A model generated the notes under the pieces. It made no database searches and was not told the DNA's origin. It saw only the letters and a list, made by a program, of their open reading frames with translations. Both the position numbers and the translations under genes were made by a program. Source: Metridium senile (lineage: Eukaryota > Cnidaria > Anthozoa > Actiniaria > Metridiidae). Taken from it: 64,000 nt of DNA. The stretch lies in assembly GCA_949775045.1 (NCBI GenBank), contig OX459100.1, positions 7,105,462 through 7,169,461 on the forward strand, in the 5' to 3' direction. Shown here piece by piece: positions 1 through 64,000 of the stretch (position 1 is the first letter of the stretch; every line of letters begins with the position of its first letter).

Positions 1-374
1 TTCACCACCCCTAATTCATTGTTCTTTACATCTCCTTCTGATCCATACATGCACAAGACTGGATGATTGTCTCCTAGTTATTTACAACCTGTAAAGTCTC
101 TAGGACTGTTGTCATTGACTTGACTATATATAGTGCTTCAATAAGAGACAAGCAAAATAATAAGGAATATCTTTGGCTATTCACCACCCCTAATGATTGT
201 TCTTTACATGTATGTTGTTTGTGTACCATCATGACATTACATGTCTTACAAGTATGTTACAGATTTATATTGATCCTGCTGAGTGAACTAAATCAATCTG
301 AATCTACTTAATGCACATTGCACTGTTGTTAATGAGTGTAACAGCTTGGGTACAAATGGTAAAAGATTGAGATA

Positions 375-617
375 TTGAACAACAGTAATACTGTATTCAA
401 CAAGGTACAACAGTTACTATATTCAACAAGGTACAACAGTTACTGTATTCAACAAGGTACAACAGTTACTGTATTCAACAAGGTACAACAGTTACTATAT
501 TCAACAAGGTACAACAGAAATACTGTATTCAACAAGGTACAACAATAATACTGTATTCAACAAGGTACAACAATAATACTGTATTCAACAAGGTACAACA
601 GTTACTATATTCAATAA
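375..617. repeat. 26-bp minisatellite, about 9 copies
   Basis: About nine head-to-tail copies of a 26-bp unit with core TTCAACAAGGTACAACAGTT. Some copies carry AATA in place of the GTTA before the next CTGTATTC. No coding frame is kept across the units. Confidence 0.9.
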
Positions 618-2808
618 GGTAAAAGAGTAGGATGTAATTAGCTTGCCTTAATGTTATCACCAAGCAGTACACAGGGATGTAAACTATTTCAACATTACCA
701 ACACAGACCTTGCCTAGTTACACATTATAACTGACATTGCAAAAAAATAATAATTTGAATATGTTTATCAAATGAATTAAACATAGAATATCTGTGTTCT
801 GAGGTACTTACACATGGTAATTTGTGTGTTTGGTTTACATCCCTGGTGCTTTGATGAAATATTGCCTGAAACGTCTGAGTGAAAAGACAAGTAATCAAAG
901 AGATGATATCAATAATCATGTGGATTAATGCTGGATTCATCCACTACCATAGAGAGATTTTGCCCTCCAAAATATCTCTTATAAAAATTACTTTGCAACA
1001 ACTTTTGTGTCCCCAATTAGTTGTATAAACTAAATACATAGACACCTGAATAAAGTTTATTATTATTATTTATTATTAACAAGTGTGGAAGGGACACTGA
1101 AATGTGTTACAAAGAAACTATGCTGACAAAAGTATTGCACTGACAAGTGATCAGAAGTAACAGTAAAAGATACAAAAGACAAACATTAAGATAACATTAA
1201 GGCAAGCTTGATGTATTAGTTATAATTGCTGTACTCTGCAGGTCTATGTTTTACTACTAACAATGTTATTTCAAGTTCTTATCTTTGACAGTTTCTGTAA
1301 ACAAGATTGTTTAGAGAGAGTATTTTCTTAAGAAATTACCACAAGAGAAGATGAATGGCCATGATCCCTTCTTGTTGCTAAATACCCTACATGTGCTAGC
1401 ATACCTGTTATATAGAATCCTGTGGATATACCCCTGTAGTTTATTTGCTACTAACTACCAAACCAGATAAGTTGAACACCTTTTTCTTTAAAACTTCATG
1501 ATGTGTTAATCGGATGTTGTGAAGTACTACTGAGAAAATTTGTTGTTTCTGAAAAAATAGAGGATCATATATAGCGGCAGGTTGATGACTGTTTTTTTTA
1601 CAATGGAGTGTAATTGAAGATATCAAATTATCAACTGTCAACCAATCATCCATCATTTCAATCAATCAATCTGTCCATCATGATATACAGTTATTACTAT
1701 AACTAAAGAAACAATGATATTTACATCAATACTATAATATAGAGGGTACCCCTTATCCACAGGATTCTATGCTACACATGGTTGATCCCAAATACTTGTT
1801 GATAATAAACTACAACAAACTACTACATAACAATGCACACACAACACAAACATTGTCTTGGTGAAGTCTGTTATTCCTGTGAACCCAGTTACAACTGACA
1901 AATGGTATTCAGGTAAAGTGATTCAGGTTTTTGCACAGATGAAAACCATCTACAGGAAAGGATAGTATGCAGTTTTGATCTTTGGCTCTAAGAGAGATGG
2001 CACTTAGCTTGCAAAACAATATCTAATATTTCTGCTTGTGTGAAAGCACATATGCAGCAAAATCAAATAGCAAAAACATAATGATCATGAACAAGAACAA
2101 TACATACTAGATAAAAACATCTATTGCACATATTTAGATCTGCACTAGTCAAATGAACAAAAACAATGGAATAAGAGACAGCCACGTTGTACTAGATGCT
2201 ATTTCACAGGTTAAGTGCCATCACTATGTTAACTCAAAGTCAGTTGTAACTGGGTTTAATTTTAGTTCTACTTAAGTTGTTAGTGTGTTTACTGTAATTT
2301 AGCTATTGGGACTGGCATGGGGGAAACAGGGTCATTATTATTATTATTCCTTTATATGACCATACTGAGGAAGATGGTTTCCTGCACAGTTAAACTCTAA
2401 TGATCTGGTTGATTACAAATAATAAACAAACCTCTCTTGCAACATGATTAACTGATAAAGATTTCATCTGAGACAATTATTGAGAAGACAAAGCACAGAG
2501 TTGGTTGGAAATTGAACATGTTTACCAAGAAATCATTCAGACATGATTTTATGTCATCATCTTACTCTGTGAGATTTAGCTTGTTAGTTTGAATCAAGAT
2601 GTTCTCTTGTAAACAAAGAAAGTAGTTTCTGATCAGCAAAGTGTCTTACTCCATAAACAATAACCCTCGATGAAACCAGGAGAGTTTAGCTGTGCAGCGA
2701 TACAACCTATATTATGCTATGCTTTTATTTGAATTGGCAAAACTATGTCAAAATTGATTCTACAAAAATTAATTAGAGTGGTTTTCACAAACACCCTAAA
2801 CTTATATA
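618..2808. other. Gene-free AT-rich stretch
   Basis: No ORF here looks like a protein, and I see no RNA gene. It holds short TTA runs (about 1060 and 2336) and otherwise unique AT-rich sequence. Positions 1-374 are equally featureless. Confidence 0.6.
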
Positions 2809-2981
2809 TACACCTAATTGCAATAACATTGTGACAGTCATATAAAAAAGAAAATTACAAAATAGGAATTAATTAAAAGACAAATGAAGAAGTTCAGCTT
2901 GAGTAATCTGCTTTTGTCTTTTATTTAATGTCATTTTGTAATTTTCTTTTTTATATGACAATGTTATTGCAATTAGATGTA
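2809..2981. mobile_element. Fold-back MITE with CACCTAATTGCAA ends
   Basis: An inverted repeat of about 55 bp per arm. The left arm starts TACACCTAATTGCAATAACA and the right arm ends with its near-exact complement (one mismatch). TA dinucleotides bound both ends, as in Tc1/mariner-derived MITEs. The loop contains AGTTCAGCTT. A relative with the same loop word lies at 58160-58310 and a solo end near 57815-57830. Confidence 0.75.
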
Positions 2982-3127
2982 CTTGTTTGGCACTTCATCA
3001 CTTGAACAATTTCCTTGTTTCTATTGTGTTTGTCTGACTATTACACTTGTAGACATACACTATGATTGTAATGAGTCACAGAAAACCACTCTAATATAGA
3101 ATCATCTTTCTCAGTATGGTCACTTGG

Positions 3128-3207
3128 GTTGGGGAGGGTGTCAGTAATAGGGTGGGGAGGGGTTATGTTCTGGGGTAGGGGAGGGGTTTTGTTCTGGGTT
3201 AGGGAGG
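3128..3207. repeat. G-rich minisatellite
   Basis: Imperfect copies of a roughly 28-bp unit built on GGGGAGGGGTT and TGTTCTGGGTTAGG. The runs of G make G-quadruplex formation possible on the + strand. Confidence 0.6.
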
Positions 3208-3384
3208 GATATCTTATATTTGTTTGTGTTTTCATTCTTGTTTGACTTAGAATTTTTTTGCCTAATTTATTTTCTTGTCAAAACTTGGAAATTTGAGAAA
3301 TAAAGTTTGACTCCGAAATTTGTTTAAGTGTTTTTTAATGTATTCCATAACTATAGGGTACACACCCATTTGACTTTTAAAAAA

Positions 3385-3690
3385 ATATACCTCCCTGAGG
3401 CCCCACCAGCACCAAGTCTCACCACCCCACAGGCCAGATCCTTTAGTAGGCCCACTGCCCTGACTAGAGCCAAGTTATAAGGCCAAGACCAGCAAACTTT
3501 AGACTGCCCTGATACTGAAGACCATCTGCACAAGTGCCAAACTTCTACTCACTGCAGACTCCATGGGGGAACTCTGTTGTCATCCAAGCCAGCACTTAAA
3601 GTGAGGGCCAGTATGAACGTGAGTCTCGAGTGATCCTACCCCACCACCCACTGGACATGCATGACAGTGATGTGCTGTGTAAATCAATAG
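3385..3690. repeat. Dispersed repeat, inverted partner of 5440-5750
   Basis: The reverse complement of 5440-5750 matches this segment block by block. Shared words include CCCACCAGCACCA, GATACTGAAGAC and GACTCCATGGG. Identity by eye is about 80 percent with small indels. No terminal repeats or ORF identify the class. Confidence 0.65.
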
Positions 3691-4515
3691 GCTTATCGCT
3701 TAGCAACATTCAGACCTCTCTGCATTAAGTTTTGATTATCAAAGCTGACACTTAGGAAGACTAAAAAGTATTTCAGGGATAATAAAGTAAGATCAATGTG
3801 AAGGTCGAATCTGATAAGGCAACTCTACCACCATGCAATTCAATTGGAAAAAGAAAACACCTAGATTTTGAATTTAATAAACATTTGCCACCATTTTGAA
3901 TTTAATAATAAATTAGAAGCCATTTTGAATTTATGAGCCTAGTTGAATTGATTAACCTGGGTGCCATTTTGAATCGATTAGCCTGCAACTGAATTGATTA
4001 GCACCTGGTAAAGGAGCAACCATTTTCAACTGATTAGCCTGGAACTGAATTGATTTTAAAACCTGTCAATGGATTTGTAATCCAGGTGCCATTATGTATT
4101 TCTTCACATGAATGACTTGGTTCTTCAGTTTCCTTATTGACTGTTCTAGGCTAGTAAAAGTATGTATGAACGATGCAATGGTTAAGTTTATCAAAAGAAA
4201 AAATGGTGGCAAAAATTTAAGGATTATTTTAATTTAATGCTAGCCTAAGATAAGTTTTTTCACCAGCAAAGAAACTTTTTTCGACAAGTGAGAGTGCCGC
4301 TGTAATTTGATTTTCTCAGTTCATTTTGGCCGTAGCAATATCAACTTGTAGTCCAACGTAATCTGTATAAATTGTGAAGGCTTGTTTTTGTATTCAGCAG
4401 TTTAGTATTGCAATATTGATTTTAAGGTTTTGATTTGTTTCTTAGAATATTCTTTGACTGGAGGTACATTTTTACCTCTTGTTGTTTAAATGAGGTGGTG
4501 TTTGCACCCTTTCTA

Positions 4516-4790
4516 CCTTTTACCTCTGATATTTCTTAATGACATATTTCTGTTGATTGATTTGTTCATTTCTGTGTAGAAGCCATCCACTAGGTGTTTT
4601 TTGAGGATTTAGAGTTCGGATATTGCATGACATGAAGTTGGTATTTTGTACCTTTTACCTCTGATGTTCCACATGTCTATGACATATCTCGCTTGATTGA
4701 TTTGTACATTTGTATGTATAAGCCATTCACTAGATGTTTTCAAACAATTTAGAGTTGATATTGCATTAAATGAAGTTGGTATTTTGTACA
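4516..4790. repeat. Two tandem units of about 135 bp
   Basis: Two diverged direct copies run from TACCTTTTACCTCTGAT to TTGGTATTTTGTAC. The 125-residue minus-strand ORF across 4609-4986 is a by-product of this repeat. Confidence 0.7.
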
Positions 4791-5439
4791 ATGTTTGGCT
4801 GCCAATTGATATTGAACTAAATCTTATTTGAATCGAATAACTTAATTTAGAAGAATTTGTAAATATGACCAATGTTTTGTTGAAGACCTCAGTTCCCATT
4901 TTGAAGTTCTTTACTATTTCGGATATCAATCGATAAAAGACAGTAGATTGAAGCATATACCTGACTATGTTATTGTTTGAAAACACAATATATGTACATG
5001 ATATATCAACTGATACTTTTTTTCATGACTCCCAGCAGTTTTGATTTGTTTTTTTTTAAATAATTGTAAATACCAGTATATTGATGAGTCGACCATTAAG
5101 TTGATAAATGTTTTGTATTTGACAGAGTTTTTCATAATGAGCCGGCAGTATTATATTTGTAGGAAATGATCTTTACAGCTTGTTTCAATGTTTACATCAG
5201 TTTTTATTCGGATATTTAGTTTTTAAGTTAAAGGTTTAGGGAACTGGATCTTCACTTTGCTGGTGAAAAAACTTTCAATTGAATTGCAATCCTGCGATAG
5301 AGGCCGTTTTACCAGTTGCCAACAACACCTCACCCACAATGTTATCCCAGAAAAGGTTCAAGTTAGCCTTCCATGTCAGTTTGATAATCACTTATATTAG
5401 AGAAGTCTGAATGAAGCATCACTTTAAGCCTATCGATTA

Positions 5440-5750
5440 CCCAGCCCATCACCACCATACACACCAGTGAATGGTGGGGCAGGATCACCCAAGACTCACA
5501 TTCACACTGACCCTCACCTTTTTTGGCTGATTTGGATGACAACTGAGAGTTCTCCCATGGAGTCTGTAGTGAGCAGAGGTTTGGCACCCATACAGACAGT
5601 CTTCAGTATCATGGCAGTCCTCATTTAGCTGGTCAAGGCCAAATGTTTAGGCTCTGTCAGGAACAGCAGGACCTACCATTTTGGGATCTTTTCTGGCCTG
5701 TTGTGGGGTGGCTTCTCTTCTGGTGCTGGTGGGACCTCGGTGGAGGTATA
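5440..5750. repeat. Dispersed repeat, inverted partner of 3385-3690
   Basis: This is the inverted, diverged copy of the 3385-3690 repeat. The short minus-strand ORFs in each copy do not resemble each other, so the family does not look protein-coding. Confidence 0.65.
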
Positions 5751-5775
5751 CAAGTTTTATTTCAAATTTTCAAAA

Positions 5776-5922
5776 ACAATAGATACAGGAGAGCGTCCTG
5801 AGACTGAGCAACTTTGAAATCACTCTACAAGTTTATCAACCCATGTTATATTACACCTTCAGGTTGCAGTGAGAACACATGAGTTCTCTGTGAAGAGTAG
5901 GACGCTCTCCTGTATCTATTGT
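5776..5922. mobile_element. 147-bp MITE with 24-bp perfect terminal inverted repeats
   Basis: Positions 5776-5799 and 5899-5922 are perfect complements over 24 bp, beginning ACAATAGATACAGGAGAGCG. The inner sequence is non-coding. A target duplication is not clear. Confidence 0.8.
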
Positions 5923-6246
5923 GACTGGGGGCTGACCTTTATGGTCAAAAATCAACAAGTTTACAATTGATTCCTATTTGTAGCCAGTCCCCAGCCAAAA
6001 ATAATAATAATAATAGCTTGCATCCAGGTCTTCATGTGATTGCATGGTGGGATTGATCTGAAAGAACAGAAAGAAATATAATTTAGAATTAACAGTTAAA
6101 TTTTTAAAGATTTTTAGTATGATTTCAAACAATTAACATGGCCATAGAATATTAGCAGACAAATCCCTAAAACATTGTCACAAATATACTCTCAGTCTTC
6201 ATGCGAAACTGCTCTGATAAATTGCCATCAAAATTCCTTGCTGTTT

Positions 6247-6415
6247 ACAGTGTGAATCAAAAAAACAACTATATCACCACAACAAGTTTGACTGATGTGT
6301 AAGTATGATAAACTTTTTCTAGTTAGAGTTTAACTTTTAATTAACAAACAATAAACGATTTCTAATATAATTCTAGGTGCCCACAGTTTTTCGATTCGCA
6401 CTGTAAATGTTTGAT
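6247..6415. mobile_element. Tc1/mariner-type MITE
   Basis: A 169-bp element with ends CAGTGTGAATCAAAAAA and TTTTTCGATTCGCACTG, each bounded by TA. CAGTG-type termini and a TA target are characteristic of Tc1/mariner derivatives. A diverged inverted copy lies at 8528-8712. Confidence 0.75.
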
Positions 6416-7084
6416 TTCTTGAATTGCATTGATACCTACAAGTCTGTCAAATCCCAATGGCCATTGCCTGACACAATATCGATAGACATCACTAAGCCTG
6501 GTTAATGTTTGTCTCTGAGTTCACATAGAACTGTCAAGCTGTAGAAAAAAGAATATTGATTTAATACTGAATAAATATCAATAGAATAAAGCTCAAACTA
6601 TGAACTCTGTGTGTAATGTGGAATCGTAGGAAAGAGTATGACGAGGAAAGAAAGTTACATGAAATTTGAAAAAGATGTGATGGACAAATGGAGGGAAAAT
6701 TGTGGTGAAGTTGAATATGGGTAAAGTAAAGCACAAAATGAAATTTTTACTCTGCTTTGTTGCTAAAAGTATTAAGCTTGGCTGTCAAGAACAGCCATAG
6801 GCTTTATCAGTTATTTATATCTGTACATACATTTTAGGGGTCATTTTCAAAACCTCCGCCGATCACCCCTACCACTTGGACAAAGGGCGTACCCCCACCA
6901 CCCCTCCCCCCGGGTCACCATGTTAGTCCATAAAACCTACCTAATAATTAGTATTTCAAGCCACATGGTATTGTTCATATAATTGATTATCACAATAACA
7001 TTTGTTATAGTTTAATGGTATCTTTGATGAGATCTGTGAATAAACAATAATAATGGTAAATAATAGATATTATGCAATAGATAT
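6416..7084. other. Gene-free stretch
   Basis: Unique AT-rich sequence with a short C-rich patch near 6890-6915. No supported gene or repeat structure was seen. Confidence 0.5.
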
Positions 7085-7310
7085 TATCAGGGGCGGACGG
7101 AGGGGGGTGAACCCGCCTTTTGCAGTAAAGTATTATGCAATAGATATCAGGGGCGGATGGAGGGGGGTGAACCCCCTTTTGCAGTTAAGTCCCGTTTTTA
7201 GCAAAGAAAAGCGGCCACATTACGATCTTTGCGCTCTTGTGTCTGCCGTTATCCGCCAAAAGGATATCATAGTTCACCCCCCTTCTCAAATTTCTGGGTC
7301 CGCCCCTGAT
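7085..7310. mobile_element. hAT-like MITE with CAGGGGCGGA ends
   Basis: The left end CAGGGGCGGACGG and the right end GGGTCCGCCCCTG are inverted. The subterminal GGGGTGAAC is mirrored by GTTCACCCC. The first part, including the flanking TATTATGCAATAGATAT, is tandemly duplicated (7068 and 7130). Termini of this kind are common in animal hAT-derived MITEs, so the class call rests on the end sequence alone. Confidence 0.65.
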
Positions 7311-7770
7311 TATATTGTGTACAAAACAAGAGTGACAAAAATTGACTGAGGGGGGGGGGGGGGGATGGGAGAAACAACACGAGCAATATTAAACAAACAC
7401 GTTCCAAATAATGCTTCGAATAACGGCACAAAATATTAGCAAACAATATAAACATTTTGCTTAGACACGTGTGCTGTAGAAAAAATAATATTTTGACTGA
7501 ATACAAGATCACGTACAAGCAAATTATTGTTTGTTAGTACACATGCCAACATTTTGCAAAATTTCATCGTTTTGTAAGAGAAACTTACCTTTTCTCGATA
7601 CCGGACAGTCCTTCAAGGACTTATAAACACTCTCTGGTGATTTACAGTCCATTTTGATGCTAAATATGACCAAAAAATAGCCATTTCTGGAGCAACTTTT
7701 TAAAGTTTTTTCTTTTTGGCACGTTTTGCACGTGCTAACTGGGTCACGTGAAGGAAGACTGGGATCTAAG

Positions 7771-7905
7771 GCCTCGTCTACACGAATCCGATCCGGCTGA
7801 AACCGCATAGAAATATTTGCGTCCACACGAATCTGCGTATCCGGAGGATTCAAGTAAAATTATGCGGTTTCGGTGACCGGATTCACTGGATTCGTGTGGA
7901 TAAGC
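7771..7905. mobile_element. Imperfect fold-back element
   Basis: CCTCGTCTACACGAATCCG on the left is mirrored by GGATTCGTGTGGATAAG on the right, with inner ATCCGG/CCGGAT matches. Short and non-coding. Confidence 0.5.
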
Positions 7906-8054
7906 CGATTCGCATCAAAAAGTGTGCGGTTTCAATCTAATAAATGACCTGTCCCGCGCGTTTCCCTAGCGAGGTCCCGCAAAATTCCCGCAAATACAAA
8001 TATGTATAATATTTATACTATCATCATGATGATCAGGTCGAGTCAGCTCAATTA

Positions 8055-8175
8055 TCACTGATAAAAATGTTGATGGCGATGATGATGATGACAAAATGAT
8101 GGTTATGGAAATATTGGTGATGACACGGATTATGGTTATCATGATGATGATGATAATGATGGCGATGCCAACCGC
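8055..8175. repeat. GAT/ATG-rich microsatellite
   Basis: Imperfect GATGAT arrays. They give spurious Met- and His-rich ORFs on both strands, which I do not annotate. Confidence 0.8.
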
Positions 8176-8527
8176 TATGATGGTTATATACTACTATTTC
8201 AAAAATCGTTCTCGCAACCAAAGCTACATCCACACTCTGAAGCCCGCAAAGGTTGTCGGTATTTTCTTCTCTCGATTTATTCATAGCATATTTTTGCTTG
8301 TGCATGTTTTTGTTATACATGTACAACTGGCAACATGACGAAACAAATTTAACAAAAAAACGAGTAATAAACCAGCGATTTATATTCATGTTGCCGACAT
8401 TCTTTACAGGCTGCAGTCGAGCCTGTAGACTGTTAAAATAATCACAATAATCAGTATTCCTTTAAATAAATACTTGACTCTCTGTGCAGTCTGTAAGTTT
8501 TGCTTTACATATCTTGTACTTACAGGT

Positions 8528-8712
8528 ATTAAAGTGCGAATCGAAAAAACCGTAGGCACCTAGAAATATTTCAGAAATCGCTTATTATTCGTTAACAACT
8601 CTAACTACAAAAAGGTTTATCATACTACACATCAGTCAAACTTCTTGCGGTGATATAGTTGTTTCTGAGTTGTTCAACGAATAATAAACGATTTCTAAAA
8701 TATTTCTAGGCT
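8528..8712. mobile_element. Diverged inverted copy of the 6247 MITE
   Basis: It begins AAGTGCGAATCGAAAAAACC, matching the complement of the right end of the 6247-6415 element, and follows that element for about 150 bp. Its far end is rearranged by an extra GAATAATAAACGATTTCT segment. Confidence 0.65.
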
Positions 8713-9724
8713 ATCAAAATATGGACGAAGATAAAGTTAACGGCATCAATATTGATGAAAATTATCATTATGTTAATGAAAGGAAGATGTCGCTTGAACC
8801 GAAGGTTCGAAATGGCGATGTACTTGCCGACATCAGAGACGTGTAAATTAAAGGTTTTCGCCGAATGTAATAATTGTAATAGTTGTGATAATATTTATCG
8901 TAATGGTAATCATCAATCCTCAACGTCGATTTTGCATCGTTTTTGATCAATTTTGAACGTTTTGGGGGTTTATGTAAATTAAATGAGCCAATTAACAAGC
9001 CGCCATAGGAAGCCCAACGGCAATCACAAATCTTTAACGTCGATTTTGTCCAACTTGTAAATTCTTTTTCAACAAAACGAATACTTATCAGAAGTTCGTA
9101 ATCAAGATGTATCCTAGCATTCAAAAATGTTTCAAAGTTTGTGTTTATTTGCGGAGACACTGGTAAAATTGAAGAAAAATGAAATCAGCAAAATATTTTT
9201 CCTGAACAAAAATAAATCGACATTTCTTTATTTAAATTTTTATGCAACAACTTTTACATGGTTAGAAAGCTTGTCTAAAATAGTAGAAATATCAAAAGTC
9301 AATTTTCCAAAATTCTTTAATTTCGCGATTTCATGTAAAAACCCGATGTTTCGAGTGACGTCATAACATTTTCTATTTTTCTTCTCTTAAATGACAGGTA
9401 ATAAGTAATCAAAATGAATTTTTTTTTGAACATTTTTGGGCGAGGGGAGAGGGTCCTGGGAACGAGGTTGACTCTATAGATATTAATGAGCTCATTTACT
9501 ACCCGCCACAGGAAGCCCAACTGCCATTTTTTGTTCCTACTTTAAAATTATACTTCAATGAAATTAAACATTCATAAGAAGCCCCCGATGGATTTCGAAT
9601 GCTTGTGGAGTCAAATTTGACCTTTTGTTGATTCTTTTTTGGACATTTTTCATGGTCTATGGGCATGTCAAAAATCATCAATTTTGTTCATTCTTTGGAA
9701 TTTGGCACTTTCTATATATTGTTC

Positions 9725-10280
9725 ATTAAGCACTTAATGACTCGAGGGAAACAGTTAGTTTTGTTTCCCGAGAATTCCAATGTTTCCCGAGGCTCCGGCC
9801 GAGGGAGACATTGAGATTCGAGGGAAACAAAACTAACTGATTTCCCGAGGGATCAGTCATTAAGTGTTTTATTATATACCCTATTCAAACGAAGAAAAAG
9901 TTTCACTCCATTTTGAAAATTTGTTATTTACGAAAAAAAATTCATTATGAATTACAAAGCGTGGAGAAAATTGAAATGTAATATGATATTACAAAGTTTT
10001 TAGTCGACCAAAAAATGTCAAATGACAATAATGTAATGTTTTATTTTAAGTGAAAATGTTTGTTGTTTACTTATAAGTTGGAGTTTATATTGGTGGTTAC
10101 ATTGAGTTTGCAAACGCGCCACACAAACTTTCGATGGACTTTGACCTGATCACATGGATTTATTCCCCTCTCACGTGGATTTATTACCCGCGCGGGGAAT
10201 AGATCGATTTATTTCCCTCCACCTGACGTGCTCTCGACCAATAAGAAAACGAGTTTGAATAGGATATATAATAACAATTT
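9725..10280. mobile_element. Composite fold-back region
   Basis: An inner hairpin (about 9727-9876) has arms CATTAAGCACTTAATGACTC and GATCAGTCATTAAGTG around paired GAGGGAAAC/GTTTCCC blocks. An outer pair, TATATACCCTATTCAAAC near 9876 and GTTTGAATAGGATATATA near 10245, encloses a further 370 bp. This looks like nested or adjacent palindromic elements without coding capacity. Confidence 0.6.
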
Positions 10281-10853
10281 ATGTTTTGTGTGTTTGTCCG
10301 TTTGTTTACTTTTTGTGAAGTTTTTCATATATTGTATAGTCCATCCAAATCATCACTTTTAGTTAATTGACTCAGTAATTATTGTACAGGTTGGTTACTG
10401 TATTTCTTATTATTGTTATTCTTATACTATCTATATCTAGGTTAGCCCTTGTGGTTGGTTATAGATAGCCTGTACCTAAAGATCTGTAAAATTTTACCCA
10501 ATATACATATGCACTTTGTAACTCATGGTACTGAATAAAATTGAATTCTTATGATAAGAACACTATATCGTTATCTCCTTGTATGATCTTGATGATTGTA
10601 CAAGCTTATTAATTTTCTTCAATAATAAATTCACTTTATTTCCAATATAAGCATGTTAATTGTCATTTTGAGCAGCTTTGAATAAACGATATTTTGTACT
10701 GGCACTAATATAACTGAACTGTTCTAGAAATCTTGTGCCAAATCTGAAGTTGTATTAATTCAAAATAATTGGTATTTAGAATCATTGTTTTTGTATCTAG
10801 CAGGAAATATAGCCACTTGCCAATGTATCAGAGAGTGATTTGGCCAGAGTCTG
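10281..10853. other. 3' flank of the kelch gene
   Basis: AT-rich unique sequence. A minus-strand AATAAA (TTTATT on +, near 10635) is a reasonable polyadenylation signal for the gene above. Nothing else is visible. Confidence 0.5.
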
Positions 10854-12284
10854 TTACTGCCTGAGTAGAAGTAATTTGTCATGATATATTTGCTTGATTG
10901 CGCCACGGCTTAATACAGTAATATGTTGAAACTTGTCGCAGATCACTCTGTCAATTCTTTTTTTCACAGAAGCCAACACATTTTCTTTGTAAGAATCAGA
11001 ATCTAGAACAGAAAGGCACAACATTGCTGACAATCTGTCATGCACCACAAAGTTTTCTCCAAAACAATTTACAGCTATGCAGTGATCAGCTGGCTTTTCA
11101 ACTCTCTGATAGGTATCTGTCGTTGGGTTGAAAATAACAAGACGACAATGAGTCCACCCAAATTGAACAAAAATCTTGGTGTTTAGCACTGAAGCAGATA
11201 TCTTTGTTTCGAAATCAAGTAACCTGATATCTCCCGAAGGGAGTGGTAGAGGAGTCCAAGTGTTTGTACACATATCATATCTCTCGCTGTCCCAAGCCCC
11301 AAATACATATAGATAGCGGTTATTGTAAGATACTACACAATCAGTTAAATACATATGACCTTTAATCATTGCCTGCATTTCTTTCCAGTCATCATTAACC
11401 GTGTCATAACGATAAACTCTGTGTGTAAGGTGGCCTCCTTTAAAACCTCCTAACAAGTATATAAATATTCTGCATTGGATACACAAATAATGTGAATTTA
11501 TACACCAAGAAAAAGGAGCACATTTGGTAACTGTCCCAGTGTTACAGTCCAACTTTACATTAAGCAAAGTCCAACTATATTTGCTTTGATCAAATCCCAA
11601 TCCAAATATAAATATTTCGTGTTGTACTGGGATTACATGATAGATTTTACATTCATTGTCAACTTGACCAATAACTGTACTAAAAGCATACACTTTAGAA
11701 GCCATTGGCATCCAGTACTTGAAGCTATATATAGCCTCTACACCTATACTTGTTCTTGATGGGTCCATGTTAAAACCTAGTACTGCGATGTTGGTGATAT
11801 TCTCCTGATGAATCAACCTCTCAACGGCATCCACACGTTGAGGCAAGAATTTCTTGTATTTACGTAGTTCAGGTAAAACTTTATCCAAATGATATTTCTT
11901 GATGATCACCGATAAGACATCTTTATTGATTACACTCAGTTCTACTTTACCAAATAGTCGTTTAAAAGCATTCTCTCGTTGGCTTTGTGAATGTTTATAC
12001 CATCGTACCAAGCTATCTAATATAGCTGCTTCTGATATCTTAATATCTTCGTTGTCGAGGATCCAGTTCATTTCATTTTCATCTAAAGCCAAGAACTGAT
12101 CCGTGTGTGAAATATCCATGAAATTATCATAAATGAACGAGTGAACGATGTGTTTGATTCTCTGGCAGTGTACATGAGGTACAAGCCTATAAACAGACCA
12201 GATATTGAAGGGAGAGAGATAGCCACTAACTGTTAAAACACAGAGATCTTCGAGAGAAACTATATTGCAACTAGCAGCAGCCAT
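10854..12284 (-). CDS. BACK-kelch protein lacking a BTB domain
   Basis: An intronless 476-residue ORF. Residues about 40-145 form a BACK domain of the kind found in KLHL adaptors, with NEMNWILDNEDIKISEAAIL and KYHLDKVLPEL. The rest reads as degenerate kelch repeats, the clearest being IYLLGGFKGG followed by VYRYDTVNDDWKEM. KLHL proteins normally carry an N-terminal BTB domain that dimerises and binds CUL3. Here the ORF starts MAAASC just before the BACK region, and no BTB is encoded upstream in this frame. The ATG sits in a fair context (AACATGG). A minus-strand AATAAA lies near 10635. Role inferred: substrate binding without its own cullin contact, or partnering with a BTB protein. Alternative: a retrocopy or 5'-truncated KLHL whose frame stayed open. 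Confidence 0.85.
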   Translation of the reverse strand: MAAASCNIVSLEDLCVLTVSGYLSPFNIWSVYRLVPHVHCQRIKHIVHSFIYDNFMDISHTDQFLALDENEMNWILDNEDIKISEAAILDSLVRWYKHSQSQRENAFKRLFGKVELSVINKDVLSVIIKKYHLDKVLPELRKYKKFLPQRVDAVERLIHQENITNIAVLGFNMDPSRTSIGVEAIYSFKYWMPMASKVYAFSTVIGQVDNECKIYHVIPVQHEIFIFGLGFDQSKYSWTLLNVKLDCNTGTVTKCAPFSWCINSHYLCIQCRIFIYLLGGFKGGHLTHRVYRYDTVNDDWKEMQAMIKGHMYLTDCVVSYNNRYLYVFGAWDSERYDMCTNTWTPLPLPSGDIRLLDFETKISASVLNTKIFVQFGWTHCRLVIFNPTTDTYQRVEKPADHCIAVNCFGENFVVHDRLSAMLCLSVLDSDSYKENVLASVKKRIDRVICDKFQHITVLSRGAIKQIYHDKLLLLRQ

Positions 12285-12713
12285 GTTGTTTCACCATGAT
12301 AACAGTTCAATCCAGAATGCGTTTCGCGCGCGGTTGAAAGCCGAAACAACTGTTCAGTCACGCACGACATTGTTGTCACGCCATCTGGTATCTTTCGTAT
12401 TTGTTGGGGCAAGGCGGGGGGCAAGGCGGGGGGCAAGGGCACTAGAACCGCCAATAGTGTTTGATTTTAAAGTTACTTTCATTGAATTTTGAATAAAATA
12501 TACGTTATTCGCGTTAACTTATCTTTGCGTAGTCTTTCTTTGCTGTTTTGATGCAGTTTTGTACGATTTATATCAGTTTGTTTATCATCTAGTTGCAACG
12601 GTGTCTCTGTACCTGGTATTGTGTAACCATGCAATATCTGTTACGTCAGTAATAACTTTTCCCTGTTGAATCAAGTGACAAGATTGGGTTTCCTGTGGCC
12701 TTGTACTTTGATC
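12285..12713. other. Upstream region of the kelch gene
   Basis: Contains a small GC-rich direct duplication, GGGGCAAGGC, at about 12405-12440 and otherwise unique sequence. It is part of the divergent spacer between the kelch gene and the secreted-protein gene at 13316. Confidence 0.45.
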
Positions 12714-12799
12714 GGGATTTCCCCTTTATCATCACGTGATAACACCCCTGCGGCTGACGAGCCTATTTTAGATAGGGGCTTTCCCTTCTTGATCACGTG
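12714..12799. promoter_or_regulatory. Duplicated kappaB plus E-box module
   Basis: GGGATTTCCC at 12714-12723 is followed by CACGTG at 12733-12738. GGGGCTTTCC at 12775-12784 is followed by CACGTG at 12794-12799. Both 10-mers fit the Rel/NF-kappaB consensus GGGRNNYYCC. In both cases the E-box starts exactly 19 bp after the kappaB start, and the modules are 61 bp apart. They lie 540-600 bp upstream of the 13316 ATG and about 430 bp upstream of the divergent kelch ATG, so either gene could be the target. Confidence 0.5.
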
Positions 12800-13315
12800 A
12801 GATCAAAACAAGTCTGAATATGCGAGGGTCTTGCGTTATAGAAATTGAAGAACTGGGCCGCTTCAATACTTCATCATCGAAAGGTAATATTTGACATCTA
12901 AAATGGGAGTAACACTCTTTTATACACCATATTCGCATATTTTAGAAAAGTTTCTGCCGGAGACAGCGCCGACAATGCACTCTTTGGACCGCATGAATGT
13001 GTACTTTAGTCTATGTTTTGAGTCCACATATTGTGTTAGTTTGCCCCTTATTATTACTTCGAAGGCATCGACGCAGTCAACTATACAGTGTAGAAATAAC
13101 CATTGATTGACTCTGAAACAATGACCATGCAATCTGTGGTATGTATCGCCATTAAATTCTGTCTATGTGTTTGAGTGCACAGATTTCGTTAGCGCGTTTC
13201 TTGTGAAACACGGTGGCAGTGCTAACCATACACAGAAACTGCACTGTTAATTCAACTAAAAGGTAACACTTTGTTTTAAAACTGGTTGTCGAAATTACCA
13301 TTTTGTTTTTGCAGC

Positions 13316-13726
13316 ATGGTGTCCCAGGCTACTTGGTTCTTTCAACGTAAGGACTGTTTAACATTCGCAGCTATTGTATTGCTGTTGATTCTAGAGCAAG
13401 CGTGTTCTACTAAAGCTTGTCCCAATCATGAACACGACTTCAGGGAGGCAGGATGGGGAGTCACAAGGATCTCGATTCACAGTAAAGTGCGATGGGTTAC
13501 TCGATCGAAAACGAAGCTAATAGGAATAACTGTGTCTTCAAATAGCGTCCAAGGAGGTGCGGAGATCACTCATGAATTCTATATCAAAAGCGCAGTGACT
13601 ATGTGCTCTAAGTGTGGCATGGCGACGGGGATGGTATTTATGACACTGGATCAGTTGAGGCAGGTAGCTGCACTTAGGCCTGCGTTAGAGCCCTTGTTAC
13701 AGAAAGCTATTGCTGCACAACACTGA
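13316..13726 (+). CDS. Small secreted Cys/His protein without ER-retrieval tail
   Basis: 136 residues from the ATG at 13316; the frame stays open further upstream but only through a TTG. A hydrophobic stretch, TFAAIVLLLILEQACS, at residues about 16-31 looks like a signal peptide or signal anchor. Then come CPNHEHD (C35) and, near residue 97, MCSKCG preceded by HEFYIKSAVT. The KDEL-tailed proteins nearby show CQHGHHD, then VEFYL, then CRKCG, so the layout is the same and I infer distant homology. The spacing between the two Cys clusters is longer here. The C-terminus is an alanine/leucine-rich helix-like tail ending AAQH, with no KDEL. A splice-acceptor-like TTTTTGCAG ends one base before the ATG, so a 5'UTR intron is possible. 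Function unknown. Confidence 0.6.
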   Translation: MVSQATWFFQRKDCLTFAAIVLLLILEQACSTKACPNHEHDFREAGWGVTRISIHSKVRWVTRSKTKLIGITVSSNSVQGGAEITHEFYIKSAVTMCSKCGMATGMVFMTLDQLRQVAALRPALEPLLQKAIAAQH

Positions 13727-14705
13727 AACTAAAGACCTCAGACATGAAAAGATGTTGTTCACACTTGATTGACTGAGAAATGACTCTTATTGATAGCTAG
13801 TTAGGTGCGCGTCGAGACATAAGTTGGAGCGCTTGGTGCCAATATAGCCTATTTACAGAATGCTTTTGCAGCATTGTAAAACCACCTTCACCTTCATTAC
13901 CATCAATCATTTTCTTAGTCTGGTGGCACACCAGCGCTTTTTATGAGAAAATCAAAACATTTGAATGTTATTGTTAATAACTGTATTAAAACAGAAAATA
14001 TTTTTGAAACTGAAAAATAAAAACATAATAGAAAAATAAAAGTGAAAGTAAAATTTGTACAACCGTGATGAAAACACACACACACGCACTGCGCGCGCGT
14101 AAATGGATATGTTTGCTGACACGTGCCTATACTAAGGAGCTTCCAAGGAATAAGGATGGAAGTAAAACACGCGAGTATTTATATATCCATAATGGCTCGT
14201 GTTTCTAAGCTTGCTTCTCTCGTGCTCTACATCTCCCAGCGTGTTTATATCACAGTACATAGACACACGCGCCGTTTTATTTTTCTTAAATAGATAACAC
14301 ACGAGCGTGCATACTTATATTTTGAGTAAGAAAAGTGCGCATATTTGGTTACGGAAAGGGGCACGCGCGCGTAAATGTATATGTTTGATGACCATGCGCG
14401 TACAGGAGTTAATAAGGATGGAAGTAAGACACGCGTGTATTTATATGGATATAGCTAACACACGAGCGCGCATAGGTATATCGTAGAAAGAAAAGCGGGG
14501 AATTTGGATACGGAAAAGGACACGCGCGCGTCAGGATCTACAGATAATGGCACGCGTGTATTTGAATCAATAGTCTTAGTGAAAGTGTGTATATTTTTTT
14601 CAAAATGTAAATTACAAAGTGCACTCCTTTTAAACATTGGCCGTACTTATAGTTAAGTATAAAGATGCATTGCGGTGATCTTATTAGTACATGCAGTCAT
14701 CATTT
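13727..14705. other. Intergenic, with CG-alternating repeats at 14070-14530
   Basis: ACGCGCGCGTAAATG-type words recur at about 14093, 14362 and 14520, together with the shared flanks AACACACGAGCG and TGGTTACGGAAA/TGGATACGGAAA. They mark two or three diverged direct repeats of about 180-270 bp. The alternating purine-pyrimidine tracts (CACACACACGCACTGCGCGCG) could form Z-DNA. There is no gene. Confidence 0.55.
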
Positions 14706-15167
14706 TTATAGTTCATCTTTGTGTTCAGTAAAGAAGTGTTGTCCACATTTCCTACAGTATCTATCTTGTACAACTACCACTTGATCTTCAAGATAAAACT
14801 CCACAGGTTGTTCAGCGTTCACAGTGTCATGATGTCCGTGTTGACATGGTGTTACCTTCTCTACGCGATACGAGTTTTCAGTAACAATCACTCTTGCATG
14901 CTCTACTTCTTGCTTGAACTCCTTGGAAGTCTTACGAATTCTTCTCACACCAATGCCTTCTAGAATCGATCTTATTGGTTTCTCAATTACTTCCTTCCCA
15001 AATTTCTCCAAAGGTTTCACGATTCCTCCTCGTATAACATGACGGTCAAACTTTACTAGAGTCTTGTCGATAAATTTAACGATGTTGTTGATGAAGCCAT
15101 GGCTTTCGTTGACACTAAACGCGAGAAAGAGAGATAGAGCGATCAAAGCGAGAGTTGACGTCTTCAT
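14706..15167 (-). CDS. KDEL-tailed small secreted Cys/His protein, copy 1
   Basis: 153 residues in a single exon. Residues 1-23 form a clear signal peptide (MKTSTLALIALSLFLAF). Residues about 24-80 are a basic, amphipathic segment (KFIDKTLVKF, VIEKPIRSIL). Residues about 83-153 are the conserved domain: EFKQEVEHARVIVTE, C108-Q-HGHHD, C138-R-K-C141-G, ending HKDEL. The terminal KDEL is the canonical signal for retrieval to the ER by the KDEL receptor, so the mature protein should live in the ER lumen. The Cys/His set suggests a metal site or disulfides; that is inference. The 3' 210 bp is about 98 percent identical to the copy at 20513, while the N-terminal half is strongly diverged. I recognise no named family. 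Confidence 0.85.
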   Translation of the reverse strand: MKTSTLALIALSLFLAFSVNESHGFINNIVKFIDKTLVKFDRHVIRGGIVKPLEKFGKEVIEKPIRSILEGIGVRRIRKTSKEFKQEVEHARVIVTENSYRVEKVTPCQHGHHDTVNAEQPVEFYLEDQVVVVQDRYCRKCGQHFFTEHKDEL

Positions 15168-15267
15168 ATTTGGATTCTTTCCTCTTTTAGTCTATGAAAC
15201 AAAAGTTCCTTTGGATCACTCACTCTCTTAGCATGTCGTGCTACGGAGAATAGTCTTGCTTTACACT

Positions 15268-15309
15268 GATTGGTTCAGAGTGATTATGCAATGACTAGGG
15301 AAAATTCCC
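15268..15309 (-). promoter_or_regulatory. kappaB-like palindrome and CCAAT box
   Basis: GGGAAAATTCCC at 15298-15309 contains GGAAAATTCC, which fits GGRRNNYYCC. It lies 131 bp upstream of the 15167 ATG. The same 12-mer, in the same orientation relative to its gene, precedes the 20968 ATG. GATTGG at about 15268-15274 is a reverse CCAAT box. Confidence 0.45.
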
Positions 15310-15960
15310 ATCCGAAAACAAGCTGAGTCACGATTCTGCGAATTGTTATTGAATTTATTAATAATAGAATAGAATAATGGGATTTGATACTCGTGAATAA
15401 TCAGGTAAATTTTGCAGCAATATGCTTCTTGTGGTAACTCCCCCCCCCCCCCCCCCCCCCCGTTCGCCTGTCACGCAACGCCGTGTTTGGTTGTTACTGC
15501 TTAGCGCAGCGCAGTAATGCTAAAAATAGCTCCAAGACTCAGACAAACATTGTGTCCAGTTTAACCGTGTTGAGCAATATATGAACCGATCTTATCATTT
15601 CTTGCTTAAATTAGAATAACAACGTGATTAAACAAAGATTTGCTTCGATCGGCACTGAAAATAGTGTGCTGAAAGTTAAATCAAAGTTTATTTGTCCGAG
15701 TTAGGCCTTTGTATCCATTTTTGTGACGTCATTAATGCGCTGCGCATTTAAATAGAGCTACATGCCTTCATTGAAATTATGTTTGATTGGAATTCTTGGA
15801 GTATTTCGCAATGAACGATAAATTTACCAATCGATCGGGCTTTGTTTAATATGATTAGACAGCGTTGCCGGCGGTATTCAAGGTCAAAGCAGGCTATGTA
15901 TTAAATGACAAAGGTTTCCAAGTCGGCCCACGTTACAAGTGTTTACAAGTACAGTCACAT
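15310..15960. other. Spacer with poly-C tract
   Basis: A run of 22 C at 15440-15461 and otherwise unique sequence. No gene is supported. Confidence 0.5.
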
Positions 15961-15964
15961 GTAA

Positions 15965-15989
15965 GGGGAAATCCCCGTGGACAACGTCA
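15965..15989 (+). promoter_or_regulatory. kappaB-like site followed by a CRE half-site
   Basis: GGGGAAATCCCC at 15965-15976 contains GGGAAATCCC, a good Rel/NF-kappaB match. ACGTCA (TGACGT on the other strand) follows at 15984-15989. The pair lies about 140-165 bp upstream of the 16129 ATG. The paralogous gene at 23086 has the same order, kappaB then TGACGT, at a similar gap. Confidence 0.45.
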
Positions 15990-16128
15990 CATCCCGGGCT
16001 GCACTTCCCTCGAATGCAGCTCTAAATCCGGGCTCTAAATATCTTGGAATCGTATCCTCCGAATACGCTCCTGACGAGACAAGTGGAAGGCCTCACAAGT
16101 CCTCTCAGTTTTAGTAGTTGTACATAAT

Positions 16129-16557
16129 ATGTTTTATAATCAACTCAAATGGATTGTGATCTTGTTTGTTTGGTTTGTTACGATCAAGAGTTCAAATAGC
16201 GAACGATTTCCGGTCAAAGTCGACAGAGAAACAGGCGAGCTGTATTACGAACAAGAGACAACAACAGGACTCCAAAAGGTTGTGATACGACAAGCTGACG
16301 TGGAATACCAGAAAGAAGAAAAGAAATCAGTCAAGACTAGCGGAGGAATTAAGCTCGATAAAAGCGGAATAGGAATACAGTTTACACGGGAAAAACACTG
16401 GCAACATACCGTTAGCTACTCACGAAAAGGAGGAAAGATTGAATTGCCACTGACAGAGGCTTGTCTACTTGATGCTGGATGTAGGGAGTCAGTACTAGGA
16501 ACAGTGAATAATAGCATTGCTGAAGATGGAAGGAAATCACTCGAGAAAATCAACTGA
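16129..16557 (+). CDS. Small secreted protein of the FPV-D-T-Y family, copy 1
   Basis: 142 residues in a single exon. Residues 1-24 are a signal peptide (WIVILFVWFVTI). Directly after it comes RFPVKVDRETGELYY (26-40), which matches DFPVDFDPKTKKIVY in the 23086 gene. Both are followed within 10-12 residues by a Lys/Gln-V/M-V-I strand (QKVVIRQ, KKMVITM). The middle is charged, with short strand-like patches (GIKLDKSGIGIQF, HTVSYSRKGGKIEL). Two Cys (112 and 117) lie near the C-terminus. AATAAA at about 16775 follows the stop by 220 bp. There is no retrieval tail, so it is probably secreted. No known family recognised. Its place among KDEL-tailed genes with similar promoter sites suggests a shared programme. 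Confidence 0.7.
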   Translation: MFYNQLKWIVILFVWFVTIKSSNSERFPVKVDRETGELYYEQETTTGLQKVVIRQADVEYQKEEKKSVKTSGGIKLDKSGIGIQFTREKHWQHTVSYSRKGGKIELPLTEACLLDAGCRESVLGTVNNSIAEDGRKSLEKIN

Positions 16558-17420
16558 GATTGACCTCAATTTGTATATAGCAAAGGAGCGTGTACGATAA
16601 TGCTGTAAACATAGGAGCTGTTATCTAGCTAGTTTATATAAGCGTGTACTATAAATGATGAAAACTTATTATTTGCATAAATATAGCCAATATGCATGGC
16701 CCTAAATGTCATGTACACAATTTTTGTCCACGTCATTGTATTAAATTTACTAGTTCAAACCTAATCTGTATGCAATAAACATAAGTTGCCTTTGAAAGTG
16801 TTGTTTTTGCAATTCTGATTGGTCATTAATTAGAAAAATGCCTAAACCCAATTCAAATCAAACTGTAGCTTGCACAGACATGAAAGGTAAAAACCTTCCC
16901 TTTCCTTTCCCCCTTCCCATCCCCTCCTCACCCTCTCGATATATCCTCCTACCTCCTTAACTCTGCCCTTACTAGTACTTTCTCTCTCGCTTCGTCCTTA
17001 AAGACACCACCTAACCCCCCCTACACACCCACATCCACCCTTCTTGCCCCAACACCCCTTCCCTCACCTCTTTCCCTCTCCCACACCTCCTACATAAATA
17101 ATCTCTTGCCTCCCCTCTTAGCTGTTCTCTCACCTCTGACATAAAGACCCCTCACTCCATTCCATTTACCTCATTCCTTACAATTCTCTTATCTCTCCCC
17201 CCTTCTTTAACTCTCTTTACCTCCCCTTTACTCTTCCCCTGGCGCCTAGCATCCCCCTTAAAAACCACCCTTACTTTTTCTTTACATCCTTCTTCATGTT
17301 CTTCCTCTGTTTCTATCGACCTGCACTATGTGCCACATGATCCACTTCTCTCCAGTTTCCCAACACCTTCCACGATCTCGCGTGGACCGTGTTTGGACTT
17401 TGAGCTGGGTGGTGGCATGC
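16558..17420. other. Spacer with polypyrimidine region
   Basis: 16558-16890 holds the 3' end of the gene before it. About 16890-17290 is strongly C/T-rich on the + strand (CCTTCCC, CTCTCTC and similar), with no gene. Triplex or H-DNA potential only. Confidence 0.55.
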
Positions 17421-17422
17421 AG

Positions 17423-17506
17423 GGGGAAACCCTTTAAAGTGAGATAGCCAGGGGTTTCCCCCAACAGTTTTAAATAGTCTGTTATCTCATGCAAGACGAT
17501 ATAAAA
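17423..17506 (+). promoter_or_regulatory. kappaB-like sites and TATA box of the REEL gene
   Basis: GGGGAAACCC at 17423-17432 is a partial match. GGGGTTTCCC at 17451-17460 is a full match to GGGRNNYYCC. Together they form a loose palindromic pair. TATAAAA at 17500-17506 is 130 bp before the ATG and predicts transcription from about 17530. The G/C-run site lies about 40 bp upstream of the TATA box. Confidence 0.5.
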
Positions 17507-17635
17507 CAGCTCGAATACATCGAATAACAACTACCATTTTCTGGGTCCTGCAGATAGCTTGGTTGGTTACGAGAAAAGCTAGGCAACAATACATTGAATC
17601 AAGAGCGTTGCAGTTTACAGTCATTTTACAGAAAG

Positions 17636-18010
17636 ATGAACAAGATTGCACTCCTGGTCCTGTTTTCATTGAGCACAGTTTGTGTCAACGAAGTCAGCTC
17701 TAAGATGAACTTTGGTGACGCGCTGGGGAAAGCAATCAAAACGTTTGCCACAATCGCCAACCTTGTGAAACGACTCGAACACAAGTCCTACGAAGAATTC
17801 ATCCAAGAAGTACAGCATGCAAGAGTGATTGTTACTGAAGACTCGTATCGCGTAGAGAAGGTAATACCATGTCAACATGGACATCATGACATTGTGAAGA
17901 CTGAACAACCTGTGGAGATTCATCTAAGAGACGACATCGTCGTTATGCAAGACCGCTACTGCAGGAAATGTGGACAACACTTCTTTAGTGAACCGAGAGA
18001 AGAACTGTAA
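17636..18010 (+). CDS. REEL-tailed small secreted Cys/His protein
   Basis: 124 residues from the ATG at 17636. I chose it over the in-frame ATG at 17594 because a clean signal peptide (MNKIALLVLFSLSTVCV) then starts the protein. Residues about 23-50 are a short amphipathic basic segment (GKAIKTFATIANLVKRL), unrelated in detail to those of the KDEL copies. From residue 53 the conserved domain follows: EFIQEVQHARVIVTE, C79-Q-HGHHD, C109-R-K-C112-G, ending EPREEL. REEL is a plausible KDEL-type variant for ER retrieval. AATAAA at 18099-18104 gives a 3'UTR of about 100 bp. It is more diverged from the two KDEL copies than they are from each other. Function unknown. Confidence 0.85.
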   Translation: MNKIALLVLFSLSTVCVNEVSSKMNFGDALGKAIKTFATIANLVKRLEHKSYEEFIQEVQHARVIVTEDSYRVEKVIPCQHGHHDIVKTEQPVEIHLRDDIVVMQDRYCRKCGQHFFSEPREEL

Positions 18011-18118
18011 ACAAGCCGAACATTATTGAAGGCTGCGAAACAATCCCTTCCTTGGACTCTGCAAGGAGTGATTACAAGGATGAGATATATAGATATAGAA
18101 TAAATACAGAATAATTTT

Positions 18119-18255
<137 letters not shown>

Positions 18256-18362
18256 TAATTACTAACACACACATACACAAAATTTATAATTAATACACAA
18301 TGCCACAATGACAAACGAGAAGACTGTAGTTATTTACATTTATTTACAGGGGCTTCGAAGTT

Positions 18363-18662
18363 TTATACAATAGAGTTGATTCCGTATATGACTGTGAAAA
18401 GTGCGGTGCCGTGTGCGTGCCTTGCCGCAACCGTAATGTCTCTAGAATTTTGATGTGCCTTGCCATGCCTTGACCACGTTTGTGTCGTGAGCTCTGCATA
18501 GTCATACAAACTTTGCTCTAATGTAAAATAGTTCTTACTACAAACAATAGACCGAATACAAATATGGCGACCTCCTATTGTTCGTGACTGTCTAGCCTCG
18601 TGTTCATGTTGCAAAAACAATTGCAATAAAGTTTCCACATGTATTCGAGGGTGGTCAGTCAA
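18363..18662 (-). CDS. Doubtful small ORF or terminal exon
   Basis: An open frame of 99 codons with ordinary residue composition (HEHEARQSRTIGGRHICIRS). AATAAA lies about 25 bp after the stop. It begins at a TTG, and the only upstream clue is a TTTTAG acceptor-like sequence. It could be a last exon whose gene I cannot see, or chance. No family recognised. Confidence 0.15.
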   Translation of the reverse strand: MTDHPRIHVETLLQLFLQHEHEARQSRTIGGRHICIRSIVCSKNYFTLEQSLYDYAELTTQTWSRHGKAHQNSRDITVAARHAHGTALFTVIYGINSIV

Positions 18663-18729
18663 AATCTAAAATTATTCAAATAAAAAGGTCATCAAATCAA
18701 CCGTGATTTATAAACTCTAGCATGCGTTA

Positions 18730-19160
18730 CTGCTTGGGAATGGGGTGGGGTACACAATTTTACTAGGTAGGGTGGGGTGGGGTACAAAATTTCACTAGGT
18801 AGGGTAGGGTGGGGTAGGGTACACAATTTTACTAGGTAGAGTTGGGTGGGGTACACGATTTTACTAGGTAGAGTTGGGTGAAGTACACAATTTTACAAGG
18901 TAGGGTGGGGTGGGGTACACAATTTTACTAGGTAGAGTTGGGTGGGGTACACATTTTTACTAGGTAGGGTGGGTACACAATTTTACTAGGTAGGGTGGGG
19001 TACACAATTTTACTAGGTAGAGTTGGCTGGGGTACACATTTTTACTAGGTAGGGTGGGTACACAATTTTACTAGGTAGGGTGGGGTGGGGTACACAATTT
19101 TACTAGGTGGGGTGGGGTACACAATTTTACTAGGAAGGGTGGGGTAAACAATTTTACTAT
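18730..19160. repeat. Minisatellite, GGTGGGGTACACAATTTTAC unit
   Basis: About 14 copies of a 24-38 bp unit built from ACACAATTTTACTAGGTAG followed by a variable number of GGGTG blocks. Strongly G-rich on +. Confidence 0.9.
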
Positions 19161-19424
19161 AGCATGTGTGGGACTGATCATAGATATTTATAAGCTTTTA
19201 AAATAATTCGCATTTAGAAAATTTCCTTTATGCTCATCTATACACATGAGATGCATATTTTATTCGAAAATATATGTAGGCAATTTATAGTAAGCTAATG
19301 AAAGTGAACTGAAACTACAATAGTGGCACGATGTTAGCATTTTATTTATAGGAACCCGTTACTGGAGATCCTCTCTGTGGGTTTTATCCCTGCCTAACAT
19401 ATAGTGTGGCGAATCTTGTAAATC

Positions 19425-19640
19425 AGAAATAGAAAATTTCATAATGACTACTTCTTTTGTTTAAGTATAAAAATGTATTACCCGGCCTTTACCCCCTCTT
19501 CCCTCCCCCCCCCCCCCCCCCCCCCCAATCATATCATTGTAGGAATGATAGCACATTGAGGCTGGGGTAGTAGCAGAATTTCAGCAGTGCTAAAATGATT
19601 TTATCACATTCGTGCCAACACGTTTGTCAAGATAATAGCC
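19425..19640. repeat. Inverted copy of the 24400-24545 segment
   Basis: Reverse complement matches to 24400-24545 include GTGTTGGCACGAATGTGATAAA, TTTTAGCACTGCTGAAATTC, a central poly-C tract and TTTAAGTATAAAAA. The C tract here is about 24 nt (19502-19526). Confidence 0.65.
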
Positions 19641-19721
19641 TTTCCTAATTTGCTTTTAGTGTAGTCACAACTCTTGCCGCTGCGCTCACACGAAAACGTA
19701 GAGAATATGTGCATGCTCTCC

Positions 19722-19802
19722 TCAGTTTTGCTCCTTCCCTCCCTCCCTCCCTTTCTTCCTCCCTTCCTCTCTCCCTCCCTCTCTCTTCTCCCTTTCCCTC
19801 CT
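19722..19802. repeat. CCCT/CTTC polypyrimidine tract
   Basis: Imperfect CCTT and CCCTCT units. Low complexity. Confidence 0.85.
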
Positions 19803-20226
19803 CACCAATCCCTCAGAGTCGTCACGCAAGCGACTGAATTACTTATAAAAATTGGTTATTTAAATGTCTTTATTCCCGGATTATTAATCTATAAATCAAT
19901 ACTATTATGATTACTATTATGATTATTGTTTCCATACATAATAGTTGACAAGTAAAGTTGTAACAAGATATTACATACGTACATTTTATTGGAACTCCCC
20001 ATAGGGCTTTTCAGGCCAATTTACAAGTGATAATTAAGTTATATATGATAATAGAAAACCTAATTTACAATCAAGAAAATTTATAAAATATTATATATTC
20101 GGTTCCCCTTGTATTTGTTACTGGTTGAGTGATAGCGATTTATCGATAAATCAATATTACTGTTTCCATGACTATTAGTCACTATCAAAGACAAGTAAAG
20201 TAATTGTAATGAGGTATTGTTTCCTT
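19803..20226. other. Gene-free spacer
   Basis: AT-rich. It contains TTTATCGATAAATC near 20138, a perfect palindrome of the DRE type (TATCGATA). No gene. Confidence 0.45.
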
Positions 20227-20290
20227 CTCGTTCCCAGAGCCCACGGTAGCCCGTCCAGTTTCGAAAGTTTCCGTGGGCTCTGGGAACGAG
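20227..20290. mobile_element. 64-bp hairpin with 20-bp arms
   Basis: CTCGTTCCCAGAGCCCACGG at 20227-20246 is perfectly complementary to 20271-20290. It looks like the fused ends of a GTTCCCAG-type MITE. Similar ends occur near 9440 and 37495. Confidence 0.7.
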
Positions 20291-20512
20291 AATGAGTTTC
20301 TGGTTGATAAATAGCGACTAAATAGTCACTAAATACAAACCATTAGTCAGTAGCTGTATTGATTGTATTTCATGGTTTAGTAAACGATTGCGCTCCACTT
20401 CATAGATTAGATATTTGCGCTCTCCAGTGTTTGCGCAAATTTTCACAATTCGTTCCAGTCACCCGTCCTCTTTTCACGACACAGGCAACCCAAACGACAA
20501 TGATTTCCAATG

Positions 20513-20968
20513 TTATAGTTCATCTTTGTGTTCAGTAAAGAAGTGTTGTCCACATTTCCTACAGTATCTATCTTGTACAACTACCACTTGATCTTCAAGA
20601 TAAAACTCCACAGGTTGTTCAGTCTTCACAGTGTCATGATGTCCATGTTGACATGGTGTTACCTTCTCTACGCGATACGAGTCTTCAGTAACAATCACTC
20701 TTGCATGCTCTACTTCTTGCTTGAATTCTCGTCTCGTTTTCCTCACTTTCTTCTTCAAACCAACAGCTTTTAGAATGTTTTTGATGGGCTTTTCGATGAC
20801 ATGTTTAACGACTTGTTTAACTGGTTTAACGACAACGTTCTTCACGATTTTCTCGACTCCCTTGAAGAGACGTTTGAGACGAAATTTACACTCAACTTCG
20901 GCCACTAGACTCAACGTTAAGAGTCCTACAAAGCATACTAATAATGCCCCTCTCATCTTTACCCCCAA
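20513..20968 (-). CDS. KDEL-tailed small secreted Cys/His protein, copy 2
   Basis: 151 residues, or 147 from the second Met at 20956, which fits a signal peptide better (MRGALLVCFVGLLTLSLV). Residues 28-80 are very lysine-rich and amphipathic (FRLKRLFKGVEKIVKNVVV, KPIKNILKAVGLKKKVRK), the most cationic of the three. The conserved domain (81-151) carries EFKQEVEHARVIVTE, C106-Q-HGHHD, C136-R-K-C139-G and ends HKDEL, predicting ER-lumen retention. The last 70 codons differ from copy 1 at only about four nucleotides, but the N-terminal halves align only around VIEKPI and RKT. Similarity to copy 1 stops right at the stop codon, so the identical block ends sharply. I infer gene conversion or selection-driven N-terminal divergence. 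The lysine-rich segment resembles a membrane-active peptide; that is inference. Confidence 0.85.
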   Translation of the reverse strand: MGVKMRGALLVCFVGLLTLSLVAEVECKFRLKRLFKGVEKIVKNVVVKPVKQVVKHVIEKPIKNILKAVGLKKKVRKTRREFKQEVEHARVIVTEDSYRVEKVTPCQHGHHDTVKTEQPVEFYLEDQVVVVQDRYCRKCGQHFFTEHKDEL

Positions 20969-21009
20969 ACTTTTAAAACACAGTTGAACTCTGTTGGTAA
21001 TAACCGCTG

Positions 21010-21046
21010 TTTTATAGTCTGCTTTAGTTTAAAAGGGAAAATTCCC
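21010..21046 (-). promoter_or_regulatory. TATA box and kappaB-like palindrome
   Basis: TATAAAA on the minus strand (21016-21010) and, immediately upstream, GGGAAAATTCCC (21035-21046). That 12-mer is identical to the one at 15298. With the TATA 42 bp before the 20968 ATG, the 5'UTR would be very short. Starting at 20956 gives a slightly longer leader. Confidence 0.5.
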
Positions 21047-21255
21047 GTAGTATATTTAAATTGCAAATGACGATATATAGGTAACGCTAAGGGGGTTTCC
21101 GGGAACATAACGCAAGGAATATTGTCACAGAACTAGAATTCAAAAATTGTCACGCAAAATTGTTTAGTAAGCATAAACTTTTTAGATTTTTTGCTTCAGT
21201 AGTTGTCGCTATCTGTTTTGATACTTTTATATTTAAATATAGCTTTTGACGGCCA

Positions 21256-22943
21256 TTAAGGTGGCCCGGTAGTATTGACTTTGCAGGATAAACATAATTT
21301 TGTAACGCATTATTTTGCATCTAAACTTTGTCCGATTTCTACGAAATTTACACATATAGATCTCAAAACTTTGAAGTTTGAGCTAGTCATATTTTAAGTG
21401 CGATTTGTGGAAACTATAAAGAGAAATAATGTTTTTTTAAAGAGCACACGCTTTACTTAAATTGTCAATAAATCAAAACTTAGAAGATGAATTTATTTCT
21501 TTTTTTGAGAGAATGTTATTTGGTTATATGGAAACATATTGTAGCAGTTTTATTCAAATATTGACCTTGGAAGTTTTTTTACAAACGTTTTTAAATTTTT
21601 GCGCGCAAAATTAATATAAAAATTCCATTGCTCAAATCTCAATGAGAATTAAAACATAGTTACAAATTTACCTGTAGAAAGAAAGACCAATACCTCTTGT
21701 AACTTCTAATCACAAAATAGCGACTTTGAAGCCAACATTGCTAGCTCTGATTTCTTGAAGAGCTTGTCGACATATTGTTGTTCACTGCGTAGTGAGCATT
21801 TCGAAAATATATCTACTCTATTTCTTCAATTGTTGACCTTGATTTTTCTATATAGCGTAGATACATGCTTAAGAGTCATAACTGTGAAATGTGGTCTTCT
21901 GTGCTGTTCTAAAAATGACAAAATTAGCGGCCAACGTACAGCAACCACGTTGCTCGTTCATTATACCTCGTTTGACTTCCAAGGAAAACCCTTCGTGTTA
22001 TGTTTATTTACATCAACTTCACAACCTCATAATCCGTGAACACCGGTTCTGCACGAGGAATGTCTTTTTATGCAAATACAGAGACAATTCAGGCGTAAAC
22101 ACTGCATCTTTTTTTCTATTTCTATTCGCAAAAAAGACATTCCTCGTGCGGAATGTGTTCACGGATTATGAGTTGTGAAGTTGATGTAGATAAACATAAC
22201 GCGAAGGGTTTTCCTTGGAAGTCAAATGAGGTATAATGAACGCGCAACGTGTTTGCTGTACGTTGGCCGCTAATTTTGTCATTTTTAGAACAGCACAGAA
22301 GACCACATTTCACAGTTATGACTCTTTTAAGCATGTATCTACGCTATATAGAAAAATCAAGGTCAACAATTGAAGAAATAGAGTAGATATATTTTCGAAA
22401 TGCTCACTACGCAGTGAACAACAATATGTCGACAAGCTCTTCAAGAAATCAGAGCTAGCAATGTTGGCTTCAAAGTCGCTATTTTGTGATTAGAAGTTAC
22501 AAGAGGTATTGGTCTTTCTTTCTACAGGTAAATTTGTAACTATGTTTTAATTCTCATTGAGATTTGAGCAATGGAATTTTTATATTAATTTTGCGCGCAA
22601 AAATTTAAAAACGTTTGTAAAAAAACTTCCAAGGTCAATATTTGAATAAAACTGCTACAATATGTTTCCATATAACCAAATAACATTCTCTCAAAAAAAG
22701 AAATAAATTCATCTTCTAAGTTTTGATTTATTGACAATTTAAGTAAAGCGTGTGCTTTTTAAAAAAACATTATTTCTCTTTATAGTTTCCACAAATCGCA
22801 CTTAAAATATGACTAGCTCAAACTTCAAAGTTTTGAGATCTATATGTGTAAATTTCGTAGAAATCGGACAAAGTTTAGATGCAAAATAATGCGTTACAAA
22901 ATTATGTTTATCCTGCAAAGTCAATACTACCGGGCCACCTTAA
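21256..22943. mobile_element. 1.68-kb near-perfect palindrome flanked by TTAA
   Basis: Two arms of about 810 bp (21260-22070 and 22125-22939) read as near-identical complements, with differences of only a few percent by eye. They enclose a loop of about 55 bp. The ends are GGTGGCCCGGTAGTATTGAC and its complement. TTAA lies at both outer edges (21256-21259, 22940-22943), the target duplication used by piggyBac-type transposases. The ORFs inside (21755, 21891, 22122) are mirror images of one another and non-protein-like. It is a non-autonomous fold-back element between two small secreted-protein genes. Confidence 0.85.
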
Positions 22944-23012
22944 AAGGAACATTGTGAGACAAAATATGATAAAACGTATCCCAATTTTGCTGATGTGTCA
23001 ATTTCAGACCCA

Positions 23013-23037
23013 GGGGAAAACCCCTTGTATGACGTAA
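23013..23037 (+). promoter_or_regulatory. Rel-type site followed by a CRE-like site
   Basis: GGGGAAAACCCC at 23013-23024 fits the Dorsal-type GGGWWWWCCM. TGACGTAA follows at 23030-23037. They lie 50-73 bp upstream of the 23086 ATG. The same pair order is seen at 15965-15989 before the paralogue. Confidence 0.45.
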
Positions 23038-23085
23038 GTAGTTCCAAGTATCGAATGTAACGACTTGTCTTACAAATTGTACAAA

Positions 23086-23388
23086 ATGGCAGCACTACAT
23101 CTCAGCATAAAACTCTTCTTAACCCTATGTATTTTATCTAATATTGTGTCAATTACTATCTGCGAGAAGAAAATGGAGTTTGATTCAGAAACCAACGAGA
23201 TAATATATGTAGAAGATAAACCAGCATGCAAGGACTTTCCGGTGGATTTCGACCCCAAGACCAAGAAGATTGTGTACAAACCAGGACCAAATAGATGTAA
23301 GAAGATGGTGATTACAATGGAGAAAGACTCAGAGATAAAGATTGAACAGAGTGGGAGCGAAAAGGTTACTTACAAGATTGGATTTTAG
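23086..23388 (+). CDS. Small secreted protein of the FPV-D-T-Y family, copy 2
   Basis: 100 residues from the ATG at 23086; the frame is open upstream only from a TTG. Signal peptide about 1-26 (LSIKLFLTLCILSNIVSI). Two tandem copies of a short motif follow: MEFDSETNEIIY (30-41) and FPVDFDPKTKKIVY (51-64). Each ends in Tyr, and Cys48 and Cys71 bracket the second. The motif matches FPVKVDRETGELYY of the 16129 gene, so I place them in one family. The protein ends VTYKIGF, with no retrieval signal. It is the last recognisable member of the cluster. Function unknown. Confidence 0.65.
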   Translation: MAALHLSIKLFLTLCILSNIVSITICEKKMEFDSETNEIIYVEDKPACKDFPVDFDPKTKKIVYKPGPNRCKKMVITMEKDSEIKIEQSGSEKVTYKIGF

Positions 23389-23699
23389 GAGGTTTGATTT
23401 GAAAACATCATAAAAAAACGGAAACTAGCAAAGCAACGAAAACAGTGAAAACACAACAGAATGAGGACAGTAAGAAATTGATGTTGAGAAAAAAGACTAA
23501 TGAGAATTCTTCTTTTAATTTTCTATATGATGTAAAACTGCAACAGAAGCAAAACGCAAAAAAAACGAAAACACGAAAAATGAGGACAATTTATAAGAAA
23601 TTGATGTTGAGACAAAATACTGAATTCGTACATGTGAAACATGGAAAAACTGGAAAAACAAAACGCGAAACAACGAAAACAGAGTGAAACACGACAGAT

Positions 23700-24125
23700 A
23701 GCAGTGAAAACAGACAGACACACAGATAGAAGTGAAAACAGACAGACAGATTGAAGTGAAGACAGACAGACAGATAAAAGTGAAGACAGATAGAAGTGAA
23801 GACAGACAGACACACAGATAGAAGTGAAAACAGACAGACAGATTGAAGTGAAGACAGACAGACAGATAAAAGTGAAGACAGACAGACAGATAAAAGTGAA
23901 GACAGACAGACAGATAAAAGTGAAGACAGACAGACAGATAAAAGTGAAGACAGACAGACAGATAAAAGTGAAGACAGACAGACAGATAAAAGTGAAGACA
24001 GACAGACAGATAAAAGTGAAGACAGACAGACAGATAAAAGTGAAGACAGACAGACAGATAAAAGTGAAGACAGACAGACAGATAAAAGTGAAGACAGACA
24101 GACAGATGGAAGTGAAGACAAACAC
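23700..24125. repeat. 20-bp minisatellite (GACAGACAGATAAAAGTGAA)
   Basis: About 20 copies of a 20-bp unit, nearly perfect from 23860 to 24110, shorter and variable at the left. The long ORFs on both strands are repeat artefacts. Confidence 0.95.
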
Positions 24126-24399
24126 AGAGACATACATATTACTGAAAAAAAGACACGTTATGAATACAGCCTACAGGTACGTTACAAAGATGGATGACCA
24201 ATCTTTTTGATGGATGAAGCTTCCCTTAAGCCAACACTGGCCAGCCAATATATCAGTAGAGTTTGAAACCTGTCAATCTAGAGCCGAGAGTCAAAACTAC
24301 TACACAGTTTTACTTTCCAAGGAAGTGACAGTTTCATCCTTTAACAGGGAATGTTTCAGTTTCGAAAGTTCACTCAAGTTAAGGAAGACTCGAAACCTA

Positions 24400-24545
24400 C
24401 AATCATTGACAAAAGTGTTGGCACGAATGTGATAAAGTAATTTTAGCACTGCTGAAATTCAACTACTCCCCCCCACCCCCCTTATGTGGGGGTGAGAAGT
24501 TTTTATACTTAAAATATATGTAGTAGCCACTATGAGATAAAATAC
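24400..24545. repeat. Inverted copy of the 19425-19640 segment
   Basis: See the partner segment. The C tract here is CCCCCCCACCCCCC with a short GTGGGGG complement next to it. Confidence 0.65.
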
Positions 24546-24825
24546 TAAAATCGTGCCTACTACTTTTGACAATGATTGCAGACAAACACTGATGCAAGAT
24601 GAAAGGTGACCGCATCATTTGTTTAACTGTTTTTAAGACAAATTTCTTTAATTTCTTTTATAAATTTATTGATTGATTAAAAAAAGCTTAGGAAAAAAAT
24701 GGTTTAAGGAACGATGGATAGCAAACTCTGGTTTTCTTTTCCTAAAACACTATTACTTTATTTAAATTAAACCTTTCAGTTCTGTATGTGCAGTGATACT
24801 TTGTCAGCATACAAGAGTCAAACTT

Positions 24826-25125
24826 TCGACTTACCATCCTCGGGAACTCAGGGGTAATCTTCTGTCGCTCGTTTCTCGCTCCCAGAATAAATACCCCTGG
24901 GAACGTAGTCTGTTGGAGCTTGTTCCGGAAATCAAAATTCAAAAATATTTAACGACTTTCTTTGATTTTCATTGGTCGACCTAATAAGGTCGACCAATCA
25001 GTAAATAGCTGAATTTTGACTCCCGGAACGAGCTCCGACAGACTACGTTCCCAGGGGTATTTATTCTGGAAGCGAGAAAAGAGCGACAGAAGTTTATCCC
25101 TGGGTTCCCGAGGATGTCGACTTAC
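24826..25125. mobile_element. Mutator-like fold-back element with 9-bp target duplication
   Basis: A 282-bp element (24835-25116) from CATCCTCGGGAACTCAGG to its complement CCCTGGGTTCCCGAGGATG. The arms exceed 120 bp around a GGTCGACC-centred palindrome. TCGACTTAC directly repeats on both sides (24826-24834, 25117-25125). A 9-bp duplication with long inverted termini fits Mutator-like MITEs. A second copy with its own 9-bp duplication is at 29846-30158. Confidence 0.85.
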
Positions 25126-25889
25126 TAGTCTCCTAGGACGCCGTTTATAGTGTCGTCACGCAACGTTCGGCTGCGAAGGAGATCGACTTCCAGAGCCTGG
25201 TCACGATACTCAAATTTGTTTTTTCTAACATCATAAACTCAAAAAAACTTTGGCGTACAACAACAATTGACAGTGGGCCTTTCTTATTTCTTTTTGATGT
25301 GGCACAGTCAGTTTTTTTAACGTAATAAAACCGAACCGAATGTTTTCAAATAAATGTGAATTTTTCTTCTGATTATTTTACAATTATCAATCGAAAAATC
25401 AAGTCAATCTTCTATAAGCGCTTTTCAATAAGGGCAGTTATATATTATTATAAAAAAACTCGAACCTCAGACCTTCCGGTCATCAGTTAACCCCGTTTAT
25501 ATAAATGATCAATATCAAATACCCACAAATCAGCTTCTATAATCCCTTTCCAGTAGAGTATAGAAGATAGTTTTTTAGTTTTCCGAACCTCAGACCTTTC
25601 GGTCCAATATTCGTTGCAATATATAAAAAAAGAATTTGAATAAGCCTATTTAATCCTTTTCAGCAGTTTCATAACATCTGTATTGTTAGACTAAACTCAC
25701 AAGTCACTCGAGCACATAACGTAGACAAAGCAAATGTCATAGCTATAAGAGCCTGTCGAGTGCCATCTATCTACAACAATAAATGTGATTAAGTGTGTGT
25801 CTATTTCAGAGATACATATCTCAGTATCTTTTGTTTCCGACTTCAATTTGAAACAAGTATTTGCAAGAATTTGTCTTGTTAAGACAGCT
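25126..25889. other. Gene-free spacer
   Basis: AT-rich. Two copies of the short word CCTCAGACCTT(C/T)CGGTC lie at about 25466 and 25591. Nothing else. Confidence 0.45.
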
Positions 25890-26360
25890 CTTAGTACAAA
25901 TCGATCGATCGATTTTGATTGTATTTAATTAGCGATAGTTCGACGAGGTTTAAACGACGAGGACTATAAACTGCAAACTTAACTACTGTTTATAGTATAT
26001 ACAAGGCACAAATCGATCGATCGATTTTGGTTCGATTTATCGATAGTAAACACACAGGAAACTATCATATATCATGCAAATCGAGCAAGCGATTTTGTTT
26101 CGATTTATCGAGAGTTCGACGACGTTTTGAAGAATAAACTAAACTACTAAGATTCCTTATAGTAATCGATCGATCGATATTGGTTCGATTTATCGAGAGT
26201 AAATTTACAGGAAACCTACAGGAAACCTATGACGCAAATCGATCGGTCGAGATATCGAGGATTGACGCAAATCGATCGATTTTTGTACGAGATATCGACA
26301 ACTAAAACACAGGAAATATATAACTTAAATCGATCGATATCGATCTGTTCGAGTAAACAA
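25890..26360. repeat. Degenerate array centred on ATCGATCGAT
   Basis: About seven irregular units of 35-115 bp, each with a self-complementary ATCGATCGATC core. Each core is followed by TTGGTTCGATTTATCGA and AGTAAACACACAGGAAAC-like text (cores near 25900, 26013, 26166, 26238, 26270, 26326; AATCGAGCAAGCGATT near 26080). Confidence 0.7.
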
Positions 26361-26726
26361 GGTTCGATTCGAGGTACCAAAGGTTCGACTACATGCGACA
26401 ATCGAATTAACCTACTTGCTAATAACTATTCATATTTGTACCATGTAATATAGTTTGTATTCTAATTTCGTGACATGACCTTGCATTGGTGCCTCTTTCT
26501 CCCCATGGTTCCTAATCTATAGAAGTGTCTATTTATTTAACAGTATAGGCCAATTCCAATAAATTATCGATCCGTATCGAAATCCATATCAAAATATTTA
26601 GATCATGTCCTTCCTTTTCGTCTATCTATATCTAAACTTGTCATTTCAACGACCTATGTCCACAATAATATTCTAACAAAATCAATAGAGTTATAGCACA
26701 TCAAAAAGGGCTGGTATTGTAAGTCA

Positions 26727-27386
26727 TTATAGCGAAGTTTCTGGGGTATTCTTGTTAAACACTTCACCGATGTATTTGAAGAATATTGAGAGCAGCTTCT
26801 CATTCCGTAACTCGATTGCCATTTGAAATGGTGTAAACCCATCACCGTTCTCAGTAAACGAGTTGCTGCCAGCTTCTAAAAGCATTTCAACGCAGTTAAT
26901 ATTCTCGCCGCACACGGCGGCATGCAAGGGTGTCCAACCATCATCATCGCGAGAATTAACCCTTGCTCCACACTTTAAAAGATAAACCATACAGTCCTTG
27001 GTTCCTTCGAAAGAAGCTGCGTGTAGTGGAGTCGCCCCTTCAGAAGGATTCTTCGCGTTAACATCAGCCATTCCTGATTCTATCAGCATTTTCACTTCCT
27101 TTAAGTCGTTGGTAGTACACGCATAGAAGAGTCGAACATCTGGATGGAAGCTTACACTTCTCGGTCGAGAATATTTACATTTCTTGTCCACCTTTCCTGC
27201 CTTCCTGTGCAACAATGGACTCTTTCTTGTGTCTTCCTCGTCCGGTTTCAGTAGCATTAAATCTGTCGTAGAGAAAGGTCGTCCGACGCGCTTTTTGCGA
27301 GAAAATTTTTCCATCGTCGCCGTCAGTTCGTTACTGTCCGCTCCGTTGTTCGCCGTATCTGATTCCTCTTCGAAACATGATGCCAT
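26727..27386 (-). CDS. Intronless ankyrin protein with PP1-docking-type motif
   Basis: 219 residues from the ATG at 27386. The ORF can be opened 20 codons further, but that extension (MYIKKKTCLGL) looks untranslated. The N-terminal 70 residues are polar and basic. RSVSF at residues 76-80 fits the RVxF-type protein phosphatase 1 docking motif. It is followed at once by HPDVRLFYACTTNDLKEVKM, the first ankyrin helix pair. Further repeats contain GATPLHAASFEG, GWTPLHAAVCGE and GFTPFQMAIELR, giving four repeats in all. The order RVxF then ankyrin is that of PP1 regulators such as PPP1R12, PPP1R16 and PPP1R27; its small size is closest to PPP1R27. I infer a PP1-binding adaptor. AATAAA on the minus strand (TTTATT near 26531) follows the stop by about 195 bp. 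Confidence 0.85.
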   Translation of the reverse strand: MASCFEEESDTANNGADSNELTATMEKFSRKKRVGRPFSTTDLMLLKPDEEDTRKSPLLHRKAGKVDKKCKYSRPRSVSFHPDVRLFYACTTNDLKEVKMLIESGMADVNAKNPSEGATPLHAASFEGTKDCMVYLLKCGARVNSRDDDGWTPLHAAVCGENINCVEMLLEAGSNSFTENGDGFTPFQMAIELRNEKLLSIFFKYIGEVFNKNTPETSL

Positions 27387-27446
27387 CGTATATGTTTGTG
27401 GCGCTAGGGAGGGTAGGCCCAAACAAGTCTTTTTTTTAATATACAC

Positions 27447-28020
27447 GTGTAGGAGGAGTGTTTACCCGAATACAAGACAAATATTCGACTGTTAACACAT
27501 AGCTTAGATCGTTAATCTTGTAAATTCAAGCTTATTAGAATTGTAAATGTTCATGGTGGCTGCACTTACACGCTAGTGGACGTCAGCGAAACCCATCACA
27601 GCGTAGCGTGGTATGATGCATGAATGGATCGATGGCACACGATAACTATTTATAAGTGGTTCGATTCTTATTTGGCAATTGTCAGTCTTGAATTGATAAA
27701 TTAAAATACGATAGCTTTAACTATATACAGCGCAGCAAGAACTTGAAATCTTCTACTTGCTTGTTTTGGTTTTCTTTTTTAAAATTAATCGTTGTCTTCA
27801 GCAAAACACAGTCCTTCACTGAGTGGTTCAGTTTCTATTTCGCTATTGGTATTCTTGAATACAAATTGTACAAATCTTACTGCAGATCTTGACCTTGATA
27901 CTAAGATAGGGAATGACAACAGGAGACTAACAATGACATTATGACGAACAGAACTCGAGATTTCAATTCCTCTTTGTAATTGATTATTTTTAATTACAAC
28001 TTAATATATGCAGACTAAAA
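27447..28020. other. Upstream flank of the ankyrin gene
   Basis: Unique sequence, with no repeat or further gene seen. The promoter should lie here. No clear TATA was identified. Confidence 0.4.
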
Positions 28021-28029
28021 CGATAGCTT

Positions 28030-28140
28030 TACTAGAGGGGAGGGGAATGGGTCAGGGAGGAGGGGGAAACGGACCAGGGAGGAGGGGGAAACGGACCAGG
28101 GAGGAGGGGGAAACGGACCAAGGAGGAGGGAGAAACACGG
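28030..28140. repeat. GGGAGGAGGGGGAAACGGACCA minisatellite
   Basis: Four copies of a purine-rich 25-bp unit. Similar GGGAGGAGTGAGAAATGG text continues to about 28260. Confidence 0.85.
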
Positions 28141-29004
28141 TATAAAAAAACTCAAAATAGACTGCGAGATGGGAGAAAAAGCTCTCTTTGAAAGAAAAAG
28201 GGAGGAGTGAGAAATGGGAAGAGAAAGACCCCGTGGACTGACCCTTTATGGAGAGGGAATAGTGTGAAATGTCTAAAGAAATCCGTGAGATGGGAGAAGA
28301 ACGCGCTTTGCAAAATAGGGAGATTCAAAAGGGTTATTTGAATGTATGTACATTCCTCTTTCCTCTTACAAGGCAAACAATTTTTCAATTAATGCAGTTC
28401 CTTCATGTGCTATTTCTATCTGATCAGTTCCCATTTCTTCATATGGCCTGTTCCTTGCATGATAAATATCTAGTAGACTATACCTCAGTTATTTTTGTTT
28501 GCGGTAAACAGGAATGGCGAGTACTATCTTTCGATTTTGACAGAGGAAAAAAATATTGAGATCTATTGACACTTAGAGTTCTGATATTGCACACAAACGT
28601 ACAACTTTCAAAATATCAATTCAAATATTCTCGTCAGTCTTTTAGGATAACAAAACGCATAACATGCCACCAAAAAATACCCAGATCACCCGGCAGTGTC
28701 TCTATCAAAAATCCTGCGGCGAAACTCTGTTGAATACGAAACTAGTTGGGAATGACAGCTAAGAACTGAAGCCGTCAAAGCTCCAGGACTTGATCTCCTG
28801 AAGGGCTTTGTCGTTTGATTTTCAGGATGCCGACAGTAGATTAGATTTACTGAAGGATCTTGTGGAAATTTTGAAGAGCGGTTTAGACATATATTCATAA
28901 ACTTTATAAAACTCGAATTTTAGAGTAGCTAATGCTTAGATGTGCATGATAATATCTTCGAGAAAATCATGTAGCATTGTTGTAGTGGTTGGTGGATTAT
29001 TATT
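28141..29004. other. Gene-free stretch
   Basis: Purine-rich at the left, otherwise unique. The ORFs at 28152-28559 are short, overlap on opposite strands and have no recognisable domain. Confidence 0.45.
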
Positions 29005-29335
29005 GTTGGTGATGATTTTAGGGCTATGCATGATGATGATGGTGACATTTTTGATAATAATGATGACAGTGAGGAAAGGTAGAAGATGGTGATGATGGTG
29101 ACATTTTTGATAATAATGATGACAGTGAGGAAAGTTAGAAGATGGTGATGATGGTGACATTTTTGATAATAATGATGATGATGACAGTGAGGAAAGGTAG
29201 AAGATGGTGATGATGGTGACATTTTTGATAATAATGATGACAGTGAGGAAAGGTAGAAGATGGTGATGATGGTGACATTTTTAATAATAATGATGATGAT
29301 GACAGTGAGGAAAGGTAGAAGATGATGATGTGACA
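29005..29335. repeat. 56-65 bp minisatellite
   Basis: About five units of GGTGACATTTTTGATAATAA followed by TGATGACAGTGAGGAAAGGT and AGAAGATGGTGATGAT, with variable GATGAT expansion. A GAT-rich stretch continues to about 29600. Confidence 0.9.
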
Positions 29336-29845
29336 TCATTGTAAGCGATGATGTTGTTGATGATAATAATAATAATATTTATAACTTTAATATAGAGCGC
29401 AAATTAATATGCAATGATACGATCAAATGCGCTTAATTATGATAGCGACGATAAAGAAGATAATGGTGATAGCTTCCGGGATGAAAAGAAAGAACAAGAA
29501 TATGAGGATGCCGACTATAAAGATGATGATGATGATGCCGATAATGATGATGCATGTGATGATGATGGTAGTGATAATAATGTTGGTGGTGGTGGTGGTG
29601 GTGATGACAAAATATTACGTTATTTTTTAGATATTTACTTCCGTCAGCCTGAATTCGTGTTTACCCACAATTCCCAGTCTCCGTCTTGCAGAATGAACTG
29701 TCTCCTTGGAAAACTTTTACAGAAAAAGCACTGACGTAAACTTTATAAATATTTGAAAGGAATTCTTATTGAAAAGACTAAATAACTTGAAAATGGATTG
29801 CGAAATCATCTGATAACGATGAAAGAACTTTCATTTTGTCCGCTT

Positions 29846-30158
29846 TGTCCAAACCATCCTCGGGAACCCAGGGGTATTCTTCTGTCGCTCGTTTCTCGCT
29901 TCCACAACATATACCCCTGGGAACGTAGTCTGTTGGAGCTTGTTCCGGAAGTCAAAATTCAAACTTATTTAACGACTTTCTTTGAATGGTTATCTTGATT
30001 TTCATTGGTCGACCTAATAAGGTCGACCAATCAGGAAAGAGCTGAATTTTGACTTCCGGAACAAGCTCCAACAGACTACGTTCCCAGGGGTATATGTTGT
30101 GGAAGCGAGAAACGAGCGACAGAAGAATACCCCTGGGTTCCCGAGGATGTGTCCAAAC
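29846..30158. mobile_element. Second Mutator-like fold-back element with 9-bp target duplication
   Basis: A 295-bp element (29855-30149) with the same CATCCTCGGG...CCCGAGGATG ends and GGTCGACC centre as the 24835 copy. TGTCCAAAC is duplicated exactly on both sides (29846-29854, 30150-30158). Overall identity with the first copy is roughly 90 percent by eye. Confidence 0.85.
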
Positions 30159-30267
30159 TTGACTTCATGAATAAACTCTGACGTCATTGATGACGTCAAT
30201 TCAAACACCTTTCTTGATTTATTTGTAAACATATTATTTCAGCAATTATCTTTTGTTTGAGAAATAA

Positions 30268-30447
30268 CAATGGAAACTAGCGAGTATAGGGCTGCGTCGG
30301 TGTTTGATTATTGTAAACTGAATGGAAACTAGCGAGTAAACGATAGGTAATAGAGTGAAATTTGTAACACCGTAAAAAATGTTGACTTCACTTTACTGAC
30401 GTTTCGAACTTTAGCCCTTCGTCGGAGTAAAAGAGTTAGACTAACAG
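30268..30447 (+). repeat. Dispersed repeat (TAGCCCTTCGTCGGAG family), copy 1
   Basis: It runs from ATGGAAACTAGCGAGTA through GGTAATAGAGTGAAATTTG, ACACCGTAAAAAATGTTGAC and ACTGACGTTTCGAACTTTAG to CCCTTCGTCGGAG. Other copies are at 35180-35335 and 35862-35993 (inverted) and 51194-51362. The element class is not clear from the sequence. Confidence 0.75.
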
Positions 30448-30837
30448 AGGTATCAAGTATAAATATGAAGCGAGAAAAGTGATGAACCAATCAAAGAGCG
30501 ATAGAAAATGTAAGAGAAATTGTTTGAGAAATTGACAACCACGTGCTTGACTCACGTGATTACAAAAAGAACGGGAAAACTTTCAGCACTTTCAGGAATA
30601 CTACATTCGTGCGTTCCTGTCTTTATCTTTAGAAAAACACTTGAAAAGTAACTCTTCCAAGCAGCTATCGAGTTTCAAGCACTTACTTCTGGTGAGGAGA
30701 TATATCCGGCAATTTATAAAGTTTATATACAAATTAAACTGTTTGAGAAAAACTGGTCCTGTTGTAGCGTTTTCACGTCGTTTTCCGACCGTTTTCACCG
30801 GTAAGTGCTGATGCATCAAACAAAACCGCTCAAAATG

Positions 30838-31095
30838 CTTGTGGAAGGAAGGCCTATCCGCAACGAAAGAGTACAGATTTACAACCAATATGTGCTAGAT
30901 TAATCAAAAAATATCCTGATGCATGTTAAAGGAAGGCCAAACCATTAAGAAAAAGTTACAGATTGACAAAACTCAAAATGCGTGGACTGAAGGCCAATTC
31001 ACAACGAGAAAGTTACAGATTCATAAAATATCCAGATGCGTTTGGCAGGAAGGCCAAACCACAACGAAAGAGTTGCAGACTCATAAAATATCCAG
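30838..31095. repeat. About four tandem units of roughly 62 bp
   Basis: Each unit contains GGAAGGCCAAACC, AACGAAAGAGTTACAGATT and CATAAAATATCCAGATGCG with substitutions. The ORFs at 30601-31186 are not protein-like. Confidence 0.75.
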
Positions 31096-31730
31096 AGTTT
31101 TTGAATTGAGCCGAAGTTTGGATTGCGTCCACACGGAATCTTACTTAAAAGGAAAACGAGTACTTAATTACATTTCGAAACAGTAAATCAAGGCAGGATT
31201 AACGACCAAAACATCAGTAGAACCGTCTCTTTTCTAGTTTAGAAATTACCAACCAAATTAGCGCCTGAATCATTTTAATAATTAAGTCTTTTCAAAATGT
31301 ATTATTTTTTTTTTGTTTCATCATTTGCATCGGATCTAATATTATCATATTAATTGACAGAATCCCAAAAAGGAAATATTCACTATTATTATTACGGGTA
31401 GTACAACGGAGATGTGTAAATAAAAAAAATACTTGACAAACTTTGCATACTTGCTTGATGAGCCTCTTTGTAAACAAAAAACGAAATTACATTTTTAGTC
31501 TACCAGCTGCAATATCTCTGTTTATTGAAATGATTTCAACTCCTTTGTTTCACAAACAAAATATTTGATTACAGGAGATAAAAGTTTATGAGTCTTTTGA
31601 AAACACTCTAGGCGAGAATAATGGGTTTTCATATACGTTTATTATATTCATCAAATGTTGGAGGTTTATATATTATTAATCGTGACAGAATGACATTGAA
31701 TACACATTATTCATGAGAAAAAAAGTATTT
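31096..31730. other. Gene-free spacer
   Basis: AT-rich unique sequence with no recognised feature. Confidence 0.4.
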
Positions 31731-32089
31731 TCAAGTTGCTAATGAGACCGATGTACTAGTTACTAGTTCCTCGCGCAACTCCGAAAGGGCTAATTGATGC
31801 CAGTGAATTTTTATTTCACATTCACTCCGGCTCTGTCTCCAGCTCTCTAGTAATCTCGTAAGCTGATTAAAGTCATTTTTAGTGGACCCATCATATCTCG
31901 CTCGACTGGCCACTATTGTTTCATACAAAGTCTTCTCTATTGTTGCTAAAAGTTCCAGAAGCTTTGGAGTGACTATCGGAACCTTTCTTAAGAAATATAA
32001 TTACTGAGTCGGTGAATTACGAACACCTCTACGACCTTCACTCACGACCGGCTTGAAAGCTTATCTGTCGCAAGACGCGAAGATATCAT
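31731..32089 (-). CDS. Possible two-exon small gene head-to-head with FANK1
   Basis: Exon 1 would be 32089-32046 (ATG at 32089, MISSRLATDKLSSR). Exon 2 would be 31986-31731. They are joined across a 59-bp intron with donor GTGAGT and acceptor TTTCTTAAG. The join keeps the frame and gives 99 residues. Exon 2 has good coding character: KVPIVTPKLLELLATIEK, SRARYDGSTKNDFNQLTRLL, then a helical stretch ending LSELREEL. The frame is closed by a stop just upstream of the acceptor, so exon 2 needs a splice. The start lies only about 95 bp from the FANK1 start on the other strand, which fits a shared bidirectional promoter. No family recognised. It could also be a relic exon. Confidence 0.4.
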
Positions 32090-32183
32090 AACTCAGCAAC
32101 CAGTCTGAAATCAAAAGTATCTTGACGTTTCAAAGTAAACACCGTGTGTTTACAAAACGATTGCATACATGCTCGTCGTCAAA
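32090..32183. promoter_or_regulatory. Candidate bidirectional promoter
   Basis: The 94 bp between the divergent ATGs of FANK1 and the small minus-strand candidate has no TATA box in either direction. This is typical of head-to-head housekeeping or ciliary gene pairs. Transcription starts cannot be placed by eye. Confidence 0.35.
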
Positions 32184-35100
32184 ATGGCCGGGTTTCCGAA
32201 GCTCAGCGTCGGCAAAATCACCTACAATAGTATTGAACTTTCGTGGGACGAAGAAAATAATAACGACGATAAGAAAAAGAAGTACCATATTCAACTAACC
32301 AAAGCACGATCGCGCAGCCCATCGCCGGGAGCGCCGGCGTTGGATCCTTTAACGAACTACCAAGGTTTTGGCCAACATCATGTCTTTAAAGGTCTTGAAC
32401 CGCTAACGGAATATCTATGCCGTGTTCGAATCGTCGAAGAAGGGCTAGGCCACGCACGCTGGGGACAGCCAGCTCATGTTACAACAGCCAAGGAGCCGCC
32501 GTCAGGAGCGGAGCTGCACAAGGCTGTAGCGAATCAAAATTTGGAACATGTGCGGAAAGTTTTGCAGGAAAATAGCAGTGTTGTGGAGGTCATGGATAAG
32601 CATGGACTTACCCCGTTAATGGTCGCTGCTCAAAAAGGGTATTTAGGTGAGTTTAGAGACTAAATTACACTAACTTAACTAATTATGTATTTTATTTTAT
32701 TGAGACGAGATAAATCGAGCACTCGCTTACACCAGCGTCGAAAGTCGAATCAAAATCGATCGATTTGCGCAAAGTAAGCCTTACTAAGCTACTGTAACTT
32801 CACTCTCTATAACTCCAACACTTAGTTGCTCGAATACGATTCCTTGTGCTATTTTTCGTGAAGGCGGCCTCCTTGACGCTTTAGCTATTCAAATTCACCT
32901 TAATGTTTACTCCTGAATCTAAAACTTCATGCAAATTATAGACTTCAGTAATATTCTAAAGAACTCAGGAAATAATTACAACTCAGTCAATTAATTCGGG
33001 CATTCTCTTTGTGAGTTCACGCTTTGTAATATTTTGATTGAGGTTATCATCTTCGTGAAAATCGACAGATTTTCATATAAAAGTCTAGTTTTCATGATTG
33101 CATGCCGTGCGTCTCACAAAACCTTTCAAGCTTCAAGTTTGAATAATTTAGTCTTTTTTATTTTAACCGATATCTAATCGATCTTTTGTCTTAAAACTTT
33201 GCGGGAAGCTGGGAAAATATTTCACGAAAGATAAAGTTACAAATACACAAAATGCCTGTGTTTTGAATATTTAAAAAAGAAGACTCTTCCCTTGGCAACG
33301 CCGTAATTATGCGTAGAGGTCATTCATTGTTGATGTACTTTTAATAAAACAATTTATCTTTTTGAGTGAATGAATATGTATGTCTTTTTACATTGAATTC
33401 ATCAGTCAGGGAAGCTTCACAGACCAATATTGTCTTTCTAGTTTAGAGTTTTACTTCAATAGTGCACTTAACGGATCCATTTACTCAAAGGAAGTCATTT
33501 TACTCTCAGATAATCTCAAAATAAGAAAGAAATTGTCATTTTTGATTGTTAAGATTGTAATTTTCACCCTGGAAAACTCATTAGAAAGTTCATTCCACTC
33601 TACGGAAAATTGTAACTTTGTTCGAATTAAATGTTTGTTTTTGTATGTATCTGATATAGCTAAATAGGAATCGAAGTTAATCAAGCTCTTGATTATTCAA
33701 ATTTTTTATTTTTTCAAGTAAAATGAAAATACATTTTTTTTTTACGCGTAGCATCCAGTTAAAAAGTCAGGAAATTGAAAAAGAAAATCAATATTAATAT
33801 ACACATTGAGCCCGGATTGAACTTTATTTCATTTAATTAAAACTACTATCGTTTATTTCAAGTCCTCGCTATATCTCGAACACAAACCAATTTCCCTTGG
33901 AACTTTTTTGCAGTCAATAATTATCGTAATATTTCAAACCCTCGCTATCTCGAACACAAACCAATTTCCCTCTGATATGTTTTGCAGTCAATAATTATCG
34001 TAATATTTCAAACCCTCGCTATCTCGAACACAAACCAATTTCCCTTGGAACTTTTTTGCAGTCAATAATTATCGTAATATTTCAAACCCTCGCTATCTCG
34101 AACACAAACCAATTTCCTATGGAACAATTATCGCAGTCACTATGATCTTTATCAGTTTCGGAAACATTTTGCCAAAGTAGGTTTTTTTTTATTAGTTTCA
34201 TGGTAATCAGACGTTTGAAATTTGTTTCCTAAGCACGTTCTTTCAACAAACATTGTGTAATATTATGTAAACTGTCAGATTTGTGAATCCCTTGTCAAAC
34301 AAGGCTCAACAAACGCAAACTATAGTTTTGTCTGCGTCGAAGTTCCTAAGGCCTAGTTCAACGTCGCATCTCACATGTGCTGAATCTACTACAAACGAGT
34401 AAAATTTAGTGTTTGAATTATTTTGCATTAGATTCGGTACTTCAGACGTTTGAACTAGGCCTAAGGAAACAATTAAATGTAACTATTGCGTCATTGCAGG
34501 AGGGAAGGGGCGACTCTCCTGTAGCCTGCGTAGCTCGCAGGCTATCCTGGAGCACAAATGTACAATAACAAGTGGTTAAAGACTCCCTCTGTGTTTCTAG
34601 GGAAAATGCATGAAAACTAGCTTTTAAACTAGTGAATGCTGCTAGGTGTTTCTAAAACAACAGTTGGAATAAAATGTACGATAACTAGTAGTTCAACTAG
34701 TGTGGGCTGTGTGGGTGTTTCTAAGAAAACCATTTTAGGAAAATTTTACGATAATTATAACGTCTAGGAAAAAGAAGTCCATTACAAACACACTCGAACA
34801 AAACCCCTTGCTACTGCTCCGCCAACGTTGATCTAAATGCACTGTTGCACTGTGCATGCAATATATTTTAGCAACTTGCCTCGACATGCGACAGCTGCTG
34901 AAGAATTGCAGAATGCAACAGACAGCACCGCACAAATGGACTCGGCAACTTGATAACGCCATAGCACGGTGTACCACCCATCCAGCAACTTGTGTCACAA
35001 CGGTATTGCGAGACGAGTTGCTGTAAAAATTACACAGTGTGACAGACTCTCAAATCTGTAATATTCTTCTAATGAGGGTACAGTAAATAATGAGTGTGCA

Positions 35101-37047
35101 TCAACTAGCCTGCGTTGCATCCAGACTTTACCAAAAAATCAGTCCGGAAAACGCAGGCTAGCATCAACTAATATTGCCACACTCCTACGAAGGGCTAAAA
35201 AGCTCGAAACGTCTGTAAAGATAAGTCAACATTTTTTGAGGTGTTACAAATTTCATTCTATTACCTATCGTTTATATCAAACACCGACGCAGCCTATTCT
35301 AGTTTACTCGCATGTTTCCATTTCTTTTTATAAAACTGTTAATTTATAAACCTGAATTAATTTTCTATGTGATAAAAGAAATATTGTGTATCTCTTGAGG
35401 ATATATAAAACACCGACGCAGCCTATACTAGTTTACTCGCTAGTTTTGCCAGTGTTTGTACTGATCTAAGTTAATCCAGTTTTTCCCCTTCTCAGATGTA
35501 ATGGAAACACTTATCGAGCTGGGAGCCGATCCAGACTACATGAACTCCAGTGGTAAGACATGTCTAATGATCGCTTGCTACGCCGGCAAGGAAGACGCTG
35601 TCAAACTATTGCGTGACAAGGAAGTACCCTGGACAACGCGTGACAAGACTGGATTAACCGCTGTCCACTGGGCCGCAGAAGGTGGTCATGATGATTTACT
35701 GCTGTGGATGTTTCGTGAAGGCGCTGAGGTCGATGCTGAGGATAGTGTCAATGGTTGGACGCCATTAATGAGAGTTGCTTGTGTTAGCGGGAATTATGAT
35801 GTCGCTGAGGTGTTAATTAGTAAGTGATAATGAGTATCGTTAATCTTTCTTTTACTTCGACGAAGGGCTAAAGCTTGAATCGTCAGTAAAGTTGAGTCAA
35901 CATTTTTTACGGTGTTACAAATTTCATTCTATTACCTATCATTTATATCAAACACAGACGCAGCCTATACTAGTTTACTCGCTAGTTTCCATTTAGTATC
36001 GTTAATCAATAATTCATTGATACTCAGTTTTAATGCATTTTGTACCGAGGTTATAAATAATTAACGTTATTCGCGGTTATTAACGCAAATTTCAAAAGCA
36101 ATTGAGAACTAAGAGAACCCTGCATGAACAAACTGGTCTTTAACGCGATTGGAACCATAACCTTGGCATATGTTGGTAGTTGGGTTCATTTGTGCCACTA
36201 AGGAGCGGTCAATTCACAAATTCCAAGCAAAACAATGGAAAACGCAAATAGAAACTAGCAAGTAAACTAGAATAGAAAATAGAAAACGCATTTGAATTTA
36301 TTCCGAATCGAGATTATCCCTGTGCAACTATGCGCCATTTGTCAAACTATACAGCGGTACTAGATGGCATGAAACCTCAGTATTACTCATTGCTCATACA
36401 AACTATACGCACTCAGTGCGATTACTCAAGCTACGTCATAAAGTAGTAATTGATAGGTGGTTTACCTGTGGCATTACGTCATGTGTAATCTCGACACAAC
36501 GATAGACCCATAGATAGAAAAGGTAAACCGAGACTCAGGCTCCCCTGCGGGATAACCTGAGTAATTACATTATTATTTAGATAACAAGACTGCTCTGCAG
36601 TTAAGAAACTTTACGATCTCTTGCGAACAGGTACGAACTTTACAAACAGTTCGGTCGTTAACAAAAATAAAATAATACAAACACTTACATATAACAAATA
36701 ACTTTAACTCATTAACACCAAGCATGTTTTTCCCCACAGCAAAAGGAGCCGATGTGAACAAAATCGACAAATCAGGCAAAACAGTGTTAATGGCTGCCTC
36801 GATGAACGGTCACTTCGACATGGTTCGACTTCTCGTCGAGAAAGGCGCAGATGTGATGCGTAAGAACAGGGAGGGAAAAACAGCTTTAGAATTTGCTCAA
36901 TCGTTTGAACGACGTCGTATTATCAAGTTTTTAGATTTCCAGTACCAGAAAGAAGACAAGCAGAGGAAAGCAAAATTACTAGAAGAAAAGCAACGTGAAA
37001 TAAGGGAGCAGACGAGAAAGATGCAACTAGGGGACACTAAGGCATAG
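32184..37047 (+). CDS. FANK1: FANK1, fibronectin type III and ankyrin repeat protein
   Basis: Three exons: 32184-32646, 35496-35819 and 36740-37047, with GT-AG junctions (TTTAG|GTGAGT, CTCAG|ATG, ATTA|GTAAGT, CCACAG|CAAAAG). The joins keep frame and give about 364 residues, near the human 345. I start at MAGFPKL because AAAATGG is the better context; an ATG 15 bp upstream is in frame. Residues about 5-103 form the FN3 domain (VGKITYNSIELSWDEE, FKGLEPLTEYLCRVRI). Ankyrin repeats follow: GLTPLMVAAQKGY, GKTCLMIACYAGK, GLTAVHWAAEGGHDD, GWTPLMRVACVSGN and GKTVLMAASMNGH. A charged helical tail ends GDTKA. FANK1 is linked to sperm and ciliary biology in vertebrates. The 3' end lies inside a tandem repeat. 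AATAAA occurs at about 37737. Confidence 0.95.
32647..33855. other. FANK1 intron 1, 5' part
   Basis: AT-rich intronic sequence. TCAAAATCGATCGATTTGCG near 32746 echoes the 25.9-26.4 kb array. The ORFs at 33380-33684 overlap on both strands and are not protein-like. Confidence 0.5.
33856..34145. repeat. 74-bp tandem repeat in FANK1 intron 1
   Basis: Four units of about 74 bp with TCGCTATCTCGAACACAAAC, CAATTTCCCT and TGCAGTCAATAATTATCGTA. Confidence 0.9.
34345..34466. mobile_element. 122-bp fold-back MITE (AAGGCCTAGTTC ends)
   Basis: CCTAAGGCCTAGTTCAACG and its complement bound the element, with inner TCTCACATG and ATTCGGTAC pairs. A second copy is at 39725-39848. Confidence 0.75.
35105..35165. 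repeat. Short hairpin AGCCTGCGTT/AACGCAGGCT
   Basis: CTAGCCTGCGTT and AACGCAGGCTAG are exact complements 37 bp apart. A similar AGCCTGCGTAGCTCGCAGGCT palindrome is at 34522-34543. These are fold-back ends within FANK1 intron 1. Confidence 0.6.
35180..35335 (-). repeat. Dispersed repeat (TAGCCCTTCGTCGGAG family), copy 2
   Basis: Reverse-complement copy of the 30268 element within FANK1 intron 1. A further fragment of its outer end (ACACCGACGCAGCCTATACT) is at about 35408. Confidence 0.7.
35862..35993 (-). repeat. Dispersed repeat (TAGCCCTTCGTCGGAG family), copy 3
   Basis: Reverse-complement copy in FANK1 intron 2, from CGACGAAGGGCTAAAG to CTCGCTAGTTTCCAT. Confidence 0.7.
36310..36390. mobile_element. 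Half copy of the 55631 fold-back MITE
   Basis: CTGTGCAACTATGCGCCATTTGTCAAACTATACAGCGGTACTAGATGGCATGAAAC, read in parts, matches the right arm of 55631-55782 with about 85 percent identity. The left arm is absent. Confidence 0.55.
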
Positions 37048-37348
37048 ATAGATGTATGTCAAGAGAATATTGATGTTCTTGTGCATGTATATAGATACAA
37101 AAATGGTTGAAAAACAACGGGAAATAAGGGAGCAGACGAGAAAGATGCAACTAGGGGACACTAAGGCATAGATAGATGTATGTCAAGAGAATATTGATGT
37201 TCTTGTGTATATAGGTACAAAAAAGGTTGAAAAGAAAAGGAAATAAGGGAGCAGACGACAAAGATGCAACTAGGGGACACTAAGGCATAGATAGATGTAT
37301 GTCAAGAGAGTATTGATATTCTTGTGTATATAGGTACAAAAAAGGTTG
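36985..37348. repeat. Three ~120-bp tandem units including the FANK1 stop codon
   Basis: Unit starts (GAAATAAGGGAGCAGACGA) lie at 36997, 37121 and 37240. Each unit contains the last 15-16 FANK1 codons, the TAG, and TAGATGTATGTCAAGAGA. The first copy is the real coding end. The other two lie in the 3'UTR. Confidence 0.95.
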
Positions 37349-38224
37349 TCATGGCAAACACGAATATTTAGTATTCCTTAAGACTATCAATCAGAACTGA
37401 ATGGATCACGTGATAGAACATTAAAACTATACCGCATGACGTATTGGTTAACATGCGGTTTACTGCGCATGTGCACTGAAACAACCTCGTTTCCAGGGCC
37501 CTCTCTCTTCGCCCTGGGAACGATGTTGGCACTGAAATAATCGGTTCAATTTGAATGTTTCTCTGTATATCCAAAGTTAGGCCTGGGTTCTTAGTATGGG
37601 AAGGGTAAGCACTAATTTAGGATTCTTAATTTTTATAGGATTTCGTATCAATAACGCACGCTCCGTTGCGTGACATCACTTAAACAATTAGAGCGTCACA
37701 CAATGATGCGTGACACGAGAAGAGGGCATAAGGTGAAATAAAGCTCAATTTATAGAATGTTCGTTTGTAGGTTTTAGTATTATTTCTTGTGTCATGATTA
37801 CTAAACTATAAAATAGTCCCTACTTTTACGAGTTGAAGTTCGTTCTAGTGAAGTTTTCGGCCGTGAGAAAATGAGGAGAGGAGTAATGTACGAGTGCGGA
37901 AAGAGGCGAGATGGAAGGAGAAACCCCTCTAATACGTCACGTCTCTCCTCATTCTCTCTCGGCCAAAACGACACTCAAACTAGACAAGCAAACAACCGAC
38001 GAACAAACAAACATATAAAAGTCAATTTTATAACTTGAACAGCTACGCCCATCGAGTAAATAGAACCCTCCCATTTGGCTTTCTGCAAAGTCACCACATT
38101 CATTTCATTGAAAATGGTTTGCTGTGTTTTTATCTGTTTTTGGTTTTATTTGATCTATGGATTTATGTCATACACCCGGTTCTTATCTCACTTTGGGTCC
38201 CTGTATTGTCACGAGGTCACTGTG
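37349..38224. other. FANK1 3' flank
   Basis: Contains GAAATAAAGC (about 37735), the likely polyadenylation signal, and a GTTTCCAGGGCC/GCCCTGGGAAC hairpin near 37490. A second hairpin-like region of opposed TTCT/GGAG words is near 37860-37975. No gene. Confidence 0.5.
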
Positions 38225-38480
38225 GTTTTATTCTTAATTTGGGCTCCCTGTGGTTCACTTTATTCTAGTTTTGGACTTCCTGTGGTTTTATCTACACGGC
38301 CTGTGGTTACATTTTATTTGTTTGGGCTCCCTGTAGTTTTTTCTAATTTCCCTGTGGTTACATTTTATTTGTTTGGGCTCCCTGTGGTTCACTTTATCCT
38401 AGGTTTGGTCTCCCTGTGGTTTTTTATAATTGGCCTGTGGTTACATTTAATTTGTTTGGGCTCCCTGTGGCTTGTTGATA
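38225..38480. repeat. Tandem repeat, GGGCTCCCTGTGGTT units
   Basis: Irregular 35-75 bp units with CTCCCTGTGGTT and CTGTGGTTACATTTTATTTG. The hydrophobic ORFs here are artefacts. Confidence 0.75.
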
Positions 38481-38879
38481 CAATCTGTGGTATTATGATT
38501 ACGATAACACTTCGTTGATAATAAAATACTTTCTATAATCTTTACCATATAAATTTTTTATTTTCTTTGACTGAAGATTATTGTAATTAAGAATATTTGT
38601 CTAGACTTGGAATTGTGTTTCAATTTTTAACTGCATTTCGCTTAGCTATCAATATATAAATTTAGTTTGTTTGTTAATGGTTTGTATGCCCCATGGCGAG
38701 CTTGAAATGACCTCTGCATATCTCACACGTTGAAATACTCACGCAATTTAATGATGGTGGAAAGGTTGTGTATTCTTGTTAGTCGACATGGCCTTGTTGT
38801 TCTTGTTTTTCGTTTTTCCTTATCTTTCCTTTCCCATTTTATCTTCTATTTTCTTTCCATAAGGTCCTGGGTTGAGGTT

Positions 38880-39236
38880 GATTTTTCATTCCTGTACCTG
38901 TCCTTTCATTTTCTTTCCCTTCCATTATTTTCCTTTCCATTCCATGCCTTTCCTTTCTTTCCATTTATTCACTTTCATTTCATTCCTTTCCTTTCCTTTC
39001 CTTTCCTTTCCTTTCCTTTCCTTTCCTCTCCTCTCCTCTCCTTTCCTTTCCTTTCCTTTCCTTTCCTTTCCTTTCCTTTCCTTTCCTTTCCTTTCCTTTC
39101 CTTTCCTTTCCTTTCCTTTCCTTTCCTTTCCTTTCCTTTCCTTTCCTTTCCTTTTCTTTTCTTTCCTTCCTTTCCCTCCCTTCCTTTTCCTTTCCTTTCC
39201 TTTCCTTTCCTTTGCTTTCCTTTCCCTTCCTTTCCT
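38880..39236. repeat. (TTTCC)n microsatellite
   Basis: About 45 perfect to near-perfect TTTCC units from 38985 to 39235, with less regular units to the left. Both-strand ORFs are artefacts. Confidence 0.97.
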
Positions 39237-39724
39237 CAATCACAGTCACACCTGGTTCCCATAAACATTCCCTTAACATTTTGTGTGTTTTGATGTTCCC
39301 ATCGTAATACGCTTGTTTCAGAATCATTGATCTTTGTTGAATTTAATAATTAATCACCAGCACATTTTCTTAGTATTAACGATAAGATAAACTTTTTACA
39401 CCCTAAAGCACTTTAAAAAATTTCTCCTTGCCGCGAGAGAGTGCACTTAAATGAAATTTTATCACAGTAATTGAAGAACGTAGACTGACATTTTTGACTT
39501 GTTCCTCTTAACCGTAGACGTATTTCCACAACATTTTAGCTTACATTTACTCAAGACTCCAATTTCATTTGAATTATTCATTAAATGCTGTGGGGAAATA
39601 ATCTTTTTGTTGTCTTCTGTTCAGGAAAAATCGGTGTGAAATTCGTAATTTATAATACTAGAAAAAGAATGTTCCTTGCTAAAATTCCGATGTCAATCCT
39701 TAATTCGTTGGAGTGTAATTAGTA

Positions 39725-39848
39725 ACTAAGGCCTACTTCAAACGTCGCATCTCACACGTACCGAATCTAAATGAGCAAAACCTATTGTTTGAATTCATTT
39801 GCATGAGATTCGGCACATGTGAGAGGCAACGTTTGAAGTAGGCCTTAC
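39725..39848. mobile_element. Second AAGGCCTA-type fold-back MITE
   Basis: TAAGGCCTACTTCAAACGTC and its complement at the right, with GCATCTCACAC and ACATGTGAGAGGC inside. ACT lies on both sides, a possible 3-bp target duplication of the PIF/Harbinger kind. Confidence 0.7.
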
Positions 39849-39854
39849 TGATAC

Positions 39855-40235
39855 ACCTTAAAAAAATGTGTTGCGTACTAACGTTTTGGACATCAATTCG
39901 TCGTGTTCCTACTGAGAAATGGTAGCTTATACCGTAAAAAATGTGTTGCTTACTGCATGACGTTTAGGACATCAATTCGTGGAGTGAATACTGAGAAATG
40001 GTAGCTTATACCGTAAAAAATGTGTTGCTTACTGCATGACGTTTAGGACATCAATTCGTGGAGTGAATACTGAGAAATGGTAGCTTATACCGTAAAAAAT
40101 GTTTTGCTTACTGCATGACGTTTAGGACATCAATTCGTGGAGTGAATACTGAGAAATGGTAGCTTATACCGTAAAAAATGTGTTGCGTACTAACGTTTTG
40201 GACATCGATTCATCGTACGTGGGAATATATATATG
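39855..40235. repeat. 79-bp tandem array
   Basis: About five units of ACCGTAAAAAATGTGTTGCT, TACTGCATGACGTTTAGGAC, ATCAATTCGTGGAGTGAATA and CTGAGAAATGGTAGCTTAT. The ACCGTAAAAAATGT...ACGTTT part is shared with the 30268 dispersed repeat. Confidence 0.9.
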
Positions 40236-41152
40236 ATAACTTAAACACCGTTATAAGAGAGAGTTGCTTACTGACGTTTTGGACATTGATTCTCCTATTG
40301 TACTTGTTTCAATGAATAATTAGCGTCCACATGATTTATTTGTTTCCTTAGAAACAGCACCGCAGTCTATACTATTCTCTATCTACTATTGATCTATTGT
40401 TTTGGAATATATTTTTTGTTTTCCTACTGTTACAACCCTCATTAACAAAGTTTGTGGAAAAACAAACCAATTTCAATACAAATTGAAATTAATTATGAAT
40501 GAACTTAAACTCGTACTTTTTCAGTTTACCTATAATTTCAATATACTTAATTTCACTTTTTGCGTTTGTTTTTCTCTTTTTAATATTCCAACCTTGTGTT
40601 TTTCAGTCCTTGAGACTGAAACTTTGTCTCTTTTTGAGCTTAAGTTTTGCTAATTGCAACGCGCACAATTACGGACATAATAATCCTGAATGTCTGCTGG
40701 ACATGATTGCGAAAAGACGCGTTCTGATTGGTTAATCGTGTCATGTAAATGGTTACAGCATTATGAGATAGTCATTTCAATGCCTAGCCTTGTAAAGCTA
40801 GTCACTTCCACTTGCAATAGAGCTTGAATGAAAAACTTGAAAGACTGTAAAACAAGTTAATTCAAAATTCGAGAGCTTGAAGACAAAACATAATCGAAAG
40901 GAAGCAATTTGGACAGCCTCAAGGCAGAGTAAAACTTGACAACTTCGAAGGAACTGAACAAATTCAAATTTTGAGAAAAGAAAAGTTAAAACTGCGTTAT
41001 CTTCTACCACGTTTGGGTTTCAAGAAAGCGGGTAACATTTGAAGACCATTAATTCTCTAAAACGGACAAGCTTGAAGTGAATAAGGTGCAAGCTGCTTCA
41101 AGCTTCAAGAGATTACCAAAAAGAAAATCCTAAAGCCAGTAAATTAACAAAA
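40236..41152. other. Spacer upstream of the 41153 ORF
   Basis: Unique sequence. Overlapping two-strand ORFs (40402-41010) are not convincing. The promoter of the small basic gene, if real, would be here. Confidence 0.4.
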
Positions 41153-41467
41153 ATGCCAGTAAGATTTGCAGGTCGAAGGCACTCTGCTCGCAGACGACAG
41201 AATTCAGACAAGCAGAAAAGCCCTAATAAAGACAAAGAAAAGGATCAAAACAAACCAAAATCTCCAAGAAAACGACCAAAATCTGCTCCAAGTTTGAGCT
41301 CGTCGCAGCGCGCGAAGCTCCCTGAAGTAGATTACGACCAGGCTTTGCGAAAACTGGTGCGCGCTTCAGAAATACTTGAAAGATCTACGGAAATTGAAGG
41401 AGATGTGGATAAGAATTTGAAAAAGATTCAACAGAAGCTGGAACCTACGACTGGCGAAAAGAAATAA
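41153..41467 (+). CDS. Small basic protein, single exon
   Basis: 104 residues. The first 60 are very basic and low-complexity (RRHSARRRQ, KSPRKRPKSAPSLSSS), which looks like a nuclear or microtubule-binding tail. Residues 65-100 are predicted helix (YDQALRKLVRASEILERSTE, KNLKKIQQKLEP). The ATG has a good context (ACAAAAATGCC). An AATAAA at about 41628 lies 160 bp after the stop, and codon composition is unlike the AT-rich flanks. No family recognised. It could be a real small gene or the exon of a larger one. Confidence 0.5.
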   Translation: MPVRFAGRRHSARRRQNSDKQKSPNKDKEKDQNKPKSPRKRPKSAPSLSSSQRAKLPEVDYDQALRKLVRASEILERSTEIEGDVDKNLKKIQQKLEPTTGEKK

Positions 41468-44374
41468 TGTTACGAACAATATTATAACAATGATTTATAT
41501 CGAGAAGTAACAACATCTCATCTGTTAATCCATAGAAGATTTGATTATGCATGGCTGCCGCAGATGTTGCCAAGCTGGTTTATTTATGCCGTGGAAATTT
41601 TCATTTTGATTTGAACACGATTCCTGTAAATAAACTGAATCAGCGAGAGGAATTCATTTTAAGACTAATAATTCGCGAAAATTAATAGTTGAATGAGCGG
41701 AATTCTTCATTTTGTGACTTTAAATTTGCGTCAATTATTAGTTCAATAAGCAAATTCTTCATTTTACGACTGAAAATCCGCGTAAATTTAATAACAACTG
41801 AATGAGCGGAATTCTTCATTTTACGATTTCAGTAAACTTCGCGTAAATTAGCTGTTCATTGATCTGCATGAGCAGAAATATTAATTTTAACCAGTCTGCA
41901 AGTGATGATTAACTATTAACAAGTCTTGGTGAAACATGATTTAATATTAGTGCGCAAAAACGAAACGCAACGAAAATATCAACTTTTAATACGAGAAAAG
42001 CAGGATTTACCAGACACAGAAATGGATTTATTCTACGCAAGTTTCTAAAACGCACGAAAAATCCGACTGATACTTCAATAAAGATCTATGTTAAAGCGAG
42101 CTACGAAACTCTGCGAAAAAAAGTTGACTTTTAGCTTTTAAAAAGGTTTAAATTATTATATTAATATATCTATTAACTATGGTTTAAAAAAACGCAAAAA
42201 CGCAGAGAAATACGGAGATTTTTAGACTAAGCAAAACGTACATTTTAACGCAGACAAATGTATTACAAAATCTACTCCATCAAAAGGTACAATGCAAATA
42301 ACAAATTATATCGGGTTTCACATACAACAACATTGTTAATCTTGACATTAAAATCATGTAAATAAAAGGCAATTAAAAGTTAGACCTAATAATGATTTTG
42401 ACTCTGATGGAAACGATAACGGATCGTATTAGTTGATAACTTGGCGGATCAATATTCACACAAAATAAAGGAAATAAAAGTCACTTAGACATAATGAAGT
42501 CTGTCTTGACAAAATAGCAAACTAGACAGTCATTTTTGTAAAATATTATAATTAACCATTGTAAGATAAATGATAAAAATGAAATTTCAGGCGACATTTT
42601 CGTAAAAAAAATGTCATTGAATATTGTAAGATATATAATAAATATAAAAGCAAAATGCGTCAGTGTCATTTATTCTAATTTTCTCTGTATAATATTGGCA
42701 GATTAAGAATATAAGTCATCAATTTCGTCATTTCGAAAAATTGTATAAATTTTATTTGTATTTTATTCTCAAAATATCAGCCCAAAAAGTAACCATTATT
42801 TAATCAATCAATACCTTGCAACATATTGAAACCTGAAAATATTAATTATTCATTACTAGTAATATCTATTTTGTTCATAATTATCCTAGTTTCAATCATG
42901 GGAAAGTTTATTTTCTTGTGTGTCACATTTAACATGTAATGATTTTTTGAAAAACGATTTTATATTTTAAACAAAATTTGTTACACTGAAAATCTAAAAT
43001 ATCATTCATTAGTACTACTCAAATGTTGTAATGTTTTTGTATATTCATTACCGAAATTTTTTTATTATTCACAAGATTTTGGGTTATTTTGTAAACATAT
43101 CCTATTGACTTAATCAAAAAACATAATTAATAATAGATATAGTCAAATAATTCACCTTCGTCTTTTTGAAATTTGTTTTAAACAAAACTGAAAAGGTTCA
43201 TTTTGGTTCCTTTTCGAATATGAAGACATTTCTCACTGAAATAAAAGCATTTTTTTGTCATTTCTTTGTATTTTTTATCATGTATTTTTATAAAGGTAAT
43301 GCTCAATAAATTGTCATGAAAATACTTCATTGTTACAACATATGAATGATGTTTTGCAAACACAAAATCAATGTTGTTTTGCAAAAAAGGAAACAAAAAA
43401 TTGTTGTTTGGATCGTTTTCACATGAAAAAATGTATTGTTTTTAAAAATATGCGCATTTTCTGTGTTTTCTGGCGAAATGTTTTTTATTTATATCTTGTT
43501 TTCAACAGAAAAGTTATTGCTTAATTTGCAAGCATTATAACATTTCATTATTACAATAAATTAATGATATTTTGTTAGGGAAAAAGTCATTAATTTTTTA
43601 AGCGATATTTTTGTCAAATGACAGAGAATGATATCATGGCTTTTATTGATGTTCTCAGTATGGGATCTTGTCGAGTAATAAAACCCAATAAAAATATTGA
43701 CGTTTCGCACAAAATTATTATTTGAATTATATGACTTTATAAAAAACACGAATAGTTTGCGAATTAATTTGATTCCCTCATGGTAAATGATGTAAGGATT
43801 GATTCAGTTTGGTTGGTTTTCTGTTGATGAGGTAAGGAGGGGTGTGGGGACTCCCTTTTTCCAAGTGGCAGGTGTGATCTATGCTCCTTTTAGAGTTATT
43901 GTGCATACCTTTTAGGGGACACTTTAACATGACTCCAGTCCGTACCTATAAGGTTCATTTTTACTCTGCTTTCTTACTTAAAATAAGCTAATCAGCCCAA
44001 AACATCGCACACCTGTAACTTTTAGGGGTTGAAATAAAAAAGACTGCACTAGTTTTTTTATTATTTTATTGTAATTTTAAAGGGATCTTTTTCAGAATCG
44101 ATCGCAGGACACCACTATACCTGACTTAGACAAAGGAAGTAACCTCCCCCCCTCCCCCCAACACACACCCGGGGGGCTATCTGTCACCTTACTTTTGTAT
44201 AAAGTATCTTATGTAATGACTGGTTACATTGTCTAAGTACGCTTTACAATCAACTACATGTAAAGACCGCTACTTTATGCGCACATTACAGCCAAAGTCC
44301 ATTACAGCCAAAGTCCATTACAGTCAAAGAGTTTCAAAGTGCTTTAAAATGAAAAACAATTTAGTTCCCAGTAT
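41468..44374. other. 2.9-kb AT-rich region without visible gene
   Basis: 41690-41880 holds three loose copies of a GAGCGGAATTCTTCATTTTA-type word (about 60-70 bp apart). 42000-43800 is very AT-rich with only short ORFs. A C-rich patch lies at 44145-44175, and GCCAAAGTCCATTACA is repeated at about 44290-44320. Confidence 0.5.
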
Positions 44375-45352
44375 TTACACGGTACTATTCGAACGATGAT
44401 CCTGGACAGTAGGTTTAGTTCTCTTAAATGCAAGTAATATAATAACGCACATGCAGATTTCAATGATGCGCTCGCAGGTCTGTAGCCCGAGCCAAGGCCA
44501 GGGAGGTATTGCTTTGGGAATCTTAAGAACTCCAAATACTTCGCTTGCAGAATAGATCTCACTGGCTACCAAACACAGCCCGATAACCGCTGACATGTAG
44601 ACCAGGTACTGCAGGCGCTTCATTTTGTTTATAGGCAACGCGTTAGTGTTTTTGGAAAGTTTTTGCGCGACGTAAAAAAAGCCCGTGCACAGTAAAAGAC
44701 CGAACATAGCGATGTAAAGTTGACAGAGGAACACTAGAATCCCAGTTTCATTATGATGCACCACTATTATATCCAAGATGAAAACGACGCAAACGTTCCC
44801 GACTGATATTGCCGTAACGACAAACAGGTTTTGAAATCTTGGTGGCGTCAAGTGAATCCGTGTAGTGTCGATAAGAGCGAACAAAAGTAGTGAGAATGTT
44901 GATAAGATCAGCGGTGTTCCCAACGACCAAATAACAAATGTAGGAATCCCATTGGATAGTCGGTTAGAAACATACGGGTCGATAAGTAACAGTATTGCAC
45001 GGGTCAAGGTGAATATGGTCATGTGAGTAAAAAAAGAGACTTTGAGTCGATTAAACTTGAGCATGCGTACTACGAGCTCGATACCAAGACTAACACACGC
45101 TATTATGGCAACGGCCAGGTACAACGCGCTGAACAAGTACACGTGGAGTGGCCACGCCCACTTCCATGTTTGAAAGGCGCTTGGCCAATCAGGAGCCGGC
45201 TCTGGAATTCCTTGTGCTGTATTATTGCCTGGTTCGGGGTTAGATTCTGGTTCGGTGTATGGAGTAGTTGATGTTATTTGAGGGATTATGGCGGCGATTA
45301 TAAGTCCTTGAAATATCAACAGCAATGATTGGAGGTGTTTGGGGATGTTCAT
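44375..45352 (-). CDS. PRRT3/PRRT4-like seven-transmembrane protein
   Basis: 325 residues in one coding exon. Residues 1-28 look like a signal peptide (LLLIFQGLIIAAIIP). A short Pro/Glu-rich ectodomain follows (EPESNPEPG, IPEPAPDWP). Then WKWAWPLHVYLFSALYLAV opens a bundle of about seven hydrophobic helices, including FFTHMTIFTLTRAILLLIDP and VIWSLGTPLILSTFSLLLFA. This order, with the LTRA...LLIDPY loop, is that of the membrane domain of vertebrate PRRT3/PRRT4, whose function is poorly known. The Pro-rich ectodomain here is far shorter. The tail is basic (KRTKPTVQDHR). A TTTCTTCAACAG acceptor lies 6 bp upstream of the ATG, so a non-coding first exon is likely. Confidence 0.85.
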   Translation of the reverse strand: MNIPKHLQSLLLIFQGLIIAAIIPQITSTTPYTEPESNPEPGNNTAQGIPEPAPDWPSAFQTWKWAWPLHVYLFSALYLAVAIIACVSLGIELVVRMLKFNRLKVSFFTHMTIFTLTRAILLLIDPYVSNRLSNGIPTFVIWSLGTPLILSTFSLLLFALIDTTRIHLTPPRFQNLFVVTAISVGNVCVVFILDIIVVHHNETGILVFLCQLYIAMFGLLLCTGFFYVAQKLSKNTNALPINKMKRLQYLVYMSAVIGLCLVASEIYSASEVFGVLKIPKAIPPWPWLGLQTCERIIEICMCVIILLAFKRTKPTVQDHRSNSTV

Positions 45353-45470
45353 ACTATACTGTTGAAGAAAAAAGAAAATTACCTTAATCTATCATTATTT
45401 TTTAGAGTGTAATCTTTTCTTATTTTCTCATTTGAAAACTGAACAAATTTTTTGTTGTTATTGAAAAAGG

Positions 45471-45670
45471 AGAAAAAGAGCGGAAAAAGAGGTGGTGATG
45501 AAGAAAAAGATGAAGAAGGAGAAGATGGTGATGAAGAAGAAGAATAACATTAAGATGATGATGATAACGAAGAAGACTAAAAAAGAAGAAATATACGAAA
45601 AAGGAAGAAGAACAAAAAACGGAGATGACGATGATGAAGAAGAAGTGCAAAGAAGAAGACACAACAAAGA
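45471..45670. repeat. GAA/GAT-rich purine tract
   Basis: Imperfect GAAGAA, GATGAT and AAAGA units. It yields low-complexity ORFs on both strands and lies within the probable 5' intron or upstream region of the PRRT-like gene. Confidence 0.8.
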
Positions 45671-46619
45671 CCAAATTAAAAAGAAGAACAATTGAACAAT
45701 TAATTGTGGCGAATTTACTAAATGCCGCATTTTACATGTTTTATCTCCTCTCGACCACCACGATCCCACGGAAAATGTACAATATTTGACAAAATATCAA
45801 AATACTAATTAAGCAAATGAACAAACCGACAGATGTTTAAAAGGAAAGGCAGAGCAAATAGAACAAATATCCAGGCGCGCAAAACCTCAAACACTACTAC
45901 AAGTGACTGTCACTGAAGAGTTTCTCCTTCCTAATGTAATCAAAAATTAATAACTTTTCAAGTAGTAAGATTTGATATTTCCGATTGTAATTAGTATCTT
46001 TATAACGAACAGAGTTTTAATTAAATTTTTCTATTTTTTCACTATATCGGCTTAATCTAAAACTGTCAAAGCCAGGATGTTTTTCACACAATCCCTTTTT
46101 CAATTGTGTAATGTGGGTTTTGCAAATGAGTATGCTTGTAAATAATACATATATAGACAATGGCCCTGAGCACAATAAAGAGAGGACAAACATATTGTCT
46201 CTAGTTATAAACTACGCGGCGTCTGTAAATGGATTCATCTGATGCGAATTGAACAAAACCAGAAGACATATTCGTCCTTTTTTCATACCGACGACTTGTC
46301 TGTCAAAAAAAAAACCGATTTGTTTAAAGGCCCGTTTACACTAGCAATTTTGTCGCATATTCATATGGAAAGTGCGCTTTATAAGTAATACATATTTGAT
46401 TATTGTTGAGCTCATGTGAAACTGTCAAAAACATTAAAATTTATCATAATTTTATCTGCTCCTTCAACTCTTCCTATGCAGTTTTTTAAATTGAAATATC
46501 GAAAACTATAGAAGTTTTATCAATTCAAATGTATCTTATTTAGAGGAGATAAGTACAAATCAGTTCAGAAAATTAAATACAAAATTAAATAAAACATAAA
46601 CATCAATCTATAAACTGCA
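45671..46619. other. Gene-free spacer
   Basis: AT-rich. AAAGGCCCGTTTACACTAGC at about 46327 matches one end of the 62303 fold-back element. No gene. Confidence 0.4.
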
Positions 46620-47530
46620 GTTGAACATTTCAGTAATGATACTATCTATAACGTTCGAGGCGTCAGTAAGTAACACCCATTTTTTGGGATATCACTGTGA
46701 TTCTAGTGCGCAAGTTACCTTATGGCTTTCTTCACAAAACCCTACGCAGTTTACTTGGGATCTTTATTTACGGTGTTACCAGCTTGGACTGTTTTTCTTC
46801 ACAAACACCGACCCAGTCTACACTGACTTCGTTGGTATCGTTGTTTTAAGATGTGAAAGTAACCAGGTTTTTTCCTTCACACTCAACTAACGCACTCCCA
46901 AATAGGCTATTTCAGCTTTTAAATAACCAGGAACTAAATGCGAGTTTTTCCTACACAAACACCGACCCCGGCAGTCAGTCTATACTGACATCGTTGGTAT
47001 TGTTCAGTGTTTACGTGAAAGTGACCAATAAACTGTAAGATTTTTTCTTCGCATTCAACAACGCAGTCTATTTTTCGGTTCTTTTATAACCAGGTACTAA
47101 ATGCGAGTTTGTTTCCTTCACAAACACCTACGCAGTCTATAGTACACTGGCAGTTGGTGCGTTGTTTTACGGCGTTGAAACTAACCAGTAAACTGTAAGA
47201 TTTTTTCTTCGCATTCAACAACGCAGTCTATTTCAGTTCATTTACAACCAGGTACTAAATGCGAGTTTTTTCCTTCACAAATAACGACGCAGTGTACGAT
47301 GGCAATTGGTGCATCGTTTTACGGCGTTGAAAAAACCTCTACTGTGATTTGTTTCCAAATACTGACTACACTGGCAATTGGTGCGTTGTTTTAAGAGTAT
47401 AAATACTGACCAGTCAATTTATATACGTACTGTGAAGTTTTACCTTTACATACACCAACCAATACTAAACTTCGTTGGTATCGTTGTTTTACGGTATGGA
47501 AGTAACGAGTAAACTGTAAGATTTTAGATA
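46620..47530. repeat. Degenerate tandem region, CAAACACCGACGCAGTCTA words
   Basis: Irregular units of 70-190 bp contain CACAAACACCGACGCAGTCT, a GTTGGTATCGTTGTTTTACG segment and AAGTAACCAGTAAACTGTAA. The ACACCGACGCAG...CTATACT word is also the outer end of the 30268 dispersed family. Confidence 0.7.
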
Positions 47531-47559
47531 GCTTTGATTTTCAGTTTACACAGCTAACA

Positions 47560-47735
47560 ATAGACCTCTTTACCGTCCTTGTTTGTTTACCCATTTTAGA
47601 TCACGTGATACGTTGAGTTAATTCTTTCAAATGTAAACGTTATAACACGTTCACCATAAAAGAGCAATTCTCAAGAAAATACCACGTGGTCTGAAATGGG
47701 CAGTTAATGCTTGCATACAGAGTTAGAAAGGTATA
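47560..47735. mobile_element. Fold-back MITE (ATAGACCTCTTTACC end), copy 1
   Basis: It begins ATAGACCTCTTTACC; the right end is decayed (GTTAGAAAGGTAT). Inside are paired ATTTTAGATCACGTG and CACGTGGTCTGAAATGGG arms. An intact relative is at 63374-63550. Confidence 0.7.
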
Positions 47736-47739
47736 TTGA

Positions 47740-48215
47740 TATGGTTGTCAGTTTTACGGCGTAATTAGCCAGTAAATGTATATTAGTAATATTGTTTTCT
47801 TTCGCAAACACCAACCACTGACTTCAGTAGGTATGGTTGTCAGTTTTACGGTGTAATTAGCCAGTAAATGTATGGTAATATTTTTTTCTTTCGCAAATAC
47901 CAACCACTGACTTCAGTAGGTATGGTTGTCAGTTTTACGGCGTAATTAGCCAGTAAATGTATATTAGTAATACTGTTTTCTTTCGCAAACACCAACCACT
48001 GACTTCAGTAGGTATGGTTGTCAGTTTTACGGCGTAATTAGCCAGTAAATGTATGGTAATATTTTTTTCTTTCGCAAATACCAACCACTGACTTCAGTAG
48101 GTATGGTTGTCAGTTTTACGGCGTAATTAGCCAGTAAATGTATGGTAATATTTTTTTCTTTCGCAAACACCAACCACTTTAAGTAGGTATGGTTGTCAGT
48201 TTTACTGCGTATAAG
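47740..48215. repeat. Tandem array, about five units of 85-95 bp
   Basis: Units read CTTCAGTAGGTATGGTTGTC, AGTTTTACGGCGTAATTAGC, CAGTAAATGTAT and TCTTTCGCAAACACCAACCA. Long and short variants differ by ATTAGTAATA. Confidence 0.9.
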
Positions 48216-48679
48216 TAATCACGCTGTCAAAATAGTTTTTTCCTTAGCAAACAACGACTGTAAGTGAAGGCTACTTCAATAGGTGTACGACAGTGATGTA
48301 TTTTGGTTTGGTTTTGCCAACCAACTATTGGTATTAGACTGACAAAGAGAATTAGAACATCTGTTCTTTCTTGTTGTCGGTGGTCGAATTCGGGAACGGT
48401 CTATAGTAGATTATTTTTAGTCTATCTATCTTTGAATTTTATATTCGTATTCATATTTTTAGATACTTATATTCATATATATTAGGGGATATTTTAAGAT
48501 ATTTATATTCATCTCAGAGTAAATTTAGAACTAATAATTCACTTTAAATAACTGGGTATCTTGGGGTGGGTGGGGTGGGGCGCTGTAAGTGGATAAATAA
48601 CATAGTATTTTTAAAATTGATTAATTTTTTATCCATAGATAGGTAGATAGGTGTCCACCATCAGACCATTAGCTTGCTA
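48216..48679. other. Gene-free spacer
   Basis: Decaying remnants of the preceding array, then AT-rich sequence. No gene. Confidence 0.4.
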
Positions 48680-48898
48680 TATACACCTATTTCAATTAAC
48701 GTTGTCCATCTGAAATGGTTCATCTGAGACCGATAGGAATTGTGGGAGCTCGTTAAACTGCAAATGCACTATTATAATCACACTTGAATATTAATGTTTA
48801 CTTACTCAAATACTGTTATTTAAAATTTAATGAACTCCCACAATTCCTATCGGTCTCAGATCAACCATTCCAGATGGACTACGTTAAATAGGTGTATA
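48680..48898. mobile_element. 219-bp fold-back MITE (TATACACCTATT ends)
   Basis: Arms of about 68 bp are complementary with small indels: TATACACCTATTT, TCCATCTG, ATCTGAGACCGATAGGAATT and GTGGGAG. TA lies outside each TACACC end. Confidence 0.8.
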
Positions 48899-49149
48899 CA
48901 AAATCGTTGTCGCAGCCGAAGCTACAGTCCGCACTCCTAGTTAATCGAAACGTCAACATTGGCTCTGCGCGTCGGTGCGCCAATACTCTTGGCAAATATT
49001 TCATTTTGTTTCAGAAGAAGGGGGAGGGGGGGGGGGGGGGGGTTATTAATCTATCTATTATATTAAGTACCTTAATCGATGGCAGTTTCCAGTCACCAAC
49101 CTCTGCAAAACGATTAAGTAGTGGTCCCTCACTGAAATAACTGTTTGTA

Positions 49150-49800
49150 AATCGGTGCATCCACAGTTACTTACTGCAAAACGACTGAGTAGTGTTCACT
49201 CAAATAGACGGGTCAATGTATCCACTGTTACTTACTGCAAAACGGCTGAGTAATGTTCACTCAAGTGAATAGATGAGTAAATCGATGCATCAACAGTTAG
49301 GCTCACCGCAAAAACGACTGAGTAGTGTTCACTCAAATAGATGAGTAAATCGATGCATCCACAGTTACTCACTGCAAAAACGACTGAGTAGTGTTCACTC
49401 AAATAGATGAGTAAATCGATGCATCCACAGTTAGGCTCACCGCAAAAACGACTGAGTAGTGTTCACTCAAATAGATGAGCAAATCGATGCACCCACAGTT
49501 ACTCACTGCAAAACGACTGAGCAGTGTTCACTCAAATAGATAAGTAAATCGATGCATCCACAGTTAGGCTCACCGCAAAAACGACTGAGTAGTGTTCACT
49601 CAAATAGATGAGCAAATCGATGCACCCACAGTTACTCACTGCAAAACGACTGAGCAGTGTTCACTCAAATAGATAAGTAAATCGATGCATCCACAGTTAG
49701 GCTCACCGCAAAAACGACTGAGCAGTGTTTACTCAAATAGATGAGCAACTCGATGCACCCACAGTTACTCACTGCAAAACGACTGAATAGTGGTTAATCA
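49150..49800. repeat. About eleven ~59-bp units in an alternating order
   Basis: Each unit contains CGACTGAGTAGTGTTCACTC, AAATAGATGAGTAAATCGAT and GCATCCACAGTTA. Units alternate between ACTCACTGCAAAACG and GGCTCACCGCAAAAACG starts from 49300 onward, giving a dimeric higher-order period of about 118 bp. A poly-G run lies just before (49020-49042). Confidence 0.9.
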
Positions 49801-50223
49801 AATAACAAAGTACGTTAAAAGTCTAGGCTAGTCAGTCTAGAACAATAGTTCTTCAAATGAATATGGTTCGTTTGTGAGGAATCGACAAAAACAGACACAT
49901 TCAGACACATTCTCATCATCTACGCATGCGCAGAGTTGCAAAACAAATTGGTGCCATTTTCATTTAATTTACTTTTAATAATGTTTATCGGTTAAAAACA
50001 AATTATTAAGTGACATTTTCATTTAAATTTCTTTTCGATTGACAATTATTGTAAAGTAGAGGAGATAAAGTTTACTGGAGGTGTAGCCCCGAGCGATAGC
50101 AGATGTCAAGACAATGAATAACTCCGTTCGATAATTGCGCTTTCATGCATATTCGCAAACATGGTATTAAAAAATGCTTCGAAGTCTCAGTTTTAAAAAT
50201 ATTTGGCTAAAAAAATTGTATAT
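49801..50223. other. Gene-free spacer
   Basis: AT-rich sequence with nothing recognised. Confidence 0.4.
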
Positions 50224-50332
50224 GAAATACCACCTACGTTCTTGAAGAATGAATGAAAATATTAATCAATTTTCATCAAATTGCAAAGTGGTATTTTTCA
50301 TTAACTCTTCGAGAACTTATAGGTGGTATTTC
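50224..50332. mobile_element. 109-bp fold-back element
   Basis: GAAATACCACCTACGTTCTTGAAGAA and its complement (TCTTCGAGAACTTATAGGTGGTATTTC, read in parts) bound an AT-rich loop. Confidence 0.6.
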
Positions 50333-50697
50333 ATCTGAAGTGGTATTTCATCTTAATGATAAATTTAAATTCAATAAATGTTTTTTTTTCTGAAGTATAA
50401 CAAAAAAATAAAGTTCCTGAATATGTTCGCTGCAGTTAATTAATTGCACGGAGAAGAGAAGGTAAAACCAACAATCATATTCAACCAATCAGAAAATATG
50501 AGTATCTTTATAATATGTAATGTAAAAAATTATCTAAAAATAATATGGCGAGAAACGGTAGGATTGTAGGTGAACTGAACTGAACAAATAGCCGTTTTCA
50601 TGCTATAAGACGGACATATCGACTTGATAGACACATCGATAAAGACAGCTTCCTACGCAGCCGACTCCATCATGAAAAGCAGGTGTTTAACTAAGAG

Positions 50698-50813
50698 GTT
50701 ATTAACCGAGCGTGAGGTCTGTACAGGAAAATATCAGACCGAGGTCTTGACAGTACAAAAAAGACCGAGATCTGATATTTTTCTGTACAGACCAATCAAG
50801 CGAGGTTAATAAA
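50698..50813. mobile_element. 116-bp fold-back MITE
   Basis: GGTTATTAACCGAGCGTGAG then GTCTGTACAGGAAAATATCA on the left is mirrored by TGATATTTTTCTGTACAGAC and AAGCGAGGTTAATAA on the right. GGTCTGAAA/TTTCAGACCG words at 51007-51088 may be another decayed member. Confidence 0.75.
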
Positions 50814-51193
50814 TCGTTTATTATATGGCGTTTTTTCTTAGAGATGTACGAAATCGCAAATATTTTATCGCCGAATCTCTCATTATTGAATGAATAAGAA
50901 TACATAAACACACACTAAACTGGCTAAAAAACACTTTGTAGGTATGACACTGCAAAACTTTAACAAAATATTTATTGTTATACTTTACAAGTTGATTATA
51001 ATTTCCCGGTCTGAAAGAAATACGAAAGTTGGACTTTTGTCATGGTAACGGTCTGAGATGGGAAATTTTCAGACCGGAAATTAGCCAATCAGAGCGCGCG
51101 TACTATCGTAGCCATATATTATAAATAACCTATTATTATTTACAGTTATTCTTAGAATATTATAATTCAGCTATGTAGTCAGTAGTTATTATC

Positions 51194-51362
51194 AATGGAA
51201 ACTAGCGAGTAAACTAGTATAGGCTGCGTCAGTGTTTGATATGACTATAGGTAATAGAATGAAATTTGTAACACCGTAAAAAATGTTGTAAATGACTTAA
51301 CTTTACTGATGTTTCGAGCTTTAGCCCTTCGTCGGAGTTAGAGAAAAAATAGTTAGACTAAG
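51194..51362 (+). repeat. Dispersed repeat (TAGCCCTTCGTCGGAG family), copy 4
   Basis: Same order of words as the 30268 copy, from ATGGAAACTAGCGAGTAAAC to CCCTTCGTCGGAGTTAGAG. Confidence 0.75.
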
Positions 51363-52059
51363 AGAGTAGTGATTATCAGGAGTAATATTTTAAGTGTATG
51401 TGCTTTGTGTAAACCCTGATGAGTTTGCCGTGGCTAAATAAAGTTATTATTATTTTTTTAACTGGTCTCTAGTTCCCTCCAAACAAGAATGTTTAGCAGC
51501 TGCAAGTTTGAGCAGACGATTGTTGGAGAGGGGACTGGAGACTGGAAAATCAAATGCGTATATAGGAAGCTAGTCTGGTGTGAAAATGCGACGTAAACAA
51601 TTAGAGACGAAAGAGTCATCTCATTTTGTTGAAGTTACATTATAGACGAAAAATATAACGGACATCTTGTCCTTCCCCTAATGTAACTACCCTAAGGGTC
51701 ATTGAGACGAAATTGAATGTTCGAATAATTAAACCATCAATGCAACCTTGGGGGTATTAAATTTTGACTGCAAAATGACAAAAACTCGTAAACATCCTAA
51801 TATTAATATTATTGCTATATAATGCTAGTCGTATCACGCAGCAAAAATGAGCGATTTTGTATCTTTAAGAGTAATTTGAAATTGAAATCTCAACAGTTTA
51901 GGGTGAAAGAGAGGCAAATGCCGTCGATTTCCGCTCTTTTTTCGTTTTTATTTGGTATCTTTAAGGGGTGGTTTGAAACCGAGTTCCCAACCAGCATACA
52001 CTAGACTTTTTAAACCCCTTAGCCCCCTACCCCCGTAACCAGTTTTTCTCACTATCTTT
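51363..52059. other. Gene-free spacer
   Basis: A weak inverted pair, TGGTCTCTAGTTCCCTCCAA (51464) and TTGGAGAGGGGACTGGAGAC (51523), forms a decayed hairpin. No gene. Confidence 0.45.
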
Positions 52060-52290
52060 AGCTGCAGTAGTCTAACTAAACAGTTACTAGCACATCGAGA
52101 GGATGTGAAGAGTGCATTTTCACAACACGAATACACTACTAGAACCACCATGATTGTTAACTGCAGTGCGCGCTATTGACAGTGGTCTAACTGAACAGTT
52201 ACCAGCATTTCGAGAGGATGTGAAGATCACATTTTCAACACGAATACTCCACTAAAACCACAAAGATTGACAACTGCGTTGTGCGCCTAT
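52060..52290. repeat. Two tandem units of about 115 bp
   Basis: Both contain GTCTAACT(A/G)AACAGTTAC, TCGAGAGGATGTGAAGA and AACACGAATAC, at about 85 percent identity. Confidence 0.8.
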
Positions 52291-52829
52291 CAAAAAGTCT
52301 GAGTAAAGCACATCGATTCGATGATTAATTCCCTACTTAGACACTCATTTCAACAAATTGAACTAACCGTTTTTACCTTGTCTAGAGACCTGAGAAATAG
52401 ACTTTCAATTTACTGCAAACGAACTCAGATTTTAGTCCATTTAACCAAAACTATTCCTGTTTGTTTGTCGGCTTCCATGAAGTGTACTTTTAAAACAGTT
52501 AAACCAGTTGCTAACTCGTTTCAGCCAACACAGCTGTAATTAGACAAATACGTGTACTTATGTGAAAGTGTATTGATCTTTATGAATTCTCATTGGCTCA
52601 AACCAGAGCTCAAACGGAGCATTATTAAAACGTTTACAATTTACCATAACGACTATCTCGAGAAATCAACTTCCCCCCGCAAAAAAAAACAAAAAACGAA
52701 TCCATTTCAATTGTCAAAAATGAATTTTAAAAAACGAATGAAAAAAATAAGATTTGTTATTGATTTATACTAATGATGGAACAGTGTGCTCAATTCAAAG
52801 ATGTTTATCACTTAAATGGTTAACCGGAA

Positions 52830-53075
52830 ATGAACGCAGTTAAAAACAAACTTCTTCTAAACACAATCATATCAATTACACAAAATGTGTTTTAAAGAAA
52901 TATACAAAAAGTTAACCCTCTTTCAAGACAAACTTCTTCTAAACCGATCATTTCAAAACACAAAATGTGTTGTAAAGAAATATATACAAAATGATAATTT
53001 CTTCCAAGACAAACTTCTCAGAAAACAATCATTTCAATAACACAAAATGTATTTTAAAGAAATATACAAATTCCT
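52830..53075. repeat. Three tandem units of about 85 bp
   Basis: Units contain ACAAACTTCTTCTAAAC, ATCATTTCAA, ACACAAAATGTGTT and TAAAGAAATATACAAA. Confidence 0.85.
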
Positions 53076-53369
53076 AATCCAAAAGTATATTATTTTGTGA
53101 CGATAACAGACACAAAGATAATAATAGATTCGGAAATCGCGTGATCATATCCACTTTTCCTTTTAAACAAAATGACAATCAAAATTGTATCAGACTAAAA
53201 AAATAAAATAACTACAAAATGATTATGGTAATTGGACGTAAATGAATCAGCGGCTGAGAAATATTCTAAAAGTAAATCTAATTTAGGAAGATAATTCAAG
53301 AGATCTAAAGCGTTCCATAATAATAAAAAAACATAGTTAATATTAACGATGATCCAACCAAGAAGTGAC

Positions 53370-53930
53370 CGATCATACAAACATACGAAAAAAAAAAACA
53401 AGCAACCAAACGAACAAATAAACAGACGAATAAACAAAACTAATGAACGAGCAAAAACAAGCAAGCAAACGAACGAACGAACAGGAAACAAATGAATAAA
53501 CAACAGACAAAAATAATGAACGAGCAAAAACAAGCAAACAAACGAATAAACAGACAAGCAAACGAACAGGAAACAAATGAATAAACAAACAGACAAACAA
53601 ACAAAAATAAACGAGCAAAAACAAAAATAATGTACGAGCAAAAACAATGTACGAGCAAAAACAAAAATAATGTACGAGCAAAAACAATCAACGAGCAAAA
53701 ACAAAAATGTTCGACCAAAACAAAAATAATGTACGAGCAAAAACAAAAATAATGTACGAGCAAAAACAAAAATAATGTACGAGCAAAAACAATCGAGCAA
53801 AAACAAAAATAATGTACGAGCAAAAACAATCAACGAGCAAAAACAAAAATGTACCAGCAAAAACTAGCAAGCAAACAGACGAATAAACAAACGAAAAAGA
53901 GATGAAAAAACGAACAAACACACAAATGAA
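53370..53930. repeat. Array of GAGCAAAAACAAAAATAATGTAC units
   Basis: CAAACGAACAAA-type units at the left pass into 23-26 bp GTACGAGCAAAAACAAAAAT units. Long Phe/Cys-rich minus-strand ORFs are repeat artefacts. Confidence 0.95.
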
Positions 53931-54969
53931 AAAATATCTTAATAAGCAAAATTATGAACTTCTGGTAAAATGATTGTTTATAGTTCGTTTATAAATATTT
54001 TCTATATTTCATATTTAGGATATTCAATATCCTATTACATAATATACAAAGAAGTTTCATATGTATATATTTACAAGAACGAGATGGTTTTTATGTTTTT
54101 AAATGAGAACGAAAATAGTCAGATGATTAACAATACTTAAAGTGTGTTTTTTATATAACTTACTAATTAAAAAAATCTAAATTTACCTCATACCCTCCCC
54201 CTGGAAAATGAACATTCTATGTTACTAATCGCCCCCCTCCCTCCCTCCCTCCAAAAAAAAACAAAATTTGCACACACAGCCATGTAAATAATACTTATTA
54301 ATACTTCTACCTAATAATTCATTTTCCCCTCTCTCATCCTAGTAATAAAGTTTCGCATCATTTCCCCCTGAAAGTAATGCCCCTCCCCCACCCCCCAAAA
54401 TAATTTTCTCGTACTACCCAAGAAAGTTACTTTTGTCGAAACCCGAAGGATGTCGTTTTGCCCAGCAATTTGGTGGAGACAAATCTTGAGCTGTTCTTCT
54501 AGTCTCAATTCATATAAAATGCTAAAATATTTTCCCTCCCCCCTCCCCCACCCCATCCTTGAACAGGACTGAATTTCAGTCCTTAAAATCTTAAAAAATG
54601 TGAGATTTTGTTTTGTATATAAGGCAAATCCGAAGAGCAGATATTTTTGACATGATTTCCTCGAACATGATTGGCTCGATTATGAAAGACCGTTTTCCGA
54701 TGGTACCGAGACATGGATCGCAAAATAGTACCTAAACAATTTTTGGATGCCAAAAGGAGCCTTTGAATAGTTGGATCTTTTTTGATTGGCCAATTCGAAG
54801 AGCATTAATTTGCATGTACAAAATCCTTGATTGACTTTCTTGGTAGCCAACGAATACTTTTGATTCTAAGCCCCTCACAGTGAGATGGCCATGTCAAGGG
54901 CCATTATTCCGAAGATACACAAACGTATACCAAAATATAGTACCTAAAAGAGCCCATAAATATTTGTGT
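53931..54969. other. Gene-free spacer downstream of MBTPS1
   Basis: C-rich patches at 54190-54250 and 54370-54400. From about 54690, AAAATAGTACCTAA and GCCAAAAGGAGCC-like fragments look like decayed copies of the 54970 array. Confidence 0.45.
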
Positions 54970-55334
54970 GGCGCCGAAGGAGACACTCACGGAGAACTTG
55001 GGGGACTTATTTGGAAGGTACTCAAAAGTATCCCGCAAAATAGTGCCCCAGACCATTCGAGATTGCAGTGCCTAATACACGAATGGGAATTTCGTCGAAG
55101 GAGACACTCACGGAGAACTTGGGGGACCTTATTTGGAAGGTACTAAAAAGTATCCCGTAAAATAGTGCCCTAACCCATTCGAGATTACAGTGTCTGTTCC
55201 ACGAAAGGGAATTTAGTCGAAGGAGACACTCACGGAGAACTTGGGGGACCTTATTTGGAAGGTACTCAAAAGTATCCCGCAAAATAGTGCCCTAGACCAT
55301 TCGAGGTTACAGTGTTACACGAATGGGAATTTAG
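54970..55334. repeat. Three ~120-bp tandem units reaching into the MBTPS1 stop codon
   Basis: Units start at about 54970, 55093 and 55216, with GAAGGAGACACTCACGGAGA, ACTTGGGGGACC, AAAAGTATCCCGCAAAATAG and ACACGAATGGGAATTTAGTC. The last word in the rightmost unit is the complement of the final MBTPS1 codons (TKFPFV). Confidence 0.9.
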
Positions 55335-56588
55335 TCCTTGTTGTTGGTGTCTTGGGTGATTTAGTCCGTTGACCAGTTCTCTTGGCCTTGGGTTTGCCAC
55401 GAATACGGCACGTCAGAAGAGCACAATAGAGGAGTACAAGGGACGAGAAGAGCGCCAAATAGAAGGGGATCGTGTAGAAAACACTAAAATGTGTCCTTGG
55501 ATCAGATTCTTCGTCTGAGCTGCCTGGATAGATATCGATCCTGTTGACTTGACGTGGCACAAGCACTGGGAGCTACGGAGTATAGATAACAATTGAATAG
55601 TCAGTTCTCAATAAAGTTTTGTTAATATTCCAGTTTCATGTTTTCTATAGCAGCGCTGTACTATTTGACAAAAGGCGCATTTGCACAAGAAAACACTTTA
55701 GATTTTACTCTTTATCGGGGCTATCTCTGTGCAAATGCGCCTTTTGTCAAATAGTACAGCGGTGCTAGATAACATGAAACTGGTCAAACGAAACAACCGA
55801 ACTAAGAAACAAACAGACAAACAAACAGACAAACAAAAGAAGGAACGTACGAACAAATAAAACAAACAGATAAACAAACGAAGAAACAAACAAACGAAGA
55901 AACAAACAAAAGAAACAAACAAACAAACAAACGAAGAAACAAACAAACAAACGAAGAAACAAACAAACAAACGAAGTAACAAACAAACAAACGAAGAAAC
56001 AAACAAACAAACGAAGAAACAAACAAACAAACGAAGAAACAAACAAACAAAAACGAAGAAACAAACAAACAAACGAAGAAACAAACAAACAAACAAACAA
56101 ACAAACAAACGAAGAAACAAACAAACAAACGAACGAACAAACAAACAAACGAACAAACAAACAAACGAACAAACAAACAAACGAACAAACAAACAAACGA
56201 ACAAACAAACGAAGAAACAAACGAAGAAACAAACAGGTCAACGAAGAAACAAAATGAATAACTTTACCGAGTCTATATTGATGGATAATAGTTTGTGGGT
56301 CTTGTGTAGACTTGATGGTAACGTTTGATTGACAGGATGGGGCGTGGCCCATACCAGATGGGGACATGCTGGTAATGGGCGTGGCTGGGACGTACCAAGC
56401 TGGTTACTTTCGAGAACTTTGGAATATTTGTGTAGGTGGTTACCTAAATAACACGAAAATCAATATTAACAGTTTGCTGAAAATTCAAATATGTTAAATT
56501 TTGGTGATGAGATTTTAAGATAATTGAAAGGTGTATTTCGTAGAAAAAGCGAGGTTATCATATTTAATAGATATTATCACCATCGTAA

Positions 56589-56621
<33 letters not shown>

Positions 56622-59600
56622 CATAAATATCAACATTATAATCACCATCATCATCCTAATCACAATCGTCATCATAATCACCTCGTCATCATAATCACCA
56701 TCATAATCATCGTAATAATCTTCATCAAGAATATCACCATCACAAACGTCATCATCACCACCACCAACATAATCTCCATCTCCATTATCCCGATTATCAT
56801 CATTGCAACCGTCATCATTATTAATCATAGTTCTTATTATAATCATCATCATCACAAAAATCATCATCTCAACCGTCATCATCATCATAATAATAATAAT
56901 CATCATCATCATCATCATCATCATCTCAACCGTCATCATAATAATAATCATTATCATCATCATCATCTCAACCATAATAATAATAATAATAATCATCATC
57001 ATCATCTCAACCGTTATCATAATAATCATCATCTCAACTGTCATCATAATCATCATCATCATCTCAACCGTCATCATAATAATAATAATCATTATCATCA
57101 TCATCATCTCAACCGTCATAATAATCATCATCATCATCATCATCATCATCTCAACCGTCATAATAATCATCATCATCTCAACCGTCATCATAATAATCAT
57201 CATAATCTCAACCATTATCATAATAATCATCTTCTATTTGTATGTCTGTACCTTCCATTCGTTCAGGTAGAGATGCAGGTGACTTTGGAAACTGTCCTTT
57301 TGATTCAGCCAACACTGACGCTACATTACCATTAGCAGTGAAGTCAACAAGAGCATCCAACAGCCAGAAACAATCTGAGAACAGTAGGATACAAATTAGT
57401 TATCATGCACAATAAAATAGCTGTTAGAAATCACGCATTTTGAATGGTTTCGTTCTTTATCAGAGGACATGCCACGCGCCTTGCAGCTTTACTCAAATAT
57501 CATAATTAAAAATTAAGAAATAGAAAAATTCAAGGGCTTTTTATGCACTTTTCAAGCACAAAAACTCGATTTTCAAGGACTAAGTTTTTTGTACAGACCC
57601 CGCAGAAAATCGGTTAACATTAATTTCAATAGGAAAGTTGGAAATAACATTAAGTTTGCATCAGATTCAAGGAGCATTCCAGGAGTTTTAGCGTTTTTTC
57701 CTATTTCCAAGGGCTTTTCAAGTGCCCTTAAAAACGTGTTTTCAATTCCAGGGCTTTTCAAGGATTTTAAGGAGTAGCACAAACCCTGTAAATTACAAAA
57801 ATCAGGACAACGTTCTTGCAATTAGGTGTATATCATAAAGACTTACCTTTCTCCATGTGTGCATTGTCCATACAGTTGGAATCACCATACAAGACTACCC
57901 TGCCATGGTCTTTCTCTTTGGGTGTATATAAACCAAGCACTGGTATATTGTCTTTGACTTTAGTCTCTCCATTGACCACCTCATGTCTTTGATCGTTAAG
58001 GCTTGTGCTGATAACTAGTCCACCATCTTCTGGGAAGGTCGCTATACTAGTGCCTGATGAATAGTGTACTGAAAAGGAAGACAGAAGAAGTTAGGGTAGG
58101 GCAATGTAGATATGAAAGTCGATGGTGTTTTGACTATCATTTTTCTTATTACTGTATTCACCTACTTGCATTTAGTGTGTTAGGAATAAATTAAAAGTAC
58201 AAAAGAAAGAGTTCAGCTTCAGTGATCATCTATTGTACTTTTAATTTATTAGTAACCCACTAAATACAAATGTTCTTTTTTCGTATGACAACGTTCTTGC
58301 AAGTAGGTGTATGTATCATCATCATCTTCATTATTACCACTGTCATTGTCAAAATCATTGTCATCATTGCCAACATCACAAACACCTTCATTGTCATTAC
58401 TGATCATCATCGTCATCATCAACAACATTATCACCATCATTCACCACCATCATCCTTATTAATTTGGTCATCGTTATCATCATCATTACCATCACAAGTA
58501 TCACCACCATCATCATTATCGTCACCCTCACTATCACCACAATAATCACCACCTTCACCACCACCACAATCATCAGTATCACCACCACCACCACCACTAC
58601 TACTATAATCACCACCCTACCTTTGTGTTCTCCTATATTAAAATCGCCTTCATAGACTTGATCACTAAACGCCATCCCCCACGACTTCATCAAGTCATTA
58701 AGGGCAGGTAGATTAGCTCCACCAGTATCGGGCATCCACCACTGACGAGTATTCTCATCGTAAAACTTGATCTTGCGCATGACAGGTACATTGTACCAAT
58801 CAGCAACAATAATGACTGACAGGCCCTTCTCTTTGATGTCACGGTTTAGTTTGGTGATCTCATCAGGGAAGTACTCCTCCTCGCTGTCTACTAGGAGTAA
58901 TGTACCTGAAACATGGATACAAATATTGATTGATTGATTGATTGGATGTTTGATTGATTGGATGATTGATTGATTGATTGATTGGATGATTGATTGATTG
59001 ATTGGATGATTGATTGGATGATTGATTGATAGATTGATTATTTGATTGATTGATTCTTTGATTGATTGATTCTTTGATTGATTGATTCTTTGATTGATTG
59101 ATCACACTTCTCTAGTGTTCTGTCAATCCTGCGTGCTTTATCCAGCATGCGCGCGCGTTTTCTGTTTCTTCAATAAATCGTACCGTATTGTTTAGCATCA
59201 AAGCAAGTGAATGGTGATCCTAGTACTTCTACGTAATACCCAGCATCCCTCAGGTGCATATATAGGTCACGGAAATTGGTATGGATATGATCAGCATTCC
59301 TGGAAAGAAAAAACAATGTTATCGTCTTCTGTATAACAACCATTACCATAGTCATCATCTTCATCATTATTACCATCATTGTTATCGACACAACTATCAT
59401 TAACATCATAATTATATGATATTCTCATCACCATGATTACTTTCATTATTATCATCATCATCATTATTATTACCATCATTGTTATCTGAACACAATCATT
59501 ATTAACACAATTAAAATCGGCATCAACTGATATCCACATATTTAAATTATCACCACCACCACCACCACCATTACATAATCATCATCATTGCCCATCATTT

Positions 59601-62600
59601 TTAATAAAATCACCTTACCACATATCACCATCTTCACCATAATCAACCACATCATCATAACTATTGTCTTCATCATTACCATCATCATCCATCATTTTTA
59701 CTACAATCATCTTAATACATTATCACCATCATCATCACTAACACTATTATCATCATCACTATCACTATTGTCATCATCATCATCACTATCACTATTATCA
59801 TCATCATCATCATCACTAACACTGTTATCATCATCACTATCACTATTGTCATCATCATCATCACTAACACTGTTATCATCATCACTATCACTATTGTCAT
59901 CATCATCATCACTAACACTGTTATCATCATCACTATCACTATTGTCATCATCATCATCACTAACACTGTTATCATCATCACTATCACTATTGTCATCATC
60001 ATCATCACTAACACTGTTATCATCATCACTATCACTATTGTCATCATCATCATCACTAACACTATTATCATCATCATCATCATCACTAACACTGTTATCA
60101 TCATCACTATCACTATTGTCATCATCATCATCACTAACACTGTTATCATCATCACTATCACTATTGTCATCATCATCATCATCATCGCCATCAACGTTTA
60201 AAGATCTAAATTGCTATAAAAAGTGCAGTTTTGTTGGCTGTAAAGACTTACCAGTCAAGAGGATCATTTCTCATTTTCAGGTTATCCCTAGGGAAGTACC
60301 CTGATGGATATCGTAGATTATGGTATTGATCCCACAGAATACGTTTACTTGAAATAAACAAACAAAAACATTGTTAAACAACAACAAAATCCACTGTCTT
60401 CACTAACAGAGTTTGTCACATATAATAATTTACAAGGATTCCCTTTTGATTGTTTGCTTTTTTCTTATCTTTTATGTAGTTAATTTATTTATGTGCTTTT
60501 TTTCACCATGGTTAACATGTGTTGTTACATGTGTTTTATCCCTCAGTCTGTAAATATAGTTATAAAATTCATGAATAATTAATGAGCAATTGACAAAAGA
60601 ATTCACGTCCGTGACGGAGGTTGTAAATCTCATACAGATTTCGTCCTGATTTGCATAAGTTTCAACTTGAATTTTCTCGGCCAGATTTACATTTATCTTG
60701 ACAATTTTAGTAAAATATGAAAGAACTAACGTTGGACTTTCATAAGTTCTATACAATATTCGTCTTCGACTCGCCGTTGTATATCGGATACAGATCGGCC
60801 GCTCATATTGTATATATTACTTATTATTACGCAGTAGATAACTGCATGACCATAGTTATAGAGGAGCCACAATAGTATGACAAAACAAGGTTCAAATAAG
60901 TGCCAAAAAGTACAAACCTGCGGGGAGGTGTGGGGATGATTTTTACACGTACTGGTAGTTTGATAGTCGAAGTTCTGGCCTCAATTTCTGATTCCTGCTG
61001 ATTCAAGAAAATTCAAGTTTATTGTAATAAATTGAATATTTCTTGGTTAGTCAAAAACTATATAGTTGATGACTAATTATTATTACATGTCAAATCTACA
61101 ATATTAAGTTTTTCACAGATTTGGCATGTATTCATGATGGATGCTACTTTTGGTCAACTGAAGTTGAATTCAATAGAGTACTCAAGTATGACGTCACGAA
61201 AAAACAAATTCTGGCTTTTACAATTTGTTTTACCAATTGCGATGGACAATCACAAAAGACGTTCACACACCAAATGTGGCGAGAATTGGTCAAATACCAG
61301 CAAGAAATCTGCTATTTACTGTGTGATTGTCTTTTTTGATTGCCTATTAATCGCGAAACAAAAATCTGATATAGTGAAACCTTATTTTATGACTCCATCA
61401 GTTGAGTACTCTATGGTAGTTCACTGAGACTAATCAAATATTAGCTGAGATATGGCCACTTGAATACATAATTTCCCCATACAAATCACTGTAATTTGTG
61501 ACGTCATCAGTTGAGTACTCTATGGTTGTTCAAGACTAACCTGTGGTGGAGAGACAACTGTGATACTTATATGACCCTGGGCTATCCCTTCCCATGATGC
61601 AGCACTGTCTGCTGCCGTGATAGATACAGCTAGAAACCCTGACCATGGCCAAAGGACAGGAGAATATGTGAAGGCAACCTGGGTAGAGGAACAAAACAAA
61701 ATTAGTGGAATAAACATTACAAATACAAACGAATTTAGGAGTTGTGCTGCTATCATACATATAAATTTGCAATATATGAGAGAAGCATTAGTAGAGGCAG
61801 GACAATCTCAGTATGTGTTTTAGGGGGCTTTCATTTATTAGTGTATGGGGGAGGACGGTTGGCAATATTGAGGAGGGGGTCACATTTTCGGAAGCTATAT
61901 AGTGGGGGGTTGTCACTAATTGTATGCAGCTTTAGTAATAAACTGGGCAAATATAGGGGGGTTATGATATTTTTCACCAACCAGGGAGGGGGAGGGTTGC
62001 ATAATATTTGGAAAAGACAACACATGACCCCCCCCCCCCCCCCCCCCTTACTCTAATAAATGAAAGCAACCTTATCAAGTACCAAAACCACCTGTTTTTT
62101 ATAACTGAGAAAACACTACTGGTTGTGATTATAAATAGTTATATCAGACTTGGTGTAAAGTATTGCCAAACGAAACCATGACAACGCTAATGTAAACACT
62201 TTGTCTGTTGCTTTCTGCAGCTTCGTGAGGTACATCAGACATGACAGGTCTGAAAACTTGTCTGAACTGCACCATTTAAAGAACTTTGATATACATCTGT
62301 GTAAAGGCCCGGGCAAACAGCTTCAACATTTGCTTCAACATTGGTTTGATTTTGTTGAACACTGTAGAATGGTTGTTGAAATTGAACGATGTTGAACGTA
62401 GGGGAATAAACAGTTTCAATGACAATATTGAAATGGGTTGGCATGGGGTGACATTCAACAAAATGGAACGGATGTTGAAGCAAATGTTGAGGCCGTTTGC
62501 CTGGACCTTAATATTACAATGTTTTCTTTCAACCTTGGAATGATATTGAGCTGCAATTCAACCACTAACAAACAATACAAGTCAGAGTCCTACTAACCTC

Positions 62601-64000
62601 TATTTTATCACCATTCTGAGATTCATATGGATGCCACCTTGGCTGAAAGAAAAACAGTTAAAAATTTAACATTTTATTCACAAGAGTAATATGATTTGGA
62701 AAATGATATCTATATCTATGTCATCTCTTATTATATTTGTTCTTTCCACATCATATTGTATCTTATCATGTTATACAACAGTTCTCTTCACAGTTCCCAG
62801 CGCCATCTTGAATACAATACAATACAATACAAACAGGTTCCCATTTAAATCTGTACTTTCCCATTTAAATTTGTACTTATGCAAATTTTATTGATGTGTG
62901 CTAAACACACAGATCAACCAATCAGAGAAGTTCACTTCAGAAATAATATACTCTGATTGGTTGATCTGTGTGTTTAGCACACATCAACACAATTTGCATA
63001 AGTACAGATTTAAATGGGAAAGTACAGATTTAAATGGAAACCTGTTTACAATACAATAACTTTATTTAACGAGGGATACATAATAACCTTTAACAGTTTT
63101 CTAGCTTACGGAGCCATAAGGTGTTAAAAGGTCTGTATCATTGCAACTCAACATTCATCTTACTTTGATGCAAAGGTCTGGCTACCTTTTATGATTGGCA
63201 CAGGGAACTGTGAAGGGGGACTATTATAGGTCTTCTGAAAAACTGGCTCTGAACGCACACACACACTATTAAATTATGACTACATCAAGATACTTGTTAG
63301 TAGATGTGGGAATAAGGTGAAAATTATTGTATAGTGGTTGGTTCAAAATGTAGCTAGCCTCACAAAAGAGCCATAATAGACCTCTTTACCTTGTTTGTTG
63401 TCCCATTTCAGATCATGTGATGCTACCCTTGGGAATTGTTTCATTCACATGTAAATGATATAACACGTTCATCATAAAAGAACAATTCTCAAGGGAATGA
63501 CACTTGGTCTGAAATGGGCAATTTGCATACAGAGGTAAAGAGGTCTATTAGGAGAAGGCTTCAGTTATGTGGTGGAAGAGTGCATACAGAATAATACATT
63601 GCAAGACCAAAATGCACTCTGGGTCATAAAATATTATTTAAAGTAAAATAAGTGATGATTAGTTATTTCATTTTTAGTGCATTCCATTCAAAACAATATA
63701 CAAGCCAGTTATGGGGAGTAAATATCATTGTTTATCATTTTTATATTTTAAACTAAGAGACCCACAATGCCTTTTGGTCTTGAAAGTATTCAACATTTTT
63801 TGAAATAGCTGCAGAGGCAGCGCAGACAGGGGGGCTAGGAGCCCCCCGAGCTTTTTCAAAAAGTTGTGAGGTTTGATGCAAAATTGTTTCTGGACAAATA
63901 TTAGACCACCCTTTAAAAAACACTGAACCCCCTGAGCTGTATAATATTCTCACCTTATCTTTAATATTGCCTGTGACTCCCATACCATTTAATATTGTGA
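55315..64000 (-). CDS. MBTPS1: Site-1 protease (MBTPS1/S1P), C-terminal half, 11 exons, 5' end outside window
   Basis: Exons in transcript order: 64000-63954 (partial), 62642-62598, 61678-61541, 60997-60918, 60347-60252, 59299-59184, 58905-58621, 58068-57847, 57374-57252, 56443-56268, 55572-55315. All have GT-AG borders and the frame holds across every join, about 527 codons. S1P is the Golgi/ER subtilisin-like protease that cleaves SREBP and ATF6. This window covers the region after the catalytic domain. Strong landmarks are [90 protein letters not shown] and [11 protein letters not shown]. The last exon encodes one membrane helix ([17 protein letters not shown]) and a basic tail ending KFPFV. 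The catalytic Asp, His and Ser would lie upstream, beyond the edge. Confidence 0.97.
55631..55782. mobile_element. 152-bp fold-back MITE in the last MBTPS1 intron
   Basis: CAGTTTCATGTTTTCTATAG, then CAGCGCTGTACTATTTGACA and AAAGGCGCATTTGCACA, is mirrored on the right arm. The arms are about 58 bp. A half copy is at 36310-36390. Confidence 0.8.
55795..56250. repeat. AAACAAACGAAG array
   Basis: Imperfect 12-20 bp units of AAACAAAC and GAAGAAAC in the last MBTPS1 intron. Minus-strand Phe/Cys/Leu-rich ORFs are artefacts, although the longest (to 56367) starts in the real exon 56443-56268. Confidence 0.95.
56577..57235. repeat. (ATC/ATA)n microsatellite in an MBTPS1 intron
   Basis: Almost continuous ATT, ATC and CATCATAATAAT runs with a recurring CATCTCAACCGTCATCATAA unit of 30-60 bp at the right. 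Confidence 0.95.
57430..57830. other. Intronic sequence with TTTTCAAGG words
   Basis: GGGCTTTTCAAG occurs at about 57709 and 57751, with related TTCAAGGGC/TTTTCAAGGAC words at 57528-57575. The right edge (TTCTTGCAATTAGGTGTA, about 57815) is a solo end of the 2809-type MITE. Non-coding. Confidence 0.5.
58160..58310. mobile_element. Relative of the 2809 MITE, in an MBTPS1 intron
   Basis: Ends CACCTACTTGCA and TGCAAGTAGGTG enclose a longer inner pair (TTTAGTGTGTTAGGAATAAA with its complement). The loop word GAGTTCAGCTTCAGT matches AAGTTCAGCTTGAGT of the 2809 element. Confidence 0.7.
58311..58612. repeat. CAT/CAC microsatellite in an MBTPS1 intron
   Basis: ATCATC, CACCAC and CATTGTCATT runs fill the intron up to the donor of exon 58905-58621. 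Confidence 0.9.
58925..59100. repeat. (GATT)n tetranucleotide array in an MBTPS1 intron
   Basis: ATTGATTGATTG units with GGATGATTG and CTTTGATTG variants. Confidence 0.95.
59315..59590. repeat. ATC/ATT-rich low complexity
   Basis: Imperfect CATCATTATTACCATCATTG words, repeated at about 59360 and 59465, within an MBTPS1 intron. Confidence 0.85.
59700..60190. repeat. 60-bp higher-order TCA minisatellite in an MBTPS1 intron
   Basis: About eight near-perfect copies of a 57-60 bp unit, CACTAACACTGTTATCATCA then TCACTATCACTATTGTCATC and ATCATCAT, ending 60 bp before exon 60347-60252. Confidence 0.95.
61120..61530. repeat. Inverted GAGTACTC words in an MBTPS1 intron
   Basis: CAATAGAGTACTCAAGTATGACGTCA (about 61169) is mirrored by TGACTCCATCAGTTGAGTACTCTATGG (61390) and by TGACGTCATCAGTTGAGTACTCTATGG (61499), read in parts. 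It looks like a decayed fold-back with a direct duplication of one end. Confidence 0.55.
61822..62073. mobile_element. Fold-back element with GGGGGCTTTCATTTATTAG ends
   Basis: AGGGGGCTTTCATTTATTAG on the left and CTAATAAATGAAAGCAACC on the right are inverted. The right end contains a 22-nt poly-C tract. In an MBTPS1 intron. Confidence 0.7.
62303..62510. mobile_element. 208-bp fold-back element (AAAGGCCCGGGCAAAC ends)
   Basis: AAAGGCCCGGGCAAACAGCT, TCAACATTTGCTTCAACAT on the left pairs with ATGTTGAAGCAAATGTTGA and GTTTGCCTGGACCTT on the right. The interior has further TTGAAC/GTTCAA pairs. Confidence 0.75.
62831..63047. mobile_element. 217-bp fold-back element with ~95-bp arms
   Basis: AACAGGTTCCCATTTAAAT, TTGTACTTATGCAAATT and GTGTGCTAAACACACAGATC are mirrored on the right around AACCAATCAGAG. 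ACAATACAATAC flanks both sides. Confidence 0.85.
63374..63550. mobile_element. Fold-back MITE (AATAGACCTCTTTACC ends), copy 2
   Basis: TAATAGACCTCTTTACC and GGTAAAGAGGTCTATTA are perfect complements. Inner arms TCCCATTTCAGATCA and GTCTGAAATGGGCA pair as in the 47560 copy. It lies in the first complete MBTPS1 intron of the window. Confidence 0.85.

Follow-up and report, generated by a model that had tools for sequence, protein, structure and literature searches.

Small residents of the endoplasmic reticulum (ER) lumen of the KDEL type, such as MANF/CDNF, MZB1 and ERp29, combine a signal peptide with a KDEL-like tail, and MANF is stress-inducible. On the regulatory side, few direct effectors of cnidarian NF-kappaB are known to us. 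Most cnidarians have a single NF-kappaB, according to the available part of PMC13042239. In the 64,000-nucleotide stretch of Metridium senile DNA analysed here (the window), six predicted genes for small proteins of secreted type lie in one cluster, and three of them (family 1, genes A, B and C) end in a tetrapeptide of the ER-retrieval type:

13316..13726, forward strand: family 2 gene, 136 aa, with a hydrophobic N-terminus and C-x2-H-x-H(D)...C-x2-C, without an ER tail
14706..15167, reverse strand: family 1 gene A, 153 aa, with a hydrophobic N-terminus, a long basic amphipathic segment, a Cys/His domain and the tail KDEL
16129..16557, forward strand: gene for a small secreted-type protein, 142 aa, with one match in the genome and without an ER tail
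17636..18010, forward strand: family 1 gene C, 124 aa, with a short amphipathic segment, the same Cys/His domain as gene A and the tail REEL
20513..20956, reverse strand: family 1 gene B, 147 aa, with a very basic amphipathic segment (net +18), the same Cys/His domain as gene A and the tail KDEL
23086..23388, forward strand: gene for a small secreted-type protein, 100 aa, with one match in the genome and without an ER tail

The initial annotation had described family 1 as three single-exon genes with retrieval-type tails. The genes stand as open frames with the motifs it named and a coding part free of introns as read. Two points are corrected: in order of position the tails are KDEL (gene A), REEL (gene C) and KDEL (gene B), and the start of the third gene had to be moved from 20968, which is a TTG, to the first ATG at 20956. 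The pattern [KRHQSA][DENQ]EL ends three of the 83 ATG frames of at least 60 aa in the window, exactly genes A, B and C, and a six-frame search of the 389-Mb genome with gene A gave at least three matches, those listed all lying in the window. The N-terminal hydrophobic stretches of the three proteins reach Kyte-Doolittle values of 2.7-3.0 over 10 residues, and the proteins probably enter the secretory pathway. Their common Cys/His domain spans 71 residues; of CQHGHHD, proposed earlier as a constant motif, just the Cys and the final His never change. Three points described below go beyond the initial annotation: the family 2 gene, the sequences resembling kappaB sites, and a probable gene conversion.

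Genes A and B share a near-identical tract with abrupt borders:

14706..14921, reverse strand: tract in gene A
20513..20728, reverse strand: partner tract in gene B

The two tracts are identical at 211 of 216 nucleotides, and we infer gene conversion between the two domains. Constraint alone is rejected as the cause of this near-identity, given that none of 24 fourfold sites differs; a further point against it is that the N-termini of A and B are of different types, both of which also occur in relatives. As for the gene at 13316, which has a likely 3' splice acceptor directly ahead of its ATG (read by eye), its family seems to be a second small secreted-type family and a conserved genomic neighbour of family 1. 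Homology between families 1 and 2 was rejected, the profile comparison spanning 16 columns at a probability of 5.9%, and the C-x4-H...C-x2-C arrangement common to both may reflect convergence.

Sequences resembling kappaB sites are found upstream of all six genes:

12714..12784: a pair of kappaB-like sites, lying 602 and 541 bp ahead of the ATG at 13316, and also 430 and 491 bp ahead of a divergent Kelch frame
15298..15309: 12-bp kappaB-like palindrome, 131 bp ahead of the gene A ATG, failing the 10-bp consensus
15965..15976: kappaB palindrome GGGGAAATCCCC, 164 bp ahead of the ATG at 16129
17422..17462: kappaB-like sites of gene C, a consensus site at 17451 (185 bp to the ATG) and, at 17422, a weaker site with 2 mismatches
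21035..21100: kappaB-like sites of gene B, a 12-bp variant at 21035 (79 bp to the ATG) and a consensus site at 21091 (135 bp)
23013..23024: kappaB site GGGGAAAACCCC, 71-73 bp ahead of the ATG at 23086

With a motif picked post hoc, after the sequence had been read, and with variant patterns added later, the 10.5-kb cluster contains 8 kappaB-like sites (three patterns) against 0.7 expected, the expectation of 0.65 per 10 kb being taken from 200 kb of the same genome. The 10-bp consensus occurs within 500 bp of the ATG in four of the six genes (shift-null P 0.004); gene A has the 12-bp variant only, and the gene at 13316 has no kappaB-like site within that distance. One of the gene C sites reads GGGAAACCCC, which is also contained in the Nematostella TRAF3 probe bound by Nv-NF-kappaB, as described in the accessible portion of PMC10329013. 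On this basis, control of the six-gene cluster by NF-kappaB is plausible. It is possible, if on balance doubtful, that the sites are instead a compositional or ascertainment artefact and that the cluster has no immune regulation. The post hoc choice of the motif would be in keeping with this, as would the slightly higher GC content of the cluster relative to background (0.384 vs 0.352), the 3 sites also present in the 10 kb to the right of the window, and the 5 matches of a looser pattern, GGG-N6-CCC, elsewhere in the window. However, the 11 strand matches observed compare with 2.6 in window shuffles, none of 100 shuffles reaching 11, and in five of the six genes a kappaB-like site lies 71-185 bp ahead of the ATG. 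Furthermore, ten other regulatory motifs tried in parallel (GAS, ISRE, CRE, ERSE, UPRE, AP-1, HSE, E-box, TATA and GATA) show no enrichment. The window contains no ERSE match, and the 500 bp ahead of each of the six genes contain no UPRE, so that a classic UPR chaperone does not seem to be at hand.

Between the hydrophobic N-terminus and the Cys/His domain, the amphipathic segment carries a net charge of +2 to +18 among the 7 sequences scored (of 10 chosen), and its hydrophobic moment exceeds that of shuffles in all 7 (P 0 to 0.016, 500 shuffles). Such a segment could act on membranes. These properties, together with the kappaB-like sites and a 19-residue amphipathic unit that is repeated, as read by eye, in the listed protein P0017, would agree with stored membrane-active defence proteins, in which the helices are the active part and the tail detains the protein in the ER, from which stress or loss of calcium would release it. 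Depletion of ER calcium does release ER-tailed proteins, according to the part of PMC8276033 that is available, and with this and the possible membrane action of the segment in mind, the view of the initial annotation that the family 1 proteins are more than simple secreted effectors is a tentative one. We consider this account improbable: the gene C segment is short and weakly basic (+2), and conservation is highest in the acidic Cys/His domain rather than in the helix.

The conservation of the tail was followed in 85 proteins among the matches listed (one of them gene A itself), 76 of which have the C-terminal knuckle. An ER-retrieval tetrapeptide, [KRHQSA][DENQ]EL, is terminal in 64 of these 76, gene A among them, and EL in 68. 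The 12 proteins without the strict tail end in KTEL (two), KKEL, KYEL or KDKL, extend beyond KDEL (two), end otherwise (P0026, P0050 and P0069) or stop directly past the knuckle (P0075 and P0077). The named relatives among the matches listed are hexacorals (Exaiptasia, Nematostella and Porites), and the alignment with the 153-aa Exaiptasia protein LOC110232456 covers 100% of the query, with no indication of missing downstream exons, which together with the 64 of 76 listed proteins bears out the tails as conserved C-termini. No relative was found in the viral and prokaryote collections searched. A KDEL-receptor gene is present in the genome, as two adjacent partial matches to PF00810 on C5, each above the cut-off. 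Taken together, the family 1 proteins are likely ER residents. A view of the tails as incidental, with the proteins being secreted effectors or venom components of an ordinary kind, would suit the small size of the proteins, their hydrophobic N-termini, their lineage restriction among named matches and the lack of ER tails in the remaining cluster members. This is quite unlikely, since the tail is kept in 64 of the 76 listed proteins while the residues directly ahead of it vary, and three Cys do not point to a disulfide-rich toxin. A literature search gave no mention of LOC110232456 or of four sequence strings; such proteins do not appear to be the subject of any of the best matches listed from the KDEL and ER-retention literature on cnidarians, sea anemones, Nematostella and corals, nor of those listed for cGAMP and Nematostella. 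In the accessible part of PMC3141003 the sole mention of KDEL sits in the title of a cited work.

The conserved pattern of putative ligands in the domain is C-x4-H-x24-C-x2-C, that is, three Cys and one His. C-x4-H...C-x2-C is present in 74 of the 76 knuckle-bearing listed proteins, with the H-x24-C spacing in 71 of the 74, and exactly three Cys follow residue 30 in 58 of the 68 listed proteins of at least 115 aa. In the structure model, where residues 81-150 have pLDDT block means of 85-94, C108/H113 and C138/C141 occupy inter-strand turns. The strands of the predicted structure are placed in keeping with a putative Zn site, but the fold search gave no match supporting a zinc ribbon, its list being taken up by the helical part. 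In the PDB-sequence profile search, eS31 (E 2.8) comes below ubiquitin hydrolase 6 (E 0.12), which matches in the helical part, and the Pfam, PDB-sequence and fold searches yielded no convincing match for family 1. The initial annotation had recognised no described family and had thought of metal binding or redox activity: the Pfam, PDB-sequence, NCBIfam and fold searches run agree with the former, and the three Cys and one His favour metal binding, while redox activity gains no specific support. A zinc-ribbon-like site accounts for the pattern better than either disulfides or a thioredoxin-type chemistry would, and zinc binding by the domain is likely. ER thiol-redox or general folding factors with CRKC as a thioredoxin-like active site, as a CxxC motif within an ER-tailed protein might suggest, are very improbable, given that the CxxC is invariably paired with C-x4-H, the Cys number is mostly odd, the CxxCG lies in a beta-hairpin of the model (C138-C141 at a strand end and turn, not at a helix start), and no thioredoxin family stands in the Pfam rows listed for the window proteins or among the 25 of 44 families listed for 52 members.

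The reading that we prefer joins ER residence, zinc binding and NF-kappaB control, and as judged from sequence we give it, jointly, a probability of about 0.35. Family 1 would comprise small ER-lumen proteins, whose named carriers are so far hexacorals only. The signal peptide would bring them into the ER, the KDEL receptor would bind the tail and return them from the Golgi, and the constant domain would fold about a single structural zinc with Cys108, His113, Cys138 and Cys141 as its ligands, with the amphipathic segment binding membranes or client proteins. The six putative secretory-pathway genes of the cluster have promoters with kappaB-like sites, and therefore the cluster is probably NF-kappaB-induced in immune or stress responses. 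The KDEL-tailed members might then be ER-lumen helpers that ready the secretory pathway, or the defence products secreted through it, during such a response, a role that we offer tentatively and as a guess. Bolder, and rather unlikely, is a hexacoral NF-kappaB immune cluster in which ER-retrieved zinc-ribbon proteins with variable amphipathic helices and a neighbouring family of secreted partners, similar in metal signature, would form a secretory-pathway defence module undescribed in other animals.

Compared with described systems, the promoters recall that of Nematostella TRAF3, where kappaB sites of like kind lie no farther than 500-1000 bp from the start (accessible text of PMC10329013); this likeness concerns promoter sites, known here from sequence, and not protein kinship. 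The archaeal S27ae/eS31 zinc ribbons resemble family 1 in a C-terminal beta-hairpin with a CxxCG knuckle, and give weak NCBIfam matches (gene B E 0.006, 16.5 bits; gene A E 0.011, 15.7 bits; cut-off 54); family 1 differs from them in its first knuckle, C-x4-H, in being probably a secretory-pathway protein and in lacking a fold match. The PknG rubredoxin domain PF16919 matches weakly over the CxxC half, about half a metal site, in gene A (E 0.057, 13.8 bits) and gene B (E 0.029, 14.8 bits; cut-off 28.5), with no such match in gene C. With MANF/CDNF, MZB1 and ERp29, family 1 has in common a signal peptide (predicted in family 1), small size and a KDEL-like tail. Its cysteine pattern presumably differs from theirs, no family of their types is among the Pfam families listed, and family 1 is set apart from such KDEL-type residents by upstream kappaB-like sites and no ERSE or UPRE. 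Family 1 would be an undescribed addition to the ER-lumen residents, and the apparently conserved, unannotated cluster offers a small testable set of candidate NF-kappaB effectors in corals and anemones.

The three family-1 genes, here called A, B and C, lie in a cluster of six small-protein genes within the window (C6:7105462-7169461 of a 389 Mb genome in 169 contigs). The genes of the cluster are the following.

13316-13726, plus strand: family-2 gene, small secreted-type
14706-15167, minus strand: gene A, 153 residues, tail KDEL
16129-16557, plus strand: small secreted-type gene, one genome match
17636-18010, plus strand: gene C, 124 residues, tail REEL
20513-20956, minus strand: gene B, 147 residues, tail KDEL
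23086-23388, plus strand: small secreted-type gene, one genome match

The products of A, B and C share a common architecture: a hydrophobic N-terminus, an amphipathic segment and a C-terminal Cys/His domain of 71 residues (72 codons including the stop). The initial annotation had begun gene B at a TTG codon, which we replaced with the earliest ATG, at 20956. Queried in all six frames with gene A, the genome gave at least three matches, those listed being A, B and C. Tails of the ER-retrieval type are found in 3 of the 83 ATG frames of at least 60 aa in the window, namely these same genes, and a KDEL-receptor gene was found in the genome, implying that the tails have a reader.

Relatives of family 1 were listed by both a protein search (33 proteins at E ≤ 1) and a profile search (85 proteins at E ≤ 10), each including gene A itself. 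Those named by organism among the matches listed belong to Exaiptasia diaphana (LOC110232456, aligned full-length at 73% identity), Nematostella vectensis and two Porites species. Exaiptasia, Nematostella and Porites are genera within Hexacorallia, whose orders include, according to taxonomy, sea anemones and stony corals. The window therefore most probably comes from a sea anemone or a close relative of one. Among the named matches listed the family is so far under hexacoral names only, in a search relying on shared five-residue words that distant relatives outside these groups could escape. Tails were counted over the 76 of the 85 listed proteins that carry the knuckle motif [YF]CRKCG, the other nine being excluded; 64 of the 76 end in [KRHQSA][DENQ]EL and 68 in EL. 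The 12 exceptions to the former pattern comprise the tetrapeptides KTEL (two), KKEL, KYEL and KDKL, relatives extending beyond KDEL (P0006, P0018), relatives with different ends (P0026, P0050, P0069) and relatives terminating directly after the knuckle (P0075, P0077). Residence of the family-1 proteins in the ER is probable, and zinc binding by their domain is likely. The readings of relatives P0081 to P0083 (P0081 being from Porites evermanni) diverge from the family just past RKTYQEF. Coral genes may thus carry an intron at the domain border, a position at which the window genes are uninterrupted.

The domains of A and B are identical at 211 of 216 nucleotides, with none of 24 fourfold sites differing, and the identity breaks off abruptly at the domain start and at the stop codon; outside this tract the N-termini are only 35% identical. 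In a comparison with 12 relatives, the N-terminus of A is nearer to Exaiptasia P0002 (61%) and that of B to P0003 (72%) than they are to each other, whereas the domains of A and B are 95% identical and match those of the same relatives at 87% and 86%. In a domain tree based on a small number of columns, A groups with B (100/88) and C with relative P0025 (95/91). Together, the unlike N-termini, the near-identical domains and the tree point to three older gene types, two of which have had their domains homogenised, presumably by gene conversion. The constancy of the domain noted in the initial annotation is partly recent copying within the window; the conservation between species does not stem from such copying.

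The variable segment, its start set by a fixed signal cut at residue 23 without prediction, showed a mean hydrophobic moment (18-residue windows) above that of 500 shuffles in all seven sequences scored (P 0 to 0.016), with net charges from +2 (gene C) up to +18 (gene B). The segment may bind membranes or acidic partners. The main rival explanation holds that the family-1 proteins are stored membrane-active effectors.

The textbook κB consensus is GGGRNWYYCC. This motif, chosen post hoc after reading of the sequence and with its variants added later, had 11 strand matches in the window; 100 shuffles averaged 2.6 and never attained that number. Merged, the matches form seven sites, six of them within the cluster (12.6-23.1 kb), and the consensus lies within 500 bp upstream of the ATG in four of the six cluster genes (at distances of 163, 185, 135 and 71 bp), with a P of 0.004 under the shift null. 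The gene A promoter carries a 12-bp κB variant at 131 bp, and the family-2 gene has two κB-like sites 541 and 602 bp upstream of its ATG; a splice-acceptor-like stretch directly 5' of this ATG suggests a putative 5' noncoding exon. The pair at 12714-12784 sits between this gene and a divergent BACK/Kelch frame (10854-12284, minus strand). The Kelch gene may be under the same κB control. With three κB patterns pooled, the 10.5 kb cluster holds eight sites (Poisson P 6e-7 against the genome background), and 20 background stretches, each 10 kb long and taken from two of the genome's contigs, hold a mean of 0.65 and a maximum of 3, the latter in the 10 kb adjoining the right end of the window (L026, C6:7169462-7179461). 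The looser pattern GGG-N6-CCC occurs five times in the window outside the cluster, which, like the post hoc choice of the motif, weakens the κB case. The cluster promoters displayed no enrichment for GAS, ISRE, CRE, ERSE, UPRE, AP-1, E-box, HSE, TATA or GATA motifs.

One study describes a p50-like site preference for anemone NF-κB (PMC5700166). Another reports that Nematostella NF-κB bound TRAF3-promoter probes with GGGAAAGCCC, GGGAAACCCC and GGGGAACTCC, and that prediction placed a site within 500 bp in 16 of 200 randomly chosen genes (PMC10329013). On the promoter sequences, NF-κB control of the cluster appears somewhat favoured.

For family 2, 105 proteins were listed, the window's own included; 95 carry C-x4-H...C-x2-C, and counted from the first conserved Cys onward, 88 of these contain exactly three Cys. 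The gene has one clear genome match; a second row is only 20% identical, with an E of 0.85. Among the longest contigs listed, those of families 1 and 2 are equal in size in seven cases against 0.75 expected from jittered sizes (maximum 5 in 5000 draws), and among contigs of at least 8 kb the sizes coincide in three cases (0.01 expected); one of the seven cases (1565) is probably chance, as the source labels differ. From equal contig sizes we infer that the two families are probable conserved neighbours. Profile comparison did not establish homology between them. The 16129 and 23086 proteins are weakly similar (E 0.018, with a short common FPVxxDxxT stretch), and the latter matches PF23763 below the Pfam cut-off (20 bits against 28). 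Between the gene B promoter and the 23086 gene lies a near-perfect foldback (21256-22943; outer arms 620 nt, 100% complementary; inner arms 155 nt, 97%), which may represent a foldback element of very recent origin, a locus for hairpin RNA or an artefact of the assembly. A tandem array at 18739-19190, mostly of 32 nt spacing, has a unit resembling GGGGTACACAATTTTACTAGGTAG.

In the mechanism we propose, NF-κB activation would raise the transcripts of the cluster, the zinc-stabilised family-1 proteins would build up in the ER lumen and aid the secretory response there, and the 13316, 16129 and 23086 products, without ER tails, would be secreted. We assign a probability of about 0.35 to ER residence, zinc binding and NF-κB control holding jointly; the helper role within the ER is doubtful. 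The literature searches turned up no description of this combination of an ER tail, a zinc-ribbon-like domain, a probable conserved neighbour and κB-like promoters. Taken singly, small ER-tailed proteins and zinc ribbons are kinds already known.
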